A stretch of DNA of 64,000 nucleotides from the IMG/VR virus record IMGVR_UViG_3300032325_000466, positions 124,001-188,000 of that record; one strand, 5' to 3'. Under the pieces are notes generated by a model, which was given only the letters and a program-made list of their open reading frames with translations, was not told the origin of the DNA and ran no database searches. Below, piece after piece: positions 1 to 64,000 of the stretch; position 1 is the stretch's first letter, and each line of letters starts with the position of its first letter. The position numbers and the translations under genes were made by a program. The stretch comes from a virus.

Positions 1-1
1 T

Positions 2-1123
2 AGGTTGACTCTCATCAATGCCGATGAGTGGTGCTCTACTGCTGCCACAGACGGTCAAAAATTCTACTACAATAGCCGCTTCATTATGATGCTGAAGGTC
101 AAGGAAGTAGAATTCCTTGTAGGTCATGAAGTGCTGCATGTGGTCTATGATCATATGGATCGTAGAGTTGACCGTGATCCGCAGATTTGGAATATCGCAG
201 TAGACTATGCGGTTAACGCGGACCTTAAACGGCATAGCGTTGGTCAGATGATTACCACGGTGCCCTGTTTGTATGAACTAAAATACGACGGCAAGCCTGC
301 TGAGGAAATCTATGACGACCTCATGAAGAATGTTCAGAAAATCTCTATCGATGACCTTATCGATCAAATGGTCGACGACCATATGGAATCTGATGAAGAT
401 GGCACCGGTGACGGCGAAGGTGATGAAGAAGGCAAAGGCAAGCGTCCCAAGATGTCTGCTGAAGAGCGCGAGCGGGTACGTCAGGAAGTAAAACAGGCTA
501 TTATCAATGCTGCCAGCAGTGCTGAAGCAGGCACTATGCCCAAGGGTGTAGAGCGCATGATCAAGCAAATTACCAACCCAGTTATGCCCTGGCCCGAACT
601 GATCCAAACTAATCTGACCAGTGCAATCAGGTCTGACTATTCATTTATGCGTCCCTCACGCCGCAGTTGGCACATGGATGCAATCATGCCCGGTACTAAT
701 CCCGGTGAGGAAATTGATGTTCATATCGCTATCGATATGTCAGGCTCGATTGGTGCTGCACAGGCTCAAGTGTTTCTGGGTGAGATTGCTGGCATGATGG
801 ACTCATTCGACGGTTACAAACTGCATGTATTTTGTTTCGATACCGAAATCTACAATCCTCAGAATTTTACTTCTGAGAATATGGATACGATTGATTCTTA
901 TGTTCCGCAAGGTGGTGGCGGTACTGACTTTGATGTTATCTTTAGTTACCTAAAAGAAAACGCTATGGATCCCAAGCGACTGATTGTATTCACTGACGGG
1001 TATCCTTGCGGTAGCTGGGGAGATGCGAACTATTGCGACACTACTTGGATCATTCACGGCGACCCCGATCCTAGTCCCCCGTTTGGTCAGTATGCAATTT
1101 ACTCGGACCATAAGAAAGGTTGA
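2..1123 (+). CDS. Metallopeptidase-like/VWA-like two-domain protein (5' partial)
   Basis: The frame is open to the left edge, so the true start may lie outside the window; the first in-window start is a TTG at 5. Numbering from that TTG, an HEVLH motif at residues 41-45 followed by D49-H50 looks like a zinc-metallopeptidase site. A very acidic linker follows (about 128-146). The C-terminal half is a VWA domain with a complete MIDAS: D244-x-S246-x-S248, T307 and D331. This order matches the DUF2201 class of bacterial proteins, which usually work with a MoxR-type AAA+ ATPase. A candidate partner ATPase is encoded at 24090. Its cellular target cannot be read from sequence. Base composition is richer in G+C than the small genes that follow. 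Confidence 0.75.
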   Translation, partial: RLTLINADEWCSTAATDGQKFYYNSRFIMMLKVKEVEFLVGHEVLHVVYDHMDRRVDRDPQIWNIAVDYAVNADLKRHSVGQMITTVPCLYELKYDGKPAEEIYDDLMKNVQKISIDDLIDQMVDDHMESDEDGTGDGEGDEEGKGKRPKMSAEERERVRQEVKQAIINAASSAEAGTMPKGVERMIKQITNPVMPWPELIQTNLTSAIRSDYSFMRPSRRSWHMDAIMPGTNPGEEIDVHIAIDMSGSIGAAQAQVFLGEIAGMMDSFDGYKLHVFCFDTEIYNPQNFTSENMDTIDSYVPQGGGGTDFDVIFSYLKENAMDPKRLIVFTDGYPCGSWGDANYCDTTWIIHGDPDPSPPFGQYAIYSDHKKG

Positions 1124-1130
1124 GTAGTAA

Positions 1131-1304
1131 ATGAGTGCTTATCGTACTATAAAGCTTCCAATAGTAACACCTGAAGATTCGATTATACCTAAATGGTATG
1201 ACTGGCTTGATATACTTAAAGCTGCCAATGATTCGCCTGCTCTTGCCAATACTATAAAACAAGCTGAGACAATTTATGCCCTCATCAAAGAAGAAAAAAC
1301 TTAA
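1131..1304 (+). CDS. Small hypothetical protein (57 aa)
   Basis: The ATG lies 7 nt after the stop of the VWA gene, and the frame runs 57 codons to TAA. The product starts MSAYRTIKLP and ends KEEKT. It contains a W-Y-D-W-L-D-I-L segment suggesting an amphipathic helix. It overlaps the next gene by 29 nt, as is common in this tightly packed genome. No family is recognised. Support is positional (same strand, right spacing) rather than functional. Confidence 0.5.
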   Translation: MSAYRTIKLPIVTPEDSIIPKWYDWLDILKAANDSPALANTIKQAETIYALIKEEKT

Positions 1305-1659
1305 CCATTTTTTAGCAGTGTGGGATATGTATGGCTTAGAAAGCCTACATGATGTCCTTCATGCTAAAAAACTACACGATGAATGGGAAAAGGCCAAAGT
1401 TTTAGCTATTCTTAAAGAAGAAAAAATTCCTCCTGCCCCTAGGATTATTCCACTTAACGCATTGCTATTGCGAGCAAGGTATAATAGTCATCGCCACTAT
1501 GAAATTTATGAATTTGCTACTCCCTTTAGTTTTCAAGAAATAAAAAAAATGTTCGAAGAAGACCCGCAAACAATGGCCAATACTGTTAGAGAAGTTGGTT
1601 ACAAAATTCATTCTAATCGGCTAGATGCAGAGTATCTACATCTAACCGGCTATATGTAG
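1276..1659 (+). CDS. Hypothetical protein (127 aa)
   Basis: It starts within the end of the 57-aa gene and continues the plus-strand run. The N terminus is lysine-rich (MPSSKKKKLNHF), so nucleic-acid contact is possible but unproven. The rest is mixed helical with several tyrosine and histidine residues. I recognise no domain. It belongs to the small-gene cluster between the VWA gene and DHFR. Confidence 0.55.
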   Translation: MPSSKKKKLNHFLAVWDMYGLESLHDVLHAKKLHDEWEKAKVLAILKEEKIPPAPRIIPLNALLLRARYNSHRHYEIYEFATPFSFQEIKKMFEEDPQTMANTVREVGYKIHSNRLDAEYLHLTGYM

Positions 1660-1675
1660 ATAAAAGGGTAATCGT

Positions 1676-2077
1676 ATGATACTGATTGGAACAAGTTTTG
1701 GTCGATGTATGGTGTCGATCCTTAAAGGTGAGGTGAGTGAACAAGATGTACTATTCATTGTTACAGGTACAATGTGCCCAGATAAAAAAGAATTCTTAGC
1801 TGTGGCTGAAACCTATTACCATAATGGTAATGGTAGTGTGTTTCAACCTGAACAATATAATGTCAATGGAATTGCAAGAGAAGCATACATGAGCTTGGCC
1901 AGTCATTTATATGATGCAGGCAAAATTCATCAGCCTAGAAACTTTGCATATGGTCATGGATTGGGAGGCAGCTACCATGAGGCTTGGCTACAAGTAGTTC
2001 CCACTAATGAAAACACTACACCTGCGGTTTTAGATGCATGGGAAAAATATAAAATGTTGGATAGCTTAACCAAATGA
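1676..2077 (+). CDS. Hypothetical protein (133 aa)
   Basis: The start ATG is preceded by GGGTAA. The product begins with a hydrophobic strand (MILIGTSFGRCMVSIL) and has a glycine/histidine-rich stretch near residues 93-101 (GHGLGGSYH), suggesting a compact globular fold. The stop overlaps the next start (ATGA), implying translational coupling. Function is unknown. Confidence 0.6.
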   Translation: MILIGTSFGRCMVSILKGEVSEQDVLFIVTGTMCPDKKEFLAVAETYYHNGNGSVFQPEQYNVNGIAREAYMSLASHLYDAGKIHQPRNFAYGHGLGGSYHEAWLQVVPTNENTTPAVLDAWEKYKMLDSLTK

Positions 2078-2337
2078 CTGAAGAATATACACTTGATCCA
2101 CAAACATGGTTTAGCCAACGTGAATTACAATTCACTCCCACTCACTTTGTTCAAGCTACCACAAGGCTTACTGAAGTGTCCAAACAATGGGTACTGGATA
2201 AATTAAAAGGCAGATTTGTTGTTGTTACTACTGATGATACTTATTTCCTAACATTTATGACTGATGGTCATTCTTTGGGAAAAATCGCCTTTGAAGACCC
2301 ACAAGAAGCTATTCTTTACGAACTTACTTGGTCGTGA
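2074..2337 (+). CDS. Small hypothetical protein, possible member of the LRW-end family (87 aa)
   Basis: Coupled to the upstream gene by an ATGA overlap. The last residues (EAILYELTWS) resemble the ending hydrophobic-x-L-[RK]-[WF] shared by a group of small genes at 2334, 5582 and 30280-31812. The middle is predicted to be beta strands. No catalytic motif is visible and the function is unknown. Family membership here is weaker than for the others. Confidence 0.55.
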   Translation: MTEEYTLDPQTWFSQRELQFTPTHFVQATTRLTEVSKQWVLDKLKGRFVVVTTDDTYFLTFMTDGHSLGKIAFEDPQEAILYELTWS

Positions 2338-2588
2338 TTCCAGCAAATTATGATGGTGGGAAAGGTTGGGAACACACTAATAGAGGTTGGTATGAGTACC
2401 ATGTTAAATTCTACGATGCAACCTCAAGCGCGGACCTAATAGGTAAAGAAGAAGAAATTGTCGAATGGCTTTATAAAAACATCGACAATCCTGAACGACA
2501 TGCAAGATGGGCACCATATGATGTAGGCATGCGGGTAAAGTTTAGATTTGAAAAAGACGCACTCATGTTTGCACTGAGGTGGTTGTAA
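2334..2588 (+). CDS. Small LRW-end family protein (84 aa)
   Basis: The likely start is GTG at 2334, whose last bases overlap the upstream TGA; a TTG at 2328 would add two residues. A W-Y-E-Y-H-V-K-F strand is followed by an acidic helix (EEEIVEWLYKNI) and the terminal block KFRFEKDALMFALRWL. That layout (strand, acidic helix with W, strand, LRW end) recurs at 30280. It looks like a paralogue family of unknown function. Confidence 0.65.
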   Translation: MIPANYDGGKGWEHTNRGWYEYHVKFYDATSSADLIGKEEEIVEWLYKNIDNPERHARWAPYDVGMRVKFRFEKDALMFALRWL

Positions 2589-2652
2589 GAAAAAATTACT
2601 ATCACGCTGTTCTCTGTTAAATATCATCATATAAACACAAGGAGAACCGAAC

Positions 2653-3330
2653 ATGAATTTCTTACGACATATTGGAAAACACGGCGACCGCAAAGTTGCA
2701 GTAGTATTCCGCGAAGTACCAGGCGAGCCCCATATGTGCTTAGTCACATACACTGAGTTATTGGGCACAAATGTACATGACCCGATCATTAGTTGTATTG
2801 AAAGTGATATCGGTCAGCACAGCGAAAACTTAGCAGACGCACTAAACAGGTCATTTACCAAAGATGGCCGCCCTATCTTACAAGTTCTACACATGGAAGG
2901 TCAGTTAAAGAAAGTACAGACCTCACAGATCATAATGACTCCAGCTCCAAACACTAAAATCAAATTAGAAGAGTTAAACACTATTCTTAATGAAATGAAA
3001 CAAGGTGAAGAAGCAGTCAAGCGTTTAGCAGAAATGGACAAGAGCCGCGGCATACAAGATCCTGCTGATGTTATTCGTAGAATGCGTGGCCCACAGAACC
3101 AACCATTAGAATCAACAGGTGATGCTCTAGGTGATGCAGCTATTGCTAAACAGCGTATGGAACAAGCACACAAAATGGAACGGGAAGCTAAAGGGTTACT
3201 GGCTGAGGCACAGCGTTTAATTACCGAAGCACAATCATTAGACCCTTCATTAACCGCGCAGCCAGCACCAGTTGTAACAGAAGCTGCACCGGCTAAAGTA
3301 AGAAAAACCCGAGCTAAAGTTAGTACATAA
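2653..3330 (+). CDS. Conserved-looking hypothetical protein with C-terminal coiled coil (225 aa)
   Basis: A good ribosome site (AAGGAG) lies upstream of the ATG. Residues 1-90 look like an alpha/beta domain. Residues 100-200 are strongly helical and charged, with heptad-like spacing. The tail is Pro/Ala-rich and ends in a basic stretch (VRKTRAKVST), a plausible nucleic-acid or partner-binding tail. The AT-rich gap before it (2589-2652) may hold its own promoter, since the preceding family gene ends at 2588. I do not recognise a named family. Confidence 0.7.
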   Translation: MNFLRHIGKHGDRKVAVVFREVPGEPHMCLVTYTELLGTNVHDPIISCIESDIGQHSENLADALNRSFTKDGRPILQVLHMEGQLKKVQTSQIIMTPAPNTKIKLEELNTILNEMKQGEEAVKRLAEMDKSRGIQDPADVIRRMRGPQNQPLESTGDALGDAAIAKQRMEQAHKMEREAKGLLAEAQRLITEAQSLDPSLTAQPAPVVTEAAPAKVRKTRAKVST

Positions 3331-3626
3331 TGTCTCCTGATTTTTTTGACAAATGGGAACACATCCTTGAGGATGTTGAAAAAAGTAGAATACCTATTCA
3401 ATTTATAAAGAAGTTGGTTTTAAAGCTAGAAGGCAAAAAACAACAAACTATAAATATACAGAAATTTTTATCTCAAGGATTAGACCCCGATCAAGTAGAA
3501 GAAGCTATTAGCCGTAAATTGGATGAAATGGATCATATCATAGTTAGTATAGAATTCATTTTAAACATTGAAACTATAGCTGAAATTGTTCAACCTGAAA
3601 CGGACAAGCTTCTCCAAAAGTTATGA
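3330..3626 (+). CDS. Hypothetical helical protein (98 aa)
   Basis: The start overlaps the upstream stop by one base and the stop overlaps the DHFR start (ATGA), so it is embedded in a translationally coupled run. The product is almost entirely helical with alternating acidic and basic residues. No motif is recognised. Confidence 0.6.
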   Translation: MSPDFFDKWEHILEDVEKSRIPIQFIKKLVLKLEGKKQQTINIQKFLSQGLDPDQVEEAISRKLDEMDHIIVSIEFILNIETIAEIVQPETDKLLQKL

Positions 3627-4285
3627 AAGCGGTAGTAGCCTGCGATCCTAACGGGGGCATTGGATATCAAAACAAATTACCTTGGACTCAACTTCAAGGT
3701 GATTTGCCTAGATTTAAATCTCTTACTGAAGGCCAAGTAATCGTAATGGGTAGAAATACTTGGGAAAGTTTGCCCAAGAAACCCTTACCTAATAGATTGA
3801 ATATCGTAGTCAGTTCTAAAAAATTAGATTTACCTGCTGGTGCAATTGCAACAAATAACATAGAGCATTTTGCACATTTCAAAAATGCTTGGTTAATAGG
3901 TGGTAGTCAGTTGATTAGCAGTTGTTGGCATTTGATTGATGAGATACATCTTTCAAGGACCATTGCCCGTTACACTTGCGATACTTTCATAAACCTGATA
4001 TCATTAGAAAATGATTTTAGACTATTTTTAAAAGATCCTACCCCAGTTGATCATCAATATGAGATATGGAAAAAGAAAGTGAACCAACAAATATTTCAAA
4101 AAGAAGAAAAATGTAGTTGTGAAACTTGTATGCTAAATCCACCTTTTGGTGGTCGTATGCGTTTTATTGTATGTAGCAAATGCGGCAATAAAAGATGCCC
4201 ACATGCTACTAATCATATCTACGAATGCACTAACAGCAATGAACCTGGGCAAAAAGGTAGCAGTTGGGAGAACTATAAATTATGA
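3623..4285 (+). CDS. frd: Dihydrofolate reductase with C-terminal zinc-ribbon-like extension
   Basis: Residues 1-152 are DHFR: MKAVVACDPNGGIGYQNKLPW (nucleotide and Met20-type loop), the VMGRNTWESLP NADPH signature (41-51), and the IGGSQL glycine motif (92-97). It reduces dihydrofolate to supply one-carbon units for the ThyA encoded downstream, the same frd-td order as T4. Residues 160-220 are an extra Cys-rich domain with C164, C166 and C169, then C184, C187, C192 and C202 with H194 and H198. Similar Cys-rich units occur as free small phage proteins, so this looks like a fusion. The role of the tail is unknown. Confidence 0.93.
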   Translation: MKAVVACDPNGGIGYQNKLPWTQLQGDLPRFKSLTEGQVIVMGRNTWESLPKKPLPNRLNIVVSSKKLDLPAGAIATNNIEHFAHFKNAWLIGGSQLISSCWHLIDEIHLSRTIARYTCDTFINLISLENDFRLFLKDPTPVDHQYEIWKKKVNQQIFQKEEKCSCETCMLNPPFGGRMRFIVCSKCGNKRCPHATNHIYECTNSNEPGQKGSSWENYKL

Positions 4286-4527
4286 ACAAACGAATCCTTG
4301 AACTTGCTAAGAAGGCGGGCTTTGAAGATGGTCACCAAGATCGTTATGGTAACTCATTATCATATGACCTAGAAAAGTTCGCTGCGCTAATTGCCCAAGA
4401 CTGTGCTGAACTACTTGATACCAGCCGACTGAATACTCCCTCGGATCATTGGGGTTTTGTAGCTAGGATATGGACTCTACAAGAAGCAGCCAAGATTATT
4501 CGCAATCATTTTGGAGTTAGTAAATGA
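4282..4527 (+). CDS. Small paralogous phage protein A (81 aa)
   Basis: Coupled by ATGA to DHFR and by ATGA to the next gene. The layout is MN-x-RI-x-x-LAK at the start, LEKFAALI-x-x-C in the middle and I-x-x-HFGV at the end. The neighbouring gene at 4524 has the same three blocks. Such short proteins are common in phage accessory regions and have no assigned function. The pair probably arose by tandem duplication. Confidence 0.7.
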   Translation: MNKRILELAKKAGFEDGHQDRYGNSLSYDLEKFAALIAQDCAELLDTSRLNTPSDHWGFVARIWTLQEAAKIIRNHFGVSK

Positions 4528-4739
4528 ACGAACGAATTCGCGACCTTGCCAAAGATTGTGATTTGGATTGGCATAGACATTGGAATGACGACAACAGCAA
4601 TCGGTTAGAAAAGTTCGCCGAGCTTATTGTCAGGGAATGCGTTGCTCAGTGCGAGAAAAATGCCGAGCATACATATTTGGGACTTGGCAGTAAGTTGAGT
4701 GCGTTTAATATTAAAGAACATTTTGGAGTTGATGAATGA
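4524..4739 (+). CDS. Small paralogous phage protein B (71 aa)
   Basis: Paralogue of the 4282 gene: MNERIRDLAKD at the start, LEKFAELIVRECV in the middle, IKEHFGVDE at the end. Its stop overlaps the thyA start (ATGA), so it lies inside the DHFR-ThyA operon. Function is unknown. Confidence 0.7.
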   Translation: MNERIRDLAKDCDLDWHRHWNDDNSNRLEKFAELIVRECVAQCEKNAEHTYLGLGSKLSAFNIKEHFGVDE

Positions 4740-5581
4740 AAGCATACCATGACTTGCTAAGTGAAGTATTAGCTAACGGAGAAGAAAAAGATGACAGGAC
4801 TGGCGTTGGAACTATTAGTGTGTTTGGACCTAGTATTCGCACTGATTTGCGTAGGGGCTTTCCCGCTATCACTACTAAAAAACTGGCTTGGAAAGCTGTA
4901 GTAGGTGAACTACTTTGGTTCATTGAAGGTTCTAGTGATGAGCGCAGATTAGCAGAAATCACACATGGTACTAGAGATGGCGTCACAACAATTTGGACTC
5001 CAAATGCACTTGCACCTTATTGGAAACCTAAGGCTCAGTATGAGGGTGACCTAGGTAGGATTTACGGTGTGCAATGGCGTAGTTGGGGTCCTAGAATTGG
5101 GCCACATATTGACCAACTCAAAAATCTTATCGAGGGTATAAAAAAAGATCCCAATAGTCGTAGGCATATACTTACAGCTTGGAACCCAGGTGAGTTAGAT
5201 CAAATGGCACTACCACCATGCCACATTATGTCTCAGTTCTATGTAAATAAAAATCGTGAATTGAGTTGCCATATGTACCAACGATCCGCGGATTTATTTT
5301 TAGGTCTACCCTTTAATATTGCCAGCTATGCTCTATTAACACACATGATTGCTCAAGTATGCGAATTGAAAGTTGGCGAACTAATCATAAGCATGGGTGA
5401 CGCTCATATCTATAAAGATCATGTTGACCAAGTTAAAGAACAGCTAACCAGAGAACCACTGCCAAGCCCTAGACTATATCTTAACTATGACAAAAAAACA
5501 ATTGATGAATTTACAATGGCAGATATCGTGTTAGATGAGTATAAAAGTCACGGTGCTATTAGCGCAAGAATGGCTGTGTAA
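4736..5581 (+). CDS. td: Thymidylate synthase
   Basis: Full-length ThyA (281 aa, the usual class length). It methylates dUMP to dTMP using methylene-tetrahydrofolate. Visible signatures are DDRTGVGT (19-26), RR at 142-143 for phosphate, the catalytic cysteine C162 in LPPCHIM, QRSAD (182-186) and the folate-site asparagine N194. No intron interrupts it, unlike T4 td. With the upstream DHFR it forms a dTMP-synthesis unit. Confidence 0.97.
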   Translation: MKAYHDLLSEVLANGEEKDDRTGVGTISVFGPSIRTDLRRGFPAITTKKLAWKAVVGELLWFIEGSSDERRLAEITHGTRDGVTTIWTPNALAPYWKPKAQYEGDLGRIYGVQWRSWGPRIGPHIDQLKNLIEGIKKDPNSRRHILTAWNPGELDQMALPPCHIMSQFYVNKNRELSCHMYQRSADLFLGLPFNIASYALLTHMIAQVCELKVGELIISMGDAHIYKDHVDQVKEQLTREPLPSPRLYLNYDKKTIDEFTMADIVLDEYKSHGAISARMAV

Positions 5582-5842
5582 ATGAATGTGAATGAAGGTA
5601 AGTATGTATCTACACCAGTGCATTCTTTTAGAATGAGCGATGTAGAAGATTTTGAAATATATGCTTATCAAATTATACAAGAATGGAAAAATACCGAAGA
5701 AGGTCAATGGATAATAGAGAATGCAGTAGAACCTCCCCATTGGGAAAATATGATTGACCATGAAACATATGGCTATAAATGCACGATAGTAGCTAAGTTT
5801 TTAGAAGTAAATTACTTATATTGGAAGTTGAGGTTTAGATGA
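5582..5842 (+). CDS. Small hypothetical protein, possible LRW-end family (86 aa)
   Basis: Starts directly after the thyA stop and overlaps the next start (ATGA). It is acidic in the middle and ends in EVNYLYWKLRFR, matching the aromatic/hydrophobic-x-LR-aromatic ending of the small gene family at 30280-31812. Function is unknown. Confidence 0.6.
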   Translation: MNVNEGKYVSTPVHSFRMSDVEDFEIYAYQIIQEWKNTEEGQWIIENAVEPPHWENMIDHETYGYKCTIVAKFLEVNYLYWKLRFR

Positions 5843-6582
5843 AACACGCATTTATGATTACAAGCGCAATTAATGTTGATATGGGAGTATTTACCCCAAT
5901 AGATCGCTTACGGCAAACTCTACTTACGATAAACAGTATCAAAGCAAAAGTACCTGATGCTAAAATAATACTTATTGAAAGTGCTCCCAATCCATTGAAC
6001 GATAGACAAAATGCTATGCTATTAGATGCTACCGATCTATTGATAGACTGTACTGATGATACTGAAGTTAAAGAAATATACGCAACTAAAGAATGGGCGT
6101 TAGCTAACAATTCTAAATTTACTAGTCAAGATATAATCAAAAATCTAATAGAACCTATATGTTTCTTAACCGCATTAAAAATTTGTGTAGAAGATAATGA
6201 TTTTAATGGGATAGATAGAGTACATAAAATATCCGGCAGATACATAATAAATGACAATTTTAAATTAAGTAGGTATGAATTATTGCCCGATAGAATAATC
6301 ATTGCAAACAGACAAAAATCACAGTTCCCACTTTTCGTTAATGGAATAGATACACAATATATGTCTAGGTTATGGTCTTGGCCTACTAAAGAAACAGACA
6401 AAATTATTAATACCTACACAGAAGGATTGACCTTTATTAAAAAATGCATTAATAGTGGGCAAGCATATTGTGATATGGAACATATGCTTTATAAATTCTT
6501 ACCCCCTAACCTAATCACAGAGTTTGCTAAGATAGGTGTAGAAGGAGGTCTAGCTCCCAATGGATCGGTAGTAAGTGATTAA
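5839..6582 (+). CDS. Glycosyltransferase-like hypothetical protein (247 aa)
   Basis: The N terminus (MKHAFMITSAINV) begins with a strand typical of alpha/beta folds. A VHKISGRYIINDNF block (about residues 131-144) resembles a segment common in GT-A-like sugar transferases, but I see no clear DxD metal site. It could modify a surface glycan or phage DNA or protein; this is inference. It ends before the late box of the spanin genes. Confidence 0.5.
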   Translation: MKHAFMITSAINVDMGVFTPIDRLRQTLLTINSIKAKVPDAKIILIESAPNPLNDRQNAMLLDATDLLIDCTDDTEVKEIYATKEWALANNSKFTSQDIIKNLIEPICFLTALKICVEDNDFNGIDRVHKISGRYIINDNFKLSRYELLPDRIIIANRQKSQFPLFVNGIDTQYMSRLWSWPTKETDKIINTYTEGLTFIKKCINSGQAYCDMEHMLYKFLPPNLITEFAKIGVEGGLAPNGSVVSD

Positions 6583-6594
6583 AACGATTTTATA

Positions 6595-6602
6595 GATAAA
6601 TA
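6595..6602 (+). promoter_or_regulatory. T4-type late promoter box (GATAAATA)
   Basis: GATAAATA lies exactly 5 nt upstream of the i-spanin ATG. With T4 geometry (box centred near -10) the A of the ATG would be about +1. Confidence 0.7.
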
Positions 6603-6607
6603 AGTGT

Positions 6608-7126
6608 ATGTGGTTACTATCTTTTATAACCGAATGGATGACTCATGCAATTCTTGCTGTGGGTATTATATTGGTTATAGTGGGATTCGTATTAGATTTT
6701 ATTCCCTTTGTAAAACCCTATCAATTAGCTTGCCAAGTTATAGGCATAATTATGCTTGGATTTGGTCTGTACTCTGAAGGTAAGTTAGCAGAATCACAGT
6801 CTTGGGATGCTAAAATAAAAGACTTGGAAGTTAAATTAGCTGAGGCGGAAGTTAGAGCAGCCAATGTTAATACTGAAATAGTAACACAAACAGTAACAAA
6901 AAAACAAATTATAAAAGAAAAGGGTGAGGATGTAATAAAATATATCGACCGAGAAGTTGTAAAATACGACAATACTTGCCCTATACCTCAATCTGTAATC
7001 AAAGCACACAATGCAGCCGCACAAAATAAAAAAGTAGATGAAGATGTTATCGTTACTACAGATACTCCTATCACTACACAAGATCACAATGCTGCTACAA
7101 AGCCACCAATAAAACTAACCAAATGA
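6608..7126 (+). CDS. Inner-membrane spanin subunit (Rz-like)
   Basis: Two N-terminal hydrophobic segments (about residues 11-31 and 38-55) are followed by a long charged coiled coil (60-120) and a periplasmic tail with a CPIPQ motif. It overlaps by ATGA the lipoprotein gene that completes a two-component spanin. The pair fuses inner and outer membranes at lysis, which places the host among Gram-negatives. The double membrane segment is unusual for classic Rz and could also suggest holin-like behaviour. No Shine-Dalgarno sequence precedes the ATG; see the leaderless finding. Confidence 0.8.
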   Translation: MWLLSFITEWMTHAILAVGIILVIVGFVLDFIPFVKPYQLACQVIGIIMLGFGLYSEGKLAESQSWDAKIKDLEVKLAEAEVRAANVNTEIVTQTVTKKQIIKEKGEDVIKYIDREVVKYDNTCPIPQSVIKAHNAAAQNKKVDEDVIVTTDTPITTQDHNAATKPPIKLTK

Positions 7127-7392
7127 AAAATATACTACTATTTTGTGCAGTTATGTTACTTGCTGGATGCCATACTATCCCTATCACACAAAAATTTCCT
7201 GACGCACCTGCAATTTTAATGGATAAATGCCAACCACTAGAAACACTTGACAAGCCCACTGTTTATCTAAGTGAATTGATGACTACAGTTACCAATAATT
7301 ATACAAAATATCACATTTGCGCTAACCAAGTCGAATCTTGGCAAGATTGGTATAACAAACAAAAAGCAATATACGATAAGATAAACAAATAG
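7123..7392 (+). CDS. Outer-membrane spanin lipoprotein (Rz1-like)
   Basis: Signal peptide with lipobox LLAGC; the lipidated cysteine is residue 16. The mature part is about 74 aa, has two further Cys residues and ends in a Trp-rich helix (ESWQDWYNKQ). It is coupled to the i-spanin by ATGA. It should sit in the outer-membrane inner leaflet and pair with the 6608 product to disrupt the envelope. Confidence 0.85.
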   Translation: MKNILLFCAVMLLAGCHTIPITQKFPDAPAILMDKCQPLETLDKPTVYLSELMTTVTNNYTKYHICANQVESWQDWYNKQKAIYDKINK

Positions 7393-7398
7393 AAACCA

Positions 7399-7406
7399 GA
7401 TAAATA
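7399..7406 (+). promoter_or_regulatory. T4-type late promoter box (GATAAATA)
   Basis: GATAAATA 22 nt upstream of the virion gene at 7429, leaving room for a ribosome site (TCGGGA). Confidence 0.65.
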
Positions 7407-7428
7407 GATTATAATCTCGGGATTCTAT

Positions 7429-7959
7429 ATGGCACAAGAAATTATTAATATTGGCGCGCAAGCGAATGACGGTGAAGGTGACCCCCTACGCACGGCCTTT
7501 ACTAAAGTAAATAACAACTTTACTCAGTTATTTGCTACTGCATATAATACTGCTGAAGTAATCACTTACGGGAATACTGCTCAAGAGATTTTTAGTATCT
7601 CTGCAAATGCTTTTACTCAAGGCATATTTCAAATTAACTCAGTTGCCGCTAATACATCAGATAGTCAAAACATCACTATAACTGCTGCTATTAAAGATGA
7701 CCAAACAGGAGTAAAATACACTGGCCACAGCGCACTATTTAATGGTAATGCTATAACTCAATACAGCATGATAGTAGCAGATAGTAATGTAATACTGTTA
7801 GTTAATCCCTTTATAACAGGTCAAATGATCAACTTTATAAACTATCAAGTAACTTATAATAATGCAGTTCCTGGAATGAGTTTAGCACTAAATCAATCTC
7901 CTACAAATGTTCTAGGAACAGAATATCTACAACCTATTACTACTCAGCAGGCGTCATGA
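7429..7959 (+). CDS. Virion structural / tail-fibre-type protein (176 aa)
   Basis: The N terminus carries a motif typical of phage fibre and appendage proteins: NDGEGDPLRTAFTKVNNNF (about residues 14-32). The rest is rich in N, T, I and A with predicted beta strands, as in fibre or decoration domains. It has its own late box. It overlaps (ATGA) the first capsid-targeting-like gene. The exact location in the virion is unknown. Confidence 0.7.
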   Translation: MAQEIINIGAQANDGEGDPLRTAFTKVNNNFTQLFATAYNTAEVITYGNTAQEIFSISANAFTQGIFQINSVAANTSDSQNITITAAIKDDQTGVKYTGHSALFNGNAITQYSMIVADSNVILLVNPFITGQMINFINYQVTYNNAVPGMSLALNQSPTNVLGTEYLQPITTQQAS

Positions 7960-8330
7960 GAGCTAAAGAGTTTATAACTGAACAAAACAAGTTACCTGAT
8001 CGAATTACCAATCCATTACCTGCTACTTGGGTAATACCAGAGTTACAAAATCAAAATGCATATTTACAATATAGATTTTCTGTGGCATTGGCCGGTGCAC
8101 GAGCGGCTCGCAACGGCGATATACCTAAAATAGATAAAGATACGGTTTGGGGAGAAAATCAAATCGTATCAGGCTACATGAATCCAGATATAGAAGAAGA
8201 TATTGACTTTGCTTTAGGTGAAATGGGCCTTAAAGGTAAATTATTAGTCACTAGTAAAGAAAGTGAAGAAACAAGTGATACCGATATCCACAGTCCTTTA
8301 AATCCTTTTGCGGGATACAAAAGAAAATGA
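7956..8330 (+). CDS. Putative capsid-internal protein with MRAxEFITE leader (124 aa)
   Basis: Starts MRAKEFITEQ. The leader resembles the capsid-targeting sequences of T4 internal proteins (MKT-x-x-EFI-x-E), and I-T-E fits the I/L-x-E cleavage rule of the T4 prohead protease. The mature part would be about 115 aa, mixed helical, ending in NPFAGYKRK. The next gene has the same leader and the same F-x-GYK-[RK]-K end. I infer packaging in the head and possible injection into the host. Confidence 0.6.
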   Translation: MRAKEFITEQNKLPDRITNPLPATWVIPELQNQNAYLQYRFSVALAGARAARNGDIPKIDKDTVWGENQIVSGYMNPDIEEDIDFALGEMGLKGKLLVTSKESEETSDTDIHSPLNPFAGYKRK

Positions 8331-8704
8331 GAGCCAGTGAATTTATAACTGAAGCTAAGATGGGTAAAATATCCAAACATCAACAACAACCTACCCGCGG
8401 GTTAAATATTTTTACAAAGAAAATGGATACTTATGATAAGCTATATGATTTAAATCGTTTAATGATGGCTGTCGCAAGTAGCGATGGTATAAACCCAATA
8501 GAAATGCCTGCTGAAAGTTGGGTAGGTAAACACAACACGGCACATGCTTACACTAAAGAAGAACAAGCTATGCTTAATATGGCATATAAAGCGGCTGGCT
8601 TAGAGTATATAGATTTAAATAATGGTGATTTAGATAGCGAAGAACTATCTGATACAAATACTCAAAGTATAGTAAAACCATTTAAAGGCTATAAGAAAAA
8701 ATAA
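8327..8704 (+). CDS. Putative capsid-internal protein, paralogue (125 aa)
   Basis: Starts MRASEFITEAK, giving an I-T-E/A cleavage site at residues 7-10, and ends PFKGYKKK. Coupled by ATGA to the upstream paralogue. Both have a related middle: the upstream copy has W-G-E-N-Q-I-V-S-G-Y and this one has W-V-G-K-H-N-T-A-H-A-Y at similar positions. It is likely a tandem duplicate that has diverged. Confidence 0.6.
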   Translation: MRASEFITEAKMGKISKHQQQPTRGLNIFTKKMDTYDKLYDLNRLMMAVASSDGINPIEMPAESWVGKHNTAHAYTKEEQAMLNMAYKAAGLEYIDLNNGDLDSEELSDTNTQSIVKPFKGYKKK

Positions 8705-8758
8705 TATAGCAACAATCATTTAGAATAAGTAATCTTATATAACTTATAGGATATTCAG

Positions 8759-9451
8759 ATGATTGATATTAACAACACCCTTGATTTAGTAAAGTTAAAA
8801 CTCTATAACGAATGGCTTTATACAGCACATATTTACGAAGAAGGTGATAGTCCCTTTCATAAGGATCTTACTTCACAAATCGTAAAACAATATATCGACC
8901 CAATTAATCTTAAAAAAGATGCTAAGATTTTAGACTTAGGCTGCGGCCCAGGCTATTTCTTAGATGAAATGAAAGCACGTGGATATACTGATTTAACTGG
9001 AGTTACGCTATCACCCGGCGATATCAAAATATGTGAAGATAAAGGCCATGCAGTTAAGCCATATGATCTAACTTTCTTACCACAAAAAGATGGTTACTAT
9101 GATGAAAGCGTTGATTTTATCTTTCTACGCCACGCCCTAGAACATAGCCCATATCCTATCTTTAGTTTAATGGAATACAATCGCGTTCTAACACAATATG
9201 GTAAGCTTTATATTGAAGTGCCTGCCCCAGGTGGCGAACGAAATCACGAGGCAAATCTAAATCACTATAGTATTTTTGGTGAGACTATGTTAGCTGCACT
9301 GCTAGACCGAACTGGCTTTAATATCGATGTGTTTAATAACTTAGACTTCGATGTTAAAACTGAACCCGATGCAAATGGAGTTGAAAAAGTATTTCACGAA
9401 AAATACTACTGCATCGTCGCTACTAAGCAGCGCCCACTAGATATAAAATAA
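8759..9451 (+). CDS. Class I SAM-dependent methyltransferase (230 aa)
   Basis: Motif I ILDLGCGPG at residues 57-65 binds SAM. A post-I acidic region and FLRHALEHSPYP (about 121-132) match the methyltransferase-11 type. The fold is complete. It lacks the DPPY/NPPY motif of amino-methylating DNA methylases, so a small-molecule, sugar or protein substrate is more likely than adenine in DNA. It is preceded by an AT-rich gap with ATAGGATATT as ribosome site. Confidence 0.8.
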   Translation: MIDINNTLDLVKLKLYNEWLYTAHIYEEGDSPFHKDLTSQIVKQYIDPINLKKDAKILDLGCGPGYFLDEMKARGYTDLTGVTLSPGDIKICEDKGHAVKPYDLTFLPQKDGYYDESVDFIFLRHALEHSPYPIFSLMEYNRVLTQYGKLYIEVPAPGGERNHEANLNHYSIFGETMLAALLDRTGFNIDVFNNLDFDVKTEPDANGVEKVFHEKYYCIVATKQRPLDIK

Positions 9452-9452
9452 A

Positions 9453-9938
9453 ATGCCAAAAAAAGTTGCTGCAACTGCAAAAAAGCAAACTAATAAAAAA
9501 GTATGCACTTATGTAGTTGCAGTAACTATTGGATTCAGTCTACTTGGTACAATAAATTACACAAAAGCTGAAATTGTTAACTCAGATGCTTGGATTGGGC
9601 AAGATAAAGTTAAACATTTTACAGTATCAATGGGGTTAGGAATACTAGGGGCTAGTTTTTTTAGTGATGCTCAGACCCCTGCAAATCAATTTTTTTATGG
9701 TACATTGTTGGGTTCTATACCCGGGCTCATAAAAGAAATAAGAGATATACATCATCCTGGTTCTACTGCATCGTACAAAGACATGACTTTTAATGTTTTG
9801 AGCGCAGCAACAGGTGCTGCAATTGCGACACTAATGAATTCTTTTACAGATACGCCCCAAACAAAATGGACAATTATTCCAACCAGCACTAAAAATCAAA
9901 TGAATGGTGTTGTTTTTCAATATCGAGTAGAGTTTTAA
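9453..9938 (+). CDS. YfiM-like membrane protein (161 aa)
   Basis: A basic N terminus is followed by one hydrophobic segment (about residues 18-38). A block DKVKHFTVSMGLGILG (50-65), then KEIRDIHHPGS and KDMTFNVLSAATGAAIATL, resembles the YfiM/DUF2279 layout of D-K-x-x-HF, K-E-x-x-D and D-x-x-x-N-x-x-G. Such proteins sit in the envelope. A phage role at lysis or in superinfection exclusion is conceivable but unproven. Confidence 0.6.
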   Translation: MPKKVAATAKKQTNKKVCTYVVAVTIGFSLLGTINYTKAEIVNSDAWIGQDKVKHFTVSMGLGILGASFFSDAQTPANQFFYGTLLGSIPGLIKEIRDIHHPGSTASYKDMTFNVLSAATGAAIATLMNSFTDTPQTKWTIIPTSTKNQMNGVVFQYRVEF

Positions 9939-9976
9939 TCGGTTAAGTTTATAATACGCACAATGGGTTAATGCCA

Positions 9977-9984
9977 GCTAAATA
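9977..9984 (+). promoter_or_regulatory. T4-type late promoter box (GCTAAATA)
   Basis: A variant late box exactly 5 nt before the terminase ATG; the expected +1 falls on the A of the ATG. Confidence 0.55.
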
Positions 9985-9989
9985 CTCTT

Positions 9990-11543
9990 ATGAGTAAAAC
10001 TGGAACAGCCTCACTAGTTAAAAACCCATATGTAAAGACCCACTTCGCCAATCAAACGCAGTTAGATGATTTTATGAAGTGCTGCGATCCAGTTACTGGA
10101 TATCTTTACTTTATGAGTAATTTCTTCTACATACAGCACCCAACTAAGGGTAGTATGGCGTACCAGCCATGGGGCTATCAAAAGCGACTAATCGATACTT
10201 ATCATAATTATCGTTACTCAATATCACTTATGCCTCGACAAAGTGGTAAATCTACTTCGGCTGCTGGGTATTTGCTATGGTACGCTATGTTCGTACCTGA
10301 CTCTACTATATTAGTTGCTGCACACAAATATACTGGCGCACAAGAAATTATGCAGCGTATTAGATATGCATATGAGAATTGTCCAGATTATATCAAAGCA
10401 GGTGTAACAACATATAACAAAGGGTCATTGGATTTCGAAAATGGTAGTCGCATTGTTTCAGCAACTACTACTGAAAATACAGGTCGTGGTATGTCTATCA
10501 CACTGTTATACTTAGACGAGTTTGCGTTCGTTAGACCAAGTATTGCTAAAGAATTTTGGACTGCTATAACTCCAACTCTATCCACTGGCGGTAAGGCGAT
10601 TATCACTTCAACTCCAAACTCAGATGAGGATCAATTTGCTTTTATTTGGAAAGGCGCTAACAAAACAGAAGATGAGTTTGGTAATACTACCCCAGTTGGA
10701 ATAAATGGATTTAAAGCATATCGAGCGCATTGGAGCGAACAGCCAGGCAGAGATGAAAAATGGGCTGAGGGAATGAAAGCCCAACTTGGAGAAGATCGTT
10801 TCAATCGAGAAATAGGATGCGAGTTCATTATTGCTGATGAAACACTGATTAATCCAAATACTCTTATTCAACTTGAGGGAATTGAACCCGTTACCCGTAT
10901 AGGACAAATTCGTTGGTATAAAAAACCTGAAAAGGGCAATATCTATTGTGTTGGACTAGATCCCAGCATTGGTACAGGCGGCGATCCTGCTGCTATACAA
11001 ATATATGAAGCAAATACTACTACTCAAATTGGTGAGTGGAAGCATAATAAAACTGATATTCCTAATCAAATTAAACTACTATCACAAATAAACAAGTATA
11101 TTGTAGAATGCACCGATGAACCCGATAATCTTTACTATTCAATAGAGAATAATTCTATAGGCGAAGCCGCACTAGTATCACTCAATGAATATGGGGAACA
11201 CAATATACCAGGTGCTTTTTTAAGCGAGCCAGGTAAAAAGCGTAAAGGTTTCACTACAACTAATAAGTCTAAAATACAAGCTTGTGCCAAGTTCAAAACA
11301 CTAGTAGAAAATAAAAAACTAAAAGTAAATAGTCGCAGTCTTATATCTGAATTAAAAGCATTTGTAGCAAGTGGTGGTAGTTATGCGGCCAAAATAGGTG
11401 ATACCGATGATTTAATTATGGCTACACTATTGGTTGTTAGAATGTTTCAACAACTAAGTGATTATCATTACAATTTAGAAGAACAAATTAAAGACCACAG
11501 TGAATTTTTAGCTCCGCTACCCTTTTATGCAATATTAGGATAA
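9990..11543 (+). CDS. 17: Terminase large subunit gp17
   Basis: DNA-packaging motor ATPase plus headful nuclease. Walker A-like MPRQSGKST at 81-89. Walker B LLYLDEF with catalytic E177. The nuclease domain contains GLDPSIGTGGDP with D324, E385 in YSIENN, and D473/D474 in TDDLIMA, matching the RNase-H-like acidic triad of gp17. At 517 aa it is somewhat shorter than T4 gp17 (610). No intron or intein is evident. The usual following gene in T4 (gp18) is instead at 57781, so the late block has been rearranged. Confidence 0.95.
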   Translation: MSKTGTASLVKNPYVKTHFANQTQLDDFMKCCDPVTGYLYFMSNFFYIQHPTKGSMAYQPWGYQKRLIDTYHNYRYSISLMPRQSGKSTSAAGYLLWYAMFVPDSTILVAAHKYTGAQEIMQRIRYAYENCPDYIKAGVTTYNKGSLDFENGSRIVSATTTENTGRGMSITLLYLDEFAFVRPSIAKEFWTAITPTLSTGGKAIITSTPNSDEDQFAFIWKGANKTEDEFGNTTPVGINGFKAYRAHWSEQPGRDEKWAEGMKAQLGEDRFNREIGCEFIIADETLINPNTLIQLEGIEPVTRIGQIRWYKKPEKGNIYCVGLDPSIGTGGDPAAIQIYEANTTTQIGEWKHNKTDIPNQIKLLSQINKYIVECTDEPDNLYYSIENNSIGEAALVSLNEYGEHNIPGAFLSEPGKKRKGFTTTNKSKIQACAKFKTLVENKKLKVNSRSLISELKAFVASGGSYAAKIGDTDDLIMATLLVVRMFQQLSDYHYNLEEQIKDHSEFLAPLPFYAILG

Positions 11544-11554
11544 TTCATACTTTA

Positions 11555-11562
11555 GATAAATA
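11555..11562 (+). promoter_or_regulatory. T4-type late promoter box (GATAAATA)
   Basis: GATAAATA 20 nt upstream of the 1359-residue gene, marking it as a late gene. Confidence 0.7.
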
Positions 11563-11582
11563 TTTAATAACTTGAGTAAATT

Positions 11583-14500
11583 ATGCCAAAGAATAACTCT
11601 TCAATCAACAATTCGCTATTTGACCTACTAAAAGGCAGGGGATATTCTCCCACAATGCTTAGTACCGCGGGTAAAGAAATACCTACCCCTGATGAAGCTG
11701 AAGTATTTCAGTTTAATTTTGTAAAAGATGGGGAAGATTATGGTAAAGTAACCCTAACAATAGATGATTCCAGTAACCTGATAGTGTATTATAGCGACGA
11801 TGTTGCTGACAGTGAAAAAGGTAATGGATCAACTTATGATTGGGATGATTTTATTGACAAAGTAAAAGACTTTAAGAAATCCAAAAAAACATCCAAATTG
11901 AAAGAAGAAGATGATGATGATGAGGACTTTAAAAGTGAAGGTGGTGATTTATCTTGGTATGGTTTATTAAATCAATTAAAGCGTTTCGCACAAAGATATC
12001 AACTAAGCTTTGAACTTAGAAACACAGACAATCTAAAGTCTGATATGGCCAAAAGAGATTATATGAAGAAACAAGACCAAATTTCAGAAAGCAAAAACCA
12101 TAGTATGGCGGAAGGTTACTCACTAAAGAAAACTAATGTTGAAAAAACATTTGATCCAGGTGATCCTGATGAATACACACAAGATGTCAATACAACATAT
12201 ACTGATTACGAAATTATCAACAATAAGACAGGTCAAGTAGTTGGAACTGCTAGTTGGACTACTAATGATTTTATGGGCCCAGGAGCACTAAAGATTACTA
12301 TGAAGAATGGTGCTACTAGATGGTTAGATATTTGGGAACGAGAAAAGGGTAATCCACAAACAGCATTCAATCGTTTTGTTAAAGATCCCAAAACTGCTAA
12401 GAAGTATAAAGAACAAGATAATAAAGGTGTAACAGAAATGGACAATCGTACCCCAAGTGGTGATCGCAGAGAACAGCGTGCCAATAGCCCAGAAGAAAAA
12501 GCAAAGCGTGAAAAAGAACAACAAGCAAATCTAAAAAAAGTAAGTCCAAAAATGCGCGAAAAATTACGCTTACCTGAACCTAAAGAAGATATGGCAGAAG
12601 GCACTGAAAGTATTCTTGCTCGTGGCACAGAGGTAACTGTTCCACACAGAGGCAAAATGGTGCCAGGCAAAATTCTTAGATATGTTGCTGGTAAAGGTGG
12701 CTATTCAGATGCTTATGTAGTTGATATTGGTGAGTATGAGTCCCTGACTGTACCAACATTTAATGTTAAAACTCAAGTTATGGCGGAAGCCAGCGGTGAT
12801 CAAGTTAAAAAAGTGTTTAAGAAAAATGGTAAGCCAGTAGGTGAAGTTGGTATTGATCCAGAAGCAAGTCCGGGCGTTGGTCAATGGTATATGAAGTGCT
12901 ATCAATACAAAATAGATAATAGTGGCTATGACTCATACGAAGAAGCTGTAGAAGAATTAAAGTATTGTATGAAGCAAGGTATGGTGGAAGCACGAAATCC
13001 AGAAGACTTCATCAAGGATATTAAAAATATTCCCTTACGCCAACGCCAACGAATTGGCAAGTCATTAATCAAACATGCTGAGGAAGCAGGATTAAGGCCT
13101 GAAACAATAAAAGTGGGTTATAGTGAAACAACTGGGGTTTATCAGGTCACCGGTCTAGCCATGAAACACGGTGCGAAATACGACTGGAGATACAAGTCTG
13201 ACCCGGCTACTAATAAAATGGTCTCTCTTGATGCCATGCAATCTGATACTGAGTATGCCCCTGATAAATTTATGCCAATCGTATTTGATAAGTTAGATGA
13301 GCAAGATATGGTGAAAGGCACTGAGGACTCAACTCAAGTATTAAGCGATATTGTTGCTAATGACGATTTTGATGCATTGTATGACTTAATGTCGTCTAAT
13401 ACTGAAGCAGGTAAAATTGTTCAACGAATGTATAACGATGTTGCTGGTGAAGAAGGCTTACATCCAGATGATGATTTTGAACAGATTCTAAACCGTGTGT
13501 TTGATCACCTGTCACAAGATTATGGTCAGCAAGGTATGGAGGAAGGCTTAGGCAAAGATATCAAGCGTTTGGCTACAGGCAAAGATGTTAAAAGTCGTGC
13601 TGGACAAGAAATAGCCAAGTCACAAGATGCCAGTATGAAGGGCGATACTAAAACTTCTAAAAAGCATTTTGACCGCTATGATAAACTAGATAAGTTAGCA
13701 AACAAAGGTATGGCGGAAGGCTGGAATAAGGGACGCCGCGCCGCAGATGTGGATCGGGATGACAATAAAGACCCAGACGATTCATTAGATCAACTCATTG
13801 ATCTGCAAGGACAAAGGGATTGGTTTGCTAAAATGAGTAAGCCTAAGAATATGAGAAACGGCCGCCAGAAGCCAGCTAAGGATGCTATAAAAAGGTTACC
13901 AGTGGCGGAAGGAGCTATAAAGAAATTATCAAAGGGCGCAAAGGTGTATCACACACTTCATGGTACTGGTACTGTTATTGACTTCTCAACTGGTCCTGCT
14001 GCATCTCATTGGGTAGATGTGAAATTTATCAAAGACGGAAACAAAGGCAAGCCTACTAGGGTTGATCGTAAGCAACTTAAGTTAGCAAAAGTTGAAAGTA
14101 TGGCCGAAGGCTATTATGGTGATGATCGTGGTGATTATAGAAAAACTGCTAGGGAAGCAAATGCTGCATCTAGGTTGGCAAAATCATCAAAAACTCATGC
14201 TGAGGCCGCCCGCCTACATAATTTAGCAGCAACATATGCGCTATCAGCAGGCCAAGATCAGTCAGTAATACGCGACCATCAGATGGCAGCACATGAACAT
14301 AATCAGGCTGCAAAAAAATATAAGAAAGGTATGGCGGAAGGCTACACTGTAACTCGTGGAATTGATACAGAAAGATATCAAGAACGCCCGGGATTGGAAG
14401 GTCCCTTTGCTACCAAAAGCGGTAAAGTTGTATACTATGACAAGCGTGAAGGAAAATACTACGATCCCGATACTGATATGTATATTGAATATGATGATTG

Positions 14501-15662
14501 GCAAGCTATGAATGAGCAAGATATGGCAGAAAGTAATCAACAAGTCAATGAAAGTTACTACCCAATGGGCAAACAAGGTAGCTATAGTGATGCTGTACCA
14601 ACAACTAAAATCATTATTCAGCATAGCCGCAGAATAGAAGAAGGTGAGCAGCGTTATCGTAATATCGCTAAAATCTTTGTAGAAAACAGTGAAGGTGAGC
14701 GTTTTGCGGTACCAACTAATAAGCCAGGACTAGCCCGCGTATATGCCCGTCATATAGCAGAGGGTGGCACACCTTATGATGAGCGTGGCCGTCATATTAC
14801 TTCATTAGTAGAAGAATATTCTAAAATGTCTGGCTTTATGCGTGCCACAAGAGGCAAGCAGTTTAATGAGTCAGCACAGCAATTAGTAACCGAAGCTGTA
14901 AATTATTATCAAAGTTTGCGTGAAAGTTTAAGCAAGATGACAGGTCATCGTGGCTATTCAGCATACTTTGAAAGTTGGACACCTTCACTAATGGAAGATG
15001 GAGAAGAACAAGAAACCAATCTTAACGAACTATTCGTACAAGAAACCCTCGACCCCAGAATTGAAAGTGTAATGCCAATCTTAGGTAAGCTACAAAGAAA
15101 ATTGGGCACCATAAAAGAAGTTGATGCACTAGCAGAATGGGCTGATAATATTATTGAAGGTGATGGCGGACAAGAGGCTCTTACCCCACAAGGTATTCCT
15201 GAAGCTGCTGGTCCAGAAACTTTAGCTCATAATATAAGAACCGATCGTAGTAATCTAAAAGCATTTGACTTAGAAGAAACTACTGGTGTAACTGACTATA
15301 ACCCAAAATCTCAGGGTGGTACTAGAGCAGAACTTCTTCGCAAATATGCTAACACTAAAAAGCCAAAAGATGCCGAAGCTGCAAGGCGTGCAGGTGCTAG
15401 CCAGTCAGAATTAAAAGCTGCGGCCGATTCTACTGAAGAAATACATGAAGGTGAGCATGGTCTAGATGAAAACCTAGATGCTAACCAAATTAGTGCAGGA
15501 CAATTGGGCCCTACAGAAAAAGCCAAGTCTATTAGTCCAGTATTAGGTGCTCAACCCAAACAGCATCCTTTTAAAGGCAAGTTAGTTGGTGCTGAAGAAA
15601 GCGTCAATGAAAGTGAAAATGAATTGGCTAGAATTTTACAAATGGTCAAGCATAAACGATAA
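11583..15662 (+). CDS. Putative capsid-internal polyprotein with repeated MAEG sites (1359 aa)
   Basis: A very long, charged, Met/Glu/Lys-rich late gene directly after terminase. The motif [M/V/I]-x-E-[G/A/S] recurs with E at residues 177, 339, 402, 469, 654, 712, 776, 842, 919, 983 and 1060, plus a degenerate MVKG at 576. Most intervals are 58-77 residues. The sequences between sites differ and look like separate small domains. Residues 777-842 resemble an SH3-like barrel (KGAKVYHTLHGTGTV), 843-919 are Ala/His-rich helices, and 920-983 hold a KVVYYDKREGKYYD beta hairpin. T4 gp21 protease cuts after I/L-x-E, so these look like processing sites. I infer a prohead-core or injected polyprotein. 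No enzyme motif is seen. Confidence 0.7.
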   Translation: MPKNNSSINNSLFDLLKGRGYSPTMLSTAGKEIPTPDEAEVFQFNFVKDGEDYGKVTLTIDDSSNLIVYYSDDVADSEKGNGSTYDWDDFIDKVKDFKKSKKTSKLKEEDDDDEDFKSEGGDLSWYGLLNQLKRFAQRYQLSFELRNTDNLKSDMAKRDYMKKQDQISESKNHSMAEGYSLKKTNVEKTFDPGDPDEYTQDVNTTYTDYEIINNKTGQVVGTASWTTNDFMGPGALKITMKNGATRWLDIWEREKGNPQTAFNRFVKDPKTAKKYKEQDNKGVTEMDNRTPSGDRREQRANSPEEKAKREKEQQANLKKVSPKMREKLRLPEPKEDMAEGTESILARGTEVTVPHRGKMVPGKILRYVAGKGGYSDAYVVDIGEYESLTVPTFNVKTQVMAEASGDQVKKVFKKNGKPVGEVGIDPEASPGVGQWYMKCYQYKIDNSGYDSYEEAVEELKYCMKQGMVEARNPEDFIKDIKNIPLRQRQRIGKSLIKHAEEAGLRPETIKVGYSETTGVYQVTGLAMKHGAKYDWRYKSDPATNKMVSLDAMQSDTEYAPDKFMPIVFDKLDEQDMVKGTEDSTQVLSDIVANDDFDALYDLMSSNTEAGKIVQRMYNDVAGEEGLHPDDDFEQILNRVFDHLSQDYGQQGMEEGLGKDIKRLATGKDVKSRAGQEIAKSQDASMKGDTKTSKKHFDRYDKLDKLANKGMAEGWNKGRRAADVDRDDNKDPDDSLDQLIDLQGQRDWFAKMSKPKNMRNGRQKPAKDAIKRLPVAEGAIKKLSKGAKVYHTLHGTGTVIDFSTGPAASHWVDVKFIKDGNKGKPTRVDRKQLKLAKVESMAEGYYGDDRGDYRKTAREANAASRLAKSSKTHAEAARLHNLAATYALSAGQDQSVIRDHQMAAHEHNQAAKKYKKGMAEGYTVTRGIDTERYQERPGLEGPFATKSGKVVYYDKREGKYYDPDTDMYIEYDDWQAMNEQDMAESNQQVNESYYPMGKQGSYSDAVPTTKIIIQHSRRIEEGEQRYRNIAKIFVENSEGERFAVPTNKPGLARVYARHIAEGGTPYDERGRHITSLVEEYSKMSGFMRATRGKQFNESAQQLVTEAVNYYQSLRESLSKMTGHRGYSAYFESWTPSLMEDGEEQETNLNELFVQETLDPRIESVMPILGKLQRKLGTIKEVDALAEWADNIIEGDGGQEALTPQGIPEAAGPETLAHNIRTDRSNLKAFDLEETTGVTDYNPKSQGGTRAELLRKYANTKKPKDAEAARRAGASQSELKAAADSTEEIHEGEHGLDENLDANQISAGQLGPTEKAKSISPVLGAQPKQHPFKGKLVGAEESVNESENELARILQMVKHKR
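12105..14532 (+). repeat. Dispersed 16-bp DNA repeat at module junctions (ATGGCGGAAGGCT type)
   Basis: Near-identical DNA encodes the MAEG sites at 12105, 12591, 12780, 13710, 14100, 14331 and 14523, with looser copies at 12981, 13536 and 13902. GGTATGGCGGAAGGCT is exact at 13708 and 14329. Identity at the junctions, with unrelated DNA between them, suggests module shuffling by recombination. Confidence 0.7.
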
Positions 15663-15679
15663 GGGTAAATTACTTATCA

Positions 15680-15706
15680 AAAACCTCACTCAAAAGGTGA
15701 GGTTTT
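15680..15706 (+). terminator. Rho-independent terminator after the polyprotein gene
   Basis: Perfect 10-bp stem AAAACCTCAC/GTGAGGTTTT with a 7-nt loop, starting 18 nt after the stop and ending in TTTT. Confidence 0.85.
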
Positions 15707-15794
15707 CCATATATGGCATAAATGGACTAAATAAAGGTGTAGTTCACGGGACGGCAATCCCCAACTACTCTAACGCTTACAAGGAGCATCAGCA

Positions 15795-16367
15795 ATGTTA
15801 TTTAGTAAAAAGCATCTACCCGCGGGATTTTATGTGTATTTTTGGATACGAGTAAAAGATTCCCCCATTGCTAAGGCAGGCACTCCTTACTATGTAGGAA
15901 AAGGTAAAAATATTAGGGCTTGGCGAAAGGATAAGCATGGAAAAGATAAATTGGTCATTATTGCAGAATCAAACCTTACTGAATTGGGGGCTCTTTCATT
16001 AGAAAGGCGTTATATCGAATGGTATGGTAGAAAAGATTTAGGTACTGGGATACTTAATAATAAGACTGATGGGGGAGAAGGTGCTACTAATTTTAAAAAA
16101 TCGTATATAAGAAAAAAGAGGTCCATTGCCACAACTACATTAATGAGTCTTACCAAACTTGGCAAAAAATACCCTAAAATAAGTGAGGCGCTTAAAGGTA
16201 AATCTAGGGGAATCAGGACTACTGAATGGAAAAATAATATTGGACTCGCTAAAAAAGGTAAAAAGATATCTCCCCAGGAAGTAGTACAATGCCCACATTG
16301 TAGTAAGGTAGGAGGCAAATCTTTACTAACTCGGTATCATTTTCAAAATTGCAAATTTATTAAATAG
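15795..16367 (+). CDS. GIY-YIG homing endonuclease with C-terminal zinc finger (190 aa)
   Basis: N-terminal GIY-YIG module: FYVYFWIR (12-19) and [13 protein letters not shown] (31-43), then the catalytic-region glutamate in [10 protein letters not shown] and [10 protein letters not shown] Lys/Arg-rich linker follows, and a zinc-finger-like end (CPHCSKVGG...HFQNC) should aid DNA binding. The start is chosen for the AAGGAG 9 nt upstream. It is free-standing between a terminator and gp32, not inside an intron as far as I can see. Such genes spread by cutting an empty allele. Confidence 0.85.
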
Positions 16368-16399
16368 GGCATAATAAAATTCATTTCCCCCACAAATGG

Positions 16400-16407
16400 C
16401 ATAAATA
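16400..16407 (+). promoter_or_regulatory. Late promoter box upstream of gene 32 (CATAAATA)
   Basis: CATAAATA lies 3 nt before the -35 hexamer of the gp32 sigma70-like promoter, so gp32 may be transcribed both early and late. Confidence 0.6.
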
Positions 16408-16410
16408 CTA

Positions 16411-16439
16411 TTGACATACAGCCGAGAGTAAAGTATACT
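16411..16439 (+). promoter_or_regulatory. Sigma70-like promoter of gene 32 (TTGACA-17-TATACT)
   Basis: Exact -35 TTGACA at 16411-16416, 17-bp spacer, -10 TATACT at 16434-16439. The leader to the gp32 ATG is about 85 nt and could hold a translational operator as in T4. Confidence 0.8.
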
Positions 16440-16528
16440 CATAACATGTGTGTTAGATGACTCATAGGGAGTTGTCGAATATATACATTTTAGATATTAA
16501 ACAGAGACCATCTCAAGGAGCAATTAAA

Positions 16529-17515
16529 ATGACATCACTAGCAGACATCCGCGCCCGTATTTCAGCGCAAGAAAACAAAACACAAAAGGGTACAGCTACC
16601 CAATCAGATAACTCAATCTTCCCACATTGGAACGCAGACGAAGGTACTACTTCAACTGTTCGATTTCTTCCAGACGCAAATAGTAGCAATACTTTCTTTT
16701 GGATCGAACGCGCACTAATCAAACTACCATTCAATGGCGTAAAAGGTAATCCAGAAGCCAAGCGTGTAGAAGTACAAGTTCCTTGTATGGAAATGTGGGG
16801 AGATGCTTGCCCTATTCTAGCAGAAGTTCGCCCATGGTATAAAGATGAATCACTAAAAGAAATGGCAAACAAGTATTGGAAAAAGCGTTCATATCTGTTT
16901 CAAGGCTTTGTTCGTCAGAATCCAATTGGTGATGACAAAGTTCCTGCTAATCCAATTCGCAGATTTATTATTTCCCCACAAATCTTTACTATTATCAAGT
17001 CAAGTTTGATGGATCCTGAAATGGAAGAACTACCAACTGACTATATGCGTGGTCTTGACTTTAACATCAAAAAGAGTAAAAAAGGTGACTATGCAGATTA
17101 TTCAACTAGCACTTGGGCTCGTAAAGAATCAGCACTAACTCAAGTTGAGCAAGCTGCCATTGAAGCACATGGTCTATTCAATCTAGCCGACTTTCTACCC
17201 AAGAAGCCAGGTGAAGCAGAAATGCGCGTCATCAAAGAAATGTTTGAAGCATCCGTTGATGGACAAGCTTATGATGTAGGGCGTTGGGGATCATACTACA
17301 GACCATTTGGTATTGAAGCTCCAGCAGGATCTCAACCAGCTACCCAAGCTGCTGAAACTCCTCGACCAGCAAGTGTCGCTTTATCAGTGCCAGAAGCTAT
17401 GGATGATGAGCCAGCTGAAGCTACACAACCTATCACAGTTCCAAAAACAACATCAAGTGACAAGGCTACCGACATTCTTGCAATGATTCGCGCCCGTCAG
17501 ACAAAGACTGCTTAA
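16529..17515 (+). CDS. 32: Single-stranded DNA-binding protein gp32
   Basis: Binds ssDNA in replication and recombination. The start at 16529 is chosen for the AAGGAG 9 nt upstream; an in-frame ATG at 16457 would lie in the leader. Numbered from 16529, the core has an aromatic strand FWIERALIKLPF followed by a Cys-containing loop (VPCMEMWGDACPIL) where T4 gp32 has its zinc site. The layout of the core and length (328 aa versus 301 in T4) agree. The C-terminal region is acidic and Pro/Ala-rich but ends in a helix ILAMIRARQ that echoes the N-terminal LADIRARIS. Confidence 0.85.
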   Translation: MTSLADIRARISAQENKTQKGTATQSDNSIFPHWNADEGTTSTVRFLPDANSSNTFFWIERALIKLPFNGVKGNPEAKRVEVQVPCMEMWGDACPILAEVRPWYKDESLKEMANKYWKKRSYLFQGFVRQNPIGDDKVPANPIRRFIISPQIFTIIKSSLMDPEMEELPTDYMRGLDFNIKKSKKGDYADYSTSTWARKESALTQVEQAAIEAHGLFNLADFLPKKPGEAEMRVIKEMFEASVDGQAYDVGRWGSYYRPFGIEAPAGSQPATQAAETPRPASVALSVPEAMDDEPAEATQPITVPKTTSSDKATDILAMIRARQTKTA

Positions 17516-17523
17516 AGGCACGG

Positions 17524-17545
17524 GGGAGTGTAGCAATACACTCCC
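17524..17545 (+). other. GCAA-tetraloop hairpin after gene 32
   Basis: 9-bp stem GGGAGTGTA/TACACTCCC closed by GCAA, 8 nt after the gp32 stop. There is no U-run, so it is more likely an mRNA 3' stabiliser or processing signal than a terminator. Confidence 0.6.
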
Positions 17546-17562
17546 TACCTTAGGAGAATACC

Positions 17563-17787
17563 ATGACCATTCCACATGAAAGATATCGTGCCATTAAGCA
17601 AAGTAGAAAGTTTTTAGAAGAACTATGCGACCCCGGTAGAACTCCCAGAGTACCGGGAGCAGTTAGGGACAAAGCCCGAACACTACTTAGGCACTATCCG
17701 GGAGATTGGGAACTAGACCAAATCACAGAAAAAGCACCCGACTTACTTGATAATAAATCTGTTTCTGATAAAATATACAATACATAA
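17563..17787 (+). CDS. Small conserved protein, BPSL0761-like (74 aa)
   Basis: Begins MTIPHERYRAI and contains TPRVPGAVRDKARTLLRHYPG, a layout I recall from the small BPSL0761 family of Burkholderiales and their phages. AGGAGAATACC precedes the ATG. Function is unknown. If the family match holds, it is a clue to a betaproteobacterial host. Confidence 0.6.
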   Translation: MTIPHERYRAIKQSRKFLEELCDPGRTPRVPGAVRDKARTLLRHYPGDWELDQITEKAPDLLDNKSVSDKIYNT

Positions 17788-17799
17788 ACAGGAAAAATA

Positions 17800-18864
17800 A
17801 TGACGAAGCCATTTGATGTTTCAAAATTCAGGAAGGAAATTACTAAGTCCATTGAAGGACTTAGTATCGGATTTAACGACCCGACAGACTGGGTCAGTAC
17901 AGGAAATTATGCTCTCAACTATCTCATTAGCAACGATTTTAATAAAGGCGTTCCTCTTGGTAAAGTTACTGTCTTTGCCGGAGAATCAGGATCAGGAAAA
18001 TCATTCATCTGCTCGGGAAACTTAGTCAGACATGCACAACAACAGGGTATTTTTGTTGTTTTGGTTGACTCAGAAAATGCACTAGATGAGAGTTGGTTAC
18101 ATGCACTAGGTGTATCTACAGACGAAGATAAATTGTTAAAGTTAAATATGGCCATGATTGATGATGTGGCTAAAACGATTAGTAAATTTATGGCTGATTA
18201 TAAAACTCTGCCCGCAGATGATAAACCAAAAGTACTGTTCGTAATTGATTCACTTGGTATGTTGCTAACACCAACTGATGTAAATCAATTTGATGCAGGT
18301 GATATGAAGGGTGACATGGGTCGTAAGCCCAAAGCACTTACCGCGCTAGTTCGCAACTGTGTAAATATGTTTGGTAATCATAATGTAGGACTTGTAGCTA
18401 CTAATCATACATATGCAAGTCAGGATATGTTTGACCCAGATGATAAAATTTCAGGTGGTCAAGGATTCGTGTATGCTAGTTCTATTGTAGTTGCTATGAA
18501 AAAACTCAAGCTTAAAGAAGATGAAGATGGCAACAAGATTAGTGAAGTTCGTGGTATTCGCAGTGCATGTAAGATTATGAAAACACGCTATGCTAAACCA
18601 TTTGAAAGTGTTCAAGTTAAAATCCCATATGAAACAGGTATGAGCCCCTACAGTGGATTGCTAGACTTGTTTGAAAAATCAGGCGTTCTAGCTAAAGAAG
18701 GTAATCGTTTGGCTTATACTACCGTAGATGGTGAAATCATTAAATTCTTCCGCAAAGGTTGGGAAGCTAATGAAAACGGTTGCTTAGATAAAGTAATGGC
18801 TGAATTTCAACAAAAAGGAAAAGCTAGTATAAGTACTCAAGAAGTTCAAGAAACCACTGAATAA
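17800..18864 (+). CDS. uvsX: UvsX RecA-like recombinase
   Basis: Strand-exchange ATPase of phage recombination. Walker A GESGSGKS at 61-68, catalytic-region VDSENALDE just after, a Walker B-like LFVIDSLGML, and a C-terminal domain ending in a polar tail. Length 354 aa is close to the T4 protein. It lies one small gene after gp32 and before UvsY, so filament loading partners are together. Confidence 0.93.
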   Translation: MTKPFDVSKFRKEITKSIEGLSIGFNDPTDWVSTGNYALNYLISNDFNKGVPLGKVTVFAGESGSGKSFICSGNLVRHAQQQGIFVVLVDSENALDESWLHALGVSTDEDKLLKLNMAMIDDVAKTISKFMADYKTLPADDKPKVLFVIDSLGMLLTPTDVNQFDAGDMKGDMGRKPKALTALVRNCVNMFGNHNVGLVATNHTYASQDMFDPDDKISGGQGFVYASSIVVAMKKLKLKEDEDGNKISEVRGIRSACKIMKTRYAKPFESVQVKIPYETGMSPYSGLLDLFEKSGVLAKEGNRLAYTTVDGEIIKFFRKGWEANENGCLDKVMAEFQQKGKASISTQEVQETTE

Positions 18865-18874
18865 AGGAGTTATT

Positions 18875-19132
18875 ATGGATTTGCAGTTAGTAGAAGAAAT
18901 ATGGTACGCATTAAAAAGTCACATTCACAGTACCTATGATATCGAAGCCGCAGCAGATACACTTGTCAATTTACTAATTGATAACAACTGTGAAGCAGAA
19001 GATATTAAAGACACCTTTAAGGGTGAGCGTGTGATTATGTCTGCACTAAAAGCATACATAGACCAACATGATTCCGAAGATGATGAAGATGATGACGAAG
19101 AGTGGGATAAAGATGAAGATGATGAGTGGTAA
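18875..19132 (+). CDS. Small acidic-tail protein (85 aa)
   Basis: Helical N-terminal 60 residues, then a tail that is almost only D, E and W (HDSEDDEDDDEEWDKDED). AAGGAG precedes the ATG. Acidic tails can mimic DNA or bind basic proteins. Its place between uvsX and uvsY suggests a link to recombination, but this is inference only. Confidence 0.6.
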   Translation: MDLQLVEEIWYALKSHIHSTYDIEAAADTLVNLLIDNNCEAEDIKDTFKGERVIMSALKAYIDQHDSEDDEDDDEEWDKDEDDEW

Positions 19133-19135
19133 CCA

Positions 19136-19594
19136 ATGAACTGGTACACTAAAGTATCACAAGATTTATCAGTTATCCCTGACTTTATTACTCATTATGA
19201 AGCTGAGTTAGAGTCTGCCAGACAAGATGTAAGGGTAAGAGGCAATGTAGAAAAGAACATTGCTTCTTTACCTGGTATTACTGAGCATAGATTTAATCAG
19301 CTACAAGAATTAGAAGCGGTGTTAAACTTTCTCAACATTCAATTACGAAAAATCCGTAGAAAACACTTTCAAAAATATTTAGAAGCGTATAATCGAGCCC
19401 TAACTTCTAGGGACGCAGAAAAATATGTAGATGGTGAAGATGAAGTTATCCAATTTGAAATTCTTATAAATGAATTGGCACTAATGCGAAATAAATGGTT
19501 AGGAATTTTAAAAGGTTTGGATAGCAAAAACTACATGTTAGGACATGTGGTAAAGCTACGAACTGCTGGAATGGAAGATATTGTTATCAGTTAA
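19136..19594 (+). CDS. uvsY: UvsY-like recombination mediator
   Basis: 152 aa, helical, with a basic patch LRKIRRKHFQKYLEAYNRALTS and the C-terminal block KGLDSKNYMLGHVVKLRTAGMED, both typical of UvsY relatives that load UvsX on gp32-coated ssDNA. Its position after uvsX supports the call. No catalytic motif is expected. Confidence 0.75.
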   Translation: MNWYTKVSQDLSVIPDFITHYEAELESARQDVRVRGNVEKNIASLPGITEHRFNQLQELEAVLNFLNIQLRKIRRKHFQKYLEAYNRALTSRDAEKYVDGEDEVIQFEILINELALMRNKWLGILKGLDSKNYMLGHVVKLRTAGMEDIVIS

Positions 19595-19610
19595 GTGGGT
19601 AAGTTGTTAC

Positions 19611-19639
19611 TTGTATAGGTTCATTACTCAGTGTATAAT
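19611..19639 (+). promoter_or_regulatory. Sigma70-like promoter (TTGTAT-17-TATAAT)
   Basis: -35 TTGTAT at 19611-19616, 17-bp spacer, consensus -10 at 19634-19639, upstream of the gene at 19670. Confidence 0.65.
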
Positions 19640-19669
19640 GATCACATCATAAACTAACTTTAGAAAATC

Positions 19670-20443
19670 ATGTCCTCACAATCTTCAAGGTCAACTTCAA
19701 TATTGGGTCAACTACTCAAACAAGCACTCGACTCACCTGATTTATGTGAGCTACGGCCCGCCCAGCCTACTGTAAATAATTTTCTAGCAGATCCACTTGC
19801 CCAAAGTGTAGCTATGTATCTAAATAAGCAAAATGGGTATAAGATTGGTGGGTTTAGAGGTAACTTAAGTCCTATCTCGGAACAGTATGTAGAAAGACTT
19901 ATTACCGACGATGATTATCAAATAGCTGGACAAATTCGTGATTACTACAGCAAAAAAATCATGATGTGGAAACTTCTAGGCCACCCTCTTACTAATTTTA
20001 GACAAGACCTAAATGCATTCATTCACCAAAATGATTTTTCTGAGGTCTCAGATAGAATGCTGCCTCTTATCTACAAGTTGCCTGAATTTTATTTTCAAGA
20101 TATTAAACTTGAAGATGTTCTATATAAATGCATTAAATTTAACGGTGTGATTGGTGAAAGAGCCGGTGTTAAAAAACTTACCTACTTAGATTCTATTACT
20201 AAGAAGTCAAAACTCAAAGTATTAGCTACAGTGGAATACTGGTTTCACGATGAAAATAAGTATCCAGTACTTATTAGACTACAACAAAATCCTTTATCTC
20301 AGTTTTGGGAAAAGATTATCCAAGACCATCATGAAGAAAACAAACCTCTAACTATGTATGCCAGTCGCTATGGTACTTGCAAGTATCGAGGAGAAATTAA
20401 TGTGATTGTTCCTGAATCTTATCATCTACAATTAAAATTATAA
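19670..20443 (+). CDS. Hypothetical protein, replication/recombination cluster (257 aa)
   Basis: Mixed alpha/beta with basic and aromatic residues, and its own sigma70-like promoter. It follows uvsY and its size (257 aa) is in the range of gp59-type helicase loaders, but I see no convincing motif and do not name it. The C-terminal region (MYASRYGTCKYRGEINVIV) looks like a beta-rich domain. Confidence 0.6.
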   Translation: MSSQSSRSTSILGQLLKQALDSPDLCELRPAQPTVNNFLADPLAQSVAMYLNKQNGYKIGGFRGNLSPISEQYVERLITDDDYQIAGQIRDYYSKKIMMWKLLGHPLTNFRQDLNAFIHQNDFSEVSDRMLPLIYKLPEFYFQDIKLEDVLYKCIKFNGVIGERAGVKKLTYLDSITKKSKLKVLATVEYWFHDENKYPVLIRLQQNPLSQFWEKIIQDHHEENKPLTMYASRYGTCKYRGEINVIVPESYHLQLKL

Positions 20444-20619
20444 TGGATAGAGATAGAAAAATAATCGTATGGTACAATCACATGTTAAATATGTGGACAG
20501 CTATGTACAATGACGATAAAAAGTATCGTGTAGGCTTAGTTGGATATGGTACAAATAAATCAAGCGCAGTAGATGATTTAAAATACCAAAACACAGAAAT
20601 TAAAAATACAGGAAAGTAA
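20443..20619 (+). CDS. Small hypothetical protein (58 aa)
   Basis: The ATG overlaps the last base of the upstream TAA, and the frame ends one base before the next ATG. The product begins MDRDRKIIVWYNHML and ends KNTGK. Aromatic-rich helix, no motif. The tight fit between two genes supports it being real. Confidence 0.55.
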   Translation: MDRDRKIIVWYNHMLNMWTAMYNDDKKYRVGLVGYGTNKSSAVDDLKYQNTEIKNTGK

Positions 20620-21555
20620 ATGGCAAAGATTAAAAAAGCAAGCACTAATAGTAGTGCAATGATACACGACCAACTAACCATTGTTTCTGTGTTTGGACAT
20701 AACAATGGTTCTTCAGTCATTCCTGCTATATTAAAAAGTATGGAAGAATTGCCTGGCAGTCGAGGGCTTCTTTTATCTATTGAAAAACCAAAAAATCTTC
20801 CCCCTGAAATTGAATGGAAACAGATTCACAATTTAAATTATAAACAGTACACTCTTTTTATGATGCATTCTTTGTATGCATTTATCAAAACTGACTATTG
20901 TTTGACAGTACAAGAAGATGGCTGGGTTATAAACGGCAATAATCTTACTGAAAAATATTACGAATACGATTATATTGGACCAATTACCCATTGCGCTATA
21001 AAAATGGATGATAGTCTTACTTCATTGCAGCATTTATTTTTACAGTTTCATTGGTGTGGTAAAGCAGATTCAACTACATTTGTGATACAAAATGGCGGAT
21101 TTTCACTTAGAAGCAAAAGATTTTTAGAAGCTTGCAATGTTCATGGAATCACCCATACCACTGATCTTGGTCTAAAAATAACAGGTGCAAACGGCAAAGA
21201 AGAATTATGGACACCTATTTGGAACGAAGATGTACAACTAAGTGGTATGCTTAGGCCAAAGTTGATGAGGTGTGGTTATAAATATGCACCCACTGAAGTA
21301 GCAATGGAGTTTGGAGTAGAATACTTACATACTGAACTACACAAAACTATGGACTTTAATACTATCGTAGGACATCATGCTAAGTCTAGGGTGTTAGTAG
21401 ACCAAGATACTATAAAATTGCCAAACAATGTGGGCACCTTAGGAATGATGGAAAAACGATTCATAGAATGGCTGCGCGACACAAAAAAATACAAGTTCAT
21501 GTTGGATGCTGAATGGCAAAGTAAATTTGGGATGAATTCTGGCTCCAAAGGTTGA
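20620..21555 (+). CDS. DUF5672-type glycosyltransferase-like protein (311 aa)
   Basis: Contains YDYIGPITH and, later, NGGFSLRSKRFLEAC (about residues 164-178), the hallmark blocks of DUF5672-like proteins that are associated with glycan biosynthesis. Upstream, CLTVQEDGWVI could be the metal-nucleotide-binding strand. It may glycosylate phage DNA, a fibre or a host glycan. Its TGA stop is part of the next -35 hexamer. Confidence 0.7.
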   Translation: MAKIKKASTNSSAMIHDQLTIVSVFGHNNGSSVIPAILKSMEELPGSRGLLLSIEKPKNLPPEIEWKQIHNLNYKQYTLFMMHSLYAFIKTDYCLTVQEDGWVINGNNLTEKYYEYDYIGPITHCAIKMDDSLTSLQHLFLQFHWCGKADSTTFVIQNGGFSLRSKRFLEACNVHGITHTTDLGLKITGANGKEELWTPIWNEDVQLSGMLRPKLMRCGYKYAPTEVAMEFGVEYLHTELHKTMDFNTIVGHHAKSRVLVDQDTIKLPNNVGTLGMMEKRFIEWLRDTKKYKFMLDAEWQSKFGMNSGSKG

Positions 21556-21580
21556 CAATAAATAAGCATTCTGTTATATT
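21552..21580 (+). promoter_or_regulatory. Sigma70-like promoter (TTGACA-17-TATATT)
   Basis: -35 TTGACA at 21552-21557 contains the TGA stop of the upstream gene; 17-bp spacer; -10 TATATT at 21575-21580. Serves the HD-domain gene at 21610. Confidence 0.8.
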
Positions 21581-21609
21581 AAATCTATAGTAGATAGAGG
21601 GAGTAGATA

Positions 21610-22053
21610 ATGAAAAAAGGTGAAATGCTTGACAAAATGCTAGTCATTGTCACCAACGCACACCATGGTCAATTTGATCGAGGCGGAAATCCCTATATTC
21701 TGCACCCACTCAAAGTAATGCACTACCTAAGATCGGATGACGAGGAACTAATGTGCATGGCTCTTGGACATGATGTTATTGAAGATACTTCGGTAACTTA
21801 CAAAGACTTGCGAGATGCTGGTATCAGTGAGAGAGTTATCGCAGGGATCCGCGCACTGACCAAAGTACCCGGACAGACTTATGATGAATACAAAGAAGGG
21901 GTCTTTGCTAGCTCAGATGCGATGAGAGTTAAGCTGGCCGACTTGCGACACAACACCGATATTCGGCGTCTAAAGGGTGTTACTGAAAAAGACATTGCTA
22001 GAATGGCAAAGTATCATACTTTCTATATGGAAATAAAAGCAAAACTAGGTTGA
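21610..22053 (+). CDS. HD-domain (p)ppGpp hydrolase-like protein (147 aa)
   Basis: Resembles the hydrolase domain of SpoT/MESH1: HPLKV with H32, H54-D55 in GHDVIEDT with E58-D59, and D111/N115 in KLADLRHNTD. No synthetase, TGS or ACT domain is present. Hydrolysing the stringent alarmone would keep host growth and rRNA synthesis high during infection; this is inference from the family. AGGGAG precedes the ATG. Confidence 0.75.
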   Translation: MKKGEMLDKMLVIVTNAHHGQFDRGGNPYILHPLKVMHYLRSDDEELMCMALGHDVIEDTSVTYKDLRDAGISERVIAGIRALTKVPGQTYDEYKEGVFASSDAMRVKLADLRHNTDIRRLKGVTEKDIARMAKYHTFYMEIKAKLG

Positions 22054-22108
22054 CAATAAATGGGTTTGGGCGTATAATATGGTTATACACTGAAACACAG
22101 GACTAAAA
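22050..22108 (+). promoter_or_regulatory. Repeated early promoter plus leader, copy A
   Basis: TTGACA at 22050-22055 (overlapping the TGA stop of the HD gene), spacer ATAAATGGGTTTGGGCG (17 bp), TATAAT at 22073-22078. The leader TATACACTGAAACACAGGAC supplies the ribosome site. Near-identical copies lie at 22345, 23250 and 24029. Confidence 0.9.
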
Positions 22109-22348
22109 ATGAAGACCTATCAAGAAGCAGTTTGGAAACTGGCACTGACGCACGCCCGTTACGATATGGGCGGTGGCTTGCCACGCGCCGTAGCCGGCTT
22201 AGATACAGTGGCATGGATCTTTGATGTTTCTGAAAAGCAAGTCCAAAAGGATGTGGACAAGGCCCTCAAAGAAGCCTGGAAAGTTGCCGGCAAGACTTGG
22301 GAAGTGGGCTGGGCCGCAATGCCGATAATCAAAACCCCCAAAACTTGA
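22109..22348 (+). CDS. Small hypothetical protein (79 aa)
   Basis: Trp/Ala-rich helical protein with FDVSEKQVQKDVDKAL, which could be a helix-turn-helix-like segment. Driven by promoter copy A. Relatively GC-rich with CTG/GCC codons unlike the replication genes. Function unknown. Its stop is embedded in promoter copy B. Confidence 0.6.
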   Translation: MKTYQEAVWKLALTHARYDMGGGLPRAVAGLDTVAWIFDVSEKQVQKDVDKALKEAWKVAGKTWEVGWAAMPIIKTPKT

Positions 22349-22404
22349 CAATAAATGGATTTGGGCGTATAATATCTTTATACACTGAACAAACAGGCAC
22401 AGAA
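22345..22404 (+). promoter_or_regulatory. Repeated early promoter plus leader, copy B
   Basis: TTGACA at 22345-22350 (containing the upstream TGA), 17-bp spacer differing from copy A by one base, TATAAT at 22368-22373, leader TATACACTGAACAAACAGGC. Confidence 0.9.
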
Positions 22405-22764
22405 ATGAACTACACTTTCGATAGCAACATTGTTTCCGATCTTCACAAAGATGCTTATGGCCGTCGTCCCAGCGACAGCTTTTGGTCGCAATGGACCGAT
22501 GCTTCGGATGCTGAAAAGCAGACCATTTGGGACGGACTGTTGCGTTCCTTGGAAATCTCTATGGAGATCGAACGGGAGGCAGAGCAGCGGGCCATTGAGC
22601 GGTTCGAGGCTTTGGTTCGGGTAAACATTGACGCAGGTGCAAAGGACCGTGAGACCGCACTGCGTTGGATCATGGATGCTAGCAAGTGTAACGGTGACTG
22701 GGAATATCTGTGCTACACTCACGGTCTGCCCTATAAGTACTTCAATGCCCGAGTGAGTGCCTGA
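22405..22764 (+). CDS. Conserved-type hypothetical protein (119 aa)
   Basis: The start at 22405 is set by promoter copy B and its ACAGGCACAGAA leader. Begins MNYTFDSNIVSDLHKDAYGRRPSDSFW, followed by an acidic EISMEIEREAEQRAIERFEAL helix. This layout recurs in phages of Burkholderia-like hosts in my memory, with no assigned function. Confidence 0.65.
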   Translation: MNYTFDSNIVSDLHKDAYGRRPSDSFWSQWTDASDAEKQTIWDGLLRSLEISMEIEREAEQRAIERFEALVRVNIDAGAKDRETALRWIMDASKCNGDWEYLCYTHGLPYKYFNARVSA

Positions 22765-22767
22765 ACA

Positions 22768-23253
22768 ATGAGTGCTTGGAGTCATCTACCAAACGCGGTG
22801 CATATCGACCGAGTACTGGCTTCAGTTAAGTCACATCCCAAATTATGGCTGCATACAAGGGATCAGGCATGGCAACAGACAAATTTTAATGCCTGGGATC
22901 AGGCAAGAGATCAGGCAAGAGATCAGGCATGGTATCAGGTATGGGAGCAGGCAAGGGGTCAGGCATGGGAGCAGGCAAGGGATCAGGTAAGGGTCCGAGC
23001 ATGGTATCAGGCAAGGGATCAGGTAGGTGTTCGGGCAAGGGGTCAGGTATGGGATCAGGCATGGGGTCAGGAAGGGGGCCAAGCAATGGGTGCTATGCTC
23101 GCACTGGTCGCATATGATGATTGTGCTACTTATTTGCAGCTTCCCATTGACCAACTTAAAATGCTTTACCAGTTAAACGAACATCCAGCTTGTCTATTAC
23201 TTCAGCCCGCGGTTATTGTATTCGCAAAAGAAAAGGAACTGGTCCAAAGTTGA
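22768..23253 (+). CDS. Pentapeptide-type tandem-repeat protein A-[WR]-x-Q-[AV] (161 aa)
   Basis: A short N-terminal region is followed from about residue 33 to 106 by some 15 tandem units of five residues, A-[W/R]-[D/E/G/Y]-Q-[A/V]. A hydrophobic C-terminal domain of about 50 aa follows. The repeat would form a long helix with regularly spaced Gln, Trp and Arg. Comparable repeats occur in phage and bacterial proteins of unknown role. Its stop lies inside promoter copy C. Confidence 0.7.
   Translation: MSAWSHLPNAVHIDRVLASVKSHPKLWLHTRDQAWQQTNFNAWDQARDQARDQAWYQVWEQARGQAWEQARDQVRVRAWYQARDQVGVRARGQVWDQAWGQEGGQAMGAMLALVAYDDCATYLQLPIDQLKMLYQLNEHPACLLLQPAVIVFAKEKELVQS
22860..23090 (+). repeat. Degenerate 15-bp tandem repeat (GATCAGGCAAGG type)
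   Basis: DNA units such as GATCAGGCAAGA, GATCAGGCATGG and GGTCAGGCATGG repeat in frame and encode the A-x-x-Q-A array. Copy-number change by slippage is likely. Confidence 0.85.
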
Positions 23254-23309
23254 CAATAAATGGGTTTGGGCGTATAATAGCTACATACACTGAACAAACA
23301 GGAACAGAA
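23250..23309 (+). promoter_or_regulatory. Repeated early promoter plus leader, copy C
   Basis: TTGACA at 23250-23255 (containing the upstream TGA), spacer identical to copy A, TATAAT at 23273-23278, leader ending ACAGGAACAGAA. Confidence 0.9.
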
Positions 23310-23624
23310 ATGACTCAGTTCGACAAAACCAAATTTCACGGTGCTACTTTCGTTCACTACAGTGGTTCGGGCGAATATCGATTCGTTGCTCGATTCAAAT
23401 ACGGCGGAAAGGCTGCGTTTCTGAAGTTCTTGGCCGAGAATTTCACGGTCGAGGAATACTTTCAGGAACTGGATAAGGGCACTCCCCCGCTCAGGATTGT
23501 TGAAGCCCGTGGATATGTTCAGCCCCATGTGAAAAAGATCCTGAAGGCCGAGGGCTATCCCCAGACTACCGCAGGCATGCGTCAGTACATTGCCGAGAGC
23601 GTTATCGCTCGGCGCGCTGCTTAA
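23310..23624 (+). CDS. Small hypothetical protein (104 aa)
   Basis: The start at 23310 is set by promoter copy C. Begins MTQFDKTKFHGATFVHY; basic overall, ending in an Arg/Ala-rich helix (IAESVIARRAA). The KKILKAEGYPQTTAGMRQYI stretch may be a DNA-binding helix pair. Function unknown. Confidence 0.6.
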   Translation: MTQFDKTKFHGATFVHYSGSGEYRFVARFKYGGKAAFLKFLAENFTVEEYFQELDKGTPPLRIVEARGYVQPHVKKILKAEGYPQTTAGMRQYIAESVIARRAA

Positions 23625-23646
23625 AGGATTGGGATAAGGAGTAATT

Positions 23647-24024
23647 ATGAAAAAGCCCAAAATTTTTCCCCATCGTTATTACTGCTCGGATCGCGATGGT
23701 TGTGCCCGGTGTCCTAAATTGGCCGAGGTAGTTTGGAATCGTATTCGTGGAGACCGCAGTAGGTATGCAGTTGACATGGAGATTATTAGCGAGAACTCCA
23801 TCAAAGTATACGCCTACACGATGGCCTGCAATGTGTATGGTGGTATTGGTAATCGTACTCACGAACAGATGGTTACTGAATTCACCGAAGTAGAGCAGGC
23901 AATGCTTGACGAATACATTCTTGAACTCAAGACGGCGGCGGCAGCCAAAGAGTTTGAAAAGCGAGAGGAAGAAAAAAGGAACAAAGCCGTAATGAAGATT
24001 AGAAAGGAACTCTTTGGCGTCTAG
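23647..24024 (+). CDS. Hypothetical Cys-containing protein (125 aa)
   Basis: The N-terminal cluster YYCSDRDGCARCPK (C13, C19, C22) could bind metal with another ligand. The C-terminal 40 residues are a charged helix (EKREEEKRNKAVMKI). AAGGAG precedes the start. It follows the promoter-C gene without its own promoter. Function unknown. Confidence 0.6.
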   Translation: MKKPKIFPHRYYCSDRDGCARCPKLAEVVWNRIRGDRSRYAVDMEIISENSIKVYAYTMACNVYGGIGNRTHEQMVTEFTEVEQAMLDEYILELKTAAAAKEFEKREEEKRNKAVMKIRKELFGV

Positions 24025-24028
24025 CCGG

Positions 24029-24089
24029 TTGACAATAAATGGGTTCGGGTGTATAATACTTGTATTGAAACTGAAGAACAGGAACAAAA
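24029..24089 (+). promoter_or_regulatory. Repeated early promoter plus leader, copy D
   Basis: TTGACA at 24029-24034, 17-bp spacer ATAAATGGGTTCGGGTG, TATAAT at 24052-24057, leader ending AACAGGAACAAAA. Here the upstream stop (TAG, 24022) is outside the -35. Confidence 0.9.
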
Positions 24090-25118
24090 ATGACTCAAAT
24101 TCTTATCAAGCGCGGCGCGTATCGTGGTACTCCCGTTATCAATCAAACCTTTACACTGGTCAAAGGTTTTCAGGTAGGTGCCAAAGGTAACTATGTTACT
24201 GTCAAAAACGAGGGACATTTCCCGATCGCTATTGATGTAGTAAAGGTTAAAGTAGATAATATGGGATCATTCGAATTTACTTCAGGAGAGCCTGTGACTA
24301 GCACCGCAGTGGAAATCAAGCAAGTGTACAAGCCCGCAGAAACCGACGAGGCAGCTATGGACCGAATCGCTACTCGGTTCTCAGTACTAGATGAGATGTC
24401 GCAAGCTTGTATCAAAGGCGATATCCGAGCCATGATCGTGTCAGGTCCCCCGGGCGTTGGCAAATCGTTTGGCGTCGAGCAGCAATTGGAAAAGGCCGCA
24501 CTGTTTGACAAAATCGCAGGCAAGCGGGTTCGCTTTGAGATTGTCAAAGGTGCAATGACCGCACTGGGCCTCTATGTTCAATTGTACAAGTTTTCGGACC
24601 CGAAAAACATTCTAGTGTTCGATGACTGTGACTCGGTTTTGCAAGATGAACTGGCCCTGAATATTCTCAAGGCTGCGCTGGATTCGGGCAAGCGTCGTCG
24701 CATTTGCTGGAACTCGGATTCGTCACTGCTTCGCCGTGAGGAAGTGCCCGATTCTTTCGAATTCAAGGGCTCGGCAATCTTTATTACGAACCTGAAATTC
24801 GGCAACATCAAGTCGAAGAAACTTCAGGATCACCTCGAGGCTCTTCAAAGTCGCTGCCACTTTCTGGACCTAACGATTGATACCGAGCGTGATAAGATGC
24901 TGCGTATCAAGCAGGTCCATCGTGATGCCGAGGGCGGTCTGTTCAAAGACTATGATTTTGAGGGTGATGAGGCTGCTGAGATTCTTTCGTTCATGGAAGT
25001 CAATCGCACTAAACTGCGCGAAGTGTCACTGAGGATGTGTCTCAAGGTTGCTGATTTGGTTAAGATCAGCCCCGCGAATTGGCGGAATCTGACCCAGGCT
25101 ACTTGCATGAAGGCATGA
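24090..25118 (+). CDS. AAA+ ATPase, MoxR-like (342 aa)
   Basis: Residues 1-90 form a beta-rich N-terminal domain. The AAA module has Walker A GPPGVGKS (119-126), Walker B ILVFDDCD (174-181), a sensor-like IFITNLKFGN, and an arginine in LQSRCHFLDL that could be the arginine finger. The C terminus is helical. MoxR-type ATPases work with VWA proteins, and one is encoded at the left edge (2-1123). The pair may form a remodelling complex. Expressed from promoter copy D and closed by a strong terminator. Confidence 0.8.
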   Translation: MTQILIKRGAYRGTPVINQTFTLVKGFQVGAKGNYVTVKNEGHFPIAIDVVKVKVDNMGSFEFTSGEPVTSTAVEIKQVYKPAETDEAAMDRIATRFSVLDEMSQACIKGDIRAMIVSGPPGVGKSFGVEQQLEKAALFDKIAGKRVRFEIVKGAMTALGLYVQLYKFSDPKNILVFDDCDSVLQDELALNILKAALDSGKRRRICWNSDSSLLRREEVPDSFEFKGSAIFITNLKFGNIKSKKLQDHLEALQSRCHFLDLTIDTERDKMLRIKQVHRDAEGGLFKDYDFEGDEAAEILSFMEVNRTKLREVSLRMCLKVADLVKISPANWRNLTQATCMKA

Positions 25119-25134
25119 TTGTAGTCAGCAAAAT

Positions 25135-25160
25135 AAAAAGGGGCTTAGGCCCCTTTTTTT
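25135..25160 (+). terminator. Rho-independent terminator after the AAA+ gene
   Basis: GGGGC/GCCCC stem flanked by A5/T5 pairing, TTAG loop, and a run of seven T. It ends the island of repeated-promoter genes. Confidence 0.95.
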
Positions 25161-25170
25161 ACCTTTACGC

Positions 25171-25199
25171 TTTACTTGATACCGGCAACAGTGTATTAT
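25171..25199 (+). promoter_or_regulatory. Sigma70-like promoter (TTTACT-17-TATTAT)
   Basis: -35 TTTACT at 25171-25176, 17-bp spacer, -10 TATTAT at 25194-25199, only 6 nt before the ATG at 25206, so the mRNA would be leaderless. Confidence 0.6.
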
Positions 25200-25205
25200 A
25201 GCTAA

Positions 25206-26246
25206 ATGCAAACGCCAACCTTTACTGTAACTGAAGAATGCATTACATATCTACTTACTGTTATCAGGCTAAGTAGAGTTGATGCCCATTTATTTAACAA
25301 CTTAGTTGTACTAAGTACGCATTCGGGTAAGATTACTACAAACCAAGTAAACCTATTTAATCGCGTAGTGTCCAAATATGAGAAACAACTGACAGAACAT
25401 CTTTTAACACCCGAATATGTCGTCAGCTTGCCATGGGCATGTACAATCATAGAAAGCTTGCCCCAATATGCCGAGGCTCATATTTGGATTAAAGATAGAA
25501 TGATCTATCTAAAGTCACCTTTTAGTAGAGAATTTCTTGCCGCTCTAAACCAAGATCCTATATACACTATGCATTGGGATCGAGATAATAGAGAATACAG
25601 TTTAGAGTTTGGTACAGCAGCATTAAAACAATTGCTTCGCATGGTTAATGCCTGCTATAAACAGGTAAATTACTGTCCCATTGTAACTAAACTTTTAGCT
25701 GATGTAAAGTCATTTGAATCAGTTAAATATTGGACTCCAACTTTAGTAATACGCAAAGAGCAATTATATATTGTCGCTTGCAATAAAAGCTTGATGGAAG
25801 CAATAGCGCATATACCACTTACTACTGATTTAAAATCAATCTCGGCTTTACTACAATATGGGATACTGATAGATACTGAGGTCTATGATTTCTTACTAAA
25901 CACTCACGATCCACATGAAGTTAAATTTGCAATTAACCACGCCCCAGCTATTGAAATAAGTGAGTTAGATAAGGTAATACATTGGTTAAAAGATTACGGG
26001 TGTGATGCGATACATATGTCACCTGAAACTAAATTTCAGCGTAGAAAATCCCACATTTGGTGCAGCATAGAAAAAATCATAACTGACTTACATATTACAA
26101 TACTTGATTCTGAAGAACAGTTGAAACTCTATACGAATCCTGTTATAATAAGTGTTAGATCACTCTTACCTACAGCAAAAAATCCCTATAAATACTATAA
26201 GTTAATTAAAGTAATGAACACACAACCTATTGATTTACATAAATGA
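25206..26246 (+). CDS. Hypothetical protein preceding UvsW (346 aa)
   Basis: Overlaps the UvsW start (ATGA), so the two are coupled. Residues about 118-135 (YTMHWDRDNREYSLEFG) faintly resemble the W-D...W/Y block of HARP-type domains of annealing helicases; this is weak. The C-terminal half (YGCDAIHMSPETKFQRRKSH) is alpha/beta. A role alongside the UvsW helicase is inferred from coupling only. Confidence 0.6.
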   Translation: MQTPTFTVTEECITYLLTVIRLSRVDAHLFNNLVVLSTHSGKITTNQVNLFNRVVSKYEKQLTEHLLTPEYVVSLPWACTIIESLPQYAEAHIWIKDRMIYLKSPFSREFLAALNQDPIYTMHWDRDNREYSLEFGTAALKQLLRMVNACYKQVNYCPIVTKLLADVKSFESVKYWTPTLVIRKEQLYIVACNKSLMEAIAHIPLTTDLKSISALLQYGILIDTEVYDFLLNTHDPHEVKFAINHAPAIEISELDKVIHWLKDYGCDAIHMSPETKFQRRKSHIWCSIEKIITDLHITILDSEEQLKLYTNPVIISVRSLLPTAKNPYKYYKLIKVMNTQPIDLHK

Positions 26247-27700
26247 AAAAATGTACCATAAAAATAACAGATGAAGTTAATACCAAAATCATTGGTTTGG
26301 AGTTGGCTGAGCGCAAAACATTAATGAAAATGTTTGAGTATCAAGATCCAACTGCAAGATTTAGACCCTCATACAAGCTTGGCAGATGGAGTGGTAAGGT
26401 AAGTTATTTTTCACTGGCTGGTAGTACTTATATTAATCTGTTACCTGATATTGTTCCTGTATTGGATCGCGCAGGGTATGATATAGAATTAGAAGACACA
26501 AGAGAGTATCGAACTACATTTGAATTCAACCGAGTAACCGAAACAACTTTTTCTGAATATACTTGGCCAGTGGGACATCCTAAAGCAGGGGAACCAGTCA
26601 GACTTAGAAATTATCAAGTTGAAATCGTTAATAACTTTTTAGCTAATCCACAATGCATTCAAGAAATCGCTACTGGGGCAGGTAAGACTATTATGACTGC
26701 TGCGCTAAGTTATAGCGTACAGCAATATGGACGTAGCATTGTAATCGTACCCAATAAATCATTGGTAGTACAAACAGAATTTGACTATAAAAATATTGGA
26801 CTTGATGTTGGAGTGTATTTTGGTGACAGAAAAGAAATAGGAAAAACTCATACTATCTGTACTTGGCAAAGTTTGAATAACATGCTAAAGGATACTAAAT
26901 CAGGTGAAGCGGTAGTTCCAATTGGTGAATTTTTAGAAGGTGTGGTATGTGTTATTGTTGATGAAGTACACATGGCCAAAGCAGATGCCCTAAAAACTTT
27001 GTTAACTGGTGTTATGTCTCAGATGCCTATTCGCTGGGGATTAACAGGTACTATTCCCAAAGCCGAACATGAAGCACAATCACTATTTGTAAGCTTAGGT
27101 CCAGTTATCAGTAAGCTATCAGCCAGTGAATTACAAGATCGGGGTGTACTGGCTAAGTGTCATGTAAATGTTATTCAGTTGCAAGACAAAGTAGAGTTCA
27201 CTAATTACCAAAGTGAATTAAAACATCTATTAGAAGATAAGTTAAGATTAGATCATATAGCAGAAATGATTTTAAAAATCAAAGACACAGGAAACACTTT
27301 GGTGCTGGTTGACCGCGTAAATGCAGGCCGCGAGTTAGTTAGCAGGTTGCCTGACAGCGTGTTCATATCAGGTGAAACAAAACTTACAGAAAGAAAGGAA
27401 GAATATGACGAGATTGCTACCAGTACTGGTAAGATTATTGTGGCTACCTATGGTGTTGCCGCTGTGGGCATTAATATCCCTAGGATTTTTAATTTGGTTC
27501 TTTTGGAGCCCGGAAAAAGTTTTGTCCGTGTTATCCAGAGCATTGGCAGGGGTATAAGAAAAGCGGAAGACAAAGACTTCGTACAAATTTGGGACATAAC
27601 TTCAAGCTGTAAATTTGCTAAACGACATTTAACACATAGAAAAGCTTTTTATAAAGAGGCCTCATATCCATTTGAAGTGGAAAAAGTCGATTACAAATAA
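26243..27700 (+). CDS. uvsW: UvsW superfamily 2 helicase
   Basis: The N-terminal domain (1-110) contains RPSYKLGRWSGKV, typical of UvsW. Motif I ATGAGKT at 143-149, DEVH box at 240-243, motif III LTGTIPK, and motif VI QSIGRGIRK near residue 443. It unwinds D-loops, R-loops and forks, driving the late switch from origin to recombination-dependent replication. Somewhat shorter than T4 UvsW (485 versus about 587 aa). Confidence 0.92.
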   Translation: MKKCTIKITDEVNTKIIGLELAERKTLMKMFEYQDPTARFRPSYKLGRWSGKVSYFSLAGSTYINLLPDIVPVLDRAGYDIELEDTREYRTTFEFNRVTETTFSEYTWPVGHPKAGEPVRLRNYQVEIVNNFLANPQCIQEIATGAGKTIMTAALSYSVQQYGRSIVIVPNKSLVVQTEFDYKNIGLDVGVYFGDRKEIGKTHTICTWQSLNNMLKDTKSGEAVVPIGEFLEGVVCVIVDEVHMAKADALKTLLTGVMSQMPIRWGLTGTIPKAEHEAQSLFVSLGPVISKLSASELQDRGVLAKCHVNVIQLQDKVEFTNYQSELKHLLEDKLRLDHIAEMILKIKDTGNTLVLVDRVNAGRELVSRLPDSVFISGETKLTERKEEYDEIATSTGKIIVATYGVAAVGINIPRIFNLVLLEPGKSFVRVIQSIGRGIRKAEDKDFVQIWDITSSCKFAKRHLTHRKAFYKEASYPFEVEKVDYK

Positions 27701-27723
27701 TGATAATTCTTTACATAACTGCA

Positions 27724-27752
27724 TTGACTTCTCACACACATTATGTTAAAAT
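27724..27752 (+). promoter_or_regulatory. Sigma70-like promoter (TTGACT-17-TAAAAT)
   Basis: -35 TTGACT at 27724-27729, 17-bp spacer, -10 TAAAAT at 27747-27752, 14 nt before the next ATG. Confidence 0.65.
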
Positions 27753-27766
27753 ATCGCTAATAGCGA

Positions 27767-28282
27767 ATGGAGATTAAAATTAAAATATTATCATTAGATA
27801 CAAATAGTCCTTACGATCTTACAGAGTTACCAGATGAGATTGATGATTTAAGATTTGCGATTTTGGATAACTCCAACCCAAACGCAGTAGACTATCATTA
27901 TATCCCACTTATTTTCTTAGAGTCTTTTAACTCGCCTGCGCTGGTACTGCGAATCGGCAATCATACTATCAAAATGCCTGTAGATTGGCAAATTCTTATT
28001 GGCGAACCTGATCATGGTGACTTAGAAACGCTGCCACTTACCAGTATCAATGATCGTGGCTTCAATGTATTTGAGTTTAATCCACTAAGTGCGTTTAGCC
28101 CTAGCTTTTTGCCCATAGAAATCCTAGATGTGTATCACGATGTAACTTGGTATGCACCTAGATTAAAGAATGGCCAATTCTTATGCGTACCTATTAGTGA
28201 TGGTATTAGACCCAAGTGCGTTTACTTTGTTAAAGAGATTAGCAGAAATTGTGAATTGGTTGATTATAGGTTAGCTTGGTAA
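27767..28282 (+). CDS. Hypothetical protein (171 aa)
   Basis: Mostly beta strand, with the block SINDRGFNVFEFNPLSAF in the middle and WYAPRLKNGQFLCVPI near the end. It looks like a compact globular phage protein lying between UvsW and a mobile endonuclease. I recognise no named family. Confidence 0.6.
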   Translation: MEIKIKILSLDTNSPYDLTELPDEIDDLRFAILDNSNPNAVDYHYIPLIFLESFNSPALVLRIGNHTIKMPVDWQILIGEPDHGDLETLPLTSINDRGFNVFEFNPLSAFSPSFLPIEILDVYHDVTWYAPRLKNGQFLCVPISDGIRPKCVYFVKEISRNCELVDYRLAW

Positions 28283-28305
28283 GAATATACCTGTCAGGAA
28301 AAAAT

Positions 28306-29016
28306 ATGATTATTTATTATTTGATGGTTAAAACTCATACCGTGACTGGACTTAAATATCTTTGCCAAACAAAAAAATCGGACCCGCACAATTATCTTGG
28401 ATCGGGTAAATATTGGAGACTACATTTAAAAACACATGGGAACGACATCCACACTGAAATCTTAAAAGAGTGCTCCTCTAAGTTAGAATTAAGAGAATGG
28501 GGCATACATTATAGCAATTTATGGAATGTTACAAAGAGTAATGAATGGGCTAATTTGAAAGATGAAACCGGTGACGGTGGCCAACCAAAGGGATTTGGTT
28601 TAGGAAGAAAGCTATCCGACTCCCACGTAGACTCATTGAAAAAAGCAAAAACAACAATGAATGAAGAAACTATTCAAAAAATGGTTCAATCTGGAAAAAA
28701 ATCATACGAAAAAACATTTGCGTTGCTTACTACTGAACAGCGGAAAGAGAAATATAAAAATAGTTTAGGAAAATTAACATTAGAACAGCGACAAGAAATT
28801 GGACGAAAAAATGAGAACAAAGGTGGAGCTATTTGGAGCAGGGCGTCATCAGGACAAGTTACAGTGACCTATAAAAACGGTATTAGTAAAAGAATTCCAC
28901 AACAGTTATTTAACGACATGAAGAATGATATGATTTTAAAAAATATACCAATGAATGAATGGGATTTCGTTCAAGTGAGTTCATTAGAATCTAAAAAGAG
29001 AAAAAATGGCTGCTAA
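28306..29016 (+). CDS. GIY-YIG-variant homing endonuclease with NUMOD-like tail (236 aa)
   Basis: The start at 28306 follows CAGGAA. The N terminus IIYYLMVKTH...GLKYLCQT with NYLGSGKYW matches the variant GIY-YIG domain also found at 49356 (YYLYIKTH...GLKYLGYT, YPGSGIDW). GLGRKLSDSHVDSLKKA resembles NUMOD3, and a C-terminal helical segment with KRIPQQLFNDM may be a DNA-recognition motif. It overlaps the start of the clamp-loader-like gene, a typical invasion site near replication genes. Confidence 0.75.
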   Translation: MIIYYLMVKTHTVTGLKYLCQTKKSDPHNYLGSGKYWRLHLKTHGNDIHTEILKECSSKLELREWGIHYSNLWNVTKSNEWANLKDETGDGGQPKGFGLGRKLSDSHVDSLKKAKTTMNEETIQKMVQSGKKSYEKTFALLTTEQRKEKYKNSLGKLTLEQRQEIGRKNENKGGAIWSRASSGQVTVTYKNGISKRIPQQLFNDMKNDMILKNIPMNEWDFVQVSSLESKKRKNGC

Positions 29017-29602
29017 AAAATCTGTAGTACCAGCAGACGAAAAATTTGAAAAACAAGACTTTGACTTGTTTGAGTCATTGGTTGCACTGGATAAAAAAGA
29101 CTATGACTGGTACGATAGATTAACCACAGATCAAAAGAAAAAGTTCGTTCCCTATATGTTGTTACATTGGATGAGTGCGATTAAGGGGTCACCAGAGTTA
29201 CAAGGATATTATTTGCGTAGTGTAGATTACTATGCGAACAGACATATGTTTAATGAACATGTACAGCGGCATCCCAAGCTACAATGGTTGATGTTGTGTG
29301 CAGCAAGTCCAGGATTAGGTAAACAATTTCATCAATGGATTCCCCATCTTAGCAGCAAAGTAACTCAACTAAAAGAACCAGCAAAAGTAAAAGACATTAA
29401 AGAATACTTTAAGAAGATTTATCCAAAAACAAATGATAGTGATATTACTGAATACGCTGAAGCATTTGTAGCAGACCATAAAAAGAAATGCTATTTGGCT
29501 AAGATTTATCCAACTTTAAGTATCACTGATATTGAAACTCTAAGTCAAATAATAACAGAAGATGATATTACAAAATACGAAAGAGATAATGGCAACGGAT
29601 AA
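29006..29602 (+). CDS. 62: Clamp-loader small subunit-like protein (gp62-like, 198 aa)
   Basis: Length matches T4 gp62 (187 aa). KKFVPYMLLHWMSAIKG and YYANRHMFNEH (about residues 46-85) parallel the P-Y-M/I-x-N-x-x-L-S ... Y-A-N-E-M layout of gp62 proteins. The rest is helical. The gp44 partner is not in this window, so the call rests on these blocks and on replication-gene context. Confidence 0.5.
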   Translation: MAAKKSVVPADEKFEKQDFDLFESLVALDKKDYDWYDRLTTDQKKKFVPYMLLHWMSAIKGSPELQGYYLRSVDYYANRHMFNEHVQRHPKLQWLMLCAASPGLGKQFHQWIPHLSSKVTQLKEPAKVKDIKEYFKKIYPKTNDSDITEYAEAFVADHKKKCYLAKIYPTLSITDIETLSQIITEDDITKYERDNGNG

Positions 29603-30278
29603 TACAGAATCGGGTTGTGAATTCTGTGGTAGAAAATTTAAAAGACCTTCTACTCTACTTTCTCATATATGTGAGTATAAGCACCGTTGGTTGGAAAGAG
29701 ATAGGCCTGCAAATAGGATAGGCTTTCAATCTTGGTTACAATTCTATAGTAAAAACTCTGCATCTAAAAAGAATCGCACTTATGAAGAATTTATTCGTAG
29801 TCCATATTATACTGGATTTATAAAGTTTGGACTACATTGTGTAGAAATCAAAGCGTTAAATATAAGTAGATATGTAGATTGGTTACTAAAGAATCAAATT
29901 AAATTAGATACTTGGAATACTGATACTGTATATACTAAGTTTTTAATTGAATATCTACGCACAGAAGATCCTTTTGACGCTATTGCCAGAAGTGTAGAAA
30001 CTACTATTGAATTGGCCGAAACAGAAAAAGTCAATCACAATGATTATATCAGATATGGCAATGTAAATAGGATTTGCTATAATATTACTACGGGTAATAT
30101 TAGTCCATGGTTACTGTATCATAGTGAAAGTGGTGTTAAGTTTTTAGAAAACTTAGATCCTATTCAAGTAAAGATGATTATTGATTACATTAATCCTGAA
30201 CTGTGGGCTATTAAATTTAAACGCGAACCTGCAGTAGTTAAGCAAGTTAAAGAGTTATTGGTTCAGGCTAAGTATTGA
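29589..30278 (+). CDS. C2H2-type zinc-finger protein (229 aa)
   Basis: The start is taken at ATG 29589 (14-nt overlap with the upstream gene); an ATG at 29562 is possible. CEFCGRKFKRPSTLLSHICEYKHR is a C2H2 finger near the N terminus. The remainder has phage-specific blocks (SPYYTGFIKFG, YIRYGNVNRICY, SPWLLYHSESG). A regulator or replication accessory is plausible; function is unknown. Confidence 0.65.
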   Translation: MATDNTESGCEFCGRKFKRPSTLLSHICEYKHRWLERDRPANRIGFQSWLQFYSKNSASKKNRTYEEFIRSPYYTGFIKFGLHCVEIKALNISRYVDWLLKNQIKLDTWNTDTVYTKFLIEYLRTEDPFDAIARSVETTIELAETEKVNHNDYIRYGNVNRICYNITTGNISPWLLYHSESGVKFLENLDPIQVKMIIDYINPELWAIKFKREPAVVKQVKELLVQAKY

Positions 30279-30279
30279 T

Positions 30280-30480
30280 ATGAGATTTGTTCCCTTCCAC
30301 TGGCATGTTAGAGTATACGGTCTTGTGATATGTGATCCAGCTTGGTGGGTAGACAATGAAGAAGAAATACATGCTTGGATGGATGAACATATAGCAGGTG
30401 GATCTACTTGCCAACTAGGTATGACGATTCAATTTAAGAGTGACCAAGATCAACTATTGTTTCTTTTAAGATGGGAATAA
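30280..30480 (+). CDS. LRW-end family protein 1 (66 aa)
   Basis: First of a tandem array. The pattern is strand (HWHVRVYGLVI), acidic helix with Trp (DNEEEIHAWMDEHI), strand, then DQLLFLLRWE. It is closest to the 2334 gene. Function unknown. Confidence 0.7.
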   Translation: MRFVPFHWHVRVYGLVICDPAWWVDNEEEIHAWMDEHIAGGSTCQLGMTIQFKSDQDQLLFLLRWE

Positions 30481-30482
30481 AA

Positions 30483-30746
30483 ATGATGAATTATGACTAC
30501 TTATGTTTACATGTAGGTCGAAAGTTTGGACGTATTTTTTCTGATATAAAAAACGCATATTTTTTAGACACTGGAGTGAATGAGTCTACATTTAAGCTTC
30601 AAGCTTTTAATTCTTATATTGAAGAACACTATGGTGTTAGGCTCTTCAATGATATAACTATTCCTGCACGGGGAAGAAATATTGCTGTTGATGATATCAT
30701 TATATTAGATGAGAAGAAATACCTGATGTTTTTATTACGGAAATAA
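30483..30746 (+). CDS. LRW-end family protein 2 (87 aa)
   Basis: The start at 30483 is preferred because GGGA lies 6 nt upstream; an ATG at 30471 overlaps the previous gene. Helix FNSYIEEHYGVRL, strand, then IILDEKKYLMFLLRK. Same family layout as its neighbours. Confidence 0.65.
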   Translation: MMNYDYLCLHVGRKFGRIFSDIKNAYFLDTGVNESTFKLQAFNSYIEEHYGVRLFNDITIPARGRNIAVDDIIILDEKKYLMFLLRK

Positions 30747-30747
30747 T

Positions 30748-30954
30748 GTGGATCATAATCTTATTTTGTCTGCTCTTAAATTAATAAGAAAAGAATATCT
30801 TACCGATCCCCGTTACGCAGATAAACAATTTGACACATATCGTTTTGTAGAGTATGTACGAGATAAATATGGCATTGCAATGAAAGTAGGAAGAAGAGGT
30901 TATCGAATAGTAGATGAAACAAAATATACATACTTTTTACTTAAATTCACATGA
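30748..30954 (+). CDS. LRW-end family protein 3 (68 aa)
   Basis: GTG start one base after the previous stop. FVEYVRDKYGIAMKV then RIVDETKYTYFLLKFT. Very similar in layout to proteins 2 and 6 of the array. Stop and next start overlap (ATGA). Confidence 0.65.
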   Translation: MDHNLILSALKLIRKEYLTDPRYADKQFDTYRFVEYVRDKYGIAMKVGRRGYRIVDETKYTYFLLKFT

Positions 30955-31295
30955 ACAGCCGATACCCCATATCAAAAAAAATATATAAAGGTAAAAGACC
31001 CAAATGGATAATCTCATGGGCTGAAAGAGATAATCCAAAAGGTCTTAGTAGGCAACCTATTATAGGATTGGTGTGTAAAAATTATATGGGTGAATTTGGT
31101 GTACAAATTAGAATGTTTAACGGTGATTATAATTTATTATGGATCAATGAATTAGCCACAGATTTCAATAGATATACTCAATGGGTAGAAGATACCTACG
31201 ATATGACCGCTATGATATTTGACAATGAAGAATCAGCACAAAAAGCACAAGCTGTTTTAGAACAATTGCTAATGGTTAAGATACTTACAGCATGA
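30951..31295 (+). CDS. LRW-end family-like protein 4 (114 aa)
   Basis: Longer member with a basic N terminus (KKIYKGKRPKWIISW). Family helix YTQWVEDTYDMTAMIFD is present, followed by an acidic/Ala-rich helix instead of the usual FLLRW end. It appears to be a divergent or extended copy. Confidence 0.6.
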   Translation: MNSRYPISKKIYKGKRPKWIISWAERDNPKGLSRQPIIGLVCKNYMGEFGVQIRMFNGDYNLLWINELATDFNRYTQWVEDTYDMTAMIFDNEESAQKAQAVLEQLLMVKILTA

Positions 31296-31540
31296 ACAAA
31301 ATTACTTTTGACCAAGAACATTATCATTCTATCCCGAGTATGGAAGCATGGTGTACGGAACAATTTGGTCCAGGTACTTGGATATTTATTACTCCCCAAC
31401 GTTCTTTAGGATGGATCAGTGAAGCTATATGGCAAGGGTTAGACGCTTATGCGTGGGCTATAGACCATTCTTTTGGAAGTACAACCTTTATCTTTAAAAA
31501 AGACGAACACTATGAGTGGTTCGCACTAAGATGGGGTTAG
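31292..31540 (+). CDS. LRW-end family protein 5 (82 aa)
   Basis: ATGA overlap with the upstream gene. MEAWCTEQFGPGTWIFI in the middle and DEHYEWFALRWG at the end. Function unknown. Confidence 0.65.
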   Translation: MNKITFDQEHYHSIPSMEAWCTEQFGPGTWIFITPQRSLGWISEAIWQGLDAYAWAIDHSFGSTTFIFKKDEHYEWFALRWG

Positions 31541-31542
31541 CG

Positions 31543-31812
31543 ATGGATTGGGGTAAAAGCAAATTAAACATAGAAGAAACAAAGTACGCTGCATATATTG
31601 ACAAGCGCAGAAAGTATTGGGAATCTCTAAGAAAGATACGAGAAGAGTATTCTAAGACTATTGGGAACAATCTGTTCAATGCCAATGATTTTGAAATGCA
31701 TGTAGAAGAAACATATGGTATAAGATTGGTATATTATGAGGGTAACATAGCTGGAACTTATGAAATACTTGATGAACAAAAACACCTTATCTATTTGTTG
31801 AAATTCACATAA
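31543..31812 (+). CDS. LRW-end family protein 6 (89 aa)
   Basis: Start at ATG 31543, two bases after the upstream stop, with GGGG upstream. FEMHVEETYGIRLVYY and EILDEQKHLIYLLKFT match protein 3. It ends the array before a new promoter. Confidence 0.65.
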   Translation: MDWGKSKLNIEETKYAAYIDKRRKYWESLRKIREEYSKTIGNNLFNANDFEMHVEETYGIRLVYYEGNIAGTYEILDEQKHLIYLLKFT

Positions 31813-31823
31813 GCCCAAATCTA

Positions 31824-31852
31824 TTGATAAAAATAAAAACCCATGCTATACT
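31824..31852 (+). promoter_or_regulatory. Sigma70-like promoter (TTGATA-17-TATACT)
   Basis: -35 TTGATA at 31824-31829, 17-bp spacer, -10 TATACT at 31847-31852, upstream of the deoxyribonucleotidase gene. Confidence 0.75.
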
Positions 31853-31883
31853 GCAAGATAATATTTCTAGGAACTTGGATATA

Positions 31884-32381
31884 ATGATTATTTATTTGGA
31901 TATGGATGATGTAGTAGCTGATTGGACTGGTGCCGCAAGCACTTACTTAGGTATTGACTTAACTAAAGAAAATGAGCGATTACCCGAATCACAGTGGGAT
32001 ATCTTAAAACAATTTGGTAGATTTTATCGCAACTTGCCTCTTAAAGAAGGTGCTGACGAATTGGTCACTTGGTGTGCACAGTATTGTATTAAAACTGGGG
32101 CAGGCCTAAGGTTCTTAACAGCACTACCAAGTCAAAACGATATGCCTTGGGCAGTACAAGATAAAGTATGGTGGGCAGCAGATCATTTCCCTAACATACC
32201 AGTATTCATTGGTCCTTATAGTGGTGACAAATGGAAACACTGCCAGATAGGTGATGTATTGATTGATGATAGAGAGAGTAATTGTAGTGATTGGGCTAAA
32301 GCAGGTGGCTTGGCTCATGTATATAGAAATTGGGAACAATGCCAACATTGGCTAAAAAACACATTACCAGGAGCAGAATAA
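31884..32381 (+). CDS. 5'(3')-deoxyribonucleotidase, HAD family (165 aa)
   Basis: The start at 31884 is chosen because the promoter lies between 31824 and 31852. HAD motif I LDMDDVVADW (D6, D8), motif II in the FLTALPS strand, and motif IV DVLIDDRESN. It dephosphorylates deoxynucleoside monophosphates, probably adjusting dNTP pools or salvaging host DNA products. It is coupled to the exonuclease gene. Confidence 0.8.
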   Translation: MIIYLDMDDVVADWTGAASTYLGIDLTKENERLPESQWDILKQFGRFYRNLPLKEGADELVTWCAQYCIKTGAGLRFLTALPSQNDMPWAVQDKVWWAADHFPNIPVFIGPYSGDKWKHCQIGDVLIDDRESNCSDWAKAGGLAHVYRNWEQCQHWLKNTLPGAE

Positions 32382-32932
32382 TGGCAGCAGACCATATTAT
32401 GGTGGATATTGAAAGTTTAGATACAAGCCCCACTTGTGTAATTCTTACGATCGGTGCAGTACTATTTGATCCCAAAGGCATGGGTATCACTGATAAGTTA
32501 GAACTTAGACCCGTGATAGATGAGCAAACTGAAAAGTTTAATCGCACTATCAGTGACTCTACTATTAAATGGTGGAGTACGCAAAGTCCTGAGGCTATAG
32601 AAGAAGCTATGGGAGATCAAGGCCGTGAAAGTTTGAGAACCTGTATGGAGAGATTGCATAAATTTTGTTGGAATCGTAAAGCAATATGGTCACATGGTGC
32701 TCCGTTTGATGTAGTAGCTATGGAAACAGCGTACCGACAACTTGAAATGAATATCCCATGGCAGTATTGGACAGTTAGAGATACACGCACACTGTTCGAC
32801 ATTACAGGAGTTAGCTTGAAAGATGGCGGGCATGTGACAACACACAAAGCGGTAGAAGATGCGGAACGTCAGGTTATCGTAGTGCAAAATGCTTATCGTA
32901 AGTTAATTAAAGCAGGTGTAGTTGCTCCATGA
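32381..32932 (+). CDS. dexA: DexA-like 3'-5' exonuclease, DEDD family (183 aa)
   Basis: CCAGGAG precedes ATG 32381. Exo I motif MVDIESLDT (D9, E11), an Exo II-like GAPFDVVAME, and an Exo III region HKAVEDAERQV with H and D correctly spaced. T4 DexA (227 aa) degrades DNA 3'-5'. This one is shorter but has the full motif set. It lies between the nucleotidase and the DnaE-like gene. Confidence 0.8.
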   Translation: MAADHIMVDIESLDTSPTCVILTIGAVLFDPKGMGITDKLELRPVIDEQTEKFNRTISDSTIKWWSTQSPEAIEEAMGDQGRESLRTCMERLHKFCWNRKAIWSHGAPFDVVAMETAYRQLEMNIPWQYWTVRDTRTLFDITGVSLKDGGHVTTHKAVEDAERQVIVVQNAYRKLIKAGVVAP

Positions 32933-33516
32933 AATTAAAAGGCGATATTGATATTGACTTTGGATCAAGAGATGACCTATTAAAATTAATCACTCATACA
33001 CCAGCAGCTATGCGTAAGGTTAATCCTATTCGCAAACATGCTACTGGAGTATATGTTACCGATATCCCATATGATCCCATTAACGATATGGCTGCAATAG
33101 ATTATGCAGATGCAGAAGACAGAGGTTATTTTAAATTAGACTTGCTTAATGTGTATGTATATTCACAAGTTAAAAATGAACAGCACTTGATATCACTGAT
33201 GAGAGAACCTAATTGGAATCTTCTATTAGATAGAAAATTTGTCGGGCAACTGGTTCATTTGAATAATCATTATCAGTCTATCAAAAGAATGCCAGAACCT
33301 ATCAATAGTATTCCCAGATTAGCTATGTTTTTAGCATTGATTCGACCATCTAAAAAACATTTAATTGGTGAGTCTTGGCAAGAAGTAGCTAAGACTGTAT
33401 GGGATAAAGAAGATGATGGCTATAGCTTCAAAAAAAGTCACAGCGTATCCTATAGCCAACTAGTAGTAGTACATATGAATTTATTGGAAGAACAAAATGT
33501 ACCAATTAGTACCTGA
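32929..33516 (+). CDS. Miniature DnaE (Pol III alpha)-like protein (195 aa)
   Basis: Four blocks in DnaE order: GDIDIDF (5-11, the palm D-x-D), YFKLDLLNV (67-75, third palm aspartate D71), FLALIRPSKKHL (134-145, like the FRPGP finger block) and FKKSHSVSY (167-175, like FNKSHA-x-AY). The real enzyme needs about 600 residues for these, so this is a shrunken relative. It may be inactive or form a complex. Coupled by ATGA to the exonuclease gene. Confidence 0.65.
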   Translation: MKLKGDIDIDFGSRDDLLKLITHTPAAMRKVNPIRKHATGVYVTDIPYDPINDMAAIDYADAEDRGYFKLDLLNVYVYSQVKNEQHLISLMREPNWNLLLDRKFVGQLVHLNNHYQSIKRMPEPINSIPRLAMFLALIRPSKKHLIGESWQEVAKTVWDKEDDGYSFKKSHSVSYSQLVVVHMNLLEEQNVPIST

Positions 33517-33973
33517 AACAGACCCTATTCTTAAAAAGAAAGCTGAACCTTGGCTACCCGAAGACTCTTCGCTCAATGAATTGATCTCCGCTATGACTAC
33601 CATAATGTTTCAAAATAATGGTATAGGTCTTGCTGCACCGCAAATAGGTGTTAGTAAAGCTGTTTTAATCATGGGTAATCCTGACAAAGTATATGCTTGT
33701 ATAAATCCTGAAATCATATCAGGTGAGGGCGAAGTAAAAGACATTGAGGGATGTTTAAGCTTTCCCAAGCTTTGGCTTCATGTAAAGCGATACACCAAGA
33801 TTAAAGTTAGGTATTGGGGAATAACAGGTGAGTTAATTGAGTGCGAGTTCGAAGGCTTATTGGCCCGAGTGTTTCAGCACGAATACGATCATTTACAGGG
33901 TCAATGTTTTACTGAAAAAGTAGGTAAGCTAAGTTTAGATTTAGCTAAAAAACGCAGGTTAAAATCAAGATAA
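33497..33973 (+). CDS. def: Peptide deformylase
   Basis: All three deformylase motifs are present: GIGLAAPQIG (42-51), EGCLSFP with metal ligand C86, and QHEYDH with H128, E129 and H132. It removes the formyl group from nascent proteins. Phage copies are common in marine T4-like viruses. It overlaps the upstream gene by 20 nt and the convergent gene by 9 nt. Confidence 0.95.
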   Translation: MYQLVPETDPILKKKAEPWLPEDSSLNELISAMTTIMFQNNGIGLAAPQIGVSKAVLIMGNPDKVYACINPEIISGEGEVKDIEGCLSFPKLWLHVKRYTKIKVRYWGITGELIECEFEGLLARVFQHEYDHLQGQCFTEKVGKLSLDLAKKRRLKSR

Positions 33974-34345
33974 TCGTTTTACTAAGGTAATACTTCTACG
34001 CTTGATTCGTTTTTTGTTTAGCTCACTAATACTACAAGCTGGACCATGCAATATGGTTAAGCTTTTATTAGTAAATGTTCTTAGATATGGTTTGAAAATT
34101 ATCCAATCTTCTTTTAAAAACAAATTGATTGGGATTAATCTATTGCTTTCCCACCACCATATCTCACCTAATTCTAAGAATTTTTCTTTGATCGCAGCAT
34201 CTACAATAGCACCATAATCATATATAGTGGTAACAATATCATCACGATTTTGAACTATGCCTACAAAGTCTTGATTAGCATAATGGCAAATGGTAATAAA
34301 TGGATGTGTTTCGCTTAACTTCTTAAAAAAATCAGGTTGCGTCAT
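33965..34345 (-). CDS. Hypothetical protein (126 aa)
   Basis: Convergent with def. It has its own minus-strand late box at 34369-34376. Blocks FVGIVQNRDDIVTTIYD and LELGEIWWWESNRLIPINLFL look conserved-type, and the basic tail is KKRIKRRSITLVKR. Function unknown; a late gene by promoter. Confidence 0.65.
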   Translation of the reverse strand: MTQPDFFKKLSETHPFITICHYANQDFVGIVQNRDDIVTTIYDYGAIVDAAIKEKFLELGEIWWWESNRLIPINLFLKEDWIIFKPYLRTFTNKSLTILHGPACSISELNKKRIKRRSITLVKRLS

Positions 34346-34368
34346 CGTTTTAATTTCATCTTATGCGA

Positions 34369-34376
34369 TATTTATC
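34369..34376 (-). promoter_or_regulatory. Late promoter box, minus strand (GATAAATA)
   Basis: Read on the minus strand, GATAAATA, 23 nt before the ATG at 34345. It diverges from the plus-strand late box at 34432. Confidence 0.65.
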
Positions 34377-34431
34377 ACCGAATATTTAACCAAATTATTT
34401 TGATATTATGGTTAACGGTATCATTTTTATT

Positions 34432-34439
34432 GATAAATA
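34432..34439 (+). promoter_or_regulatory. Late promoter box (GATAAATA)
   Basis: GATAAATA 18 nt upstream of the GTG start at 34458, with TAGGAG between. Confidence 0.7.
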
Positions 34440-34457
34440 AAATATAGGAGTTTTTTT

Positions 34458-35258
34458 GTGTACTCAACCCAAGTATTTCTTTATACTCAGCGCAACATTG
34501 TTGTGCTTTTATCCGGATTTTCAGCGAGATCATATATGCCTCAATACGCCAAACCATTGACCCTGCACAAAGGCGTCGATAACCAAATACAATTTCAATT
34601 TTTAAATCAGGAACAAAAACCGGTTAACATCACAGGTAAAGTCATTACTTGTAGAATTATCAACTATGAAGGTAGTATGTTGTTAATATCTAAGTCTTTG
34701 ACTTTGGATTCTTCAGTAGATTTCCCCGCCAATGGAATTGCTTCTTTATATCTGTCTATTGCTGATTTGGCTGATATTGAAGTGCAAAAATGCTATTACT
34801 CACTTGAATTTTCGACCGCGAATGCTGCTTTACCAGTCTTTGTAGATCAAAATGCAGGTGCTCGCGGTGAAATGAATATTGTAAATTCGGTGCTACCTTC
34901 CTTTATTCCTTCTATGCAAATTACTATTCCAACAGGACAAGCTTTTCCCAATACATCATACTTAGATCAGTATGGAAACTATTATGGTAACGCAAACAAT
35001 ATCATTTATTACACCAGCGTTATTAATACTGATGGGATACCTGTAGTATCACTACAAGCTTCATATGAACAGTTTAATGGTAATGTAGTAATAGAAGGGT
35101 CTACGATTGTTGATGGTGATTGGTATCCAGCAAGCCCAGTTTATTCTTATGCTAATGTAACAGATACAGTTGGGTATACGGTTAGAGGATATCATCCCTA
35201 TATTAGAATGCAGTTTGCAAGCAATGCAGGAGTAGTAACAAATATTTGGTCACGCTAA
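34458..35258 (+). CDS. Virion/baseplate-type structural protein (266 aa)
   Basis: GTG start with AGGAG 8 nt upstream; an alternative ATG at 34536 gives MPQYAKPLTLHKG. The N-terminal domain (HKGVDNQIQFQFLN...VNITGK) resembles the immunoglobulin-like fold of baseplate upper-type proteins, with further beta-rich parts rich in N, S, T and Y. Late promoter and composition support a virion role; position is unknown. Confidence 0.65.
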   Translation: MYSTQVFLYTQRNIVVLLSGFSARSYMPQYAKPLTLHKGVDNQIQFQFLNQEQKPVNITGKVITCRIINYEGSMLLISKSLTLDSSVDFPANGIASLYLSIADLADIEVQKCYYSLEFSTANAALPVFVDQNAGARGEMNIVNSVLPSFIPSMQITIPTGQAFPNTSYLDQYGNYYGNANNIIYYTSVINTDGIPVVSLQASYEQFNGNVVIEGSTIVDGDWYPASPVYSYANVTDTVGYTVRGYHPYIRMQFASNAGVVTNIWSR

Positions 35259-35269
35259 TACCAAACTTG

Positions 35270-35298
35270 TTGCGAGTGTAGCTAAAATATGCTATACT
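35270..35298 (+). promoter_or_regulatory. Sigma70-like promoter (TTGCGA-17-TATACT)
   Basis: -35 TTGCGA at 35270-35275, 17-bp spacer, -10 TATACT at 35293-35298, 6 nt before the primase ATG: predicted leaderless transcript. Confidence 0.65.
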
Positions 35299-35304
35299 AC
35301 ATGA

Positions 35305-36279
35305 ATGTTTGACATATTGTCTATTATTCCCGGTAAGAAAAAGATGTCAGGTAGTGGCTGGCACAGCTTTAATGCTGTGTGTTGCCATCACCGAGGGCAT
35401 CGAGCAGACCGCAGGCAGCGAGGTGGAATCAAGTTTGATGGTCAAACTAATTGGACAATGCATTGTTTTAATTGCAAATATAGTTGCAGTTTTATATTGG
35501 GCAGAAGTATACATTATAAAACAAGACAATTATTGATATGGTCTGGTGTAGATGAACAGCAAATACAGCGTTGGAACTTAGAAAGCTTACAACAAAAGGA
35601 CTTGCTTGATTTTACTATAACCAAACGCTCAAGAAACAAGATAAAGTTTACTGATCACAAATTACCAGACGGTGAACTTATTGATCCAAAGAATCCCAAA
35701 CACACACACTTTGTTAAGTATTTGAGTTCACGAGGACTGCAGCCAAGTGATTATCCATTCTTAGTGACTCCTAATTTGCCTGGTAGATACAGTAACAGAA
35801 TTATCATACCCTACACTTATAAAGATAAGATAGTTGGACATACCAGTAGATTTTTAGATTCAAATCTTCCCAAATATATCAACGAACAACAACCTGGATA
35901 TGTTTTTGGTATAGATTTTCAACGTCCTGATTATAGTGTATGTATTTTGGTTGAGGGTATATTTGATGCACTTAGTTTAAATGCTTGTGCCCTAATGCAT
36001 AATGATATCAATGAGGGTCAAGTAGCACTATTAGCTAATTTGAATAGACAAATTATTTTCGTACCAGACAGAGATAAGACTGGTCTTGCATTGTGTGATA
36101 AAGTATTAGATTTGGGCTATAGTGTAAGTATGCCCAATTGGAGTGAAGATATAAAAGATGTAAATGATGCAGTAGTTAAGTATGGTAGACTACCTACACT
36201 ACTAAGTATATTAGAAAGCGCGACGATGAGTAAGATAAAAATTGAAATGAGGAGAAAAAAGATTGCTAAAGGATTATAA
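35305..36279 (+). CDS. 61: DNA primase gp61
   Basis: Makes primers for lagging-strand synthesis with gp41. The N-terminal zinc ribbon uses C26/C27, H29 and the CFNCKYSC cluster (54-60). GIKFDGQTNWTMHCFN fits the primase family. The TOPRIM core shows ILVEGIFDAL (E of motif I) and IIFVPDRDKTG (acidic pair). 324 aa versus 342 in T4. It overlaps the helicase start by 17 nt. Confidence 0.92.
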   Translation: MFDILSIIPGKKKMSGSGWHSFNAVCCHHRGHRADRRQRGGIKFDGQTNWTMHCFNCKYSCSFILGRSIHYKTRQLLIWSGVDEQQIQRWNLESLQQKDLLDFTITKRSRNKIKFTDHKLPDGELIDPKNPKHTHFVKYLSSRGLQPSDYPFLVTPNLPGRYSNRIIIPYTYKDKIVGHTSRFLDSNLPKYINEQQPGYVFGIDFQRPDYSVCILVEGIFDALSLNACALMHNDINEGQVALLANLNRQIIFVPDRDKTGLALCDKVLDLGYSVSMPNWSEDIKDVNDAVVKYGRLPTLLSILESATMSKIKIEMRRKKIAKGL

Positions 36280-37687
36280 TTTTGAGGTACAAAAGCTATT
36301 TTTGCGTATGATGGTAACAAATGCCGAGTTATTTACTCGCGTAGCCAACATTGTAAACGGTGATAATTTTGATAAAACACTTAAACCTGTTGTAGAATTT
36401 TTGATAGAACATACTAACAAGTATAGCGTAATGCCAGACCCAGCACAGATACAAGTTACAACTGGGGTAGAAATTGAATTAGTACCAGAGCTAACTGAAG
36501 GACATTATGAATGGTTCTTTGATGAATTTGAAGCGTTTACTCGCCGGCAAGAATTAGAAAGAGCAATTCTAAAAAGTGCAGACTTATTGGAAAAAGGTGA
36601 ATACGATCCAGTAGAGAAATTAATTAAAGATGCAGTGCAAATAAGTTTACAGAAAGACATGGGCACAGATTACTTTGCTGATCCTAAGGGTCGTATCAAT
36701 AAGTATTTTAATAGTGGCGGGCAAGTATCAACTGGTTGGCCACAAATGGATAAAATCTTATATGGTGGGTTTAGTCGAGGTGAATTGAATATCTTTGCAG
36801 GTGGTTCAGGTTCAGGTAAGTCATTGGTTATGATGAACATTGCACTGAGTTGGCTACACATGGGCTTAAGTGGAGTTTATATCACACTAGAATTGAGTGA
36901 AGAACTAACCTCATTAAGAACAGATGCTATGTTAACTCAAATGGGAACAAAAGCGATTCGCAAAGACATTGATACAACCGAGTTGCGAGTTAAAATGGCT
37001 GGTAAAAAATATGGTAAGTATCGTGTTAAGGGCTTGCCAGCGCAAAGCAATGTAAATGATATTAGGGCTTATTTAAAAGAAGTTCAAATACAAACTGGAA
37101 TTAAAATTGATTTTGTTATGGTCGATTACTTAGATTTAGTTATGCCAGTAAGTGTTAAAGTTAATCCAAATGATCAGTTTATTAAAGACAAGTATGTAGC
37201 GGAAGAATTGCGTAACTTATCAAAAGAGTTGGGAATTCTTATGGTTACTGCCAGTCAGTTGAATCGTAGCGCAGTTGATGAGATTGAATTTGATCATAGT
37301 CACATTGCAGGTGGTATTAGTAAGATTAACACAGCAGATAATGTGTTTGGTATTTTCACAAGTCGTAGTATGCGTGAGAGGGGAATATATCAGCTTCAAT
37401 GTATGAAAAGTCGTAGTTCAACTGGGGTAGGAATGAAGATTGATTTAGAGTATGATATTGAAACTATGAGAATTAGTGACCCTGATCCAGACAGTGATAA
37501 TACATATTATAATACTAATAAGCCCCCTCAAGATAGTCCCAACGATATTATGTCTAGACTTAAGACTACTTCATCGGTTATAGATCAATCGACAGGTGAA
37601 ATTTTAGAACCTATTGTTAAAAAAGTCATAGTAAATGCAGAAGGTGCCAAACTTAACTCAATGTTAAAACATTTAAAGAACAATTAA
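36263..37687 (+). CDS. 41: Replicative DnaB-like helicase gp41
   Basis: TTG start with a strong GAGGAG at 36249-36254, 8 nt upstream. Walker A GGSGSGKS (180-187), Walker B region IDFVMVDYLDLV, and TASQLNRSA sensor-type block. 474 aa, practically the T4 length. Hexameric helicase coupled to the primase encoded just upstream. Confidence 0.94.
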   Translation: MLKDYNFEVQKLFLRMMVTNAELFTRVANIVNGDNFDKTLKPVVEFLIEHTNKYSVMPDPAQIQVTTGVEIELVPELTEGHYEWFFDEFEAFTRRQELERAILKSADLLEKGEYDPVEKLIKDAVQISLQKDMGTDYFADPKGRINKYFNSGGQVSTGWPQMDKILYGGFSRGELNIFAGGSGSGKSLVMMNIALSWLHMGLSGVYITLELSEELTSLRTDAMLTQMGTKAIRKDIDTTELRVKMAGKKYGKYRVKGLPAQSNVNDIRAYLKEVQIQTGIKIDFVMVDYLDLVMPVSVKVNPNDQFIKDKYVAEELRNLSKELGILMVTASQLNRSAVDEIEFDHSHIAGGISKINTADNVFGIFTSRSMRERGIYQLQCMKSRSSTGVGMKIDLEYDIETMRISDPDPDSDNTYYNTNKPPQDSPNDIMSRLKTTSSVIDQSTGEILEPIVKKVIVNAEGAKLNSMLKHLKNN

Positions 37688-37696
37688 TCCAAAATG

Positions 37697-37704
37697 AATA
37701 AATA
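37697..37704 (+). promoter_or_regulatory. Late promoter box (AATAAATA)
   Basis: AATAAATA 19 nt upstream of the ATG at 37724, with TAGGAAC between. Confidence 0.6.
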
Positions 37705-37723
37705 CTAATAGGAACCTCACTAT

Positions 37724-37963
37724 ATGCAAAAACAAACTCGCAGCCTATTAGAAGAACTAGAAGCTATCGGCAACAATCGTGATACTACTCACTTGATTGA
37801 AAGTCGTGGGCATAATATCATTACCAGTGCGATTAATCTCATAGAAATGATTAATCGTCATTATTCCCCTGAACAAGCGGCTATTCTAGAGAGAAAATTG
37901 TTAGGTGCTATAAAAAGTAGAGACCAAACTAAGTTTTCGAAATCTCTAAAGAAAAAGCCATGA
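37724..37963 (+). CDS. Small helical late protein (79 aa)
   Basis: Begins MQKQTRSLLEELEAI, has ESRGHNIITSAINLIEMI and ends with a Lys-rich tail (FSKSLKKKP). A late promoter precedes it and its stop overlaps the next start (ATGA). It probably belongs to head assembly or DNA packaging by context. Function unknown. Confidence 0.6.
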   Translation: MQKQTRSLLEELEAIGNNRDTTHLIESRGHNIITSAINLIEMINRHYSPEQAAILERKLLGAIKSRDQTKFSKSLKKKP

Positions 37964-38898
37964 AAATAAACGAATTCAACGATAAAAAAAGAATAGATGA
38001 GCTAGACCTAGGTAACTTAATGAATAAATTGAGGGGTCGTCCCACAATGACTTCGGCCGATAAGAGGGCCAAAGATATCTTTATAAAAGGCTTCTTAAGT
38101 AAAGTAGTAGGTGGTTTGGATAGCGCAATAAAAAGCACCTTAGTATCAACTACTGCAACAGCACCTGCAACAGCACCTGCAACAGCCTCGCCCGCTCCCG
38201 GTGCAAATGCATTTGGTCAAATGACTACCCAATTACAACCCAAAGCGGCGCCAAAAACATCAAGTACCGGCGGAACTACACAACAAACTCCTACCGGGCA
38301 AACTCATACTGCCAAAGCAGCACCAATAAAACCTGTACCCTCACCCGGTGCGAATGCATTTGGTCAAATGACCACCCAATTACAACCCAAAAATAAGGCG
38401 CCTCTACCTATAAAATCAAGCACTGGTGGAAACATACAAAAAACTAGAACCGGATTAAAGCATACCTTTGAGGACGATCAATATAGTAAATTAAATGCAA
38501 TTTTTGAAGGAATAATTAGTTTAGATGAAGTCTCTACTCAACAAAGCATTAGTCAATATGTAATGAATTTTACTAATAAATATTTAGGCGATAACCCAAA
38601 TTTTAAACCATACCAAGCCAATATTCAGCAATTAGCACAAAGAGTAGAAAAAGAGTACTCTAGAGATCGAGGAAATAAGGCTCTTACTGATTTGGCAAAT
38701 TTAGTTTATTCTATGGCACAGACTGTGCCTCGTGATTCTACTAGTTCTAACACTACAAGCACTGTAACAAATCAACCGCAAGCGCAAACTCCTCAAGCAT
38801 TACAAGCTAATCAAACACTTAAAAATTTATTGGCTAATGCCACTGTACAACAAAAAGCACAAATTATACAATTTTTAAACAAAGCAAACAATCCATGA
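37960..38898 (+). CDS. Putative head-associated protein with duplicated PGANAFGQM block (312 aa)
   Basis: Starts MKINEFNDKKRIDEL, containing an I-D-E that could be a prohead-protease site. A low-complexity A/P/T/Q region (about 60-170) holds two copies of PGANAFGQMTTQLQPK. The C-terminal half is helical. Late transcription and neighbours suggest a scaffold or internal head role; this is inference. Confidence 0.6.
   Translation: MKINEFNDKKRIDELDLGNLMNKLRGRPTMTSADKRAKDIFIKGFLSKVVGGLDSAIKSTLVSTTATAPATAPATASPAPGANAFGQMTTQLQPKAAPKTSSTGGTTQQTPTGQTHTAKAAPIKPVPSPGANAFGQMTTQLQPKNKAPLPIKSSTGGNIQKTRTGLKHTFEDDQYSKLNAIFEGIISLDEVSTQQSISQYVMNFTNKYLGDNPNFKPYQANIQQLAQRVEKEYSRDRGNKALTDLANLVYSMAQTVPRDSTSSNTTSTVTNQPQAQTPQALQANQTLKNLLANATVQQKAQIIQFLNKANNP
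38196..38392 (+). repeat. Duplicated 48-bp coding block
   Basis: CCCGGTGCAAATGCATTTGG and following bases at about 38198 recur at about 38345 with two or three silent changes, each encoding PGANAFGQMTTQLQPK. A shorter ACAGCACCTGCA tandem lies just upstream. Confidence 0.8.
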
Positions 38899-40058
38899 AT
38901 CTAACCGAGTCATTAGCTCAACTTAGGAATACAGTAGAGAATTTTTCTGCAACCAAAGAACCGTTAAGAGAAGCTAAAGGTCATTTAGATCATCCAGAAG
39001 ATTTAATATTTTTAGAAGGACCAGTTGGTGCTAAACGGGCGGTAGATGCTATTGTAGCCACCGTTAAAAATCCAAAAACAGTTACTATTAAATGGGACGG
39101 ATATCCTGCTTTAATATTTGGTCGTGGATCTGATGGTAAATTTAGCATCATGGACAAGCACATGTTTAACAAAAAAGATGGTTCAGGCCGTTTAGTGCAT
39201 AGCCCAGAAGAATTTGTACAGTATGACCAAGCTAGGGGAGTAGATCGATCACAACTACACGCTCTTATCGCTGAGATATGGCCTGGCTTAGAAAAAGCAT
39301 CTTCAGGTTCAAAAGGATATTATTGGGGAGACTTGCTATTCAGTCAACCCCTAGCAATAAAAAATGGGGTATATCAATTTAGAGCTAATCCAAATGGCAT
39401 AACTTATACCGTAGATCCTGAAAGTGATGTTGGTAAATTAATGACGGACAAAGTAGCTGGTATAGCAGTACATCAACAAATACCTGCTGATGCTATGAGT
39501 ACTGATCAAGCTCAAACTCTGCAGGGGACTATAGGTAATTTAAAGAACAATAGTGATGTAGCAATCGTGCCCAGCGCAATGCCAAATGCACCCGCTATCA
39601 AGTTAGACAATAAATTAGTAAATCAAGCAAATAAAGCTATAACTCAATCGGGAAATGCAGTTGAACAACTAATGAATACTGCCCCTCAAGCTAGAAATAC
39701 ATTTAACGGGTTATTTACTACTTACATAAACAAGAAAATTGTAGCAGGTGATCTTAACAACTTAGTAGATGATTTTATGGATTATGTAGCCAGTAGACCA
39801 ATGACTGATACTATGCGTAATAAAATAATGACACATCTACAAAACAATACTGAGGGTATAATAGGCGCATTTACTATTTGGATAGCACTTTATCAACTCA
39901 AAATGAGTATAGTACAACAGTTAAACACCGCTGCTGAAACAAGCCCTGTACAGGGATACTTACAAGATGGCACTCAAACACAAGAGGGTTTTGTAGCACA
40001 GGGTTTAAAATTTATTGATAGAATGGGTTTCAGTAGACAAAATTTAGCGGGTAGATAG
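38895..40058 (+). CDS. Late protein with KWDG nucleotidyltransferase-like motif (387 aa)
   Basis: Near the N terminus, L24-R-E26-A27 fits a prohead-protease site. K66-W-D68-G69 followed by YPALIFGR resembles motif I (K-x-D-G) of ATP-dependent ligases and capping enzymes, where the lysine carries AMP or GMP. DGKFSIMDKHMF follows. The rest is helical and I do not see all remaining ligase motifs. The protein type recurs in T4-like marine phages in my memory. A head-packaged ligase-like enzyme is a hypothesis. Confidence 0.6.
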   Translation: MNLTESLAQLRNTVENFSATKEPLREAKGHLDHPEDLIFLEGPVGAKRAVDAIVATVKNPKTVTIKWDGYPALIFGRGSDGKFSIMDKHMFNKKDGSGRLVHSPEEFVQYDQARGVDRSQLHALIAEIWPGLEKASSGSKGYYWGDLLFSQPLAIKNGVYQFRANPNGITYTVDPESDVGKLMTDKVAGIAVHQQIPADAMSTDQAQTLQGTIGNLKNNSDVAIVPSAMPNAPAIKLDNKLVNQANKAITQSGNAVEQLMNTAPQARNTFNGLFTTYINKKIVAGDLNNLVDDFMDYVASRPMTDTMRNKIMTHLQNNTEGIIGAFTIWIALYQLKMSIVQQLNTAAETSPVQGYLQDGTQTQEGFVAQGLKFIDRMGFSRQNLAGR

Positions 40059-40085
40059 CCCAAAACCATGTTTTTTTGTACCTAG

Positions 40086-40093
40086 CATAAATA
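40086..40093 (+). promoter_or_regulatory. Late promoter box (CATAAATA)
   Basis: CATAAATA 41 nt upstream of the ATG at 40135; AAAGGA serves as ribosome site. Confidence 0.7.
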
Positions 40094-40134
40094 ATAGTAG
40101 AGCTACAGGCTCATAAACTTAAAGGAATTTTATC

Positions 40135-40557
40135 ATGGCACAATTTACAAGAACAAACGGTGATGCACAACCAGTATTCGCAACCGACGTACTAAACGGT
40201 TCACTACCACCAAGCACAGCCGCAAATGGCACCACTACCAACTTCATGGGCCCAGGAATGCAGTTTTTTGGCATGGACCTAGGTGCTGCTCCAACTTCAC
40301 AGTTAGGTGTTAGTGGCGCAATCTCAGCAGTATTACAGTGTATCGCACAATCCGCTACTGTAATGATCTATTCAGTTGCAGCTACATCAAATGTAACTAA
40401 TATGTCAGTTGCTTCATATCCATTAGATGGTTGGACAGCAGCCGATCTACAAGCAGCAATACGCGCACTAGGTACAGTAAACGGTTACGATCTATCAGGT
40501 GCAACAGTTACAAACGTAGGTTTCCGCCTAGCGTCTACAGCAACATCAGCATCATAA
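40135..40557 (+). CDS. Abundant-type virion structural protein (140 aa)
   Basis: Begins MAQFTRTNGDAQPVF. Ala/Thr/Ser-rich beta protein with AVLQCIAQSATVMIYSV in the centre, no charged clusters. Strong late promoter, good ribosome site and its own terminator point to high expression. A head-decoration or tube-type protein is likely, but the exact role is unknown. Confidence 0.65.
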   Translation: MAQFTRTNGDAQPVFATDVLNGSLPPSTAANGTTTNFMGPGMQFFGMDLGAAPTSQLGVSGAISAVLQCIAQSATVMIYSVAATSNVTNMSVASYPLDGWTAADLQAAIRALGTVNGYDLSGATVTNVGFRLASTATSAS

Positions 40558-40573
40558 TATTTTATCATGCACT

Positions 40574-40605
40574 AAAAACCCTGGGTTTATTCTCAGGGTT
40601 TTTTT
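40574..40605 (+). terminator. Rho-independent terminator
   Basis: AAAAACCCTG, 10-nt loop, CAGGG then seven T. Lies between the virion gene and the next late box. Confidence 0.9.
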
Positions 40606-40610
40606 ACCTC

Positions 40611-40618
40611 TATAAATA
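40611..40618 (+). promoter_or_regulatory. Late promoter box, exact T4 consensus (TATAAATA)
   Basis: The only exact TATAAATA noted. Exactly 5 nt before the ATG at 40624, so A of the ATG is about +1. Confidence 0.8.
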
Positions 40619-40623
40619 TAGCA

Positions 40624-41085
40624 ATGAGTTTTACAATAAGTTGCTATTCACTTTTCGATATTACCCAAACAGGTGTTCTTAATAGACATAAACCTGTCAT
40701 GGATATGGACCACGCCGACTGGATCGTGAAAAGAAATACCCAATGTAATTTTGATACTGTGCTACAAGCTATCTCTTTAAGATCACAACCTGAAATATTA
40801 AATTTACCCAAACTAACTAAGATTAGATTTGATGACTTCACCAATTTTGGTTTCTTATTTGAACAACAAGAAAATGAAGAATATAACTGTTGGACTTTTG
40901 ATTTTAGCGTACAACATCCCAGTGTGTTTGATAATGGTATTGATGAATTAGGTGCCCTTTATGCAGACTGTGATAGAACACCCATGATCAAGTGTGGTAC
41001 AGAATGGGAAAAATTACCCACATTCTTAGACTCATCTCCCGAATTAAGAAACATTTATTTTAAGGTATTGAATGATGATAACTGA
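40624..41085 (+). CDS. Late hypothetical protein (153 aa)
   Basis: Begins MSFTISCYSLFDITQTGVLN. Contains MDHADWIVKRNTQCNFDTVLQ and a Trp/acidic C terminus. No Shine-Dalgarno; directly after a late box (leaderless candidate). It overlaps the next gene by 14 nt. Likely assembly-related by location; function unknown. Confidence 0.65.
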   Translation: MSFTISCYSLFDITQTGVLNRHKPVMDMDHADWIVKRNTQCNFDTVLQAISLRSQPEILNLPKLTKIRFDDFTNFGFLFEQQENEEYNCWTFDFSVQHPSVFDNGIDELGALYADCDRTPMIKCGTEWEKLPTFLDSSPELRNIYFKVLNDDN

Positions 41086-41572
41086 TAGTATTGAACGCAC
41101 CCTCTTACAAATGATAAATTCCAACGATATAAAGAAACTACAGAGTTTTCTTATAACAGAAGAAGCTGGTAAATATCATTTATTCAATGATTATGTAATT
41201 GAAAAACAAAGTGATGATACTGTTTTGGTGTCAGTAAATAGACAATCAGTATCACAAATATTCTCTAATATTAAAAATGCTGTGGCTTGGTGTATTTGTA
41301 ATAAAAGAAATAAATACTATGAAGCTACCCGAATTGTAGAACTAGATAGAAGATTGATAGGGTTAGAAATGGACATAAAAATACATAAAAAGTTATTTTT
41401 AAAATCCAAAGAAGAAGAAATGAAATTGCTTTATTTTGACAAATTAACTGAAGATAAACTTAAGAAAACACATTTAACCGAATACTTGAATTCTTATATT
41501 TTAGAATCTACAAGATGGCAAAGAAAGCGTTTTGAGCAAATACAAAACATTAAACAAAAAGATAAATACTAG
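41072..41572 (+). CDS. Late helical protein (166 aa)
   Basis: Coiled-coil-rich (RRLIGLEMDIKIHKKLFLKS and following). Lies between a late hypothetical gene and the scaffold-like gene. Ends RWQRKRFEQIQNIKQ. Function unknown. Confidence 0.6.
   Translation: MMITDSIERTLLQMINSNDIKKLQSFLITEEAGKYHLFNDYVIEKQSDDTVLVSVNRQSVSQIFSNIKNAVAWCICNKRNKYYEATRIVELDRRLIGLEMDIKIHKKLFLKSKEEEMKLLYFDKLTEDKLKKTHLTEYLNSYILESTRWQRKRFEQIQNIKQKDKY
41561..41568 (+). promoter_or_regulatory. Late promoter box (GATAAATA)
   Basis: GATAAATA within the last codons of the upstream gene, 26 nt before the ATG at 41595. Confidence 0.65.
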
Positions 41573-41594
41573 ATATTAGTCTTGGAATATAACT

Positions 41595-42311
41595 ATGAAA
41601 CTAACTGATCTTGATAACAAACCCGTAACTGTTGCTGCTAAAGCACTTAAAGAGCATTATGGCGTACCAATGAACATCGAAAGAATGCCCTATGGTAAAG
41701 CTAAAGCTATGCTACAAAAAGTTCGTGGCTTAATCGCAGAAACAAAGCAAACACGCAACTTCTATGAAAGCCAAAATAATCCAAATTATTTAAAAATGGT
41801 ATTCATGGAGCAAGCACTATCAAAGCATATTGCTCAATTTAGCTTTAAGCAACCAAGAATTGTGGTTGAAAACGAAGAAGTTGAAAAATCACAAGTTATC
41901 TTGGCCGCTCAGGATATGGTTGATTCTATTCAGAAAATGTTAGAAGATACTAGTGAAATGCTAGTCAAAGAACTTCCCGCACTAGTAAATGGTGTTCAGG
42001 CAGAGATTGGCGTTAATGAAAGCGAACAGTTTAACTCACAAACTAGCGAAGCTTTAACTTCACTTCAGGCGGCTCTTAACCAAGCTAAATCATCACTACA
42101 ATCTGCACTTAATGAAATAACAGGTCAAGGCGGTGGCGCTGAGGCTTTTGGTGGGCAACCAAGCGAGCCAACAGATGTTAATGTTGATATTAATGCTGAA
42201 ATGCCTCCAGAAGGTGGTCCTCCTGATATGGCAGCACCTGAAATGCCTGATCCAACTCCTGAAGAACCAGAAGAAGAGCCTGTTCCAGGCGCTGGCCGCA
42301 CTAGACGATAA
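41595..42311 (+). CDS. Putative prohead core/scaffold-like protein (238 aa)
   Basis: Helical body with VENEEVEKSQVILAAQDMVDS and KELPALVNGVQAEIGVNES, blocks I recall from T4-like phage genomes. The C-terminal 60 residues are acidic and proline-rich, typical of scaffold tails. RGLIAE (about residues 45-50) could be a protease site. Late promoter. The assignment is an inference. Confidence 0.6.
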   Translation: MKLTDLDNKPVTVAAKALKEHYGVPMNIERMPYGKAKAMLQKVRGLIAETKQTRNFYESQNNPNYLKMVFMEQALSKHIAQFSFKQPRIVVENEEVEKSQVILAAQDMVDSIQKMLEDTSEMLVKELPALVNGVQAEIGVNESEQFNSQTSEALTSLQAALNQAKSSLQSALNEITGQGGGAEAFGGQPSEPTDVNVDINAEMPPEGGPPDMAAPEMPDPTPEEPEEEPVPGAGRTRR

Positions 42312-42312
42312 A

Positions 42313-42642
42313 ATGCGTTTATACGAATTCGAAAGTAGTCCCTTGGATGTTAGGCTAGTAGCTACTACTGCTCAACTGAAAAGTGATATTGACTCTAACA
42401 AGAAAAAGGGCGATTGGACTACTGAAGAACTATTGCAATTCTACAAGAACAATGATATAATTGTAGATAAGTCAGATTTATACGATATGATTAAAAGACC
42501 GCCCCTGAATAAGTACATTAGTAACATTCAGGGTGATAAGGTAATTTTTAAAGGGCAAGCGGATGATGCAGTAGCGCCTGATGAAAAAGATAAAAATCAA
42601 GAAATCGTAAAGTCAATGGCTAACAAAGCAATGAAGAATTAA
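42313..42642 (+). CDS. Hypothetical late protein with MRLYEF leader (109 aa)
   Basis: ATG one base after the upstream TAA. Starts MRLYEFESS, similar to the M-R/K-x-x-EF leaders seen at 7956, 8327 and 37960. Contains LQFYKNNDIIVDKSDLYDMI and YISNIQGDKVIFKGQ. Stop overlaps the next start. A head-associated role is possible. Confidence 0.6.
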   Translation: MRLYEFESSPLDVRLVATTAQLKSDIDSNKKKGDWTTEELLQFYKNNDIIVDKSDLYDMIKRPPLNKYISNIQGDKVIFKGQADDAVAPDEKDKNQEIVKSMANKAMKN

Positions 42643-42968
42643 TGATAACTATCACCGAACTAGCCGCAAACAAAGTCAAACAAAATATAGAACGAAGAGG
42701 TAAAGGATTGGGTATCCAAATTGGTGTAAAAACTACTGGATGTTCTGGTCTTGCTTATGTTTTAGAATATGTAGATACACCGCCCATTACTAGAGATTGG
42801 ATAACATACGAACGCTATGGACTTACTATATGGGTCAAGGGTAGCAATATGCCATATATTAATGGGCTACAAATGGATTGGGTTCGCAATGGACTCAATG
42901 AAGGTTTTGAATTCGTCAATCCCAATGAAAAAGATCGTTGCGGCTGCGGCGAGTCATTTAGAGTATAA
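42642..42968 (+). CDS. A-type Fe-S cluster carrier (IscA/HesB-like)
   Basis: 108 aa with the three family cysteines: C34 in TGCSGLAY and C100/C102 in CGCGESF. IscA/ErpA-type proteins pass Fe-S clusters to target enzymes. HesB genes occur in cyanophages and other T4-like phages. It may mature a phage or host Fe-S protein such as the nuclease encoded downstream; that link is inference. Confidence 0.85.
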   Translation: MITITELAANKVKQNIERRGKGLGIQIGVKTTGCSGLAYVLEYVDTPPITRDWITYERYGLTIWVKGSNMPYINGLQMDWVRNGLNEGFEFVNPNEKDRCGCGESFRV

Positions 42969-42971
42969 ATC

Positions 42972-43688
42972 TTGTTAAATCTTAAATTCAATTATAAACC
43001 TATTCCCAAAGAAACGATTGGTGGTAAGCGACTATATGCTACCCCAGATGGACAAAAGCTTCCTTCAGTCACGACCATATTAGATGCTACTAAAAGTGAC
43101 GAAAGTAAAAAGGCGTTACAAAATTGGCGTAATGCAGTAGGGCATGATAAAGCACAAGCGATTACTACAGAAGCAGCTAATCGTGGTACCCGTATGCATA
43201 CTTATTTAGAAAATTACATCAAGACGGGCGAGTTAAAAGATCGAGGCACTAATCCCTTTTCTTGGCCCAGTCATGCTATGGCTCAAGTTGTAATCAATGA
43301 AGGCTTAAAAAATGTAAATGAATTTTGGGGAATTGAAATCCCTCTATATTTCCCTTCAATCTATGCAGGAACTACAGATGGAGTGGGTATTCATTTAGGT
43401 AATGAAAGTATCCTTGACTACAAGCAAACCAATAAGCCTAAAAAACGCGAATGGATCGATGATTATTTCACACAGTTATGTGCATATGCTGAAGCACACA
43501 ATGAATTATATGGAACTAAAATTTCCAAGGGCGTAGTTCTAATGTGTGTTAAGCCCGAAATCGACGCTAATAATCAAATCATCACGCAACCACAATATCA
43601 AGAATTCATATTAGAAGGTGTTGAATTTCAAAAATACCGTGATATTTGGTGGAAAAGAGTAGAGCGATATTACCAACAATTTTTATAA
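42972..43688 (+). CDS. PD-(D/E)XK exonuclease, Cas4/RecB-like (238 aa)
   Basis: The start is uncertain: TTG at 42972 is the only early candidate. PSVTTILDATKSDE and NRGTRMHTYLENYI, then AGTTDGVGI with ESILDYKQTNK (D...D-x-K catalytic core, residues about 129-155). The fold matches phage PD-(D/E)XK exonucleases. Likely used in recombination or DNA processing. Confidence 0.75.
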   Translation: MLNLKFNYKPIPKETIGGKRLYATPDGQKLPSVTTILDATKSDESKKALQNWRNAVGHDKAQAITTEAANRGTRMHTYLENYIKTGELKDRGTNPFSWPSHAMAQVVINEGLKNVNEFWGIEIPLYFPSIYAGTTDGVGIHLGNESILDYKQTNKPKKREWIDDYFTQLCAYAEAHNELYGTKISKGVVLMCVKPEIDANNQIITQPQYQEFILEGVEFQKYRDIWWKRVERYYQQFL

Positions 43689-43697
43689 CTTTCCTAT

Positions 43698-43705
43698 GAT
43701 AAATA
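43698..43705 (+). promoter_or_regulatory. Late promoter box (GATAAATA)
   Basis: GATAAATA 27 nt upstream of the fibre ATG; the transcribed leader is almost wholly a hairpin. Confidence 0.7.
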
Positions 43706-43732
43706 AGTGTAATTATCTCAGAGATTACACTT
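43705..43732 (+). promoter_or_regulatory. Leader hairpin abutting the fibre start codon
   Basis: 9-bp perfect stem AAGTGTAAT/ATTACACTT (43705-43713 with 43724-43732), loop TATCTCAGAG carrying the only SD-like bases. The ATG at 43733 follows directly. Confidence 0.65.
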
Positions 43733-46525
43733 ATGTCTATCATTCAAATCAGCAAAATACAGCAGCGAGCAGGAAACCTAGTTGATCTTCCACAGCTAGA
43801 TAATGCTCAACTTGGTTGGGCTACCGATGCAAGAAGATTATTTATTGGTAGAGTTAGTGCTCCTTATGTTGATGAAAATGTAGAAGTAATAACTTCTTAC
43901 TCTAATATCAGCTTTAGTCAAATAGTTGGTTCATATGGTGCCAATGTTAATTTTACCAATGCAGAAAATGGTCAAATACTAGGTATAGAAACTATTGGAT
44001 CAGATACTTATGTGGTTAACAAGGGTGGAAACGCAGGTGGCCTAGTAACATTGGGAACAGTAAGCAATGTTAAAATTACAGGTGGTGCGATTGGTTATGT
44101 ACTAGAAACTGATGGTACTGGTAACTTAAATTGGACTCCCAAAGGTTATGTAATAGCTAACATACAAGCATTATCTAACGCCACTCCAATCATAATGACT
44201 GTGGCTAATACTACACCATTTACAAATGGTACTGATGTAACTATAACTGGTGTACAAGGTGCTAATGCAAACACTATTGTTAATAGTCAAGTTTTTTATG
44301 TAAAAGTAGCCAATGATTATCCTACTTCAGGAAATGTAGAACTTTACACTAACGCTGGATTAACCGTTCCCGCTGTTGGTACTAATTTAACTGCTACCCC
44401 AAATACAGGAACTGCAACTTTCCTAATATCATCTAGTGGAGGAACTGCTTCAGCAGGTGGATCACAGGGTTCAGTGCAATTTAATAACAGCGGTGTTATA
44501 GATGGTTCTTCTAATTTAGTTCTATCTGGTGCTAATTTAGACTTAGTAGGAACATTTACTGCGGGTAATATTTTTGCTAATTCGGGTTCAATATCTAGTG
44601 GAAATCTCGTAATAACAAATAGAATAAGTGCAGGTGGCAATATAACAGGTGGCAATCTAATTGGTATATTTGCAAATGGCACTAGTAGTATAAGAATTCC
44701 AACTGTTAATGGCAATATTAATATGGGCGCCGCAGGTAATACTACAGTGGTAGTAGTTACTGGAACTGGCGCTAATATAAATGGAACGCTAAGTGCTACC
44801 GAAACTGCAACAGCAAATTATTTCATAGCATCTAATAGCTTAAATGGATATTTTTTAGCTAATACTGGTACTACTGTAGGAAAAGTATATGAAAACGGCA
44901 ACATCATTAAGTTAGAGGCCAACCCTGCTAACTATGGCGTAGCACTAGCAGCCAATGGTAGAGTACAGTTAAGCTTTGACGCCAATGGATATGGCGCTGT
45001 TGGTGCAAGTGGTGGTACTACTGGGTATGCACTACGAATAGCAAAAAATACTACTGGTGCTACTACTGCAGGTTCAATATTAATAAACCCTACCGTTCAA
45101 ACAGATGTAACCGCACTGGCCTCAGGTATCAGAGTTTCATTAAATACCGCATCCAATTCCGCACCCTACACTATTACTAATTTAGTAGGCTCTGGGGTAT
45201 ATGGTGGAACATATGGTGCAAATACTACGGTAACCAATCAATTTGGATATTATGTAGATTCCACAATGACAGGAGCTACCAATGATTATGCTTACTATAG
45301 TGGTCTAGCAGCGGCAACCGGTGTTTGGAACCTATATATGGGAGGTACTGCCAATAACTATATGGCAGGTAATCTTGGTATTGGCACTACATCACCAACC
45401 AGCACATTGACTGTAGCCGGCACTTTAAGTGTGTCAGGTAATACCAATATTGGTGCTAATTTAAGTACAACTGGCTTAATAACAGCAGGCGGAAATATAA
45501 CTGGTGCTAATTTAATAACTACGGGATTATTGAGTGTAGCAGGCAATGCTAATGTAGGTTATTTAGCAGTGAATAGACAAGATACAGGATCCGAAGGTGG
45601 TCAATTACAACTAAACAAAGCACTAGACAACAATCCTGCTTGGTACATGGATGTTTATGGCAACACCGGTTCACCTATTTTAAGATTTTTTAATGGGGAC
45701 GGACAAGTTCGCTCACAATTAGATTGGAATGGACAGTTATTAGTTAATTCACTTACTGCAACAACTGGACAAATTACTCCTACAGCGGGCTCGGGCGGTG
45801 CCGGTATTATATTTCCCCCTAATCCAGGCGGAGGCAGCGGCGACTTCGCTGCTATACAATATTATCCATATAATGGAGAACAGACGGTACTAGCATTAAC
45901 TGTTAGAAACGATACAGATGATTTAATTCAACTTGATGCTAGTGGTGGTACAGCCGTACTGAATTATCTTACGGTATATGGTGGAGAAAATGTTACCGGG
46001 CAGCTAACAGCAGGCTCTATGGTATCTACTGGAACTATTTCAACTTCTGGATCTATTATTGGCGGATATGTACAATCTACTGGAACTGTGCAGGGTGCGT
46101 ATGTATATTCGACTGGCGAGATCCGAGCGGGATCCAATTTGATTACTGATGGTGGTTCAGTATATGCTAAAGGTTATCGTGTTTCTTATTATCCTCAATC
46201 GGGTTATATTGGGGGACAGTTTACTCCTCCCAAATCACCCTTTGGCGGCATTTATGAACCTTCCGGAGGATGGCGGCAGGGGGGAGCAGCTTTTGGTATC
46301 CAAGGAGCATATGTATATCCTCCTGAAGGATTTTCAATTACTAACTTTGCTGGTGGTATAGTGTCTAATCAACAAACTGAGTTCAGAGGCGATGTTGACG
46401 GTAATGATACCCTTGTAGCATCGTTTTCTGTTAATTACGGAGAGGGAAGAATTGAATTAGTATTTGGTGATACTGAGACAAGGGGAAATCCTTTCGCTCT
46501 TTATATGTTTTGGTGGTCTGTATGA
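43733..46525 (+). CDS. Tail-fibre-like protein (930 aa)
   Basis: N terminus QISKIQQRAGNLVDLPQLDNAQLGWATDARRLFIG layout (residues about 4-38) is the usual virion-attachment module of fibre and tropism proteins. The shaft is G/N/T/S-rich with repeats such as GNITGANL and TGLLSVAGN. The C-terminal part is Tyr/Gly/Trp-rich and probably binds the receptor. Long late gene followed by a chaperone-like gene. Confidence 0.8.
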   Translation: MSIIQISKIQQRAGNLVDLPQLDNAQLGWATDARRLFIGRVSAPYVDENVEVITSYSNISFSQIVGSYGANVNFTNAENGQILGIETIGSDTYVVNKGGNAGGLVTLGTVSNVKITGGAIGYVLETDGTGNLNWTPKGYVIANIQALSNATPIIMTVANTTPFTNGTDVTITGVQGANANTIVNSQVFYVKVANDYPTSGNVELYTNAGLTVPAVGTNLTATPNTGTATFLISSSGGTASAGGSQGSVQFNNSGVIDGSSNLVLSGANLDLVGTFTAGNIFANSGSISSGNLVITNRISAGGNITGGNLIGIFANGTSSIRIPTVNGNINMGAAGNTTVVVVTGTGANINGTLSATETATANYFIASNSLNGYFLANTGTTVGKVYENGNIIKLEANPANYGVALAANGRVQLSFDANGYGAVGASGGTTGYALRIAKNTTGATTAGSILINPTVQTDVTALASGIRVSLNTASNSAPYTITNLVGSGVYGGTYGANTTVTNQFGYYVDSTMTGATNDYAYYSGLAAATGVWNLYMGGTANNYMAGNLGIGTTSPTSTLTVAGTLSVSGNTNIGANLSTTGLITAGGNITGANLITTGLLSVAGNANVGYLAVNRQDTGSEGGQLQLNKALDNNPAWYMDVYGNTGSPILRFFNGDGQVRSQLDWNGQLLVNSLTATTGQITPTAGSGGAGIIFPPNPGGGSGDFAAIQYYPYNGEQTVLALTVRNDTDDLIQLDASGGTAVLNYLTVYGGENVTGQLTAGSMVSTGTISTSGSIIGGYVQSTGTVQGAYVYSTGEIRAGSNLITDGGSVYAKGYRVSYYPQSGYIGGQFTPPKSPFGGIYEPSGGWRQGGAAFGIQGAYVYPPEGFSITNFAGGIVSNQQTEFRGDVDGNDTLVASFSVNYGEGRIELVFGDTETRGNPFALYMFWWSV

Positions 46526-46920
46526 TTGATAAAATGAAATCTAGTTTATATGTAATCTATGATACTGAAATAAAAAGTATCAATTTCTCTTCCTGTAGAG
46601 TAAATCCATTAGATCATTTAATACAAGTAGAATGTACTGAAATTGATAAAGCTAATTATTTTGCAGGTACTCACTATTTTGACGAAACTCTAAAGAAAGT
46701 AGTAAGTAAATCCAAACCAGTTTTAGATCAAATAAAGCAAAAACAAGATACTGTTAGAAAAAATAAAACTTTACTTAAATTTTTAGCTGATACTGATTGG
46801 AAAATTCTAAGACATATTAGAGAAAAAGCTCTTAATTTACCCACTACTCTAAGTGATAGTGAGTACATTGCTTTAGAAAAATCTAGGCATGATGCGGCAA
46901 CAGAGATTACTAAAGATTAA
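46522..46920 (+). CDS. Putative fibre assembly protein (132 aa)
   Basis: ATGA overlap with the fibre gene. The C-terminal block FLADTDWKILRHIREKAL followed by LSDSEYIALEKSRHDAA matches the small proteins found after fibre genes in many phages, believed to aid fibre assembly. The N-terminal half is variable. Function is inferred from order and motif. Confidence 0.7.
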   Translation: MIDKMKSSLYVIYDTEIKSINFSSCRVNPLDHLIQVECTEIDKANYFAGTHYFDETLKKVVSKSKPVLDQIKQKQDTVRKNKTLLKFLADTDWKILRHIREKALNLPTTLSDSEYIALEKSRHDAATEITKD

Positions 46921-46921
46921 A

Positions 46922-46929
46922 GATAAATA
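46922..46929 (+). promoter_or_regulatory. Late promoter box (GATAAATA)
   Basis: GATAAATA two nt after the upstream stop and 20 nt before the ATG at 46950, with ATAGGA between. Confidence 0.65.
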
Positions 46930-46949
46930 CAATAATAGGAATTTTTAAA

Positions 46950-47510
46950 ATGGCATCATACGCATATACAGCAAGTTCATCAGTAGCAGCATCAGCAAAT
47001 ATTGCTACTGATAAAGTACAAATAGCGACTACAAGTAGTCCTATTCAATATACTACTAGTTTTCCAAATGTAGCACTAACTGGAACTATAACCGCTGCCA
47101 CTAATAGTGCAACCATAACAGGTTCAGGTACTGCCTTTTTATCACAGCTAAATGTTGGTGCATGGATCGGCAACACCACAGGAGCCACAATAGGTATCAT
47201 ACAGTCAATTGGTAACAATACAAGTTGCACACTAACTGCTAATGCCGCAGTAGCTGTTGGCTCAGGTGGAACAGCAAGATACAATCCATATGGTGTTCCA
47301 TATACTGTAGCTAATGCTAATTCAACAATCATCCCTGCCAATACAATTAAAAATAGCATTATCGTAGGTCAGGGTAATATAGTATCATTCTTAGAAGTAA
47401 CTGGAGTAACATCAGCACCATTTACTATAACAGAATTGGGCATGCCACATGCTAATACAGGTACTACTGGTGTATTACCTACCCCAAATCTAGGCGGACC
47501 TACAACTTAA
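46950..47510 (+). CDS. Virion protein with GSGTxFxxxLxVG domain (186 aa)
   Basis: Ala/Thr/Ser-rich beta protein. ITGSGTAFLSQLNVGAWIG (about residues 49-67) is a module repeated in phage fibre and decoration proteins and also in the next gene. No cysteine-rich or catalytic features. Late gene. Confidence 0.65.
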   Translation: MASYAYTASSSVAASANIATDKVQIATTSSPIQYTTSFPNVALTGTITAATNSATITGSGTAFLSQLNVGAWIGNTTGATIGIIQSIGNNTSCTLTANAAVAVGSGGTARYNPYGVPYTVANANSTIIPANTIKNSIIVGQGNIVSFLEVTGVTSAPFTITELGMPHANTGTTGVLPTPNLGGPTT

Positions 47511-47524
47511 TTTTACCCACATAA

Positions 47525-47532
47525 GATAAATA
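47525..47532 (+). promoter_or_regulatory. Late promoter box (GATAAATA)
   Basis: GATAAATA 84 nt upstream of the ATG at 47617; the leader holds a short upstream ORF. Confidence 0.65.
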
Positions 47533-47560
47533 GTTCTATACATTCTCATAGGGAGAATTT

Positions 47561-47587
47561 ATGCAGTACCCACTGCGTAGCGGCTAG
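47561..47587 (+). CDS. Possible 8-codon upstream ORF in late leader
   Basis: ATG preceded by AGGGAGAATTT encodes MQYPLRSG then TAG, 29 nt before the virion gene start. It has a better ribosome site than chance, but translation is unproven. Confidence 0.3.
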   Translation: MQYPLRSG

Positions 47588-47616
47588 AACCCGCCAATCT
47601 AATTAAGGAAAAACAA

Positions 47617-49029
47617 ATGGGACGTCCTCTAAAAATCGCAAAGGCTCAAGCAGTCTTAACAATCACTGATACAGCACAAACAGGCAGTATCGTTACCGTA
47701 ACACAAAATCTAACTACTTCACCAACTGTTGGTGTAACATTAGGTATGCCATTCCAAGTAGATACCACAGTAGGTGGGCTAACAGCAGGTGTTACATATT
47801 ATATTAACTCAATCTTATCAAACAATACTTTTGATGTATCAGCTACTCAACTAAGCGTTCAACCACAAGTTATGGCTACTCTGACTGATACTACTGGTCA
47901 ATCAGTTAGTGCTTCAGTTAATGTAGTGGATTATGGTTTCAATAATCCAGACAATTCTAATACTTCTGCACCAACTGGTTCTAATGAATCATTTGGTGTT
48001 GTAGGTGGCAATACCGCAATCGTTGGCCCACAAACAACTATCACCGTTGCTATTGGTCGTAGCGGTGCAGGCGTAATTTACGGTGACACTGGTAATTTGA
48101 ATATTTATGGTGCCGGCACAGATTTTGCTAACACTCTATCAGTTGGATCTGCTCTTCAAGTTGCTATTCCAAACGGACCTGGTTTCACCACTGATACTAA
48201 TATTGGGTTCGTTGATACAAATACAGGTTATATCACTGTTGCAGTGGCTAATACAAATGCTACAGGTAATGTTATCCGCACTTCAGGTAATGCCCAAACT
48301 CTATTCGTTGGCGCACCAGTAGTATTCGATGCTAGCACAGGCGGTTTAGTTGCAAACACAGTATATTTCGTTGATACAATCGCTAACGCTAGCGCATTTA
48401 CCGTAGCTACAACTCAGTATGGTCCACAGAAAGCAGTTATTACTGGCACCACAGTATCAAATGCTACTATAGATGTAACAGTATTAGCTGCTACTCCACC
48501 AGCAAACTTTACAGGCGCAACATATGTTTATGCAAATGACGAAGCAGGCTTTATTGTTCGTCAAAAAGGTAAAACAAAGTATCTAGCTACTGGTTTATCA
48601 ACTGGCTTAACAGCACCTTGCTATACAGCTAATATAACAACTTCAGCATTAACACCAAATACACTAAGTATTGTTGCTACATATGCGGATGCTAGCACTG
48701 CGTTTGTCTCAAGTCTAAACGATTATCAAACTCAAGTATTCCCAACACAAGTCGCTGATGGTTCATTGACTCCTGGTTCACTATACACAATTTACTATTC
48801 AGGTGACACAAACTGGACAGCAATTGGTGCAGCGTCTAATATGACAGGCGTTACATTTACTGCGTTATCAGCAGGTGGTTCTGGAACAGGTACTGCAATA
48901 TTAGCTCAGTCATCTGGTGAGACAACTTCTCAGGAAAATCCTGATGTAATTTCATCATTTAATACTGCATATGCTGCTAATACATTCCCTGGACAGCCTA
49001 ACCCAGTAGTAACAATTAGCAACGCATAA
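47617..49029 (+). CDS. Large beta-rich virion protein (470 aa)
   Basis: Begins MGRPLKIAKAQAVLTITD. Repeated beta modules: two GV-T-Y-x-I/V-x-S/T type units (VGGLTAGVTYYINSI and TGGLVANTVYFVDTI) and GAGTDFANTLSVGSAL. Late promoter and AAGGAAA ribosome site. Probably a fibre, neck appendage or decoration protein. Confidence 0.7.
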   Translation: MGRPLKIAKAQAVLTITDTAQTGSIVTVTQNLTTSPTVGVTLGMPFQVDTTVGGLTAGVTYYINSILSNNTFDVSATQLSVQPQVMATLTDTTGQSVSASVNVVDYGFNNPDNSNTSAPTGSNESFGVVGGNTAIVGPQTTITVAIGRSGAGVIYGDTGNLNIYGAGTDFANTLSVGSALQVAIPNGPGFTTDTNIGFVDTNTGYITVAVANTNATGNVIRTSGNAQTLFVGAPVVFDASTGGLVANTVYFVDTIANASAFTVATTQYGPQKAVITGTTVSNATIDVTVLAATPPANFTGATYVYANDEAGFIVRQKGKTKYLATGLSTGLTAPCYTANITTSALTPNTLSIVATYADASTAFVSSLNDYQTQVFPTQVADGSLTPGSLYTIYYSGDTNWTAIGAASNMTGVTFTALSAGGSGTGTAILAQSSGETTSQENPDVISSFNTAYAANTFPGQPNPVVTISNA

Positions 49030-49031
49030 AA

Positions 49032-49346
49032 ATGAATAATCGAGTTACTATGACCCCTGCTCAAAAAACAGATACCGACATTGCAGTCTTACAAGTGCAA
49101 GTTGGTAATGTTGAAGAAAAAGTAGCAGAGATTAAGGTAGATTTGAAGGAACTGCATGATTGTATGGATCGTCATGCAGAGTCTTATCAAACTATGCTTA
49201 AAAAATTTCATGAGGAAAATGTAGCAGAACATAAGTCTCTATCTAGTAAGATTTCAGTTCTAGAAAAATGGCGTTGGATGATCATGGGAGCAGGTATAGT
49301 ATTAGGATCGTTGGGATTTGAAACTATATCTAAGTTGTTTAAATAA
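49032..49346 (+). CDS. Coiled-coil membrane protein, XhlA-like (104 aa)
   Basis: Residues 10-75 form a heptad-rich coiled coil (VLQVQVGNVEEKVAEIKVDL). A short K-W-R-W boundary is followed by one C-terminal membrane span (MIMGAGIVLGSLGF, about 83-97). This layout matches hemolysin XhlA-like phage lysis proteins. It could also tether a virion component to the membrane. Confidence 0.6.
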   Translation: MNNRVTMTPAQKTDTDIAVLQVQVGNVEEKVAEIKVDLKELHDCMDRHAESYQTMLKKFHEENVAEHKSLSSKISVLEKWRWMIMGAGIVLGSLGFETISKLFK

Positions 49347-49371
49347 AAAAGCGACTTAGGTCTCTTTTTTC
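49346..49371. terminator. Bidirectional terminator
   Basis: AAAAAAGCGAC, TTAG loop, GTCTCTTTTTT with one mismatch; A-run and T-run on both sides. It lies between convergent genes. Confidence 0.75.
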
Positions 49372-50051
49372 ATTGACAATTTCCATCCCTTATGTGACTT
49401 GCGCTCACCAGATAATAATCCACAGACTGCACTGGGGGAAAGATGATATTTATCAATTAGCTCTTTTCTTGTGCACCGCTCATAAATCCCGCTTGAATTC
49501 TCAAACTCGTATATACAATGGTCATATCTAGGAGCTAGTTTACCAACTTGTTTACTGCGCCTGTCTTTCGCTTCTGTTGATGCAAGTGTTAACTTCATAG
49601 ACTCTCGTTTACGTTCTTGTACTCCAGGAATACGTGCGGCCTCTAATGAGCGTTGACGATGAAACTTTTTGAATTGAGGATTGGCATGCATTTCTTTTGA
49701 CTTAATACTACGCTTTTTTCTTTCTTCTGGATTATTAGAAAAAATTTTCATTAACTCAGAACTCCCTCCGCCGGATTCGATTATTCTATTAGCCCATATT
49801 TTATTACCAAAATCATCCATTGCGGTGGTAATTTTCCATAGACTACTGTAGTAACGCCCCATGAAAGTTAGTTCTTCCCAATCATTGGTTTCAAGTATTA
49901 TTTCTGTATTAACTAGGTTTTTTCCGTAAATCTGATAATGGATCTTCCAGTCGATACCTGATCCTGGATAAGTATACGGGTCATGGGTAGTGTAACCTAA
50001 GTATTTTAGCCCTGTGGTTTGATGTGTTTTTATGTATAAGTAATATGGCAT
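49356..50051 (-). CDS. GIY-YIG-variant homing endonuclease (231 aa)
   Basis: N terminus MPYYLYIKTHQTTGLKYLGYT, YPGSGIDWKIH and TEIILETNDWEELTFMGRYYSSLW, the same variant domain as the gene at 28306. ANRIIESGGGSS follows. The C-terminal ERCTRKELIDKYHLSPSAVCGLLSG is a helix-turn-helix/IENR-type DNA-recognition module. Late box AATAAATA precedes it. Located next to the neck genes. Confidence 0.8.
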   Translation of the reverse strand: MPYYLYIKTHQTTGLKYLGYTTHDPYTYPGSGIDWKIHYQIYGKNLVNTEIILETNDWEELTFMGRYYSSLWKITTAMDDFGNKIWANRIIESGGGSSELMKIFSNNPEERKKRSIKSKEMHANPQFKKFHRQRSLEAARIPGVQERKRESMKLTLASTEAKDRRSKQVGKLAPRYDHCIYEFENSSGIYERCTRKELIDKYHLSPSAVCGLLSGERKSHKGWKLSMKKET

Positions 50052-50067
50052 GATAGAACCTCATACT

Positions 50068-50075
50068 TATTTATT
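50068..50075 (-). promoter_or_regulatory. Late promoter box, minus strand (AATAAATA)
   Basis: Read on the minus strand; overlaps the Nudix stop and lies 16 nt before the endonuclease ATG, with GAGG between. Confidence 0.5.
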
Positions 50076-50484
50076 CCTTTTGGGTCAAAATCAGCAATTT
50101 AGATTGAACTACATCAAAATTTACAGTGCTAAATAATCCAGGATGTAATGGTTTAGGATACTGATTTTCTTTTACCCAAGCATAACCGGTGTGTTCATCA
50201 TTAAGAGTGGGGATAAATTCACGATCAACTTCACAGAAAAATGTGTGATAAACAAATGAATTATTGACGAATTTTTGTATAGGAACTAATTTAGCTCGCT
50301 CAGGAAAAAATCCTATTTCTTCTAAACACTCACGCTCTATACCTTCAAGTAAAGTTTCATCACTTTCTATTTTGCCACCAGGAATACCCCAGTTTGGGGA
50401 ATGCTTGTTATCGGTTCTAAGTAAGTAAAGATATCTTTTATTATCTATAGAGTAAAAAAAGACTCCTGCGGAAATTATGTTCAT
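50071..50484 (-). CDS. Nudix hydrolase (137 aa)
   Basis: Complete Nudix box at residues 37-59: G-x5-E-x7-R-E-x2-E-E-x-G-F (GKIESDE...RECLEEIGF). It hydrolyses a nucleoside diphosphate linked to another group. Possible substrates are oxidised dNTPs, ADP-ribose, NAD or capped RNA; the specificity region is not diagnostic. A minus-strand GATAAATG sits exactly 5 nt before its ATG. Confidence 0.88.
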   Translation of the reverse strand: MNIISAGVFFYSIDNKRYLYLLRTDNKHSPNWGIPGGKIESDETLLEGIERECLEEIGFFPERAKLVPIQKFVNNSFVYHTFFCEVDREFIPTLNDEHTGYAWVKENQYPKPLHPGLFSTVNFDVVQSKLLILTQKE

Positions 50485-50489
50485 ACTAA

Positions 50490-50497
50490 CATTTATC
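50490..50497 (-). promoter_or_regulatory. Late-box variant, minus strand (GATAAATG)
   Basis: One mismatch from the local consensus, 5 nt before the Nudix ATG. Confidence 0.45.
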
Positions 50498-50502
50498 TAA
50501 AA

Positions 50503-51873
50503 TCAAATGACGATAGAATAATCTCCCTGAGAATACCATCCTTCATATGACTTCATCCAAACACCATCTGTATATCTATACTGTAAATTAGTAGTTAAAT
50601 TGGTAACATATTGAATAGCAGTGTCTTGAGTAGAATCAAAGCTAACAAACCATCCACCCTCAGAAGTTTGAAATTCTATAATATCGTTTGCATTAGCTAC
50701 TAAATTACCCCAAGCTACTGTGGGACTACCTGGCGATCCAATTGACTCTACTATCAAATACCTTCTGCCATTTGTAGGTCCTGGTAATCCTGCATTAGGT
50801 CCTGCTACTAAAGGATTGATAATGCTAGTAATAGGTTGAAGAGTATTTTGTGGTAGTGTATCAGTGTCAATGTTATAAATCAATAATCTATCATCAAGTG
50901 GATCAAGTGCAATAGTACCTACAATTTCAGTATCCATGTAGGGATTTTGCAACCAAATTTGACTAATACCTGGTCTAATCACACCATACACATTTAACAG
51001 TGCTGACCAATATAAATCAGTATCAGGCATAGTTGGTAATGTAGTATCTAAATTAGAAGGATCAAAATTTTGATTACCAGGTAATAATTGTAGCGTATTA
51101 CCAACCAACAATAAATTGTAACCATATGGTGTTATTTTTTGACGAGTACCCAATAATAAATCATCATCTTGTATATCAGTAAGAGCATGTCCTTTAAAGA
51201 TAGATGCAATAATTTTTTCAATAACACCAAACTTTTTAAGTTTAGCAGGAGTGCTAATCCATATAGGCATGTAAAACTTCCAACTGAAAACATCTATTGG
51301 ATTGCCTGATCCTTGTGGTATACTACGCGAAGTCCAAGTTATACCATCTTGATATACTACCGATAAAGAAGTCCAATCAATAAAATTATCAGTGCTTTGT
51401 ATCTCTAGTGAGGGGTTAAATAGTGTACCCAATTGTTCTACGAATTCTAATTTTTGGTTGATATTAGTAGTCCATAATTCTAAGTTGATTCTTAGAGTAT
51501 ATGGAACCGGCATCAAACGCTCTACATTAAATGCTTGCCCTTGCACCTGTTCATATGATTGTGTGTCACTATTATAAGCACGCTGTCTAACATTTATCTT
51601 ATCTACAAAGGTTGGATCTTGTGTTCTACGCTGATCATACTCTAGACCACTAATATAATAAGTTAGTAAAGGGGCACTGGGCAGATTACTAGCACTATTA
51701 TTAGCAATGATTGTTGCTGCTTGACGGCTACTATCCCCATACATAATAGGTACACGCATCAATATTGGATTACCGGCAGGATCTTTTCCCTTAGTCACTT
51801 GCCACATAGAGAAAATTTTTGCGAATTGTATTAAGAATCTGCGGATTTGTTGATCATAGAAAAATTGTGCCAA
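50503..51873 (-). CDS. 15: Tail completion / sheath stabiliser gp15
   Basis: N terminus AQFFYDQQIRRFLIQFAKIF then LMRVPIMYGDSSR parallels T4 gp15 (FGYFYNSSFRRYATLMGDLF, IRVPITYAS). RLMPVPYTLRINLELWTTN and the downstream strand order also agree. 456 aa versus 272 in T4: the extra C-terminal 180 residues are beta-rich and end in a Trp/Tyr-rich module. gp15 caps the tail and joins it to the neck. Confidence 0.82.
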   Translation of the reverse strand: MAQFFYDQQIRRFLIQFAKIFSMWQVTKGKDPAGNPILMRVPIMYGDSSRQAATIIANNSASNLPSAPLLTYYISGLEYDQRRTQDPTFVDKINVRQRAYNSDTQSYEQVQGQAFNVERLMPVPYTLRINLELWTTNINQKLEFVEQLGTLFNPSLEIQSTDNFIDWTSLSVVYQDGITWTSRSIPQGSGNPIDVFSWKFYMPIWISTPAKLKKFGVIEKIIASIFKGHALTDIQDDDLLLGTRQKITPYGYNLLLVGNTLQLLPGNQNFDPSNLDTTLPTMPDTDLYWSALLNVYGVIRPGISQIWLQNPYMDTEIVGTIALDPLDDRLLIYNIDTDTLPQNTLQPITSIINPLVAGPNAGLPGPTNGRRYLIVESIGSPGSPTVAWGNLVANANDIIEFQTSEGGWFVSFDSTQDTAIQYVTNLTTNLQYRYTDGVWMKSYEGWYSQGDYSIVI

Positions 51874-51883
51874 TTTTTATCCT

Positions 51884-53566
51884 TTAAGGTCTGGGTGGAA
51901 GATTGTCTGGGGCAATGGTTAATATAGTAGACAGATTTTGTTTTTCTGGTATTACCGCCCCAGTGGTACTCATAAATGTATTGCTATTATTTATGAATGT
52001 AGATCGTAGTGATTTATCTTCGTCAGTGAATCCAGTGCCTGTTCTAACATTAGAAGAAATTCTAATCCATAAGTCGCCATTCCAACGATACAGAATTTGA
52101 GGTAAATAATCGATTCGTAAGAAGTAATCCCCAATCTTGGGACTCTGTGGGAAAGCTATCCCGACGCCAGTGGGTACGCCATTTGGTGCTTCTTGCGTTC
52201 CAGTTAAATAACCATATGAATAACCAAAGCTTCTTGGTGTTGATCTGGCAATGAATTGGAATCTAGGATCGCAATCTGCTCTAAAGTCCATCCAAGGCTC
52301 AATGGTGTCGGTAAATCCTGGTAGTTCTGGGTTTTGGTCTGCTGTTGAATAAGTATTGTCCGCAGTACCATATGGACCAGTTATCAAGCCCATACTTCGT
52401 ATAGCAACTACACCAGTACCTGATACTGCACCTGACCCGGTTTCTGTTACAGTAGCTGGTAATACTAGCGACTCTAGCGTTAGTGTAGAGTAATCAGCAA
52501 TAGAAGTTATATCAGCGTCTACCGTCATATCCCAAATGCTTTTTGCTGCTGCTTTGGGTATTCTGATAACAGGACTAGGTCTTGTATAACCCGGTGTAGT
52601 AATCATAGCTACTCTACCCACAGCCGGCGAACCAAACGGCACAACTAAATTAGTAGGTGGTGCAGGTTGATCAAGTTTACCTGATCCTACCCCATATGTA
52701 GGTACAACATAAAGATTTTGATTATCATACCCACTAAGTGGTAATAATCTTCTAGCTTCCTCAAGAGCCGCATTATTGATTGCAATGTTCTTGTTATAAG
52801 TAGAAATAATATCTGCAAGATTTCGATTCGTATCAACCTCCCAATATTCAGGATCAGGCGGATTAACGCCAGGTGGAACTGGTTTTTTAGAAATATAGTT
52901 CGTACCACCATATGAAATCACATACCCTTCAGGATACGGTTTATCTTTGTCCCATAATCCAAGATAGTTGTCTTGGTTAATGGGCTCATTTAATATCTGA
53001 CTAAATTCTTCAGTGTTTACTAGGGGCTCACACTTAATACGCCATAAATGAGGGTACCAAGTTTGACTAAACCCTTCGCTAGCAAAATTACCATCTGTAA
53101 TTTGATAAAATCTTCGTAAGGCTACAGGGATAGTTTCGTCTAGTGGATTATAATCTAGCAGATGGGGTAGTTCTAGTACATCACCTACAATTAGTTTTCT
53201 ACCCACTAAATCAATCATATTGTTATAGTGAACAGTGATAAAAATGATATCGTTGTTTAAAAATAATCCAAACTGACTTAGATCAAAGTCTAGATTCTGT
53301 ACATTGTAGTGCCCACGCAATCTAATAATGCTACTGTCATATGTCCGATCTCTATTCTCTAAAAATAGTAAATCTTGTATATTAGTAGGGCTAAGTATAT
53401 CGTATTGAGGCTGAGTAGCATCGTTAGAAGGACCTTGAGGTGTTGGGCCCAAATACTTGTGAATGTATAAATCAGTCCCGCCCACAGTAAATTGTTGATA
53501 AATGGTTTTATCAAAAAAACGATAGTCATTGGACTTGACTGGTCTATAAAGTGATAATTTTGGCAT
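51884..53566 (-). CDS. 14: Neck protein gp14-like with carbohydrate-binding-like insertion (560 aa)
   Basis: FDKTIYQQFTVGGTDLYIHKY, then LSQFGLFLNNDIIFITVHYN, LVGRKLIVGDVLELP and FYQITDGN...LWRIKCEPL follow the order of T4-like gp14 neck proteins. It is twice the usual length (256 in T4). Residues 201-245 (YLGLWDKDKPYPEGYVISYG, GTNYISKK, YWEVD) resemble a chitin-binding-type W-x-x-x-x-x-Y-x-x-G-x-x-V-x-Y-x-G-x-x-Y module. Located before gp15 on the same strand, as expected. Confidence 0.7.
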   Translation of the reverse strand: MPKLSLYRPVKSNDYRFFDKTIYQQFTVGGTDLYIHKYLGPTPQGPSNDATQPQYDILSPTNIQDLLFLENRDRTYDSSIIRLRGHYNVQNLDFDLSQFGLFLNNDIIFITVHYNNMIDLVGRKLIVGDVLELPHLLDYNPLDETIPVALRRFYQITDGNFASEGFSQTWYPHLWRIKCEPLVNTEEFSQILNEPINQDNYLGLWDKDKPYPEGYVISYGGTNYISKKPVPPGVNPPDPEYWEVDTNRNLADIISTYNKNIAINNAALEEARRLLPLSGYDNQNLYVVPTYGVGSGKLDQPAPPTNLVVPFGSPAVGRVAMITTPGYTRPSPVIRIPKAAAKSIWDMTVDADITSIADYSTLTLESLVLPATVTETGSGAVSGTGVVAIRSMGLITGPYGTADNTYSTADQNPELPGFTDTIEPWMDFRADCDPRFQFIARSTPRSFGYSYGYLTGTQEAPNGVPTGVGIAFPQSPKIGDYFLRIDYLPQILYRWNGDLWIRISSNVRTGTGFTDEDKSLRSTFINNSNTFMSTTGAVIPEKQNLSTILTIAPDNLPPRP

Positions 53567-53586
53567 AGTTTTAGATTCTTATGTTT

Positions 53587-53594
53587 TATTTATC
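53587..53594 (-). promoter_or_regulatory. Late promoter box, minus strand (GATAAATA)
   Basis: Read on the minus strand, 20 nt before the gp14 ATG. Drives gp14, gp15 and probably the genes beyond. Confidence 0.65.
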
Positions 53595-53619
53595 GTAAAA
53601 TCTCAATGTTAAATAAAGG

Positions 53620-53648
53620 TTGACATAAATTAAAGATGATGCTATAAT
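53620..53648 (+). promoter_or_regulatory. Sigma70 consensus promoter (TTGACA-17-TATAAT)
   Basis: Exact -35 at 53620-53625, 17-bp spacer, exact -10 at 53643-53648, divergent to the gp14 late promoter. Confidence 0.9.
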
Positions 53649-53680
53649 AGCGTTTCAAAATTACTATTTTGGAGTTACAA

Positions 53681-54907
53681 ATGGTTCGTAAAGCTGCTAC
53701 CCGTAAACCCACTGCCCGCACTCGTGTCAGTTCAGATCATAACTCACTAGTCAAGGCACTTAATCCAAAAGATACCGATACTGGGTATTTGGGTAACGAA
53801 CCTTACTTTCCCGAACAGCCCCAAGATGAGGTTCGACTTGGCGTACTGACGAAATCATTTTCATGGTACAGCAGGTTCTTTGGCCGCAAAGACGCAAAAG
53901 AACTAATGATTCAGTTTTTGGACATGACTGGCAAGACACAAGAAGCCAAGGCTATGGCCAAAGTTGATGATGCTTCCTTTGTAAGCACTTACGCTTGGCT
54001 GGCTAGAATGTCGCTGCGCGGACTTGAACTCACTGAGCAAGAAAGTGCCCGAATCGAAGCCGAAGTAACCCGACTCATTGAAACTGTGACTAAGCCCCAG
54101 GCAGCAGTAGAATCTAGAATCAGTGGCAAAAAGCAAGTCAAAGAAGAAACTAGTTCTAATCGTCCCAATGTGCAAGAAATTATGCGCGAGCGGGCCCGCG
54201 AAGCAGGCGGCGAGCTTGAAGGCGCTATGGATGACTTTATTCAAGCCGGTAGCAAGGCAAATGCATCAGCCGATGCTGTGGGCTTTCTTACAAAATACAA
54301 TGTGCTTCCCCAACATATCAGTATCGTCATCGATGCTTGGAAACGCAAGCTAGCAGAATATGAAGAAGTGTTGGCGGGAACAGATTCTCAACTAGTTCAG
54401 GCATACGGCCATCTTACTAAAACTCAGGTCAAGAACACGATCAAGTTTATTGAGGCAATGCTAGGCAACATCAATAGCTATATCAGCAACAAAAAAGCTA
54501 CTAAAGCGCCTCGTAAGCGTAAAGCTGTCCCGCCCGAAAAGCAAGTTGCTAAACTCAAGTACTTGAAAGAGTTTAAAGACCCTGCTAACAAAATCGATCT
54601 AGTTAGCATTCATCCCGCTAAACTGCTAACTGCCAGTGAAGCTTGGGTCTATGATACTGCTAAACGAAAGCTACATCACTATGTTGCTGATGATCTTAGC
54701 AAGACTTTTTCAGTTAAGGGCAATACGATTCTAGGAATCGACACTGTACAGAGTGAGATGAAAACTCTACGCAAGCCCGGTGAGCAATTGAAAGAAGTAA
54801 TGGGCAGCAAGCCCGCAGCTAGAAAATACTTTAAGACTGTGAAAGCAGTTAGCACTGTGCCTAATGGTAGGTTCAATGCAGGAATGATTATCTTACGATG
54901 CTTTTAA
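53681..54907 (+). CDS. Hypothetical basic protein (408 aa)
   Basis: ATG chosen because TTTTGGAG lies upstream. Basic N terminus (VRKAATRKPTARTR), a helical middle with acidic and basic patches, and KKATKAPRKRKAVPPEKQ near residues 280-297. The C-terminal part is beta-rich (HPAKLLTASEAWVYDTAKRK). Expressed from a perfect consensus promoter, so probably early. The basic segments suggest nucleic-acid binding; function is unknown. Confidence 0.65.
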   Translation: MVRKAATRKPTARTRVSSDHNSLVKALNPKDTDTGYLGNEPYFPEQPQDEVRLGVLTKSFSWYSRFFGRKDAKELMIQFLDMTGKTQEAKAMAKVDDASFVSTYAWLARMSLRGLELTEQESARIEAEVTRLIETVTKPQAAVESRISGKKQVKEETSSNRPNVQEIMRERAREAGGELEGAMDDFIQAGSKANASADAVGFLTKYNVLPQHISIVIDAWKRKLAEYEEVLAGTDSQLVQAYGHLTKTQVKNTIKFIEAMLGNINSYISNKKATKAPRKRKAVPPEKQVAKLKYLKEFKDPANKIDLVSIHPAKLLTASEAWVYDTAKRKLHHYVADDLSKTFSVKGNTILGIDTVQSEMKTLRKPGEQLKEVMGSKPAARKYFKTVKAVSTVPNGRFNAGMIILRCF

Positions 54908-54916
54908 GGAGTTGTG

Positions 54917-55357
54917 ATGACGCAAAATATTGATTTAAACAAGTACTCAGCATTTGTAGAGGCTGTAACTAGCGAGGCTAGCGATGATCTAACTACATTT
55001 ATCAATAGACTAGATCAAGTAGATGATGGCGATGGGACTTTAGCAGGCAAACAGGGCCCTGATATCAATGTACCTCTACTCTTAACCGCTTGCCTTGGGC
55101 TTGCAGCAGAAGCGGGTGAATTTATCGAAGTGCCCAAGAAGATTTTTTTTCAAGGCAAACCCTTAACTGAGGAAAATGTCTTCCACATGAAGCGTGAACT
55201 AGGGGATGTGATGTGGTATTGGATTAATGCTTGTCGCGCACTGAACCTTGACCCTAACGAAGTGATTGCCGAGAATGTGCGTAAGCTAGAGTCACGCTAT
55301 CCCGGCGGATCATTCGATGCACATTACTCAGAGAACCGTAAAGAGGGCGATCTATAA
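54917..55357 (+). CDS. mazG: MazG-like nucleotide pyrophosphohydrolase (146 aa)
   Basis: LGLAAEAGEFIEVPKKIFFQG holds the E-x-x-E metal site, and MKRELGDVMWYWINACRALN holds the second E-x-x-D. These match the MazG-like family that hydrolyses NTPs, dNTPs or (p)ppGpp. AAGGAG precedes; a GTG at 54914 is an alternative start. It may act with the HD hydrolase at 21610 on the stringent response, as proposed for cyanophage MazG. Confidence 0.85.
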   Translation: MTQNIDLNKYSAFVEAVTSEASDDLTTFINRLDQVDDGDGTLAGKQGPDINVPLLLTACLGLAAEAGEFIEVPKKIFFQGKPLTEENVFHMKRELGDVMWYWINACRALNLDPNEVIAENVRKLESRYPGGSFDAHYSENRKEGDL

Positions 55358-55575
55358 TGGCACCTTGGGATGAAAAGTTATTTTTATTTACTATTGATGA
55401 ATATAATCAACTGCCTGATGGTATTGAGTTGACCTGTATAGATGGAAAAACATCCATAAAAGGCAAAGACGATATCGACCTAGATACTAGATTTGGTCAT
55501 CTTGCTTATGGTGTAAATGATCCTTGGAATCATTCACTCAAAGATTTGTTTTTAATTTTTAAACTGGTACAATAG
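55357..55575 (+). CDS. Small hypothetical protein (72 aa)
   Basis: The start overlaps the mazG stop. Acidic, with FTIDEYNQLPDGIELTCIDG and a Trp-containing C terminus. Function unknown. It continues the mazG operon. Confidence 0.6.
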   Translation: MAPWDEKLFLFTIDEYNQLPDGIELTCIDGKTSIKGKDDIDLDTRFGHLAYGVNDPWNHSLKDLFLIFKLVQ

Positions 55576-55576
55576 A

Positions 55577-55777
55577 ATGGGACTAGGTCCTCCCGTTTGT
55601 GATTATTGTAATGTATGGATGAGACTATATCCTCCGCGTGTTAAGGACCAAGAATGGCTTTGTCCCGTGTGTGAAACAGGTGGGGGACACGGAAATGGAT
55701 ACAAAAACTCTCAACCGTTAGATGATAGCAATATACCTTTTTTAAGATTCTTAAAGGGGAAACCTCCCGCTGAATAA
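55577..55777 (+). CDS. Zinc-ribbon small protein (66 aa)
   Basis: CDYCNVWMRL and WLCPVCETGG give two C-x-x-C knuckles about 24 residues apart, a zinc ribbon. The C terminus is unstructured. One base after the previous stop. Possibly a transcription or DNA adaptor; function unknown. Confidence 0.65.
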   Translation: MGLGPPVCDYCNVWMRLYPPRVKDQEWLCPVCETGGGHGNGYKNSQPLDDSNIPFLRFLKGKPPAE

Positions 55778-55783
55778 GTTCCT

Positions 55784-55791
55784 GATAAATA
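55784..55791 (+). promoter_or_regulatory. Late promoter box (GATAAATA)
   Basis: GATAAATA 25 nt upstream of the gp13 ATG; AGGGA serves as ribosome site. Confidence 0.7.
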
Positions 55792-55816
55792 CTCTTATCT
55801 TAATCAGGGAACTACC

Positions 55817-56614
55817 ATGACGATTTCACAATCAGCAAATCCTCTTTCTACCCCAACTGGGCTAACACTAGATGAACTAAAACAAGCAATATTTACTAAC
55901 TGCCGTTATAGGTTAGGTGATGGTATCATCGACTTAGAGTTAGATCCAGAGCATTACGAAGCTGCATATAACTATGCTATTAAGGTATATCGTCAACGTG
56001 CCCAAAATGCTACAGCAGAGTCATACACACTACTGACCACTGTAGCTGATATAGATACATATACTCTACCACAAGAATTCATCAATGTGCGTTCACTGTT
56101 TAGAAGAACAGTGGGTATGGAAACAGGTCCAAGTTCTTCATCATTCGACCCATTCTCTAGTGCTATTCTAAACACTTATTTGTTAAATTATAACTTTGCA
56201 GGTGGTATGGCAACATATGACTTTTATGCAGGGTATGTTGAATTAGCCGCTCGCATGTTTGGCGGATATGTAATTTACACTTTTGATCCTGTTACCAAAG
56301 TGCTTAGAATTGTTAGAGATCCAAAAGGTACAGGCGAGCGTGTTCTTATTTGGGCTGACGTTCAGCGGCCCGAAATAGTCTTATTGCAAGATCCAGGTGC
56401 TGGCGTATGGATCACTGATTGGATTATAGCCACCCTTAAAGGTATTATAGGAGAAGCTAGAGAAAAGTTTGGTACAATCGCAGGTCCAGGTGGTGGCACT
56501 ACTCTAAATGGTACTGCTATGAAAGCTGAATCAAAAGAGCTACAAGCTGCGCTGATCGATGAGCTAAAGAGATATGTGGATTATTCACAGCCCCTGACAT
56601 GGATACAGGGCTAA
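55817..56614 (+). CDS. 13: Neck protein gp13-like (265 aa)
   Basis: After a short tail-like N terminus, LDELKQAIFTNCRYRLGDGIIDLELDPEHYEAAYNYAIKVYRQ and YTLPQEFINVRSLFRR match the connector-forming helices and beta domain of T4-like gp13. The C-terminal helices (IATLKGIIGEAREKFGTIAG) follow. gp13 seals the portal after packaging and contacts gp14. Unlike T4, gp14 is on the opposite strand here. Confidence 0.75.
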   Translation: MTISQSANPLSTPTGLTLDELKQAIFTNCRYRLGDGIIDLELDPEHYEAAYNYAIKVYRQRAQNATAESYTLLTTVADIDTYTLPQEFINVRSLFRRTVGMETGPSSSSFDPFSSAILNTYLLNYNFAGGMATYDFYAGYVELAARMFGGYVIYTFDPVTKVLRIVRDPKGTGERVLIWADVQRPEIVLLQDPGAGVWITDWIIATLKGIIGEAREKFGTIAGPGGGTTLNGTAMKAESKELQAALIDELKRYVDYSQPLTWIQG

Positions 56615-56623
56615 CCTAAATAC

Positions 56624-56652
56624 TTTATTTTGTAATCTATTTGTAGTATAAT
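56624..56652 (+). promoter_or_regulatory. Possible sigma70-like promoter (TTTATT-17-TATAAT)
   Basis: Consensus -10 at 56647-56652 with a weak -35 TTTATT 17 bp upstream. A CCTAAATA late-like box lies at 56615-56622. Confidence 0.5.
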
Positions 56653-56678
56653 AAGTATATCTACAGGGGGATTGAAAA

Positions 56679-57359
56679 ATGATTGTAGGAATCACCGGGC
56701 TAATCGGATCTGGCAAGGACACGATTGCAGAATATCTTATCACTCAGCATGGTTTCAAAAAACTAAGTTTTGCTGCATCTCTAAAAGATGCCGTAGCAGC
56801 GGTATTTGGTTGGGACCGTAATCTACTTGAAGGTACTACTCAAGAGGGCAGAGCATGGCGTGAAGAAGTTGACCAGTGGTGGGCTAAAAAATTAAATATG
56901 CCCCATCTTACTCCCCGTTGGGTTTTACAATATTGGGGAACTGAAGTCTGTAGACATGGCTTTCACAATGATATTTGGGTAGCTAGTTTAGAAAATCAAC
57001 TACGCCAAACTAAAGATAACACCGTCATCACCGATTGCAGATTTATCAATGAACTAGATGCTATTAAAAATGCAGGCGGAGTAACTATTAGAGTATCGCG
57101 TGGACCCGATCCTAAATGGTACGATGATGCTATTGCTTATAACTCTGGACCTCATAACATGGGTTGGGCTCTGAGTAGAGACCGTTTGCAGAAAGCAGGA
57201 ATTCATGCTAGTGAATACAGCAGTGTGGGTCTAGCGTATGACTATGTAGTTGATAACAATGGTACACTTGTTGAACTGCACAATAAGATTGAAAAAATTG
57301 TATGGGTTAATGGTCAACCGTCAAGTCTCCTCGACGCCAAGTTACTTGCTTCTTCTTAA
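56679..57359 (+). CDS. 1: Deoxynucleoside monophosphate kinase gp1
   Basis: P-loop GLIGSGKDT (7-15), HGFKKLSFAASLKDAV, VLQYWGTEVCRHGFH and VITDCRFINELDAI all match T4-type dNMP kinase, which phosphorylates dTMP, dGMP and modified dCMP. 226 aa versus 241. Its 3' end overlaps the convergent HNH gene by 53 nt. Confidence 0.9.
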   Translation: MIVGITGLIGSGKDTIAEYLITQHGFKKLSFAASLKDAVAAVFGWDRNLLEGTTQEGRAWREEVDQWWAKKLNMPHLTPRWVLQYWGTEVCRHGFHNDIWVASLENQLRQTKDNTVITDCRFINELDAIKNAGGVTIRVSRGPDPKWYDDAIAYNSGPHNMGWALSRDRLQKAGIHASEYSSVGLAYDYVVDNNGTLVELHNKIEKIVWVNGQPSSLLDAKLLASS

Positions 57360-57663
57360 CTACCTCTACACAATTTAAACATATACTTCTCAGATTTGTA
57401 AGAGCGATATTTTCTAAATTGCCGTCGATGTGAAAAACGGTGATTTGTGAAGTGTAAGTACTTCTAAACCCACATAAATCACATGTGGGTTTTTTCTTAT
57501 ACCCACTTTTAGTCCAATTGGGTTGTCTTGGACGAAGTTTGTTTTTCTTCCTGCCACACTCATCACACATACTACGATAATGGGTAGTATCATTACGCTT
57601 GTAGTTAATAGCGCAAAAATTCTTATTGCAGTTCTTGCAAATGGGTCTAATAAGTGATTCCAT
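57307..57663 (-). CDS. HNH-type endonuclease (118 aa)
   Basis: Two zinc-knuckle pairs, CKNCNKNFC (9-17) and CDECG (34-38), then CDLCGFRS with FHIDGNLENIALTNLRSICLNC, an HNH fold with H and N in the normal places and two C-x-x-C pairs. Small, free-standing, opposite strand, in the gap before the sheath gene: a typical mobile endonuclease. A minus-strand AATAAATA lies 6 nt before its ATG. Confidence 0.75.
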   Translation of the reverse strand: MESLIRPICKNCNKNFCAINYKRNDTTHYRSMCDECGRKKNKLRPRQPNWTKSGYKKKPTCDLCGFRSTYTSQITVFHIDGNLENIALTNLRSICLNCVEVVKKKQVTWRRGDLTVDH

Positions 57664-57669
57664 AATATA

Positions 57670-57677
57670 TATTTATT
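57670..57677 (-). promoter_or_regulatory. Late-box variant, minus strand (AATAAATA)
   Basis: 6 nt before the HNH ATG, so a very short or absent leader is expected. Confidence 0.4.
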
Positions 57678-57716
57678 GCCATACCTTCGAAGGTTGTGAT
57701 GTTTTTTTATTTTTTG

Positions 57717-57724
57717 CATAAATA
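57717..57724 (+). promoter_or_regulatory. Late promoter box of the sheath gene (CATAAATA)
   Basis: CATAAATA with a 56-nt leader ending AAAGGAAAGAAAA before the ATG. Confidence 0.75.
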
Positions 57725-57780
57725 AATGTATGCAATTTTAGGTAAGTAAACCTCATAATTTTACAATAAAGGAAAGAAAA

Positions 57781-60700
57781 ATGGCACTAGTATCCCCAGG
57801 CGTAGAAGTTACGATCATTGACCAAAGTCAATATCTTCCTGCCCCAACTAATTCAGTACCTTTTATTTTGTTAGCAACAGCGCAAGATAAAGCAAATCCA
57901 AATGGTACTGGTGTTGCCGCAGCCACTACAGCAGCAAATGCAAATAAATTATTTTTAGTTACTAGTCAGCGTGACTTAGTATCACTATATGGTTCACCAT
58001 TCTTTTACTCAACAACTAATGGTACACCAATTCAAGGTTATGAACTAAATGAATATGGCTTATTAGCGGCTTATTCATTACTAGGTATCACTAATCGTTG
58101 TTATGTATTAAGAGCGGACGTTGATTTAACTAGTTTAGTTGGACAAACAACTCGCCCAACTGGTACCCCTCCTAATGGAACTTATTGGTTAGATACAACT
58201 AATAGTACTTGGGGAATATTCTTATTCAACTCAACTACTGGTAGATTCACACAGCAAACTCCTATTGTAATTACTGATCCAGATAACTTATCAGGTGGTG
58301 TTCCTTTAACCAGTATTGGTAATATCGGTGACTATGCTGTAAATGCTATTCAGGTAGTGGGTTACCCAACTAATGCAGCAGAACAACAATTCTTCTACAA
58401 AACAACAGACAATGTATGGGTAGTATTAGGTGGCGCTGATTGGAATTTAGATATTCCTTGCGTACAGGGAACTAATTCTAATCCTTCATTAACAGCAGCA
58501 CAAACCTTTACAATTGGCATGAGTGGTATATTTACTGCTACTATTACAGTACCAGCAAGTCCAAACAATACAGTTGCAGGCGTTGCAGGTGTAATCAATG
58601 CATTGGACTATGCAGGTCTTACCGCGGCAGTTGTTAGTGATAAGTTAGTAATTTATTCTAATCAACGAGTTACATCAGGTACCGCATCTTTAGTAATGAC
58701 AGCCGGCGGCTCAGGAACTGCTCTATCAGATTTAGGAATAACTGCGGGTACTTATTATCAACCCATAGTACAGTGGGGCACTTCTGCTCAAATGCCACTT
58801 TGGACTACAAGTCAAACTACACCAAGACCAACTGGGTCTGTTTGGATGAAAGCAGGTTCAGCAGGTAATGGTTTAAACGCAGTAGTTTCAGTGTTTAGTA
58901 CTGCTACCAATACATTTATCGCTAAGACAGTTAGCTCACAAACATCAGATTGGGCAGCTTGTGCAAATCTAGACGCTACTGGTGGTCAAACAATACCAGC
59001 TGGTACTATATATGGTCAATATTCATATGGTGGTGATTTACCCTCTTCTCCATATTACTTATGGGAAAGACTTGCGGCAGGTGCTACAGTTATTACTGGG
59101 TCAGTAGTCTCTCCAGAATTTACATCTGGTCCATATACATTAGATGTTGAAGTAAGTGTTCCTGGAAGCCCTACTTTATCTTCAGTTTATGCAATTTCTT
59201 TAGCAGATAATACAGATGCAACTGACTTTGTTGCTGCATGGCAAACCGCTGGTATTCCTAATACCACAGCAACTCTAAACACAGATGGCGCTATTGTACT
59301 AACACATACTAAGGGTGGTGTTATTATACTAAATGACTTCGTTGATGGTGTAAGTAATGGTTTAGTTGCTGCTGCCGGATTTGAAGCAGGTACAACTACA
59401 GGTTGCAAATATGGACCAACAGTAACTACAACATTCAGTGCTGTATCAGGTACAGGCGGCGCTGGTAGTGCTGCAACATTCAATGTTCAATCACAATACG
59501 GTGTATATACATTAGTTGGTGATGGTGTTCAAGCAGGTGGTACAGGATACGCATTAGGTAATCAAATTGTTATTGACGGTGCTGATTTAGGTGGCGTATC
59601 TGGTGCAAATGATTTAACTGTTAAAGTTGCAGCACAATCAGGCGGCATTATTTCTGCTGTTACTATTGTATCAGGTACTGCTACTCAAAATTATTCTACA
59701 CAATTAAGCAATTGGGTAGAATTTACATATATTGCAAATGAGGGTGCTCCATCAGAAGCACCCGCTGAAGATACAAACTGGTTCTACTCAGTAGTAGATC
59801 AAGTTGATATCATGGTTCAGAAAAATGGTTCATGGATTGGTTATCGTAATACTGCATACGACTCAACCGGTGCCCCAGCAGCTACTGGTTCTAATACAAC
59901 AGATCCAGCTGGTCCAATTATAAGTGCTTCTAGTCCAACTACTCAAAGTGATGGTACAACAGCCCTATCATATGGTGATCTATGGATCGATACTAGTGAC
60001 TTAGAAGTGTACCCTGTTATTCGTCGTTGGCAAAGTATTAATGGTGAAGATGGTTGGGTATTAATTGATAACACTGATCAAATCAGTTCCAATGGTGTTC
60101 TATTCCAAGACGCTCGTTGGGCAACTAGTGGATCAGTTAGCCCAGTTGATGATCCTATTCCATCAATCACTTCTCTATTATCTAGCAACTACTTAGACTT
60201 AGATGCACCTAATCCAGATTTATATCCACAAGGTATGCTGTTGTTTAACACACGCCGCTCAGGGTATAATGTTAAGAAATTTAAAACAAATTATTTCAAT
60301 GCTGTAAGATTCCCTGATGAATCACTACCAGCACAAACTAGCACATGGTTAAGTGTTAGCGGAAATCAAAGTAATGGTGCTCCATTCATGGGTCGTTTTG
60401 CTCAACGCAGTATGATCGTAGAATCACTAAAAGCATCTATCGACACCAATACAGACATCCGTGATGAAGATAACTTCTTTAATCTATTAGCTACACCAAA
60501 CTATCCAGAACTACAACCTAACATGGTCGTTCTAAATGCAGATCGTGGTGAAACTGGGTATATCATTGGTGATACACCACTAGGTCTTGCAGACAGTGCT
60601 ACTGAAATTCAAGCTTGGGCTAATAATACCGCTGGTGCTACATCAACTGGTGAAAAGGGACTTGTTACTAGAAATACATATTTAGGTCTGTTCTATCCAA

Positions 60701-61338
60701 GTGGACTTACAAATGACTTGTCAGGAAATGAAGTAGTTGTTCCAGCATCACATATGATGCTAAGAACATTCTTGCGTAATGATAACATTGCCTTTCCTTG
60801 GTTAGCAGCAGCAGGTACCCGTAGAGGTAATATTGATAATGCACTAAACATTGGTTATCTAAATAGAACAACTGACGAGTTTGTACCAATCAAAACTCGC
60901 ATTGGCATTCGTGATGTTCTATATACTAATCAGATTAATCCAATGGTATTCTTTACCGGTGTTGGTCTACTAAACTATGGTAATAAGAATAGTTTCGATT
61001 CTACAAGTGCGCTAGACAGAACCAACGTAGCTCGTTTAGTAAATTACCTTCGTCGTCAACTGACTATTGCAGCTAGACCGTTTGTATTTGAACCAAATGA
61101 TTCAGTTACTCGTCAATCAATTACAGGCGTAGTACAGACACTACTGGTTGACTTAGTTGCAAAGCGTGGTATCTATGATTATCTAGTAGTTTGTGATGAA
61201 TCAAATAACACACCTGCAAGAATTGATAGAAATGAGTTATGGATTGACGTTGCAATTGAACCAGTTAAGGCAGCTGAATTCATTTACATTCCAGTTAGAA
61301 TTCTAAATACTGGCGAGATAGGAAATCAACCACAATAA
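57781..61338 (+). CDS. 18: Tail sheath protein gp18 (1185 aa)
   Basis: N terminus MALVSPGVEVTIIDQS is the T4-like sheath start, and the C-terminal domain (LNIGYLNRTTDEFVPIKTRI, VARLVNYLRRQLTIAARPFVF) is conserved-type. T4 gp18 has 659 residues; the extra 500 are a central insertion (about 110-760) of Ig-like and G/T/S-rich beta modules, including GDLWIDTSDLEVYPVIRRW. The insertion probably decorates the outside of the tail. Own late promoter and terminator fit a very abundant protein. Confidence 0.88.
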   Translation: MALVSPGVEVTIIDQSQYLPAPTNSVPFILLATAQDKANPNGTGVAAATTAANANKLFLVTSQRDLVSLYGSPFFYSTTNGTPIQGYELNEYGLLAAYSLLGITNRCYVLRADVDLTSLVGQTTRPTGTPPNGTYWLDTTNSTWGIFLFNSTTGRFTQQTPIVITDPDNLSGGVPLTSIGNIGDYAVNAIQVVGYPTNAAEQQFFYKTTDNVWVVLGGADWNLDIPCVQGTNSNPSLTAAQTFTIGMSGIFTATITVPASPNNTVAGVAGVINALDYAGLTAAVVSDKLVIYSNQRVTSGTASLVMTAGGSGTALSDLGITAGTYYQPIVQWGTSAQMPLWTTSQTTPRPTGSVWMKAGSAGNGLNAVVSVFSTATNTFIAKTVSSQTSDWAACANLDATGGQTIPAGTIYGQYSYGGDLPSSPYYLWERLAAGATVITGSVVSPEFTSGPYTLDVEVSVPGSPTLSSVYAISLADNTDATDFVAAWQTAGIPNTTATLNTDGAIVLTHTKGGVIILNDFVDGVSNGLVAAAGFEAGTTTGCKYGPTVTTTFSAVSGTGGAGSAATFNVQSQYGVYTLVGDGVQAGGTGYALGNQIVIDGADLGGVSGANDLTVKVAAQSGGIISAVTIVSGTATQNYSTQLSNWVEFTYIANEGAPSEAPAEDTNWFYSVVDQVDIMVQKNGSWIGYRNTAYDSTGAPAATGSNTTDPAGPIISASSPTTQSDGTTALSYGDLWIDTSDLEVYPVIRRWQSINGEDGWVLIDNTDQISSNGVLFQDARWATSGSVSPVDDPIPSITSLLSSNYLDLDAPNPDLYPQGMLLFNTRRSGYNVKKFKTNYFNAVRFPDESLPAQTSTWLSVSGNQSNGAPFMGRFAQRSMIVESLKASIDTNTDIRDEDNFFNLLATPNYPELQPNMVVLNADRGETGYIIGDTPLGLADSATEIQAWANNTAGATSTGEKGLVTRNTYLGLFYPSGLTNDLSGNEVVVPASHMMLRTFLRNDNIAFPWLAAAGTRRGNIDNALNIGYLNRTTDEFVPIKTRIGIRDVLYTNQINPMVFFTGVGLLNYGNKNSFDSTSALDRTNVARLVNYLRRQLTIAARPFVFEPNDSVTRQSITGVVQTLLVDLVAKRGIYDYLVVCDESNNTPARIDRNELWIDVAIEPVKAAEFIYIPVRILNTGEIGNQPQ

Positions 61339-61367
61339 AAATGATACCCCGAAAGGGGTATCATTTT
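61337..61367 (+). terminator. Strong terminator after the sheath gene
   Basis: 13-bp stem AAAATGATACCCC/GGGGTATCATTTT with a GAAA tetraloop. Confidence 0.92.
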
Positions 61368-61371
61368 AAAA

Positions 61372-61379
61372 GATAAATA
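61372..61379 (+). promoter_or_regulatory. Late promoter box (GATAAATA)
   Basis: GATAAATA just after the sheath terminator, 5 nt before the remnant endonuclease ATG and upstream of gp19. Confidence 0.7.
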
Positions 61380-61384
61380 AGAAT

Positions 61385-61507
61385 ATGAAAAATAATTTCT
61401 CTATAATTGGATGTTATGTTTATGCATACTTGAGATGTGACGGGGCACCTTATTATATCGGAAATAGAAATAAAAATTTAACGGCCCTAGTGCCACACGG
61501 AGAATAA
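61385..61507 (+). pseudogene. Remnant of a GIY-YIG homing endonuclease (40 codons)
   Basis: The 40-residue frame reads GCYVYAYLRCDGAPYYIG at residues 9-26, then a changed stretch and LVPHGE before TAA. This is the N-terminal third of a GIY-YIG domain (compare YVYFWIR...PYYVGKGKN at 15795). The catalytic-region R/E/N part is gone, and K has become N after the YIG. It ends 2 nt before the gp19 ATG, so the remnant may now serve as a coupled leader ORF. Confidence 0.75.
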
Positions 61508-61509
61508 TT

Positions 61510-62157
61510 ATGGCCACAGCTAGCCAAAGTCTTTTTAATATGACCGTTGCATCTGACAATGCAGGCGGAAACCAGGGCTTGTTAATGCCCAAACTACAAT
61601 ATAGATTTAGAGTATTATTTCTAAATTTTGGTGTTGGTGCTTCTACTACAGAATTAACCAAACAAGTAATAGACATTAATCGTCCTACTCCAACCTTTGC
61701 AGAAATTCCATTACAAGTATATAATTCTACACTATATTTGGCAGGCAAGCATTCTTGGAATGAATTGACAGTTAATCTTAGAGATGATGCACAAAACGCC
61801 GTAGCAAAATTGGTTGGCCAACAACTGCAAAAGCAGATGGATTTCGTTGAGCAAGCCAGTGCTGCAACAGGACAAGACTATAAGTTTCAAACTAATATTG
61901 AAATTCTAGACGGCGGAAACGGTACCGCAGTGCCTCAAGTATTAGAAACTTGGGAATGCTATGGTTGTTTCTTAAAAACAGCTACATACGGTGCATTAAA
62001 CTACGCTACTAGTGACGCCGTTCAGATTCAACTTGCTATTAGATATGATAACGCAATTCAATCACCACTTGGTTCTGGTGTTGGTACTAATATTGGTAGA
62101 ATCTTAGGTGGTTCAAGTGTTACTGGTATTGGTGCTGGTCAAGGCAACCAAGGCTAA
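61510..62157 (+). CDS. 19: Tail tube protein gp19
   Basis: LMPKLQYRFRVLFLNFG, TKQVIDINRPTPTFAEIPL, HSWNELTVNLRDDA and YGALNYATSDAVQIQLAIRYD follow the two-sheet tube fold of gp19. 215 aa versus 163 in T4, with a glycine-rich C-terminal tail. Order sheath then tube is as in T4. ACGGAGAA serves as ribosome site. Confidence 0.9.
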   Translation: MATASQSLFNMTVASDNAGGNQGLLMPKLQYRFRVLFLNFGVGASTTELTKQVIDINRPTPTFAEIPLQVYNSTLYLAGKHSWNELTVNLRDDAQNAVAKLVGQQLQKQMDFVEQASAATGQDYKFQTNIEILDGGNGTAVPQVLETWECYGCFLKTATYGALNYATSDAVQIQLAIRYDNAIQSPLGSGVGTNIGRILGGSSVTGIGAGQGNQG

Positions 62158-62168
62158 TAACATATAAT

Positions 62169-63389
62169 ATGAGTGGATTCTTTCAAAATCTACTGCAAGA
62201 TTCTGTAAATCAAATTAAGACCGGTGCCGGACAAGCTGTTAACAGCTTTTTCGGCAGCGAGTATCTTAGAGATTATACTCATGCAGCAAAAACATTTAGA
62301 CCAAATGCGTATCAGTACGCACCTAAGTTTAAATTTCTATTTCATGTTCAATTTGAAATTAACAACAACCTATACCAAACTGAGTTTCCCGAAGGATCTA
62401 ACTTTGGTTTAGCCGTCAAAACAGTAAAATTACCAAGTTATCAAATAGACACTGCGACATTGAATCAATACAATCGTAAAAGAATTGTACAAACCAAAAT
62501 CAAATATGATCCTATTGATATTCAATTTCATGACGATAATGGTAATATGATTAATAAATTATGGTATAATTATTACACTTATTATTACAAAGATGCTACT
62601 CAACCAGTAGTACAACCAAGGGGTAGAAGTACTCCTGCCCCGCAAGATAATCCAAATGCTACTAGTGTTTTAGTAAATTATAATCTAAGGACTACTTATT
62701 CTCCTAAAATAGCGGGCAATGATGATTGGGGATATATAGGAGAAACATCTGTTCCTGTTACAGAAGCCAATGCTGGTCTAGGACGAACTAAAATACCGTT
62801 CTTTAAAAATATAACTATATATGGATTTAATCAGCATAATTTTATAGCATATACTCTAATAAATCCTGTTATTAGTAGATTTAATCATGATACTTATAGC
62901 TATGCCGAAAGCGCCGGGACGATGCAGAATAGTATGACCATTGAATATGAAACTGTAACATACGCCGAAGGAGCTGTCGATGGATCTAAACCCAGTAATG
63001 TAATTACTTCATTTGGTCAAGATGCAAACTATGATAGAACTCTAAGCCCTATTTCTAGGCCCGGATCGCAAGCTAATATTTTGGGTCAAGGTGGATTAGT
63101 AAATGCGGCCGGCGGTGTGGCACAAGATTTAGCAACTGGTAATATATTAGGCGCTATACAAAAATCAGGTGCAGCGTATAATACATTTAAAAATGCTAAT
63201 TTAAAACAAGTAGTTAGATCCGAAATAAATAATACACTATACAATGCTACACTGCAATCAATACCTGGAAACCCAAGAAGTGATAGATATTACCCGGCTG
63301 CTAGTAGTACTCCTGGCCCCGGATTGGCAGGTAGCACTGCTGGTACCGGATTGTCTGCCCCACAACCAATACAACCACCTAATAGATAA
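62169..63389 (+). CDS. Tube-fold tail protein, gp19-like paralogue (406 aa)
   Basis: Residues 35-160 (YLRDYTHAAKTFRPNAYQYA, FKFLFHVQFEINN, VKTVKLPSYQIDTATLNQYN, IVQTKIKYDPIDIQFHDDNG) show the strand pattern of tail-tube and tube-initiator proteins. FNHDTYSYAESAGTMQNSMTIEYETV is the late part of the same fold. The long C-terminal tail is disordered. Likely a tube cap, tube initiator or baseplate hub protein; T4 gp48/gp54-type roles are possible. Confidence 0.65.
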   Translation: MSGFFQNLLQDSVNQIKTGAGQAVNSFFGSEYLRDYTHAAKTFRPNAYQYAPKFKFLFHVQFEINNNLYQTEFPEGSNFGLAVKTVKLPSYQIDTATLNQYNRKRIVQTKIKYDPIDIQFHDDNGNMINKLWYNYYTYYYKDATQPVVQPRGRSTPAPQDNPNATSVLVNYNLRTTYSPKIAGNDDWGYIGETSVPVTEANAGLGRTKIPFFKNITIYGFNQHNFIAYTLINPVISRFNHDTYSYAESAGTMQNSMTIEYETVTYAEGAVDGSKPSNVITSFGQDANYDRTLSPISRPGSQANILGQGGLVNAAGGVAQDLATGNILGAIQKSGAAYNTFKNANLKQVVRSEINNTLYNATLQSIPGNPRSDRYYPAASSTPGPGLAGSTAGTGLSAPQPIQPPNR

Positions 63390-63392
63390 ATT

Positions 63393-63752
63393 ATGGCTAG
63401 AATAATAGATTCCCGAGCATCACTAGATCAAACCGTTAGGATCTTTGATCAATTTTATAATTTTGACTTAGTAGTCAGTGGTAGTGAATATGATATTGTT
63501 CACTCTTATTTCATTTCTGTATGCGAAGCCAAACAAATCGCGGATAATTTTACAGTATATTTGTTTAGGATATCTCAAGAAACTAAAGTTTCGGTACTAG
63601 ACTTATTAGAAAATATTCAAGGCCGTAATCAATTAGAAATGAATGTGTTCATTACTTATTATCTAAATACTTTCAAATCTAAAACAGCACTATATGGTAT
63701 AGGTGCTATTCCCCAAGCTAATCAATTTGTAGCAAGAAATGTAGTTCAATAA
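63393..63752 (+). CDS. Conserved-type late protein (119 aa)
   Basis: ARIIDSRASLDQTVRIFDQF, ASEYDIVHSYF-like block (GSEYDIVHSYF), MNVFITYYLNTFKSKTALYG and NQFVARNVV recur, in my memory, in cyanophage-like T4 relatives between tube and head-completion genes. Mostly helical. Role unknown; probably tail or baseplate assembly. Confidence 0.65.
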   Translation: MARIIDSRASLDQTVRIFDQFYNFDLVVSGSEYDIVHSYFISVCEAKQIADNFTVYLFRISQETKVSVLDLLENIQGRNQLEMNVFITYYLNTFKSKTALYGIGAIPQANQFVARNVVQ

Positions 63753-63753
63753 A

Positions 63754-64000
63754 ATGAGCAAGTGGGCACAAGGCTTATATACAGTAAAGAATGCTGCTAA
63801 GTATGTAGGCAAGCGTCAACCAAGATATCGCTCAGGTTGGGAACTAACATTTATGACCTTTTGCGACAATAACAATAGTGTTCTATATTGGGCAAGTGAA
63901 GCAATAGCCGTCCCTTATAGAAACCCACTAACTGGTAAACCCTCAATGTATATCCCTGATTTTTTTGTAGTATATCAAAACAAAACAGGTAAACAAATAG
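63754..64000 (+). CDS. 4: Head completion protein gp4-like (3' partial)
   Basis: Begins MSKWAQGLYTVKNAAKYVG, then RYRSGWELTFMTFCDNN, LYWASEAIAVPYRNP and MYIPDFFVVY. T4 gp4 has the same order (YRSNWEKFFFEWLD, WGSETAVIPY, YFMDIW), a nuclease-like fold. The gene is cut by the window edge after 82 codons. It is needed to finish the packaged head. Confidence 0.8.
   Translation, partial: MSKWAQGLYTVKNAAKYVGKRQPRYRSGWELTFMTFCDNNNSVLYWASEAIAVPYRNPLTGKPSMYIPDFFVVYQNKTGKQI

What the first reader, a model, noticed from the sequence alone, without database searches (positions are those of the whole stretch)
7956..8704. Tandem genes with T4-like capsid-targeting leaders (MRAKEFITE, MRASEFITE)
Seen: two coupled genes share the nine-residue leader MRAxEFITE and an F-x-GYK-[RK]-K end but differ in between. 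Known: T4 internal proteins carry an N-terminal capsid-targeting peptide of the form MKT-x-x-EFI-x-E that gp21 removes. Inferred: these are head-packaged, probably host-directed proteins. Related M-R/K-x-x-EF starts occur at 37960 and 42313.
Basis: partly seen in the sequence, partly recalled or inferred. Interest (0 to 1): 0.72.

Follow-up and report, generated by a model that had tools for sequence, protein, structure and literature searches.

The report
Capsid-entry tags on phage proteins
Two neighbouring genes of an uncultured T4-like phage begin with a nine-residue tag that uncultured phages also attach to some thirty unrelated proteins, and that very probably carries those proteins into the phage head before the head protease removes it.

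Summary
ORFs 7956-8330 and 8327-8704 start MRAKEFITE and MRASEFITE and end F-x-GYK-[RK]-K. They are distant paralogues, not unrelated in between. The leader is kept in 66 of 67 distinct P1 and 75 of 75 distinct P2 relatives; the three P2 proteins that lose E9 have LSE, ITE or IIE ending at residue 13 instead. In IMG/VR the leader sits on 30 further unrelated bodies, including ADP-ribosyltransferases; a residue-swapped control is rare. The phage encodes a gp21-type head protease. Its capsid protein's probable cut site (LLAE|SSAGTTTAGNIA) resembles the sequence after some leaders (MRANEFIKE|TASAGATTSGNIA). A leader-bearing protein is homologous to a virion protein of relative PA5oct annotated as MS-detected. 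I conclude this is a lineage-specific form of the T4 capsid-targeting sequence: new form, known kind. Packaging and cleavage are inferred, not shown. 'Probably host-directed' is not supported for this pair: P1 and P2 are almost as conserved as terminase, which suits a core internal head protein. The 1359-aa gene after the terminase looks like a cargo polyprotein.

The parts
7399..7406 (+). GATAAATA, late-promoter-like motif 22 nt before ORF 7429
   Evidence: 12 of 29 copies in the record have an ORF start 23-45 nt after the first base, expected 0.3; position
7429..7959 (+). upstream coupled gene, baseplate/tail-fibre-connector-like
   Evidence: phrog_677 E 2.6e-9; ATGA overlap with P1
7956..7982 (+). 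leader 1, MRAKEFITE, probable cut after E9
7956..8330 (+). P1, 124 aa, leader-bearing protein
   Evidence: relatives; alignment A1
8298..8327 (+). conserved C-terminal tail of P1 (LNPFAGYKRK)
   Evidence: 65 of 67 distinct relatives have F-x-G-[YF] in the last 10 residues
8327..8353 (+). leader 2, MRASEFITE, probable cut after E9
8327..8704 (+). P2, 125 aa, leader-bearing paralogue of P1
   Evidence: relatives; alignment A2; homology
8672..8701 (+). conserved C-terminal tail of P2 (VKPFKGYKKK)
   Evidence: 73 of 75 distinct relatives have F-x-G-[YF] in the last 10 residues
11583..15662 (+). 1359-aa probable cargo polyprotein with 7 MAEG/MVEA-type sites; core homologous to PA5oct gp278
37960..38898 (+). 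protein starting MKINEF, weaker leader-like start
   Evidence: positional counterpart of PA5oct gp258
42313..42642 (+). 109-aa protein starting MRLYEF, weaker leader-like start
   Evidence: positional counterpart of PA5oct gp246

Best explanation
MRAxEF[I/V]xE is this phage lineage's capsid-targeting sequence. Inferred: residues 1-9 bind the scaffold core of the growing prohead and draw the protein inside; the phage's own gp21-type protease (G000:65528-66175) then cuts after E9 ([ILV]-x-E|), freeing the mature protein in the head, where it lies with the DNA and may leave with it. P1 and P2 are a coupled pair of paralogous internal head proteins, probably made late from a GATAAATA promoter. Shown by sequence: the leader, its conservation, its use on many unrelated bodies, the movable [LI]xE, the protease and scaffold genes, the promoter motif. 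Inferred: packaging, cleavage, delivery. For P1 and P2 themselves a conserved head or DNA-ejection role is more likely than host takeover or anti-defence.
For: Leader in 66 of 67 and 75 of 75 distinct relatives; the three P2 proteins without E9 have LSE, ITE or IIE ending at residue 13. Synonymous codon variation. 125 of 143 DNA matches are MRA starts with at most 30 open codons upstream, in 31 body clusters, 30 of them not P1/P2, against a swapped-residue control with 23 matches in the whole collection, 4 of them passing the same start and length test. 37 matches of a looser pattern in 15 P1/P2 records, 0 for the reversed pattern. Head protease phrog_207 E 2.1e-60, capsid protein, portal. Post-site likeness of capsid proteins and leader proteins. 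L232 leader protein matches PA5oct gp279, annotated ESI-MS/MS, E 3e-8. Looser leaders in 7 of 93 MS-detected and 4 of 352 other PA5oct CDS, P 0.002 (exploratory). Late-type motif. T4 leader MKTYQEFIAE verified twice in T4; its residues 8 and 10 govern processing (review section), matching I7 and E9 here.
Against: No virion or cleavage data for any MRAxEF protein. The T4 leader has 10 residues and a Tyr at position 4 that matters for targeting; the form here has 9 and no such Tyr. PA5oct, the relative with MS annotation, lacks the 9-mer pattern, and the strict M[KR]xxEF test there is not significant (1 of 93 against 0 of 352, P 0.21). Mature P1 is acidic (pI 4.9) and P2 8.1. P1 homologues in L075-L078 have no leader but are fused to other domains. 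The post-site regex and the relaxed PA5oct pattern were chosen after seeing data.
Confidence: 0.8

Rival explanations
1. The leader is a docking peptide that targets proteins to the scaffold or capsid interior but is not removed; E9 is part of the binding motif.
For: Leader residues R2, A3, F6 are as conserved as E9; no cleavage data exist.
Against: In three P2 proteins E9 is gone and a hydrophobic-x-E triplet ends at residue 13, which suits a protease site. Sequence after some leaders resembles the capsid protein after its probable cut. A gp21-type protease is encoded.
Confidence: 0.1
2. P1 and P2 are tail or baseplate assembly proteins, co-transcribed with the tail-fibre-connector-like gene 7429-7959, and the leader is a generic N-terminal contact.
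For: Coupled to ORF 7429-7959 (phrog_677); gene order kept in most loci.
Against: The same leader is on ADP-ribosyltransferases and about 30 other unrelated bodies, and in G004/G005 the P1 domain is fused to metalloprotease-like and other domains, not to tail proteins.
Confidence: 0.07
3. The conserved start reflects an RNA-level or translation-initiation signal.
For: It lies at the start codons of coupled genes.
Against: Synonymous codons vary at A3, E5, F6, I7 and E9 while the residues stay; 35 and 36 distinct leader DNAs in the two families.
Confidence: 0.01

Closest known systems
Bacteriophage T4 capsid-targeting sequence (CTS) of the internal proteins, removed by gp21
   Same: Short N-terminal leader ending E-F-I-x-E on otherwise unrelated proteins; hydrophobic-x-E cut site; gp21-type protease, scaffold and T4-type capsid genes in the phage.
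   Different: Nine residues MRAxEFIxE against ten in T4 (MKTYQEFIAE); no Tyr4; in uncultured PA5oct-like and other phages; P1 and P2 are conserved, not diverse, and not basic as a pair.
T4 Alt and other head-packaged ADP-ribosyltransferases
   Same: Leader-bearing ADP-ribosyltransferases occur: PF18760 in G001, which also has P1/P2, and PF03496 in L229.
   Different: P1 and P2 themselves are not enzymes of this kind; no family match.
Polyvalent proteins of phages and conjugative elements (PMC5512222, passages seen)
   Same: Multi-domain proteins with exchangeable domains thought to be packaged and delivered; ART-PolyVal domain shared.
   Different: Here many domains are single proteins with one shared short leader, and the large protein 11583-15662 carries repeated protease-like sites.
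Propeptide-bearing inner-head proteins of giant phages phiKZ, 201phi2-1 and SPN3US (passages of PMC9026906)
   Same: Head-internal proteins cut after a glutamate by a gp21-related protease.
   Different: As I recall those propeptides are long and not one shared short leader; not tested here.

Membership tests
T4-type capsid-targeted internal proteins | N-terminal leader of about 10-19 residues ending hydrophobic-x-E | tested here: met
   MRAKEFITE and MRASEFITE; kept in 66 of 67 and 75 of 75 distinct relatives
T4-type capsid-targeted internal proteins | Targeting residues of the T4 leader (Tyr4 and Phe7 of MKTYQEFIAE) | tested here: inconclusive
   Phe kept; Tyr4 has no counterpart and the leader is one residue shorter
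T4-type capsid-targeted internal proteins | Same leader on unrelated mature proteins | tested here: met
   30 body clusters besides P1/P2
T4-type capsid-targeted internal proteins | Phage encodes a gp21-type prohead protease and scaffold | tested here: met
   phrog_207 E 2.1e-60; scaffold-position protein phrog_10922 (no function name) homologous to PA5oct gene in the same place
T4-type capsid-targeted internal proteins | Protein found inside virions | not testable with these tools
   No proteome of this phage; indirect: L232 leader protein matches PA5oct gp279, annotated ESI-MS/MS
T4-type capsid-targeted internal proteins | Leader removed by the prohead protease | not testable with these tools
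   Sequence support only: movable [LI]xE, likeness to capsid protein site
T4-type capsid-targeted internal proteins | Small basic mature protein | tested here: not met
   Mature P1 pI 4.9, P2 8.1; 12.8 and 13.1 kDa. This is typical of T4 internal proteins, not strictly defining
T4-type capsid-targeted internal proteins | Diverse, fast-changing mature part | tested here: not met
   Median identity to the window 80% and 79% against TerL 85%
T4-type capsid-targeted internal proteins | Late expression | tested here: inconclusive
   GATAAATA before the operon; motif enriched before ORFs. No transcript data
Polyvalent proteins (ORF 11583-15662) | Several recognisable enzymatic or effector domains in one chain | tested here: inconclusive
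   Pfam found no domain above cut-off in the window protein; relatives carry different inserted segments

The most novel reading that the evidence does not exclude
Uncultured T4-like phages run a general head-loading system: one portable nine-residue leader plus a protease-cut cargo polyprotein behind the terminase (window 11583-15662). With these they swap, package and inject an exchangeable set of proteins, including ADP-ribosyltransferases, ParB-like and metalloprotease-like modules, and domains move between stand-alone leader proteins and fusions at [LI]xE boundaries.
Probability: 0.5. Interest if true: 0.8.

Novelty: new variant of a known kind. Interest (0 to 1): 0.64.

Why it matters
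If true, the nine-residue leader is a sequence tag that marks head-packaged, probably injected proteins of environmental phages directly in metagenomes, most of them of unknown function. That would make the head cargo of uncultured phages searchable and testable, and would give a second natural capsid-targeting tag beside that of T4. The claim can be tested by re-reading existing PA5oct spectra or with one recombinant protease.

Tried and rejected
Structure: AlphaFold2 on the family alignments gave mean pLDDT 64.3 for P1 and 49.0 for P2. Foldseek of the P1 model against PDB had no match with E at or below 0.001. No fold claim is made; the P2 model was not searched.

Pfam and PHROGs have no family for P1 or P2, and tblastn at E up to 1 found neither in 50,697 phage records. 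Small terminase was considered for P1/P2 because of their place before TerL; the ORF at G000:188227 matches the PA5oct gene just upstream of the terminase region, so I dropped it (that this gene is the small terminase is recalled, not shown).

RNA-level conservation was rejected by codon variation. The T4 late promoter TATAAATA is not enriched before ORFs here (1 of 27, expected 0.3); GATAAATA is.

A looser pattern (T4-type spacing, EF or EY) in eight named phages (T4, PA5oct, Phosso, Atu_ph07, P-SSM2, HTVC008M, S-PM2, GAP32) gave 16 matches and 2 control matches, many not in frame. A search of the same eight for one leader protein found nothing. So I do not claim the MRAxEF form for isolates.

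Literature: searches (the last for leader strings) listed no phage paper describing this leader; the 7 papers are unrelated by title. One search was swamped by the word 'benefited'. Only CC0, CC BY and CC BY-SA papers of PMC are held, so this does not show absence from print. Seen: PMC9026906 passages and section 10; PMC3012670 passages; PMC5512222 passages; all others as listings only. The PA5oct proteome paper was not seen; I used the notes 'ESI-MS/MS' in its public record.

Full report
What is there. Window 7956-8704 holds two coupled ORFs of 124 and 125 aa that begin MRAKEFITE and MRASEFITE and end NPFAGYKRK and KPFKGYKKK. The window is bases 124001-188000 of an IMG/VR virus record of 191,027 bases, G000. 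The record encodes a T4-type capsid protein, portal, head maturation protease and terminase. Among annotated phages its TerL is closest to the PA5oct group of Pseudomonas jumbo phages, 50.6% identical over 97% of the query.

The leader is a conserved peptide. A scan for P1 relatives gave 68 distinct loci; one for P2 gave 108 relatives, of which 80 were kept. In the ORFs read from these loci there are 67 distinct P1 and 75 distinct P2 proteins with a start near the expected place; 6 of 130 P1 ORFs and 0 of 135 P2 ORFs had none and were left out. MRAx[ED]F begins 66 of 67 and 75 of 75; E9 is present in 66 of 67 and 72 of 75. Codons for A3, E5, F6, I7 and E9 vary synonymously. The three P2 proteins without E9 read MRAREFVSAVLSE, MRAKEFVTTTITE and MRAKEFVPTTIIE: a hydrophobic-x-E triplet ends four residues later. 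A binding motif alone would not explain this; a protease site would. The one P1 exception (L075/L076) is a fused form, see below.

The two bodies are related. Profile comparison of whole proteins gives E 9.4e-20, but leader and tail carry much of that. Without them the direct score is weak (P 0.0026, probability 4.7%, reversed control P 0.35), yet core-only blastp links P1 to P2 through two intermediates. So the pair is most likely a diverged duplication.

The leader is portable. In the 118 new loci I read 143 matches; 140 open at least 40 codons. Bodies from residue 10 on fall into 34 clusters at E 1e-4: 75 proteins in the P1/P2 cluster, and 33 other clusters. Asking for MRA and at most 30 open codons upstream leaves 125 ORFs in 31 clusters, 30 of them not P1/P2. 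Sensitive profile searches might merge some clusters, so 30 is an upper estimate for this sample; the sample itself is cut short. A control with residues swapped gave 23 matches in the whole collection, of which 4 pass the same length and start test (list). In the 15 uncultured records that carry P1/P2 relatives a looser pattern gives 37 matches and 0 for the reversed pattern. Extra ones that I read include an ART-PolyVal protein (G001, 4.7e-14), a LysM protein (1.1e-13), a GP88 protein (1.7e-29) and several without a Pfam family. Elsewhere there is an ADPrib_exo_Tox protein (L229, 9.5e-13) and a protein with a ParB-like region (L160, PHROG 7.2e-10, Pfam 9.2e-6 just under its cut-off). Kinase-like and metalloprotease-like readings of others are mine by eye or rest on weak matches (E 0.0026 to 0.022).

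Link to virions. The PA5oct record notes 'ESI-MS/MS' on 93 of 445 CDS. The leader protein L232:3889-5232 (MRAKEFILE) matches PA5oct gp279, one of the 93, at 27.5% over 204 residues (E 3e-8). Some PA5oct virion proteins have looser leaders: MKINDIITEG (gp333), VKIKDILVES (gp246), MKILEFNLTE (gp104). The pattern M[KR]xx[ED][FILMV], start codons read as M, is in 7 of 93 noted and 4 of 352 other CDS (odds ratio 7.1, P 0.002). This is exploratory: I relaxed the pattern after seeing N-termini, the noted set includes enzymes such as ribonucleotide reductase, and the strict M[KR]xxEF gives 1 of 93 against 0 of 352. I did not show homology for these two.

Link to the protease. The capsid protein of G000 reads NTKKQLLAE-SSAGTTTAGNIATLN and that of PA5oct NTKRFLVE-NASAGATQAGNIATIN. 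A search of the held loci for this post-site motif found 6 distinct places: the two capsid proteins, PA5oct gp281 (VEE-TASAGASSAGGIA, noted ESI-MS/MS), L159, L227, and L198, whose start MKIREIVE-SATAGATSAGNVA is itself leader-like. L217 reads MRANEFIKE-TASAGATTSGNIA (the regex asked for more residues before the site than it has). The motif was written after I had seen the likeness. That the capsid protein is cut there is inferred by analogy with the T4 capsid protein (recalled).

Fusions. In G004 and G005 the P1 domain is the C-terminal part of a longer protein (487 aa in L076). Upstream lie a region with HELVHAKQ and a shared module, both matched by leader protein L204 (35.7%, 4e-20; 45.5%, 9e-15), and in L076 a region matched by G000's own MNIKEIITE protein at 111024 (30.7%, 1.6e-25). 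The P1 part follows MSLSE-SREGS or LKE-SREGS. So the same domain boundary takes a leader or another module.

Cargo polyprotein. The gene behind TerL (11583-15662, 1359 aa) matches PA5oct gp278, noted ESI-MS/MS, at 29.8% (5.7e-20). Its residues 1 to about 189 and 976-1276 align with relatives in which the two parts are adjacent; about 800 residues in between have no counterpart in the 7 of 16 relatives whose alignments I printed. The insert holds MAEG-type sites: 7 of the searched form in the window protein. Matches were found in 12 of 14 searched records, with open frames of 603-1025 aa. Cleavage there is conjecture.

Expression. GATAAATA occurs 29 times in the record; 12 sites have an ORF start 23-45 nt after the first base, expected 0.3. 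TATAAATA, the T4 form, is not enriched. One site is at 7399, before 7429, P1 and P2.

What P1 and P2 do. They are nearly as conserved as TerL: median identity to the window 80% (126 loci) and 79% (131 loci) against 85% (94 loci), while the three genes before them are at 43-49%. The scans that brought in these loci used P1 and P2 as queries, which favours their likeness; TerL was not selected. This suits a core internal head protein or ejection partner better than a fast-changing anti-defence protein. Mature P1 is acidic and P2 slightly basic. No fold could be assigned.

Known or new. The T4 leader and its removal are established, and the review PMC9026906 (section read) already suggests that it lets T4-like phages load varied proteins. 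I verified the T4 leader in the T4 genome, twice. New here, as far as the searches named in Tried and rejected show, are the MRAxEF form, its spread over some thirty bodies in uncultured phages, the movable cut triplet, and the probable cargo polyprotein. I file it as a new variant of a known kind.

Noticed in passing
window 11583-15662: 1359-aa gene behind TerL: PA5oct gp278 homologue with about 800 inserted residues and repeated MAEG-type sites; relatives are 603-1025 aa with other inserts.
   Followed up: partly
G000:111024-111569 (L008:16024-16569): Protein starting MNIKEIITE whose body matches an internal region of the L076 fusion protein that ends in a P1 domain.
   Followed up: partly
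G000:189411-190037 (L010:2411-3037): Protein starting MKSLKHYIVES, homologous to PA5oct gp282, noted ESI-MS/MS; relatives in other loci start MKTFAQYLVES and similar.
   Followed up: partly
G000:67160-67393 (L006): Small protein MRLLEMFNAAIPG beside the portal, homologous to PA5oct gp333 MKINDIITEGYY, noted ESI-MS/MS.
   Followed up: no
G000, whole record: GATAAATA looks like the late promoter of this phage; the T4 form TATAAATA is not enriched before ORFs.
   Followed up: yes
12 loci of the P1/P2 set: Gene order is P2 then P1 in 12 loci; in L322 a third coupled gene starting MRSREFLPE follows.
   Followed up: no
T4 NC_000866.4:19101-19130, minus: The T4 gene annotated 61.1 (hypothetical) starts MKTFKEFIKE, close to the T4 capsid-targeting leader.
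   Followed up: no
L229:6643-7946, minus: Two adjacent leader genes (MRAKEFITE, MRAKEFIPE); the second is an ADP-ribosyltransferase-family protein.
   Followed up: partly
L232, minus strand: Four leader genes in one 7-kb region, one of them homologous to PA5oct gp279.
   Followed up: partly

What the first reader, a model, noticed from the sequence alone, without database searches (positions are those of the whole stretch)
11583..15662. A 1359-residue late protein that looks like a polyprotein cut by the prohead protease
Seen: the motif M-A-E-G or a close variant occurs about 11 times, with the E at 177, 339, 402, 469, 654, 712, 776, 842, 919, 983 and 1060. Most spacings are 58-77 residues, and the junction DNA is nearly identical while the DNA between is unrelated. 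Known: the T4 prohead protease gp21 cuts after I/L-x-E and matures internal head proteins. Inferred: the modules (an SH3-like barrel, an Ala/His helical unit, a Tyr-rich hairpin and others) are released inside the capsid and possibly injected with the DNA. A modular injected-effector cassette would be new to me.
Basis: partly seen in the sequence, partly recalled or inferred. Interest (0 to 1): 0.92.

Follow-up and report, generated by a model that had tools for sequence, protein, structure and literature searches.

The report
Shuffled phage head polyprotein with protease seams
A large T4-related phage makes one long head protein that looks like a string of interchangeable small proteins, each bounded by the cut site of the phage's own head protease, and related phages swap the pieces exactly at those sites, which suggests a reloadable way of packing proteins into the virus particle.

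Summary
The 1359-aa ORF carries the listed E positions, and MxE[GAS] occurs 9 times against 0.75 expected. Only 1060 is misread: it lies inside a conserved core domain. At least 158 terL-adjacent relatives are held, from more than 550 found. They show a fixed N-terminal domain, a fixed core and a variable set of modules. DNA breakpoints between 92-99% identical relatives fall on the MAEG seam. The seams follow the rule inferred for this phage's own gp21-type protease. The N-domain/core site is [LIVM]xE|[GSA] in 45/45 homologues, including RaK2, CBB and a PA5oct relative. The MCP site is LLAE|S, and neighbours carry MRAxEF[ILV]xE leaders. Aspartate versions of the motif are depleted. Core homologues are virion proteins by mass spectrometry. 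Modules are under purifying selection. One module equals a free-standing phage gene starting exactly at residue 2, and another relative's module is a sigma-70 region 4 domain. Best reading: a prohead-protease polyprotein that loads swappable cargo into the head. Cleavage is strongly inferred; ejection into the host is plausible but untested.

The parts
11583..15662 (+). polyprotein ORF, 1359 aa
   Evidence: terL-adjacent homologues in more than 550 viral contig stretches
11555..11562 (+). GATAAATA, late-promoter-like element 28 nt before the ATG
   Evidence: (G/A/T)ATAAATA within 60 nt upstream in 73 of 97 relatives vs 1.7% of random 60-mers
11583..12089 (+). N-terminal domain (res 1-169), proposed propeptide/anchor, ending ISE169|S
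   Evidence: conserved in relatives; pLDDT about 90 in the model of a relative, followed by a disordered linker at the site
12114..12599 (+). module 178-339, after MAE177
   Evidence: 63% identical module in L001
12600..12788 (+). module 340-402 (SH3-like by eye)
   Evidence: no relative found; no Pfam hit
12789..12989 (+). module 403-469
   Evidence: no relative found
12990..13316 (+). module 470-578, ending at a broken seam MVK578|G
   Evidence: seam DNA conserved but P1 is Lys
13317..13544 (+). module 579-654
   Evidence: homologous modules in the C-terminal tails of at least 9 relatives, 37-66% identical
13545..13718 (+). module 655-712
   Evidence: weak relative in the tail of L145
13719..13910 (+). 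module 713-776
   Evidence: no relative found
13911..14108 (+). module 777-842, PcrA/UvrD tudor-like
   Evidence: Pfam PF21196 E=0.0052, below cut-off
14109..14339 (+). module 843-919 (Ala/His-rich)
   Evidence: 53% identical in L002
14340..14531 (+). module 920-983 (Tyr-rich, OCRE-like)
   Evidence: 89% in L004 tail, 81% in L002 insert; free-standing gene in relatives and Vibrio phages
14532..14552 (+). SNQQVNE990|S, ancestral-type site before the core
   Evidence: [LIVM]xE|[GSA] in 45/45 homologues
14553..15152 (+). conserved core domain (res 991-1190)
   Evidence: phrog_13484 virion structural protein; homologues detected in virions
15159..15659 (+). variable C-terminal tail with candidate sites at 1192, 1207, 1289, 1343
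   Evidence: tail modules shuffled across relatives
7956..8330 (+). neighbour with leader MRAKEFITE|Q
   Evidence: one of about 99 distinct leaders MRAxEF[ILV]xE in relatives
8327..8704 (+). neighbour with leader MRASEFITE|A
9990..11543 (+). large terminase, fixed neighbour

Best explanation
The protein is a head-located polyprotein of a T4-related (RaK2/PA5oct-like) phage. The N-terminal domain brings it into the prohead core. The phage's gp21-family protease then cuts after [LIVM]-x-E at the linkers between the N-domain, the modules and the core, leaving a set of separate small proteins inside the capsid. The seams are also short conserved DNA sequences at which whole modules recombine, so the cargo is exchanged rapidly between phages. 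At least part of the cargo is probably delivered to the host with the DNA, as T4 internal proteins are. Shown here: modularity, module exchange exactly at seams, conservation of the site rule, presence of the protease gene, purifying selection, and (from published data) virion location of core homologues. Inferred: actual cleavage at each seam and the role of the N-domain. Speculative: ejection and function of the individual modules.
For: gp21-family protease and gp23-type MCP in the same genome; MCP site LLAE|SS, LLSE|SS, LLKE|SS, with FLVE|N, ALFE|S and MLRE|S in Paride, RaK2 and CBB. N-domain/core junction: P1 Glu, P3 L/I/V/M and P1' G/S/A in 45/45 homologues while neighbours vary; it falls at a modelled domain end followed by a disordered linker. 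[MVLI]xE[GAS] is 2.8-fold enriched in tails, the Asp form 0.41-fold, Lys 1.1-fold; P1' is Gly 3.1-fold and Ser 2.2-fold. In the own genome the scaffold protein and this protein lead ORFs of at least 250 aa in site enrichment (14 vs 2.8, 21 vs 5.4). DNA breakpoints between relatives 92-99% identical around them lie on the seam: window/L003 homology ends at 12115 and resumes at 14511. HSP ends cluster at sites. Modules occur in different orders and with different neighbours. The Tyr module begins exactly at residue 2 of the free-standing gene (MGYRV... vs MAE|GYRV...), and searched genomes with it carry one copy, free or inside a polyprotein. A sigma-70 region 4 module in L004, E=1.3e-17. Median module dN/dS 0.17. 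Virion detection of CBB_276 (8 peptides) and PA5oct EST35_0206.
Against: No proteomics of this phage. One seam has Lys at P1 (MVK578|G) although its DNA is conserved, so seam DNA can persist without the motif. Seam copies descend from one another, so enrichment counts are not independent. Motif-like matches occur inside the folded core (1020, 1060, 1104) and in other proteins not known to be in the head (for example 7 in G016:36402), so the motif alone does not prove cleavage. P3 Met, common in this protein, is outside the strict L/I-x-E rule of T4.
Confidence: 0.72

Rival explanations
1. The seams are recombination junctions and flexible linkers of an uncleaved modular virion protein; the repeated MAEG reflects copied DNA, not a protease site.
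For: Seam DNA is copied (rare GCG codon retained; 19-nt identical seams); one seam lost the Glu.
Against: Glu but not Asp is enriched, and P1' Gly/Ser preference appears only after [MVLI]xE. The single N-domain/core site, present once in phages without modules there, keeps the full rule in 45/45 homologues with variable surroundings. Many seams in relatives differ in sequence (VDE, LEE, IPE, VNE) yet keep the rule.
Confidence: 0.17
2. The protein is cut, but the pieces are core or scaffold material that is degraded or expelled during maturation, like T4 gp22, gp67 and gp68, and none acts in the host.
For: T4 core proteins are cut into several fragments by gp21 and mostly leave the head (PMC9026906); the own scaffold has a similar excess of sites.
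Against: Module content is radically variable between close relatives, whereas the scaffold was recovered as a recognisable homologue in all three genomes inspected. Modules include a sigma-70 region 4 domain and a captured free-standing gene.
Confidence: 0.2
3. The variable region is relaxed or decaying sequence, an accumulation of insertions without function, or an assembly artefact.
For: Many modules have no relative and no known domain.
Against: Open frame over 1359 aa; independent contigs with the same layout; median dN/dS 0.17 over 1667 module pairs, and 0.07 for the Tyr module.
Confidence: 0.03

Closest known systems
T4 internal head proteins IPI, IPII, IPIII and Alt with capsid targeting sequences
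   Same: Short propeptide ending in I/L-x-E, cut by gp21, mature protein stored in the head and ejected; cargo differs among T4-like phages (PMC9026906). Neighbours here carry MRAxEF[ILV]xE leaders.
   Different: In T4 each cargo is its own gene with its own leader; here up to about ten cargo units are strung in one chain and shuffled at the sites.
T4 gp22/gp67 and phiKZ/SPN3US propeptides with several prohead-protease sites (PMC9026906, PMC10052503)
   Same: One protein cut at several [hydrophobic or small]-x-E sites inside the prohead.
   Different: Those fragments are scaffold or propeptide remains; here the pieces between sites are distinct, recombining, selected modules.
Polyvalent proteins of phages and conjugative elements (Iyer et al. 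2017, PMC5512222)
   Same: Many unrelated domains in one virion-delivered chain with variable architecture; that paper also considered proteolytic release.
   Different: Polyvalent proteins are large enzymatic chains, some with their own peptidase domain; here units are mostly 60-80 aa, mostly without recognisable enzymes, and separated by sites of the phage's own prohead protease.
RaK2 ORF112 / CBB_276 / PA5oct EST35_0206 virion structural protein family (phrog_13484)
   Same: Same N-domain layout, same invariant [LIVM]xE|[SG] junction, same core, same place between terL and ssb.
   Different: Those are about 426-499 aa without the module array.

Membership tests
substrate of a gp21-type (peptidase S77) prohead protease | protease gene in the same genome | tested here: met
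   PF03420 match E=2.8e-30
substrate of a gp21-type (peptidase S77) prohead protease | sites agree with the protease's own rule in its major capsid protein | tested here: met
   LLAE|SS in MCP vs ISE|S, MAE|G, VNE|S here; the MCP site itself is inferred by comparison, not measured
substrate of a gp21-type (peptidase S77) prohead protease | cleavage observed in virions | not testable with these tools
   needs mass spectrometry
T4-type internal (ejected) head proteins | located inside the head | tested here: inconclusive
   core homologues are in virions by MS, but head vs tail location is not resolved
T4-type internal (ejected) head proteins | short N-terminal capsid targeting sequence | tested here: not met
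   this protein has a 169-residue N-domain instead; two neighbours do have such leaders
T4-type internal (ejected) head proteins | ejected into the host | not testable with these tools
   no experiment
polyvalent proteins | several enzymatic domains of disparate activity in one chain | tested here: not met
   Pfam scan of 96 variable regions found sigma-70 region 4, Gly-zipper and weak hits, and no clear enzyme array
phrog_13484 / RaK2-PA5oct virion structural protein family | core homology and terL-adjacent place | tested here: met
   E=2.8e-10; tblastn to PA5oct 2e-15; synteny in Paride, RaK2, CBB and PA5oct

The most novel reading that the evidence does not exclude
These phages run a reloadable cargo system. 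The phage's own accessory small genes, and foreign domains, are spliced in frame between prohead-protease sites of late head polyproteins by recombination at a short seam. They are then released inside the capsid with native-like N termini and delivered with the DNA, so they act before any phage gene is transcribed.
Probability: 0.42. Interest if true: 0.92.

Novelty: new variant of a known kind. Interest (0 to 1): 0.82.

Why it matters
Prohead proteases are known to trim head proteins and internal proteins one at a time. A polyprotein whose protease sites double as recombination seams would be a general way for large phages to change the set of proteins they carry into the cell. It would help explain why internal head proteins differ so much between related phages. 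It also gives a simple genomic handle (the [LIVM]xE|[GSA] rule next to terL, and a second such gene family) for finding many unknown virion-delivered proteins, and a natural model for multi-cargo delivery.

Tried and rejected
E1060 as a module boundary: rejected, it is inside the conserved core. A start-codon or re-initiation reading of ATGGCGGAAGG: set aside by eye, no Shine-Dalgarno at usable spacing, and the frame runs through. PDB sequence search of the module region: no match up to E=5. Foldseek of the anchor model against PDB: nothing below E=0.04, so its fold is unplaced; BFVD found only uncharacterised phage relatives, one named as carrying a large polyvalent protein-associated domain. 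First single-linkage clustering of modules merged 314 segments and was discarded for a stricter one. Motif density alone as a detector of head proteins: not reliable, since other proteins in G016 also rank high. Exact T4 late promoter TATAAATA upstream: absent, but GATAAATA is present and conserved. A scan of bacterial genomes for a host hint gave only one distant MAG contig. Literature searches found no description of this arrangement in the open-access library.
Full report
OBSERVATION. The ORF at 11583-15662 codes for 1359 aa and follows the large terminase. All eleven listed motif positions are present. Residue shuffles give 0.06 expected MAE[GAS] against 7 seen, and 0.75 expected MxE[GAS] against 9 seen. 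The junction DNA is a repeated unit of about 18 nt with unrelated DNA between copies. The seam alanine uses the rare codon GCG in 5 of 8 sites here (8% in the window) and in 37 of 83 sites in the family (6% overall), so the seam is inherited as DNA. Position 1060 lies in a conserved domain and should be dropped. Two further sites matter: ISE169|S at the end of the N-domain and VNE990|S before the core.

CONTEXT. The window is part of a 191-kb viral record, which holds a gp23-type major capsid protein and a gp21-family (S77) protease. The order terL - this gene - ssb - uvsX is shared with RaK2, CBB, Paride and PA5oct (in some of these another gene stands between terL and this one). In RaK2 and Paride the homologue is a 426-499 aa protein without the module array. 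It was detected in purified virions of CBB (CBB_276, 8 peptides, 21.7% coverage; PMC5259590) and is recorded as ESI-MS/MS-detected in PA5oct. A GATAAATA element precedes the gene; such an element occurs within 60 nt upstream in 73 of 97 relatives against 1.7% background, which fits late expression.

RELATIVES. A profile of the core found more than 550 relatives in viral contigs; 158 proteins were extracted. They share the N-domain and the core and differ in a C-terminal tail of modules separated by [MVLI]xE|[GASDN]. The window and three close relatives (L001-L003) also carry a second set inserted between N-domain and core. Modules recur with different neighbours and positions. Between the window and L003, DNA homology of 92-95% stops at 12115, inside ATGGCGGAAGG, and resumes at 14511; nothing in between is shared. 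L002 and L003 are 99.1% identical over 2086 nt from that seam onward, but their inserts are unrelated. Over the family, alignment ends cluster at sites (within 3 residues 24-25% vs 10-11% for random positions). Modules recognised without using the motif keep a site at the homologous boundary in 68-87% of cases vs about 33% for random windows.

IS IT A PROTEASE RULE? Four separate sets of sites agree. (1) The N-domain/core junction: P1 Glu, P3 L/I/V/M and P1' G/S/A in 45/45 homologues, including the distant RaK2, CBB and Paride, with variable P2 and flanks. In a structure model of a relative it falls at the end of a confident N-domain and the start of a disordered linker. (2) The MCP N-terminal site: LLAE|SS and variants. 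(3) Leader peptides MRAxEF[ILV]xE on about 99 distinct neighbour proteins, two of them in the window, resembling the T4 internal-protein leader (sequence resemblance recalled from general knowledge; the role of such leaders is in PMC9026906). (4) The module seams: the Glu form is 2.8-fold over expectation, the Asp form 0.41-fold, and Gly and Ser are favoured at P1' only after [MVLI]xE. In the own genome the scaffold protein (14 vs 2.8 expected) and this protein (21 vs 5.4) lead ORFs of at least 250 aa in site enrichment. A plain linker has no reason to prefer Glu over Asp.

WHAT ARE THE MODULES? They are selected: median dN/dS 0.17 over 1667 pairs, 0.07 for the Tyr module. The Tyr module (920-983) is a stand-alone gene with a ribosome-binding site in relatives and is present in Vibrio phages. 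The stand-alone protein begins MGYRV..., the module MAE|GYRV..., so a cut after MAE would give a near-native N terminus. In the seven records found to hold it there is one copy each: free in four, inside a polyprotein in three, one of which is a different, 847-aa polyprotein. In one relative a module is a sigma-70 region 4 domain (E=1.3e-17); window module 777-842 has a sub-threshold match to the PcrA/UvrD tudor domain (E=0.005), a domain known to contact RNA polymerase (own knowledge). Gly-zipper segments occur in a few tails. Most modules have no known relative.

A WIDER SYSTEM. The same three genomes hold further multi-site proteins: G001:202283-204901 (869 aa), its homologue at the end of the own record (G000:189997-191025), and G016:80947-83982 (993 aa) and 59833-62388 (847 aa). 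A module of L123 occurs in G016 right behind a stand-alone leader, MKIQEVLLE|N.

MECHANISM. Shown: modularity, exchange at the seam, conservation of the site rule, presence of the protease gene, selection. From published data: virion location of core homologues. Inferred: the N-domain takes the chain into the prohead and gp21 cuts the linkers. Speculative: some pieces are ejected and act on the host, with transcription as the best hint.

LIMITS. Seam copies are related, so counts overstate independent evidence. One seam carries Lys at P1 (MVK578|G). Some proteins not known to be in the head are also rich in motif matches. No proteomics was available. The record may be incomplete, so absence of a free Tyr gene is not certain.

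NOVELTY. Single cleaved internal proteins (T4) and uncut or self-cut polyvalent proteins are known; a recombining cargo polyprotein built on prohead-protease sites was not found in the open-access library searched. I rate it a new variant of a known kind, with the caveat that most subscription papers could not be searched.

Noticed in passing
G000:C1:189997-191025 (L192); homologues G001:202283-204901 and G016:80947-83982: A second polyprotein-like gene (MDFKKLLSQLDQLHE|A...) with sites of the same rule; in the own record a MRE|GEGSGSKEELARRIYDLG unit is repeated right at the contig end, real duplication or assembly end effect.
   Followed up: partly
window 7956-8330 and 8327-8704; L-loci: Neighbouring small proteins share an almost invariant leader MRAxEF[ILV]xE in front of different bodies, like a capsid targeting sequence.
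   Followed up: partly
window 11555-11562 and upstream of 73 of 97 relatives: GATAAATA appears to be the late promoter element of this phage group.
   Followed up: partly
window 15795-16367; L004 3632-4363; L005 near the MCP: Homing-endonuclease-like ORFs (by eye, not tested) sit directly behind the polyprotein gene and near the capsid gene.
   Followed up: no
L184 (G016:57000-67000): A zincin-like protein (HELVHVKQH) with an MRAKEFIIE leader, and a nucleotidyltransferase-like protein followed by VAE|G-type modules, suggest enzymes among the packaged proteins.
   Followed up: no
one tail of alignment A4: One variable tail matches the PADLOC model MzaA (E=2.6e-9); member not identified.
   Followed up: no
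L002, L003, L004 tails: Long Gly-zipper, membrane-like C-terminal segments alternate with unrelated tails at the same place.
   Followed up: partly
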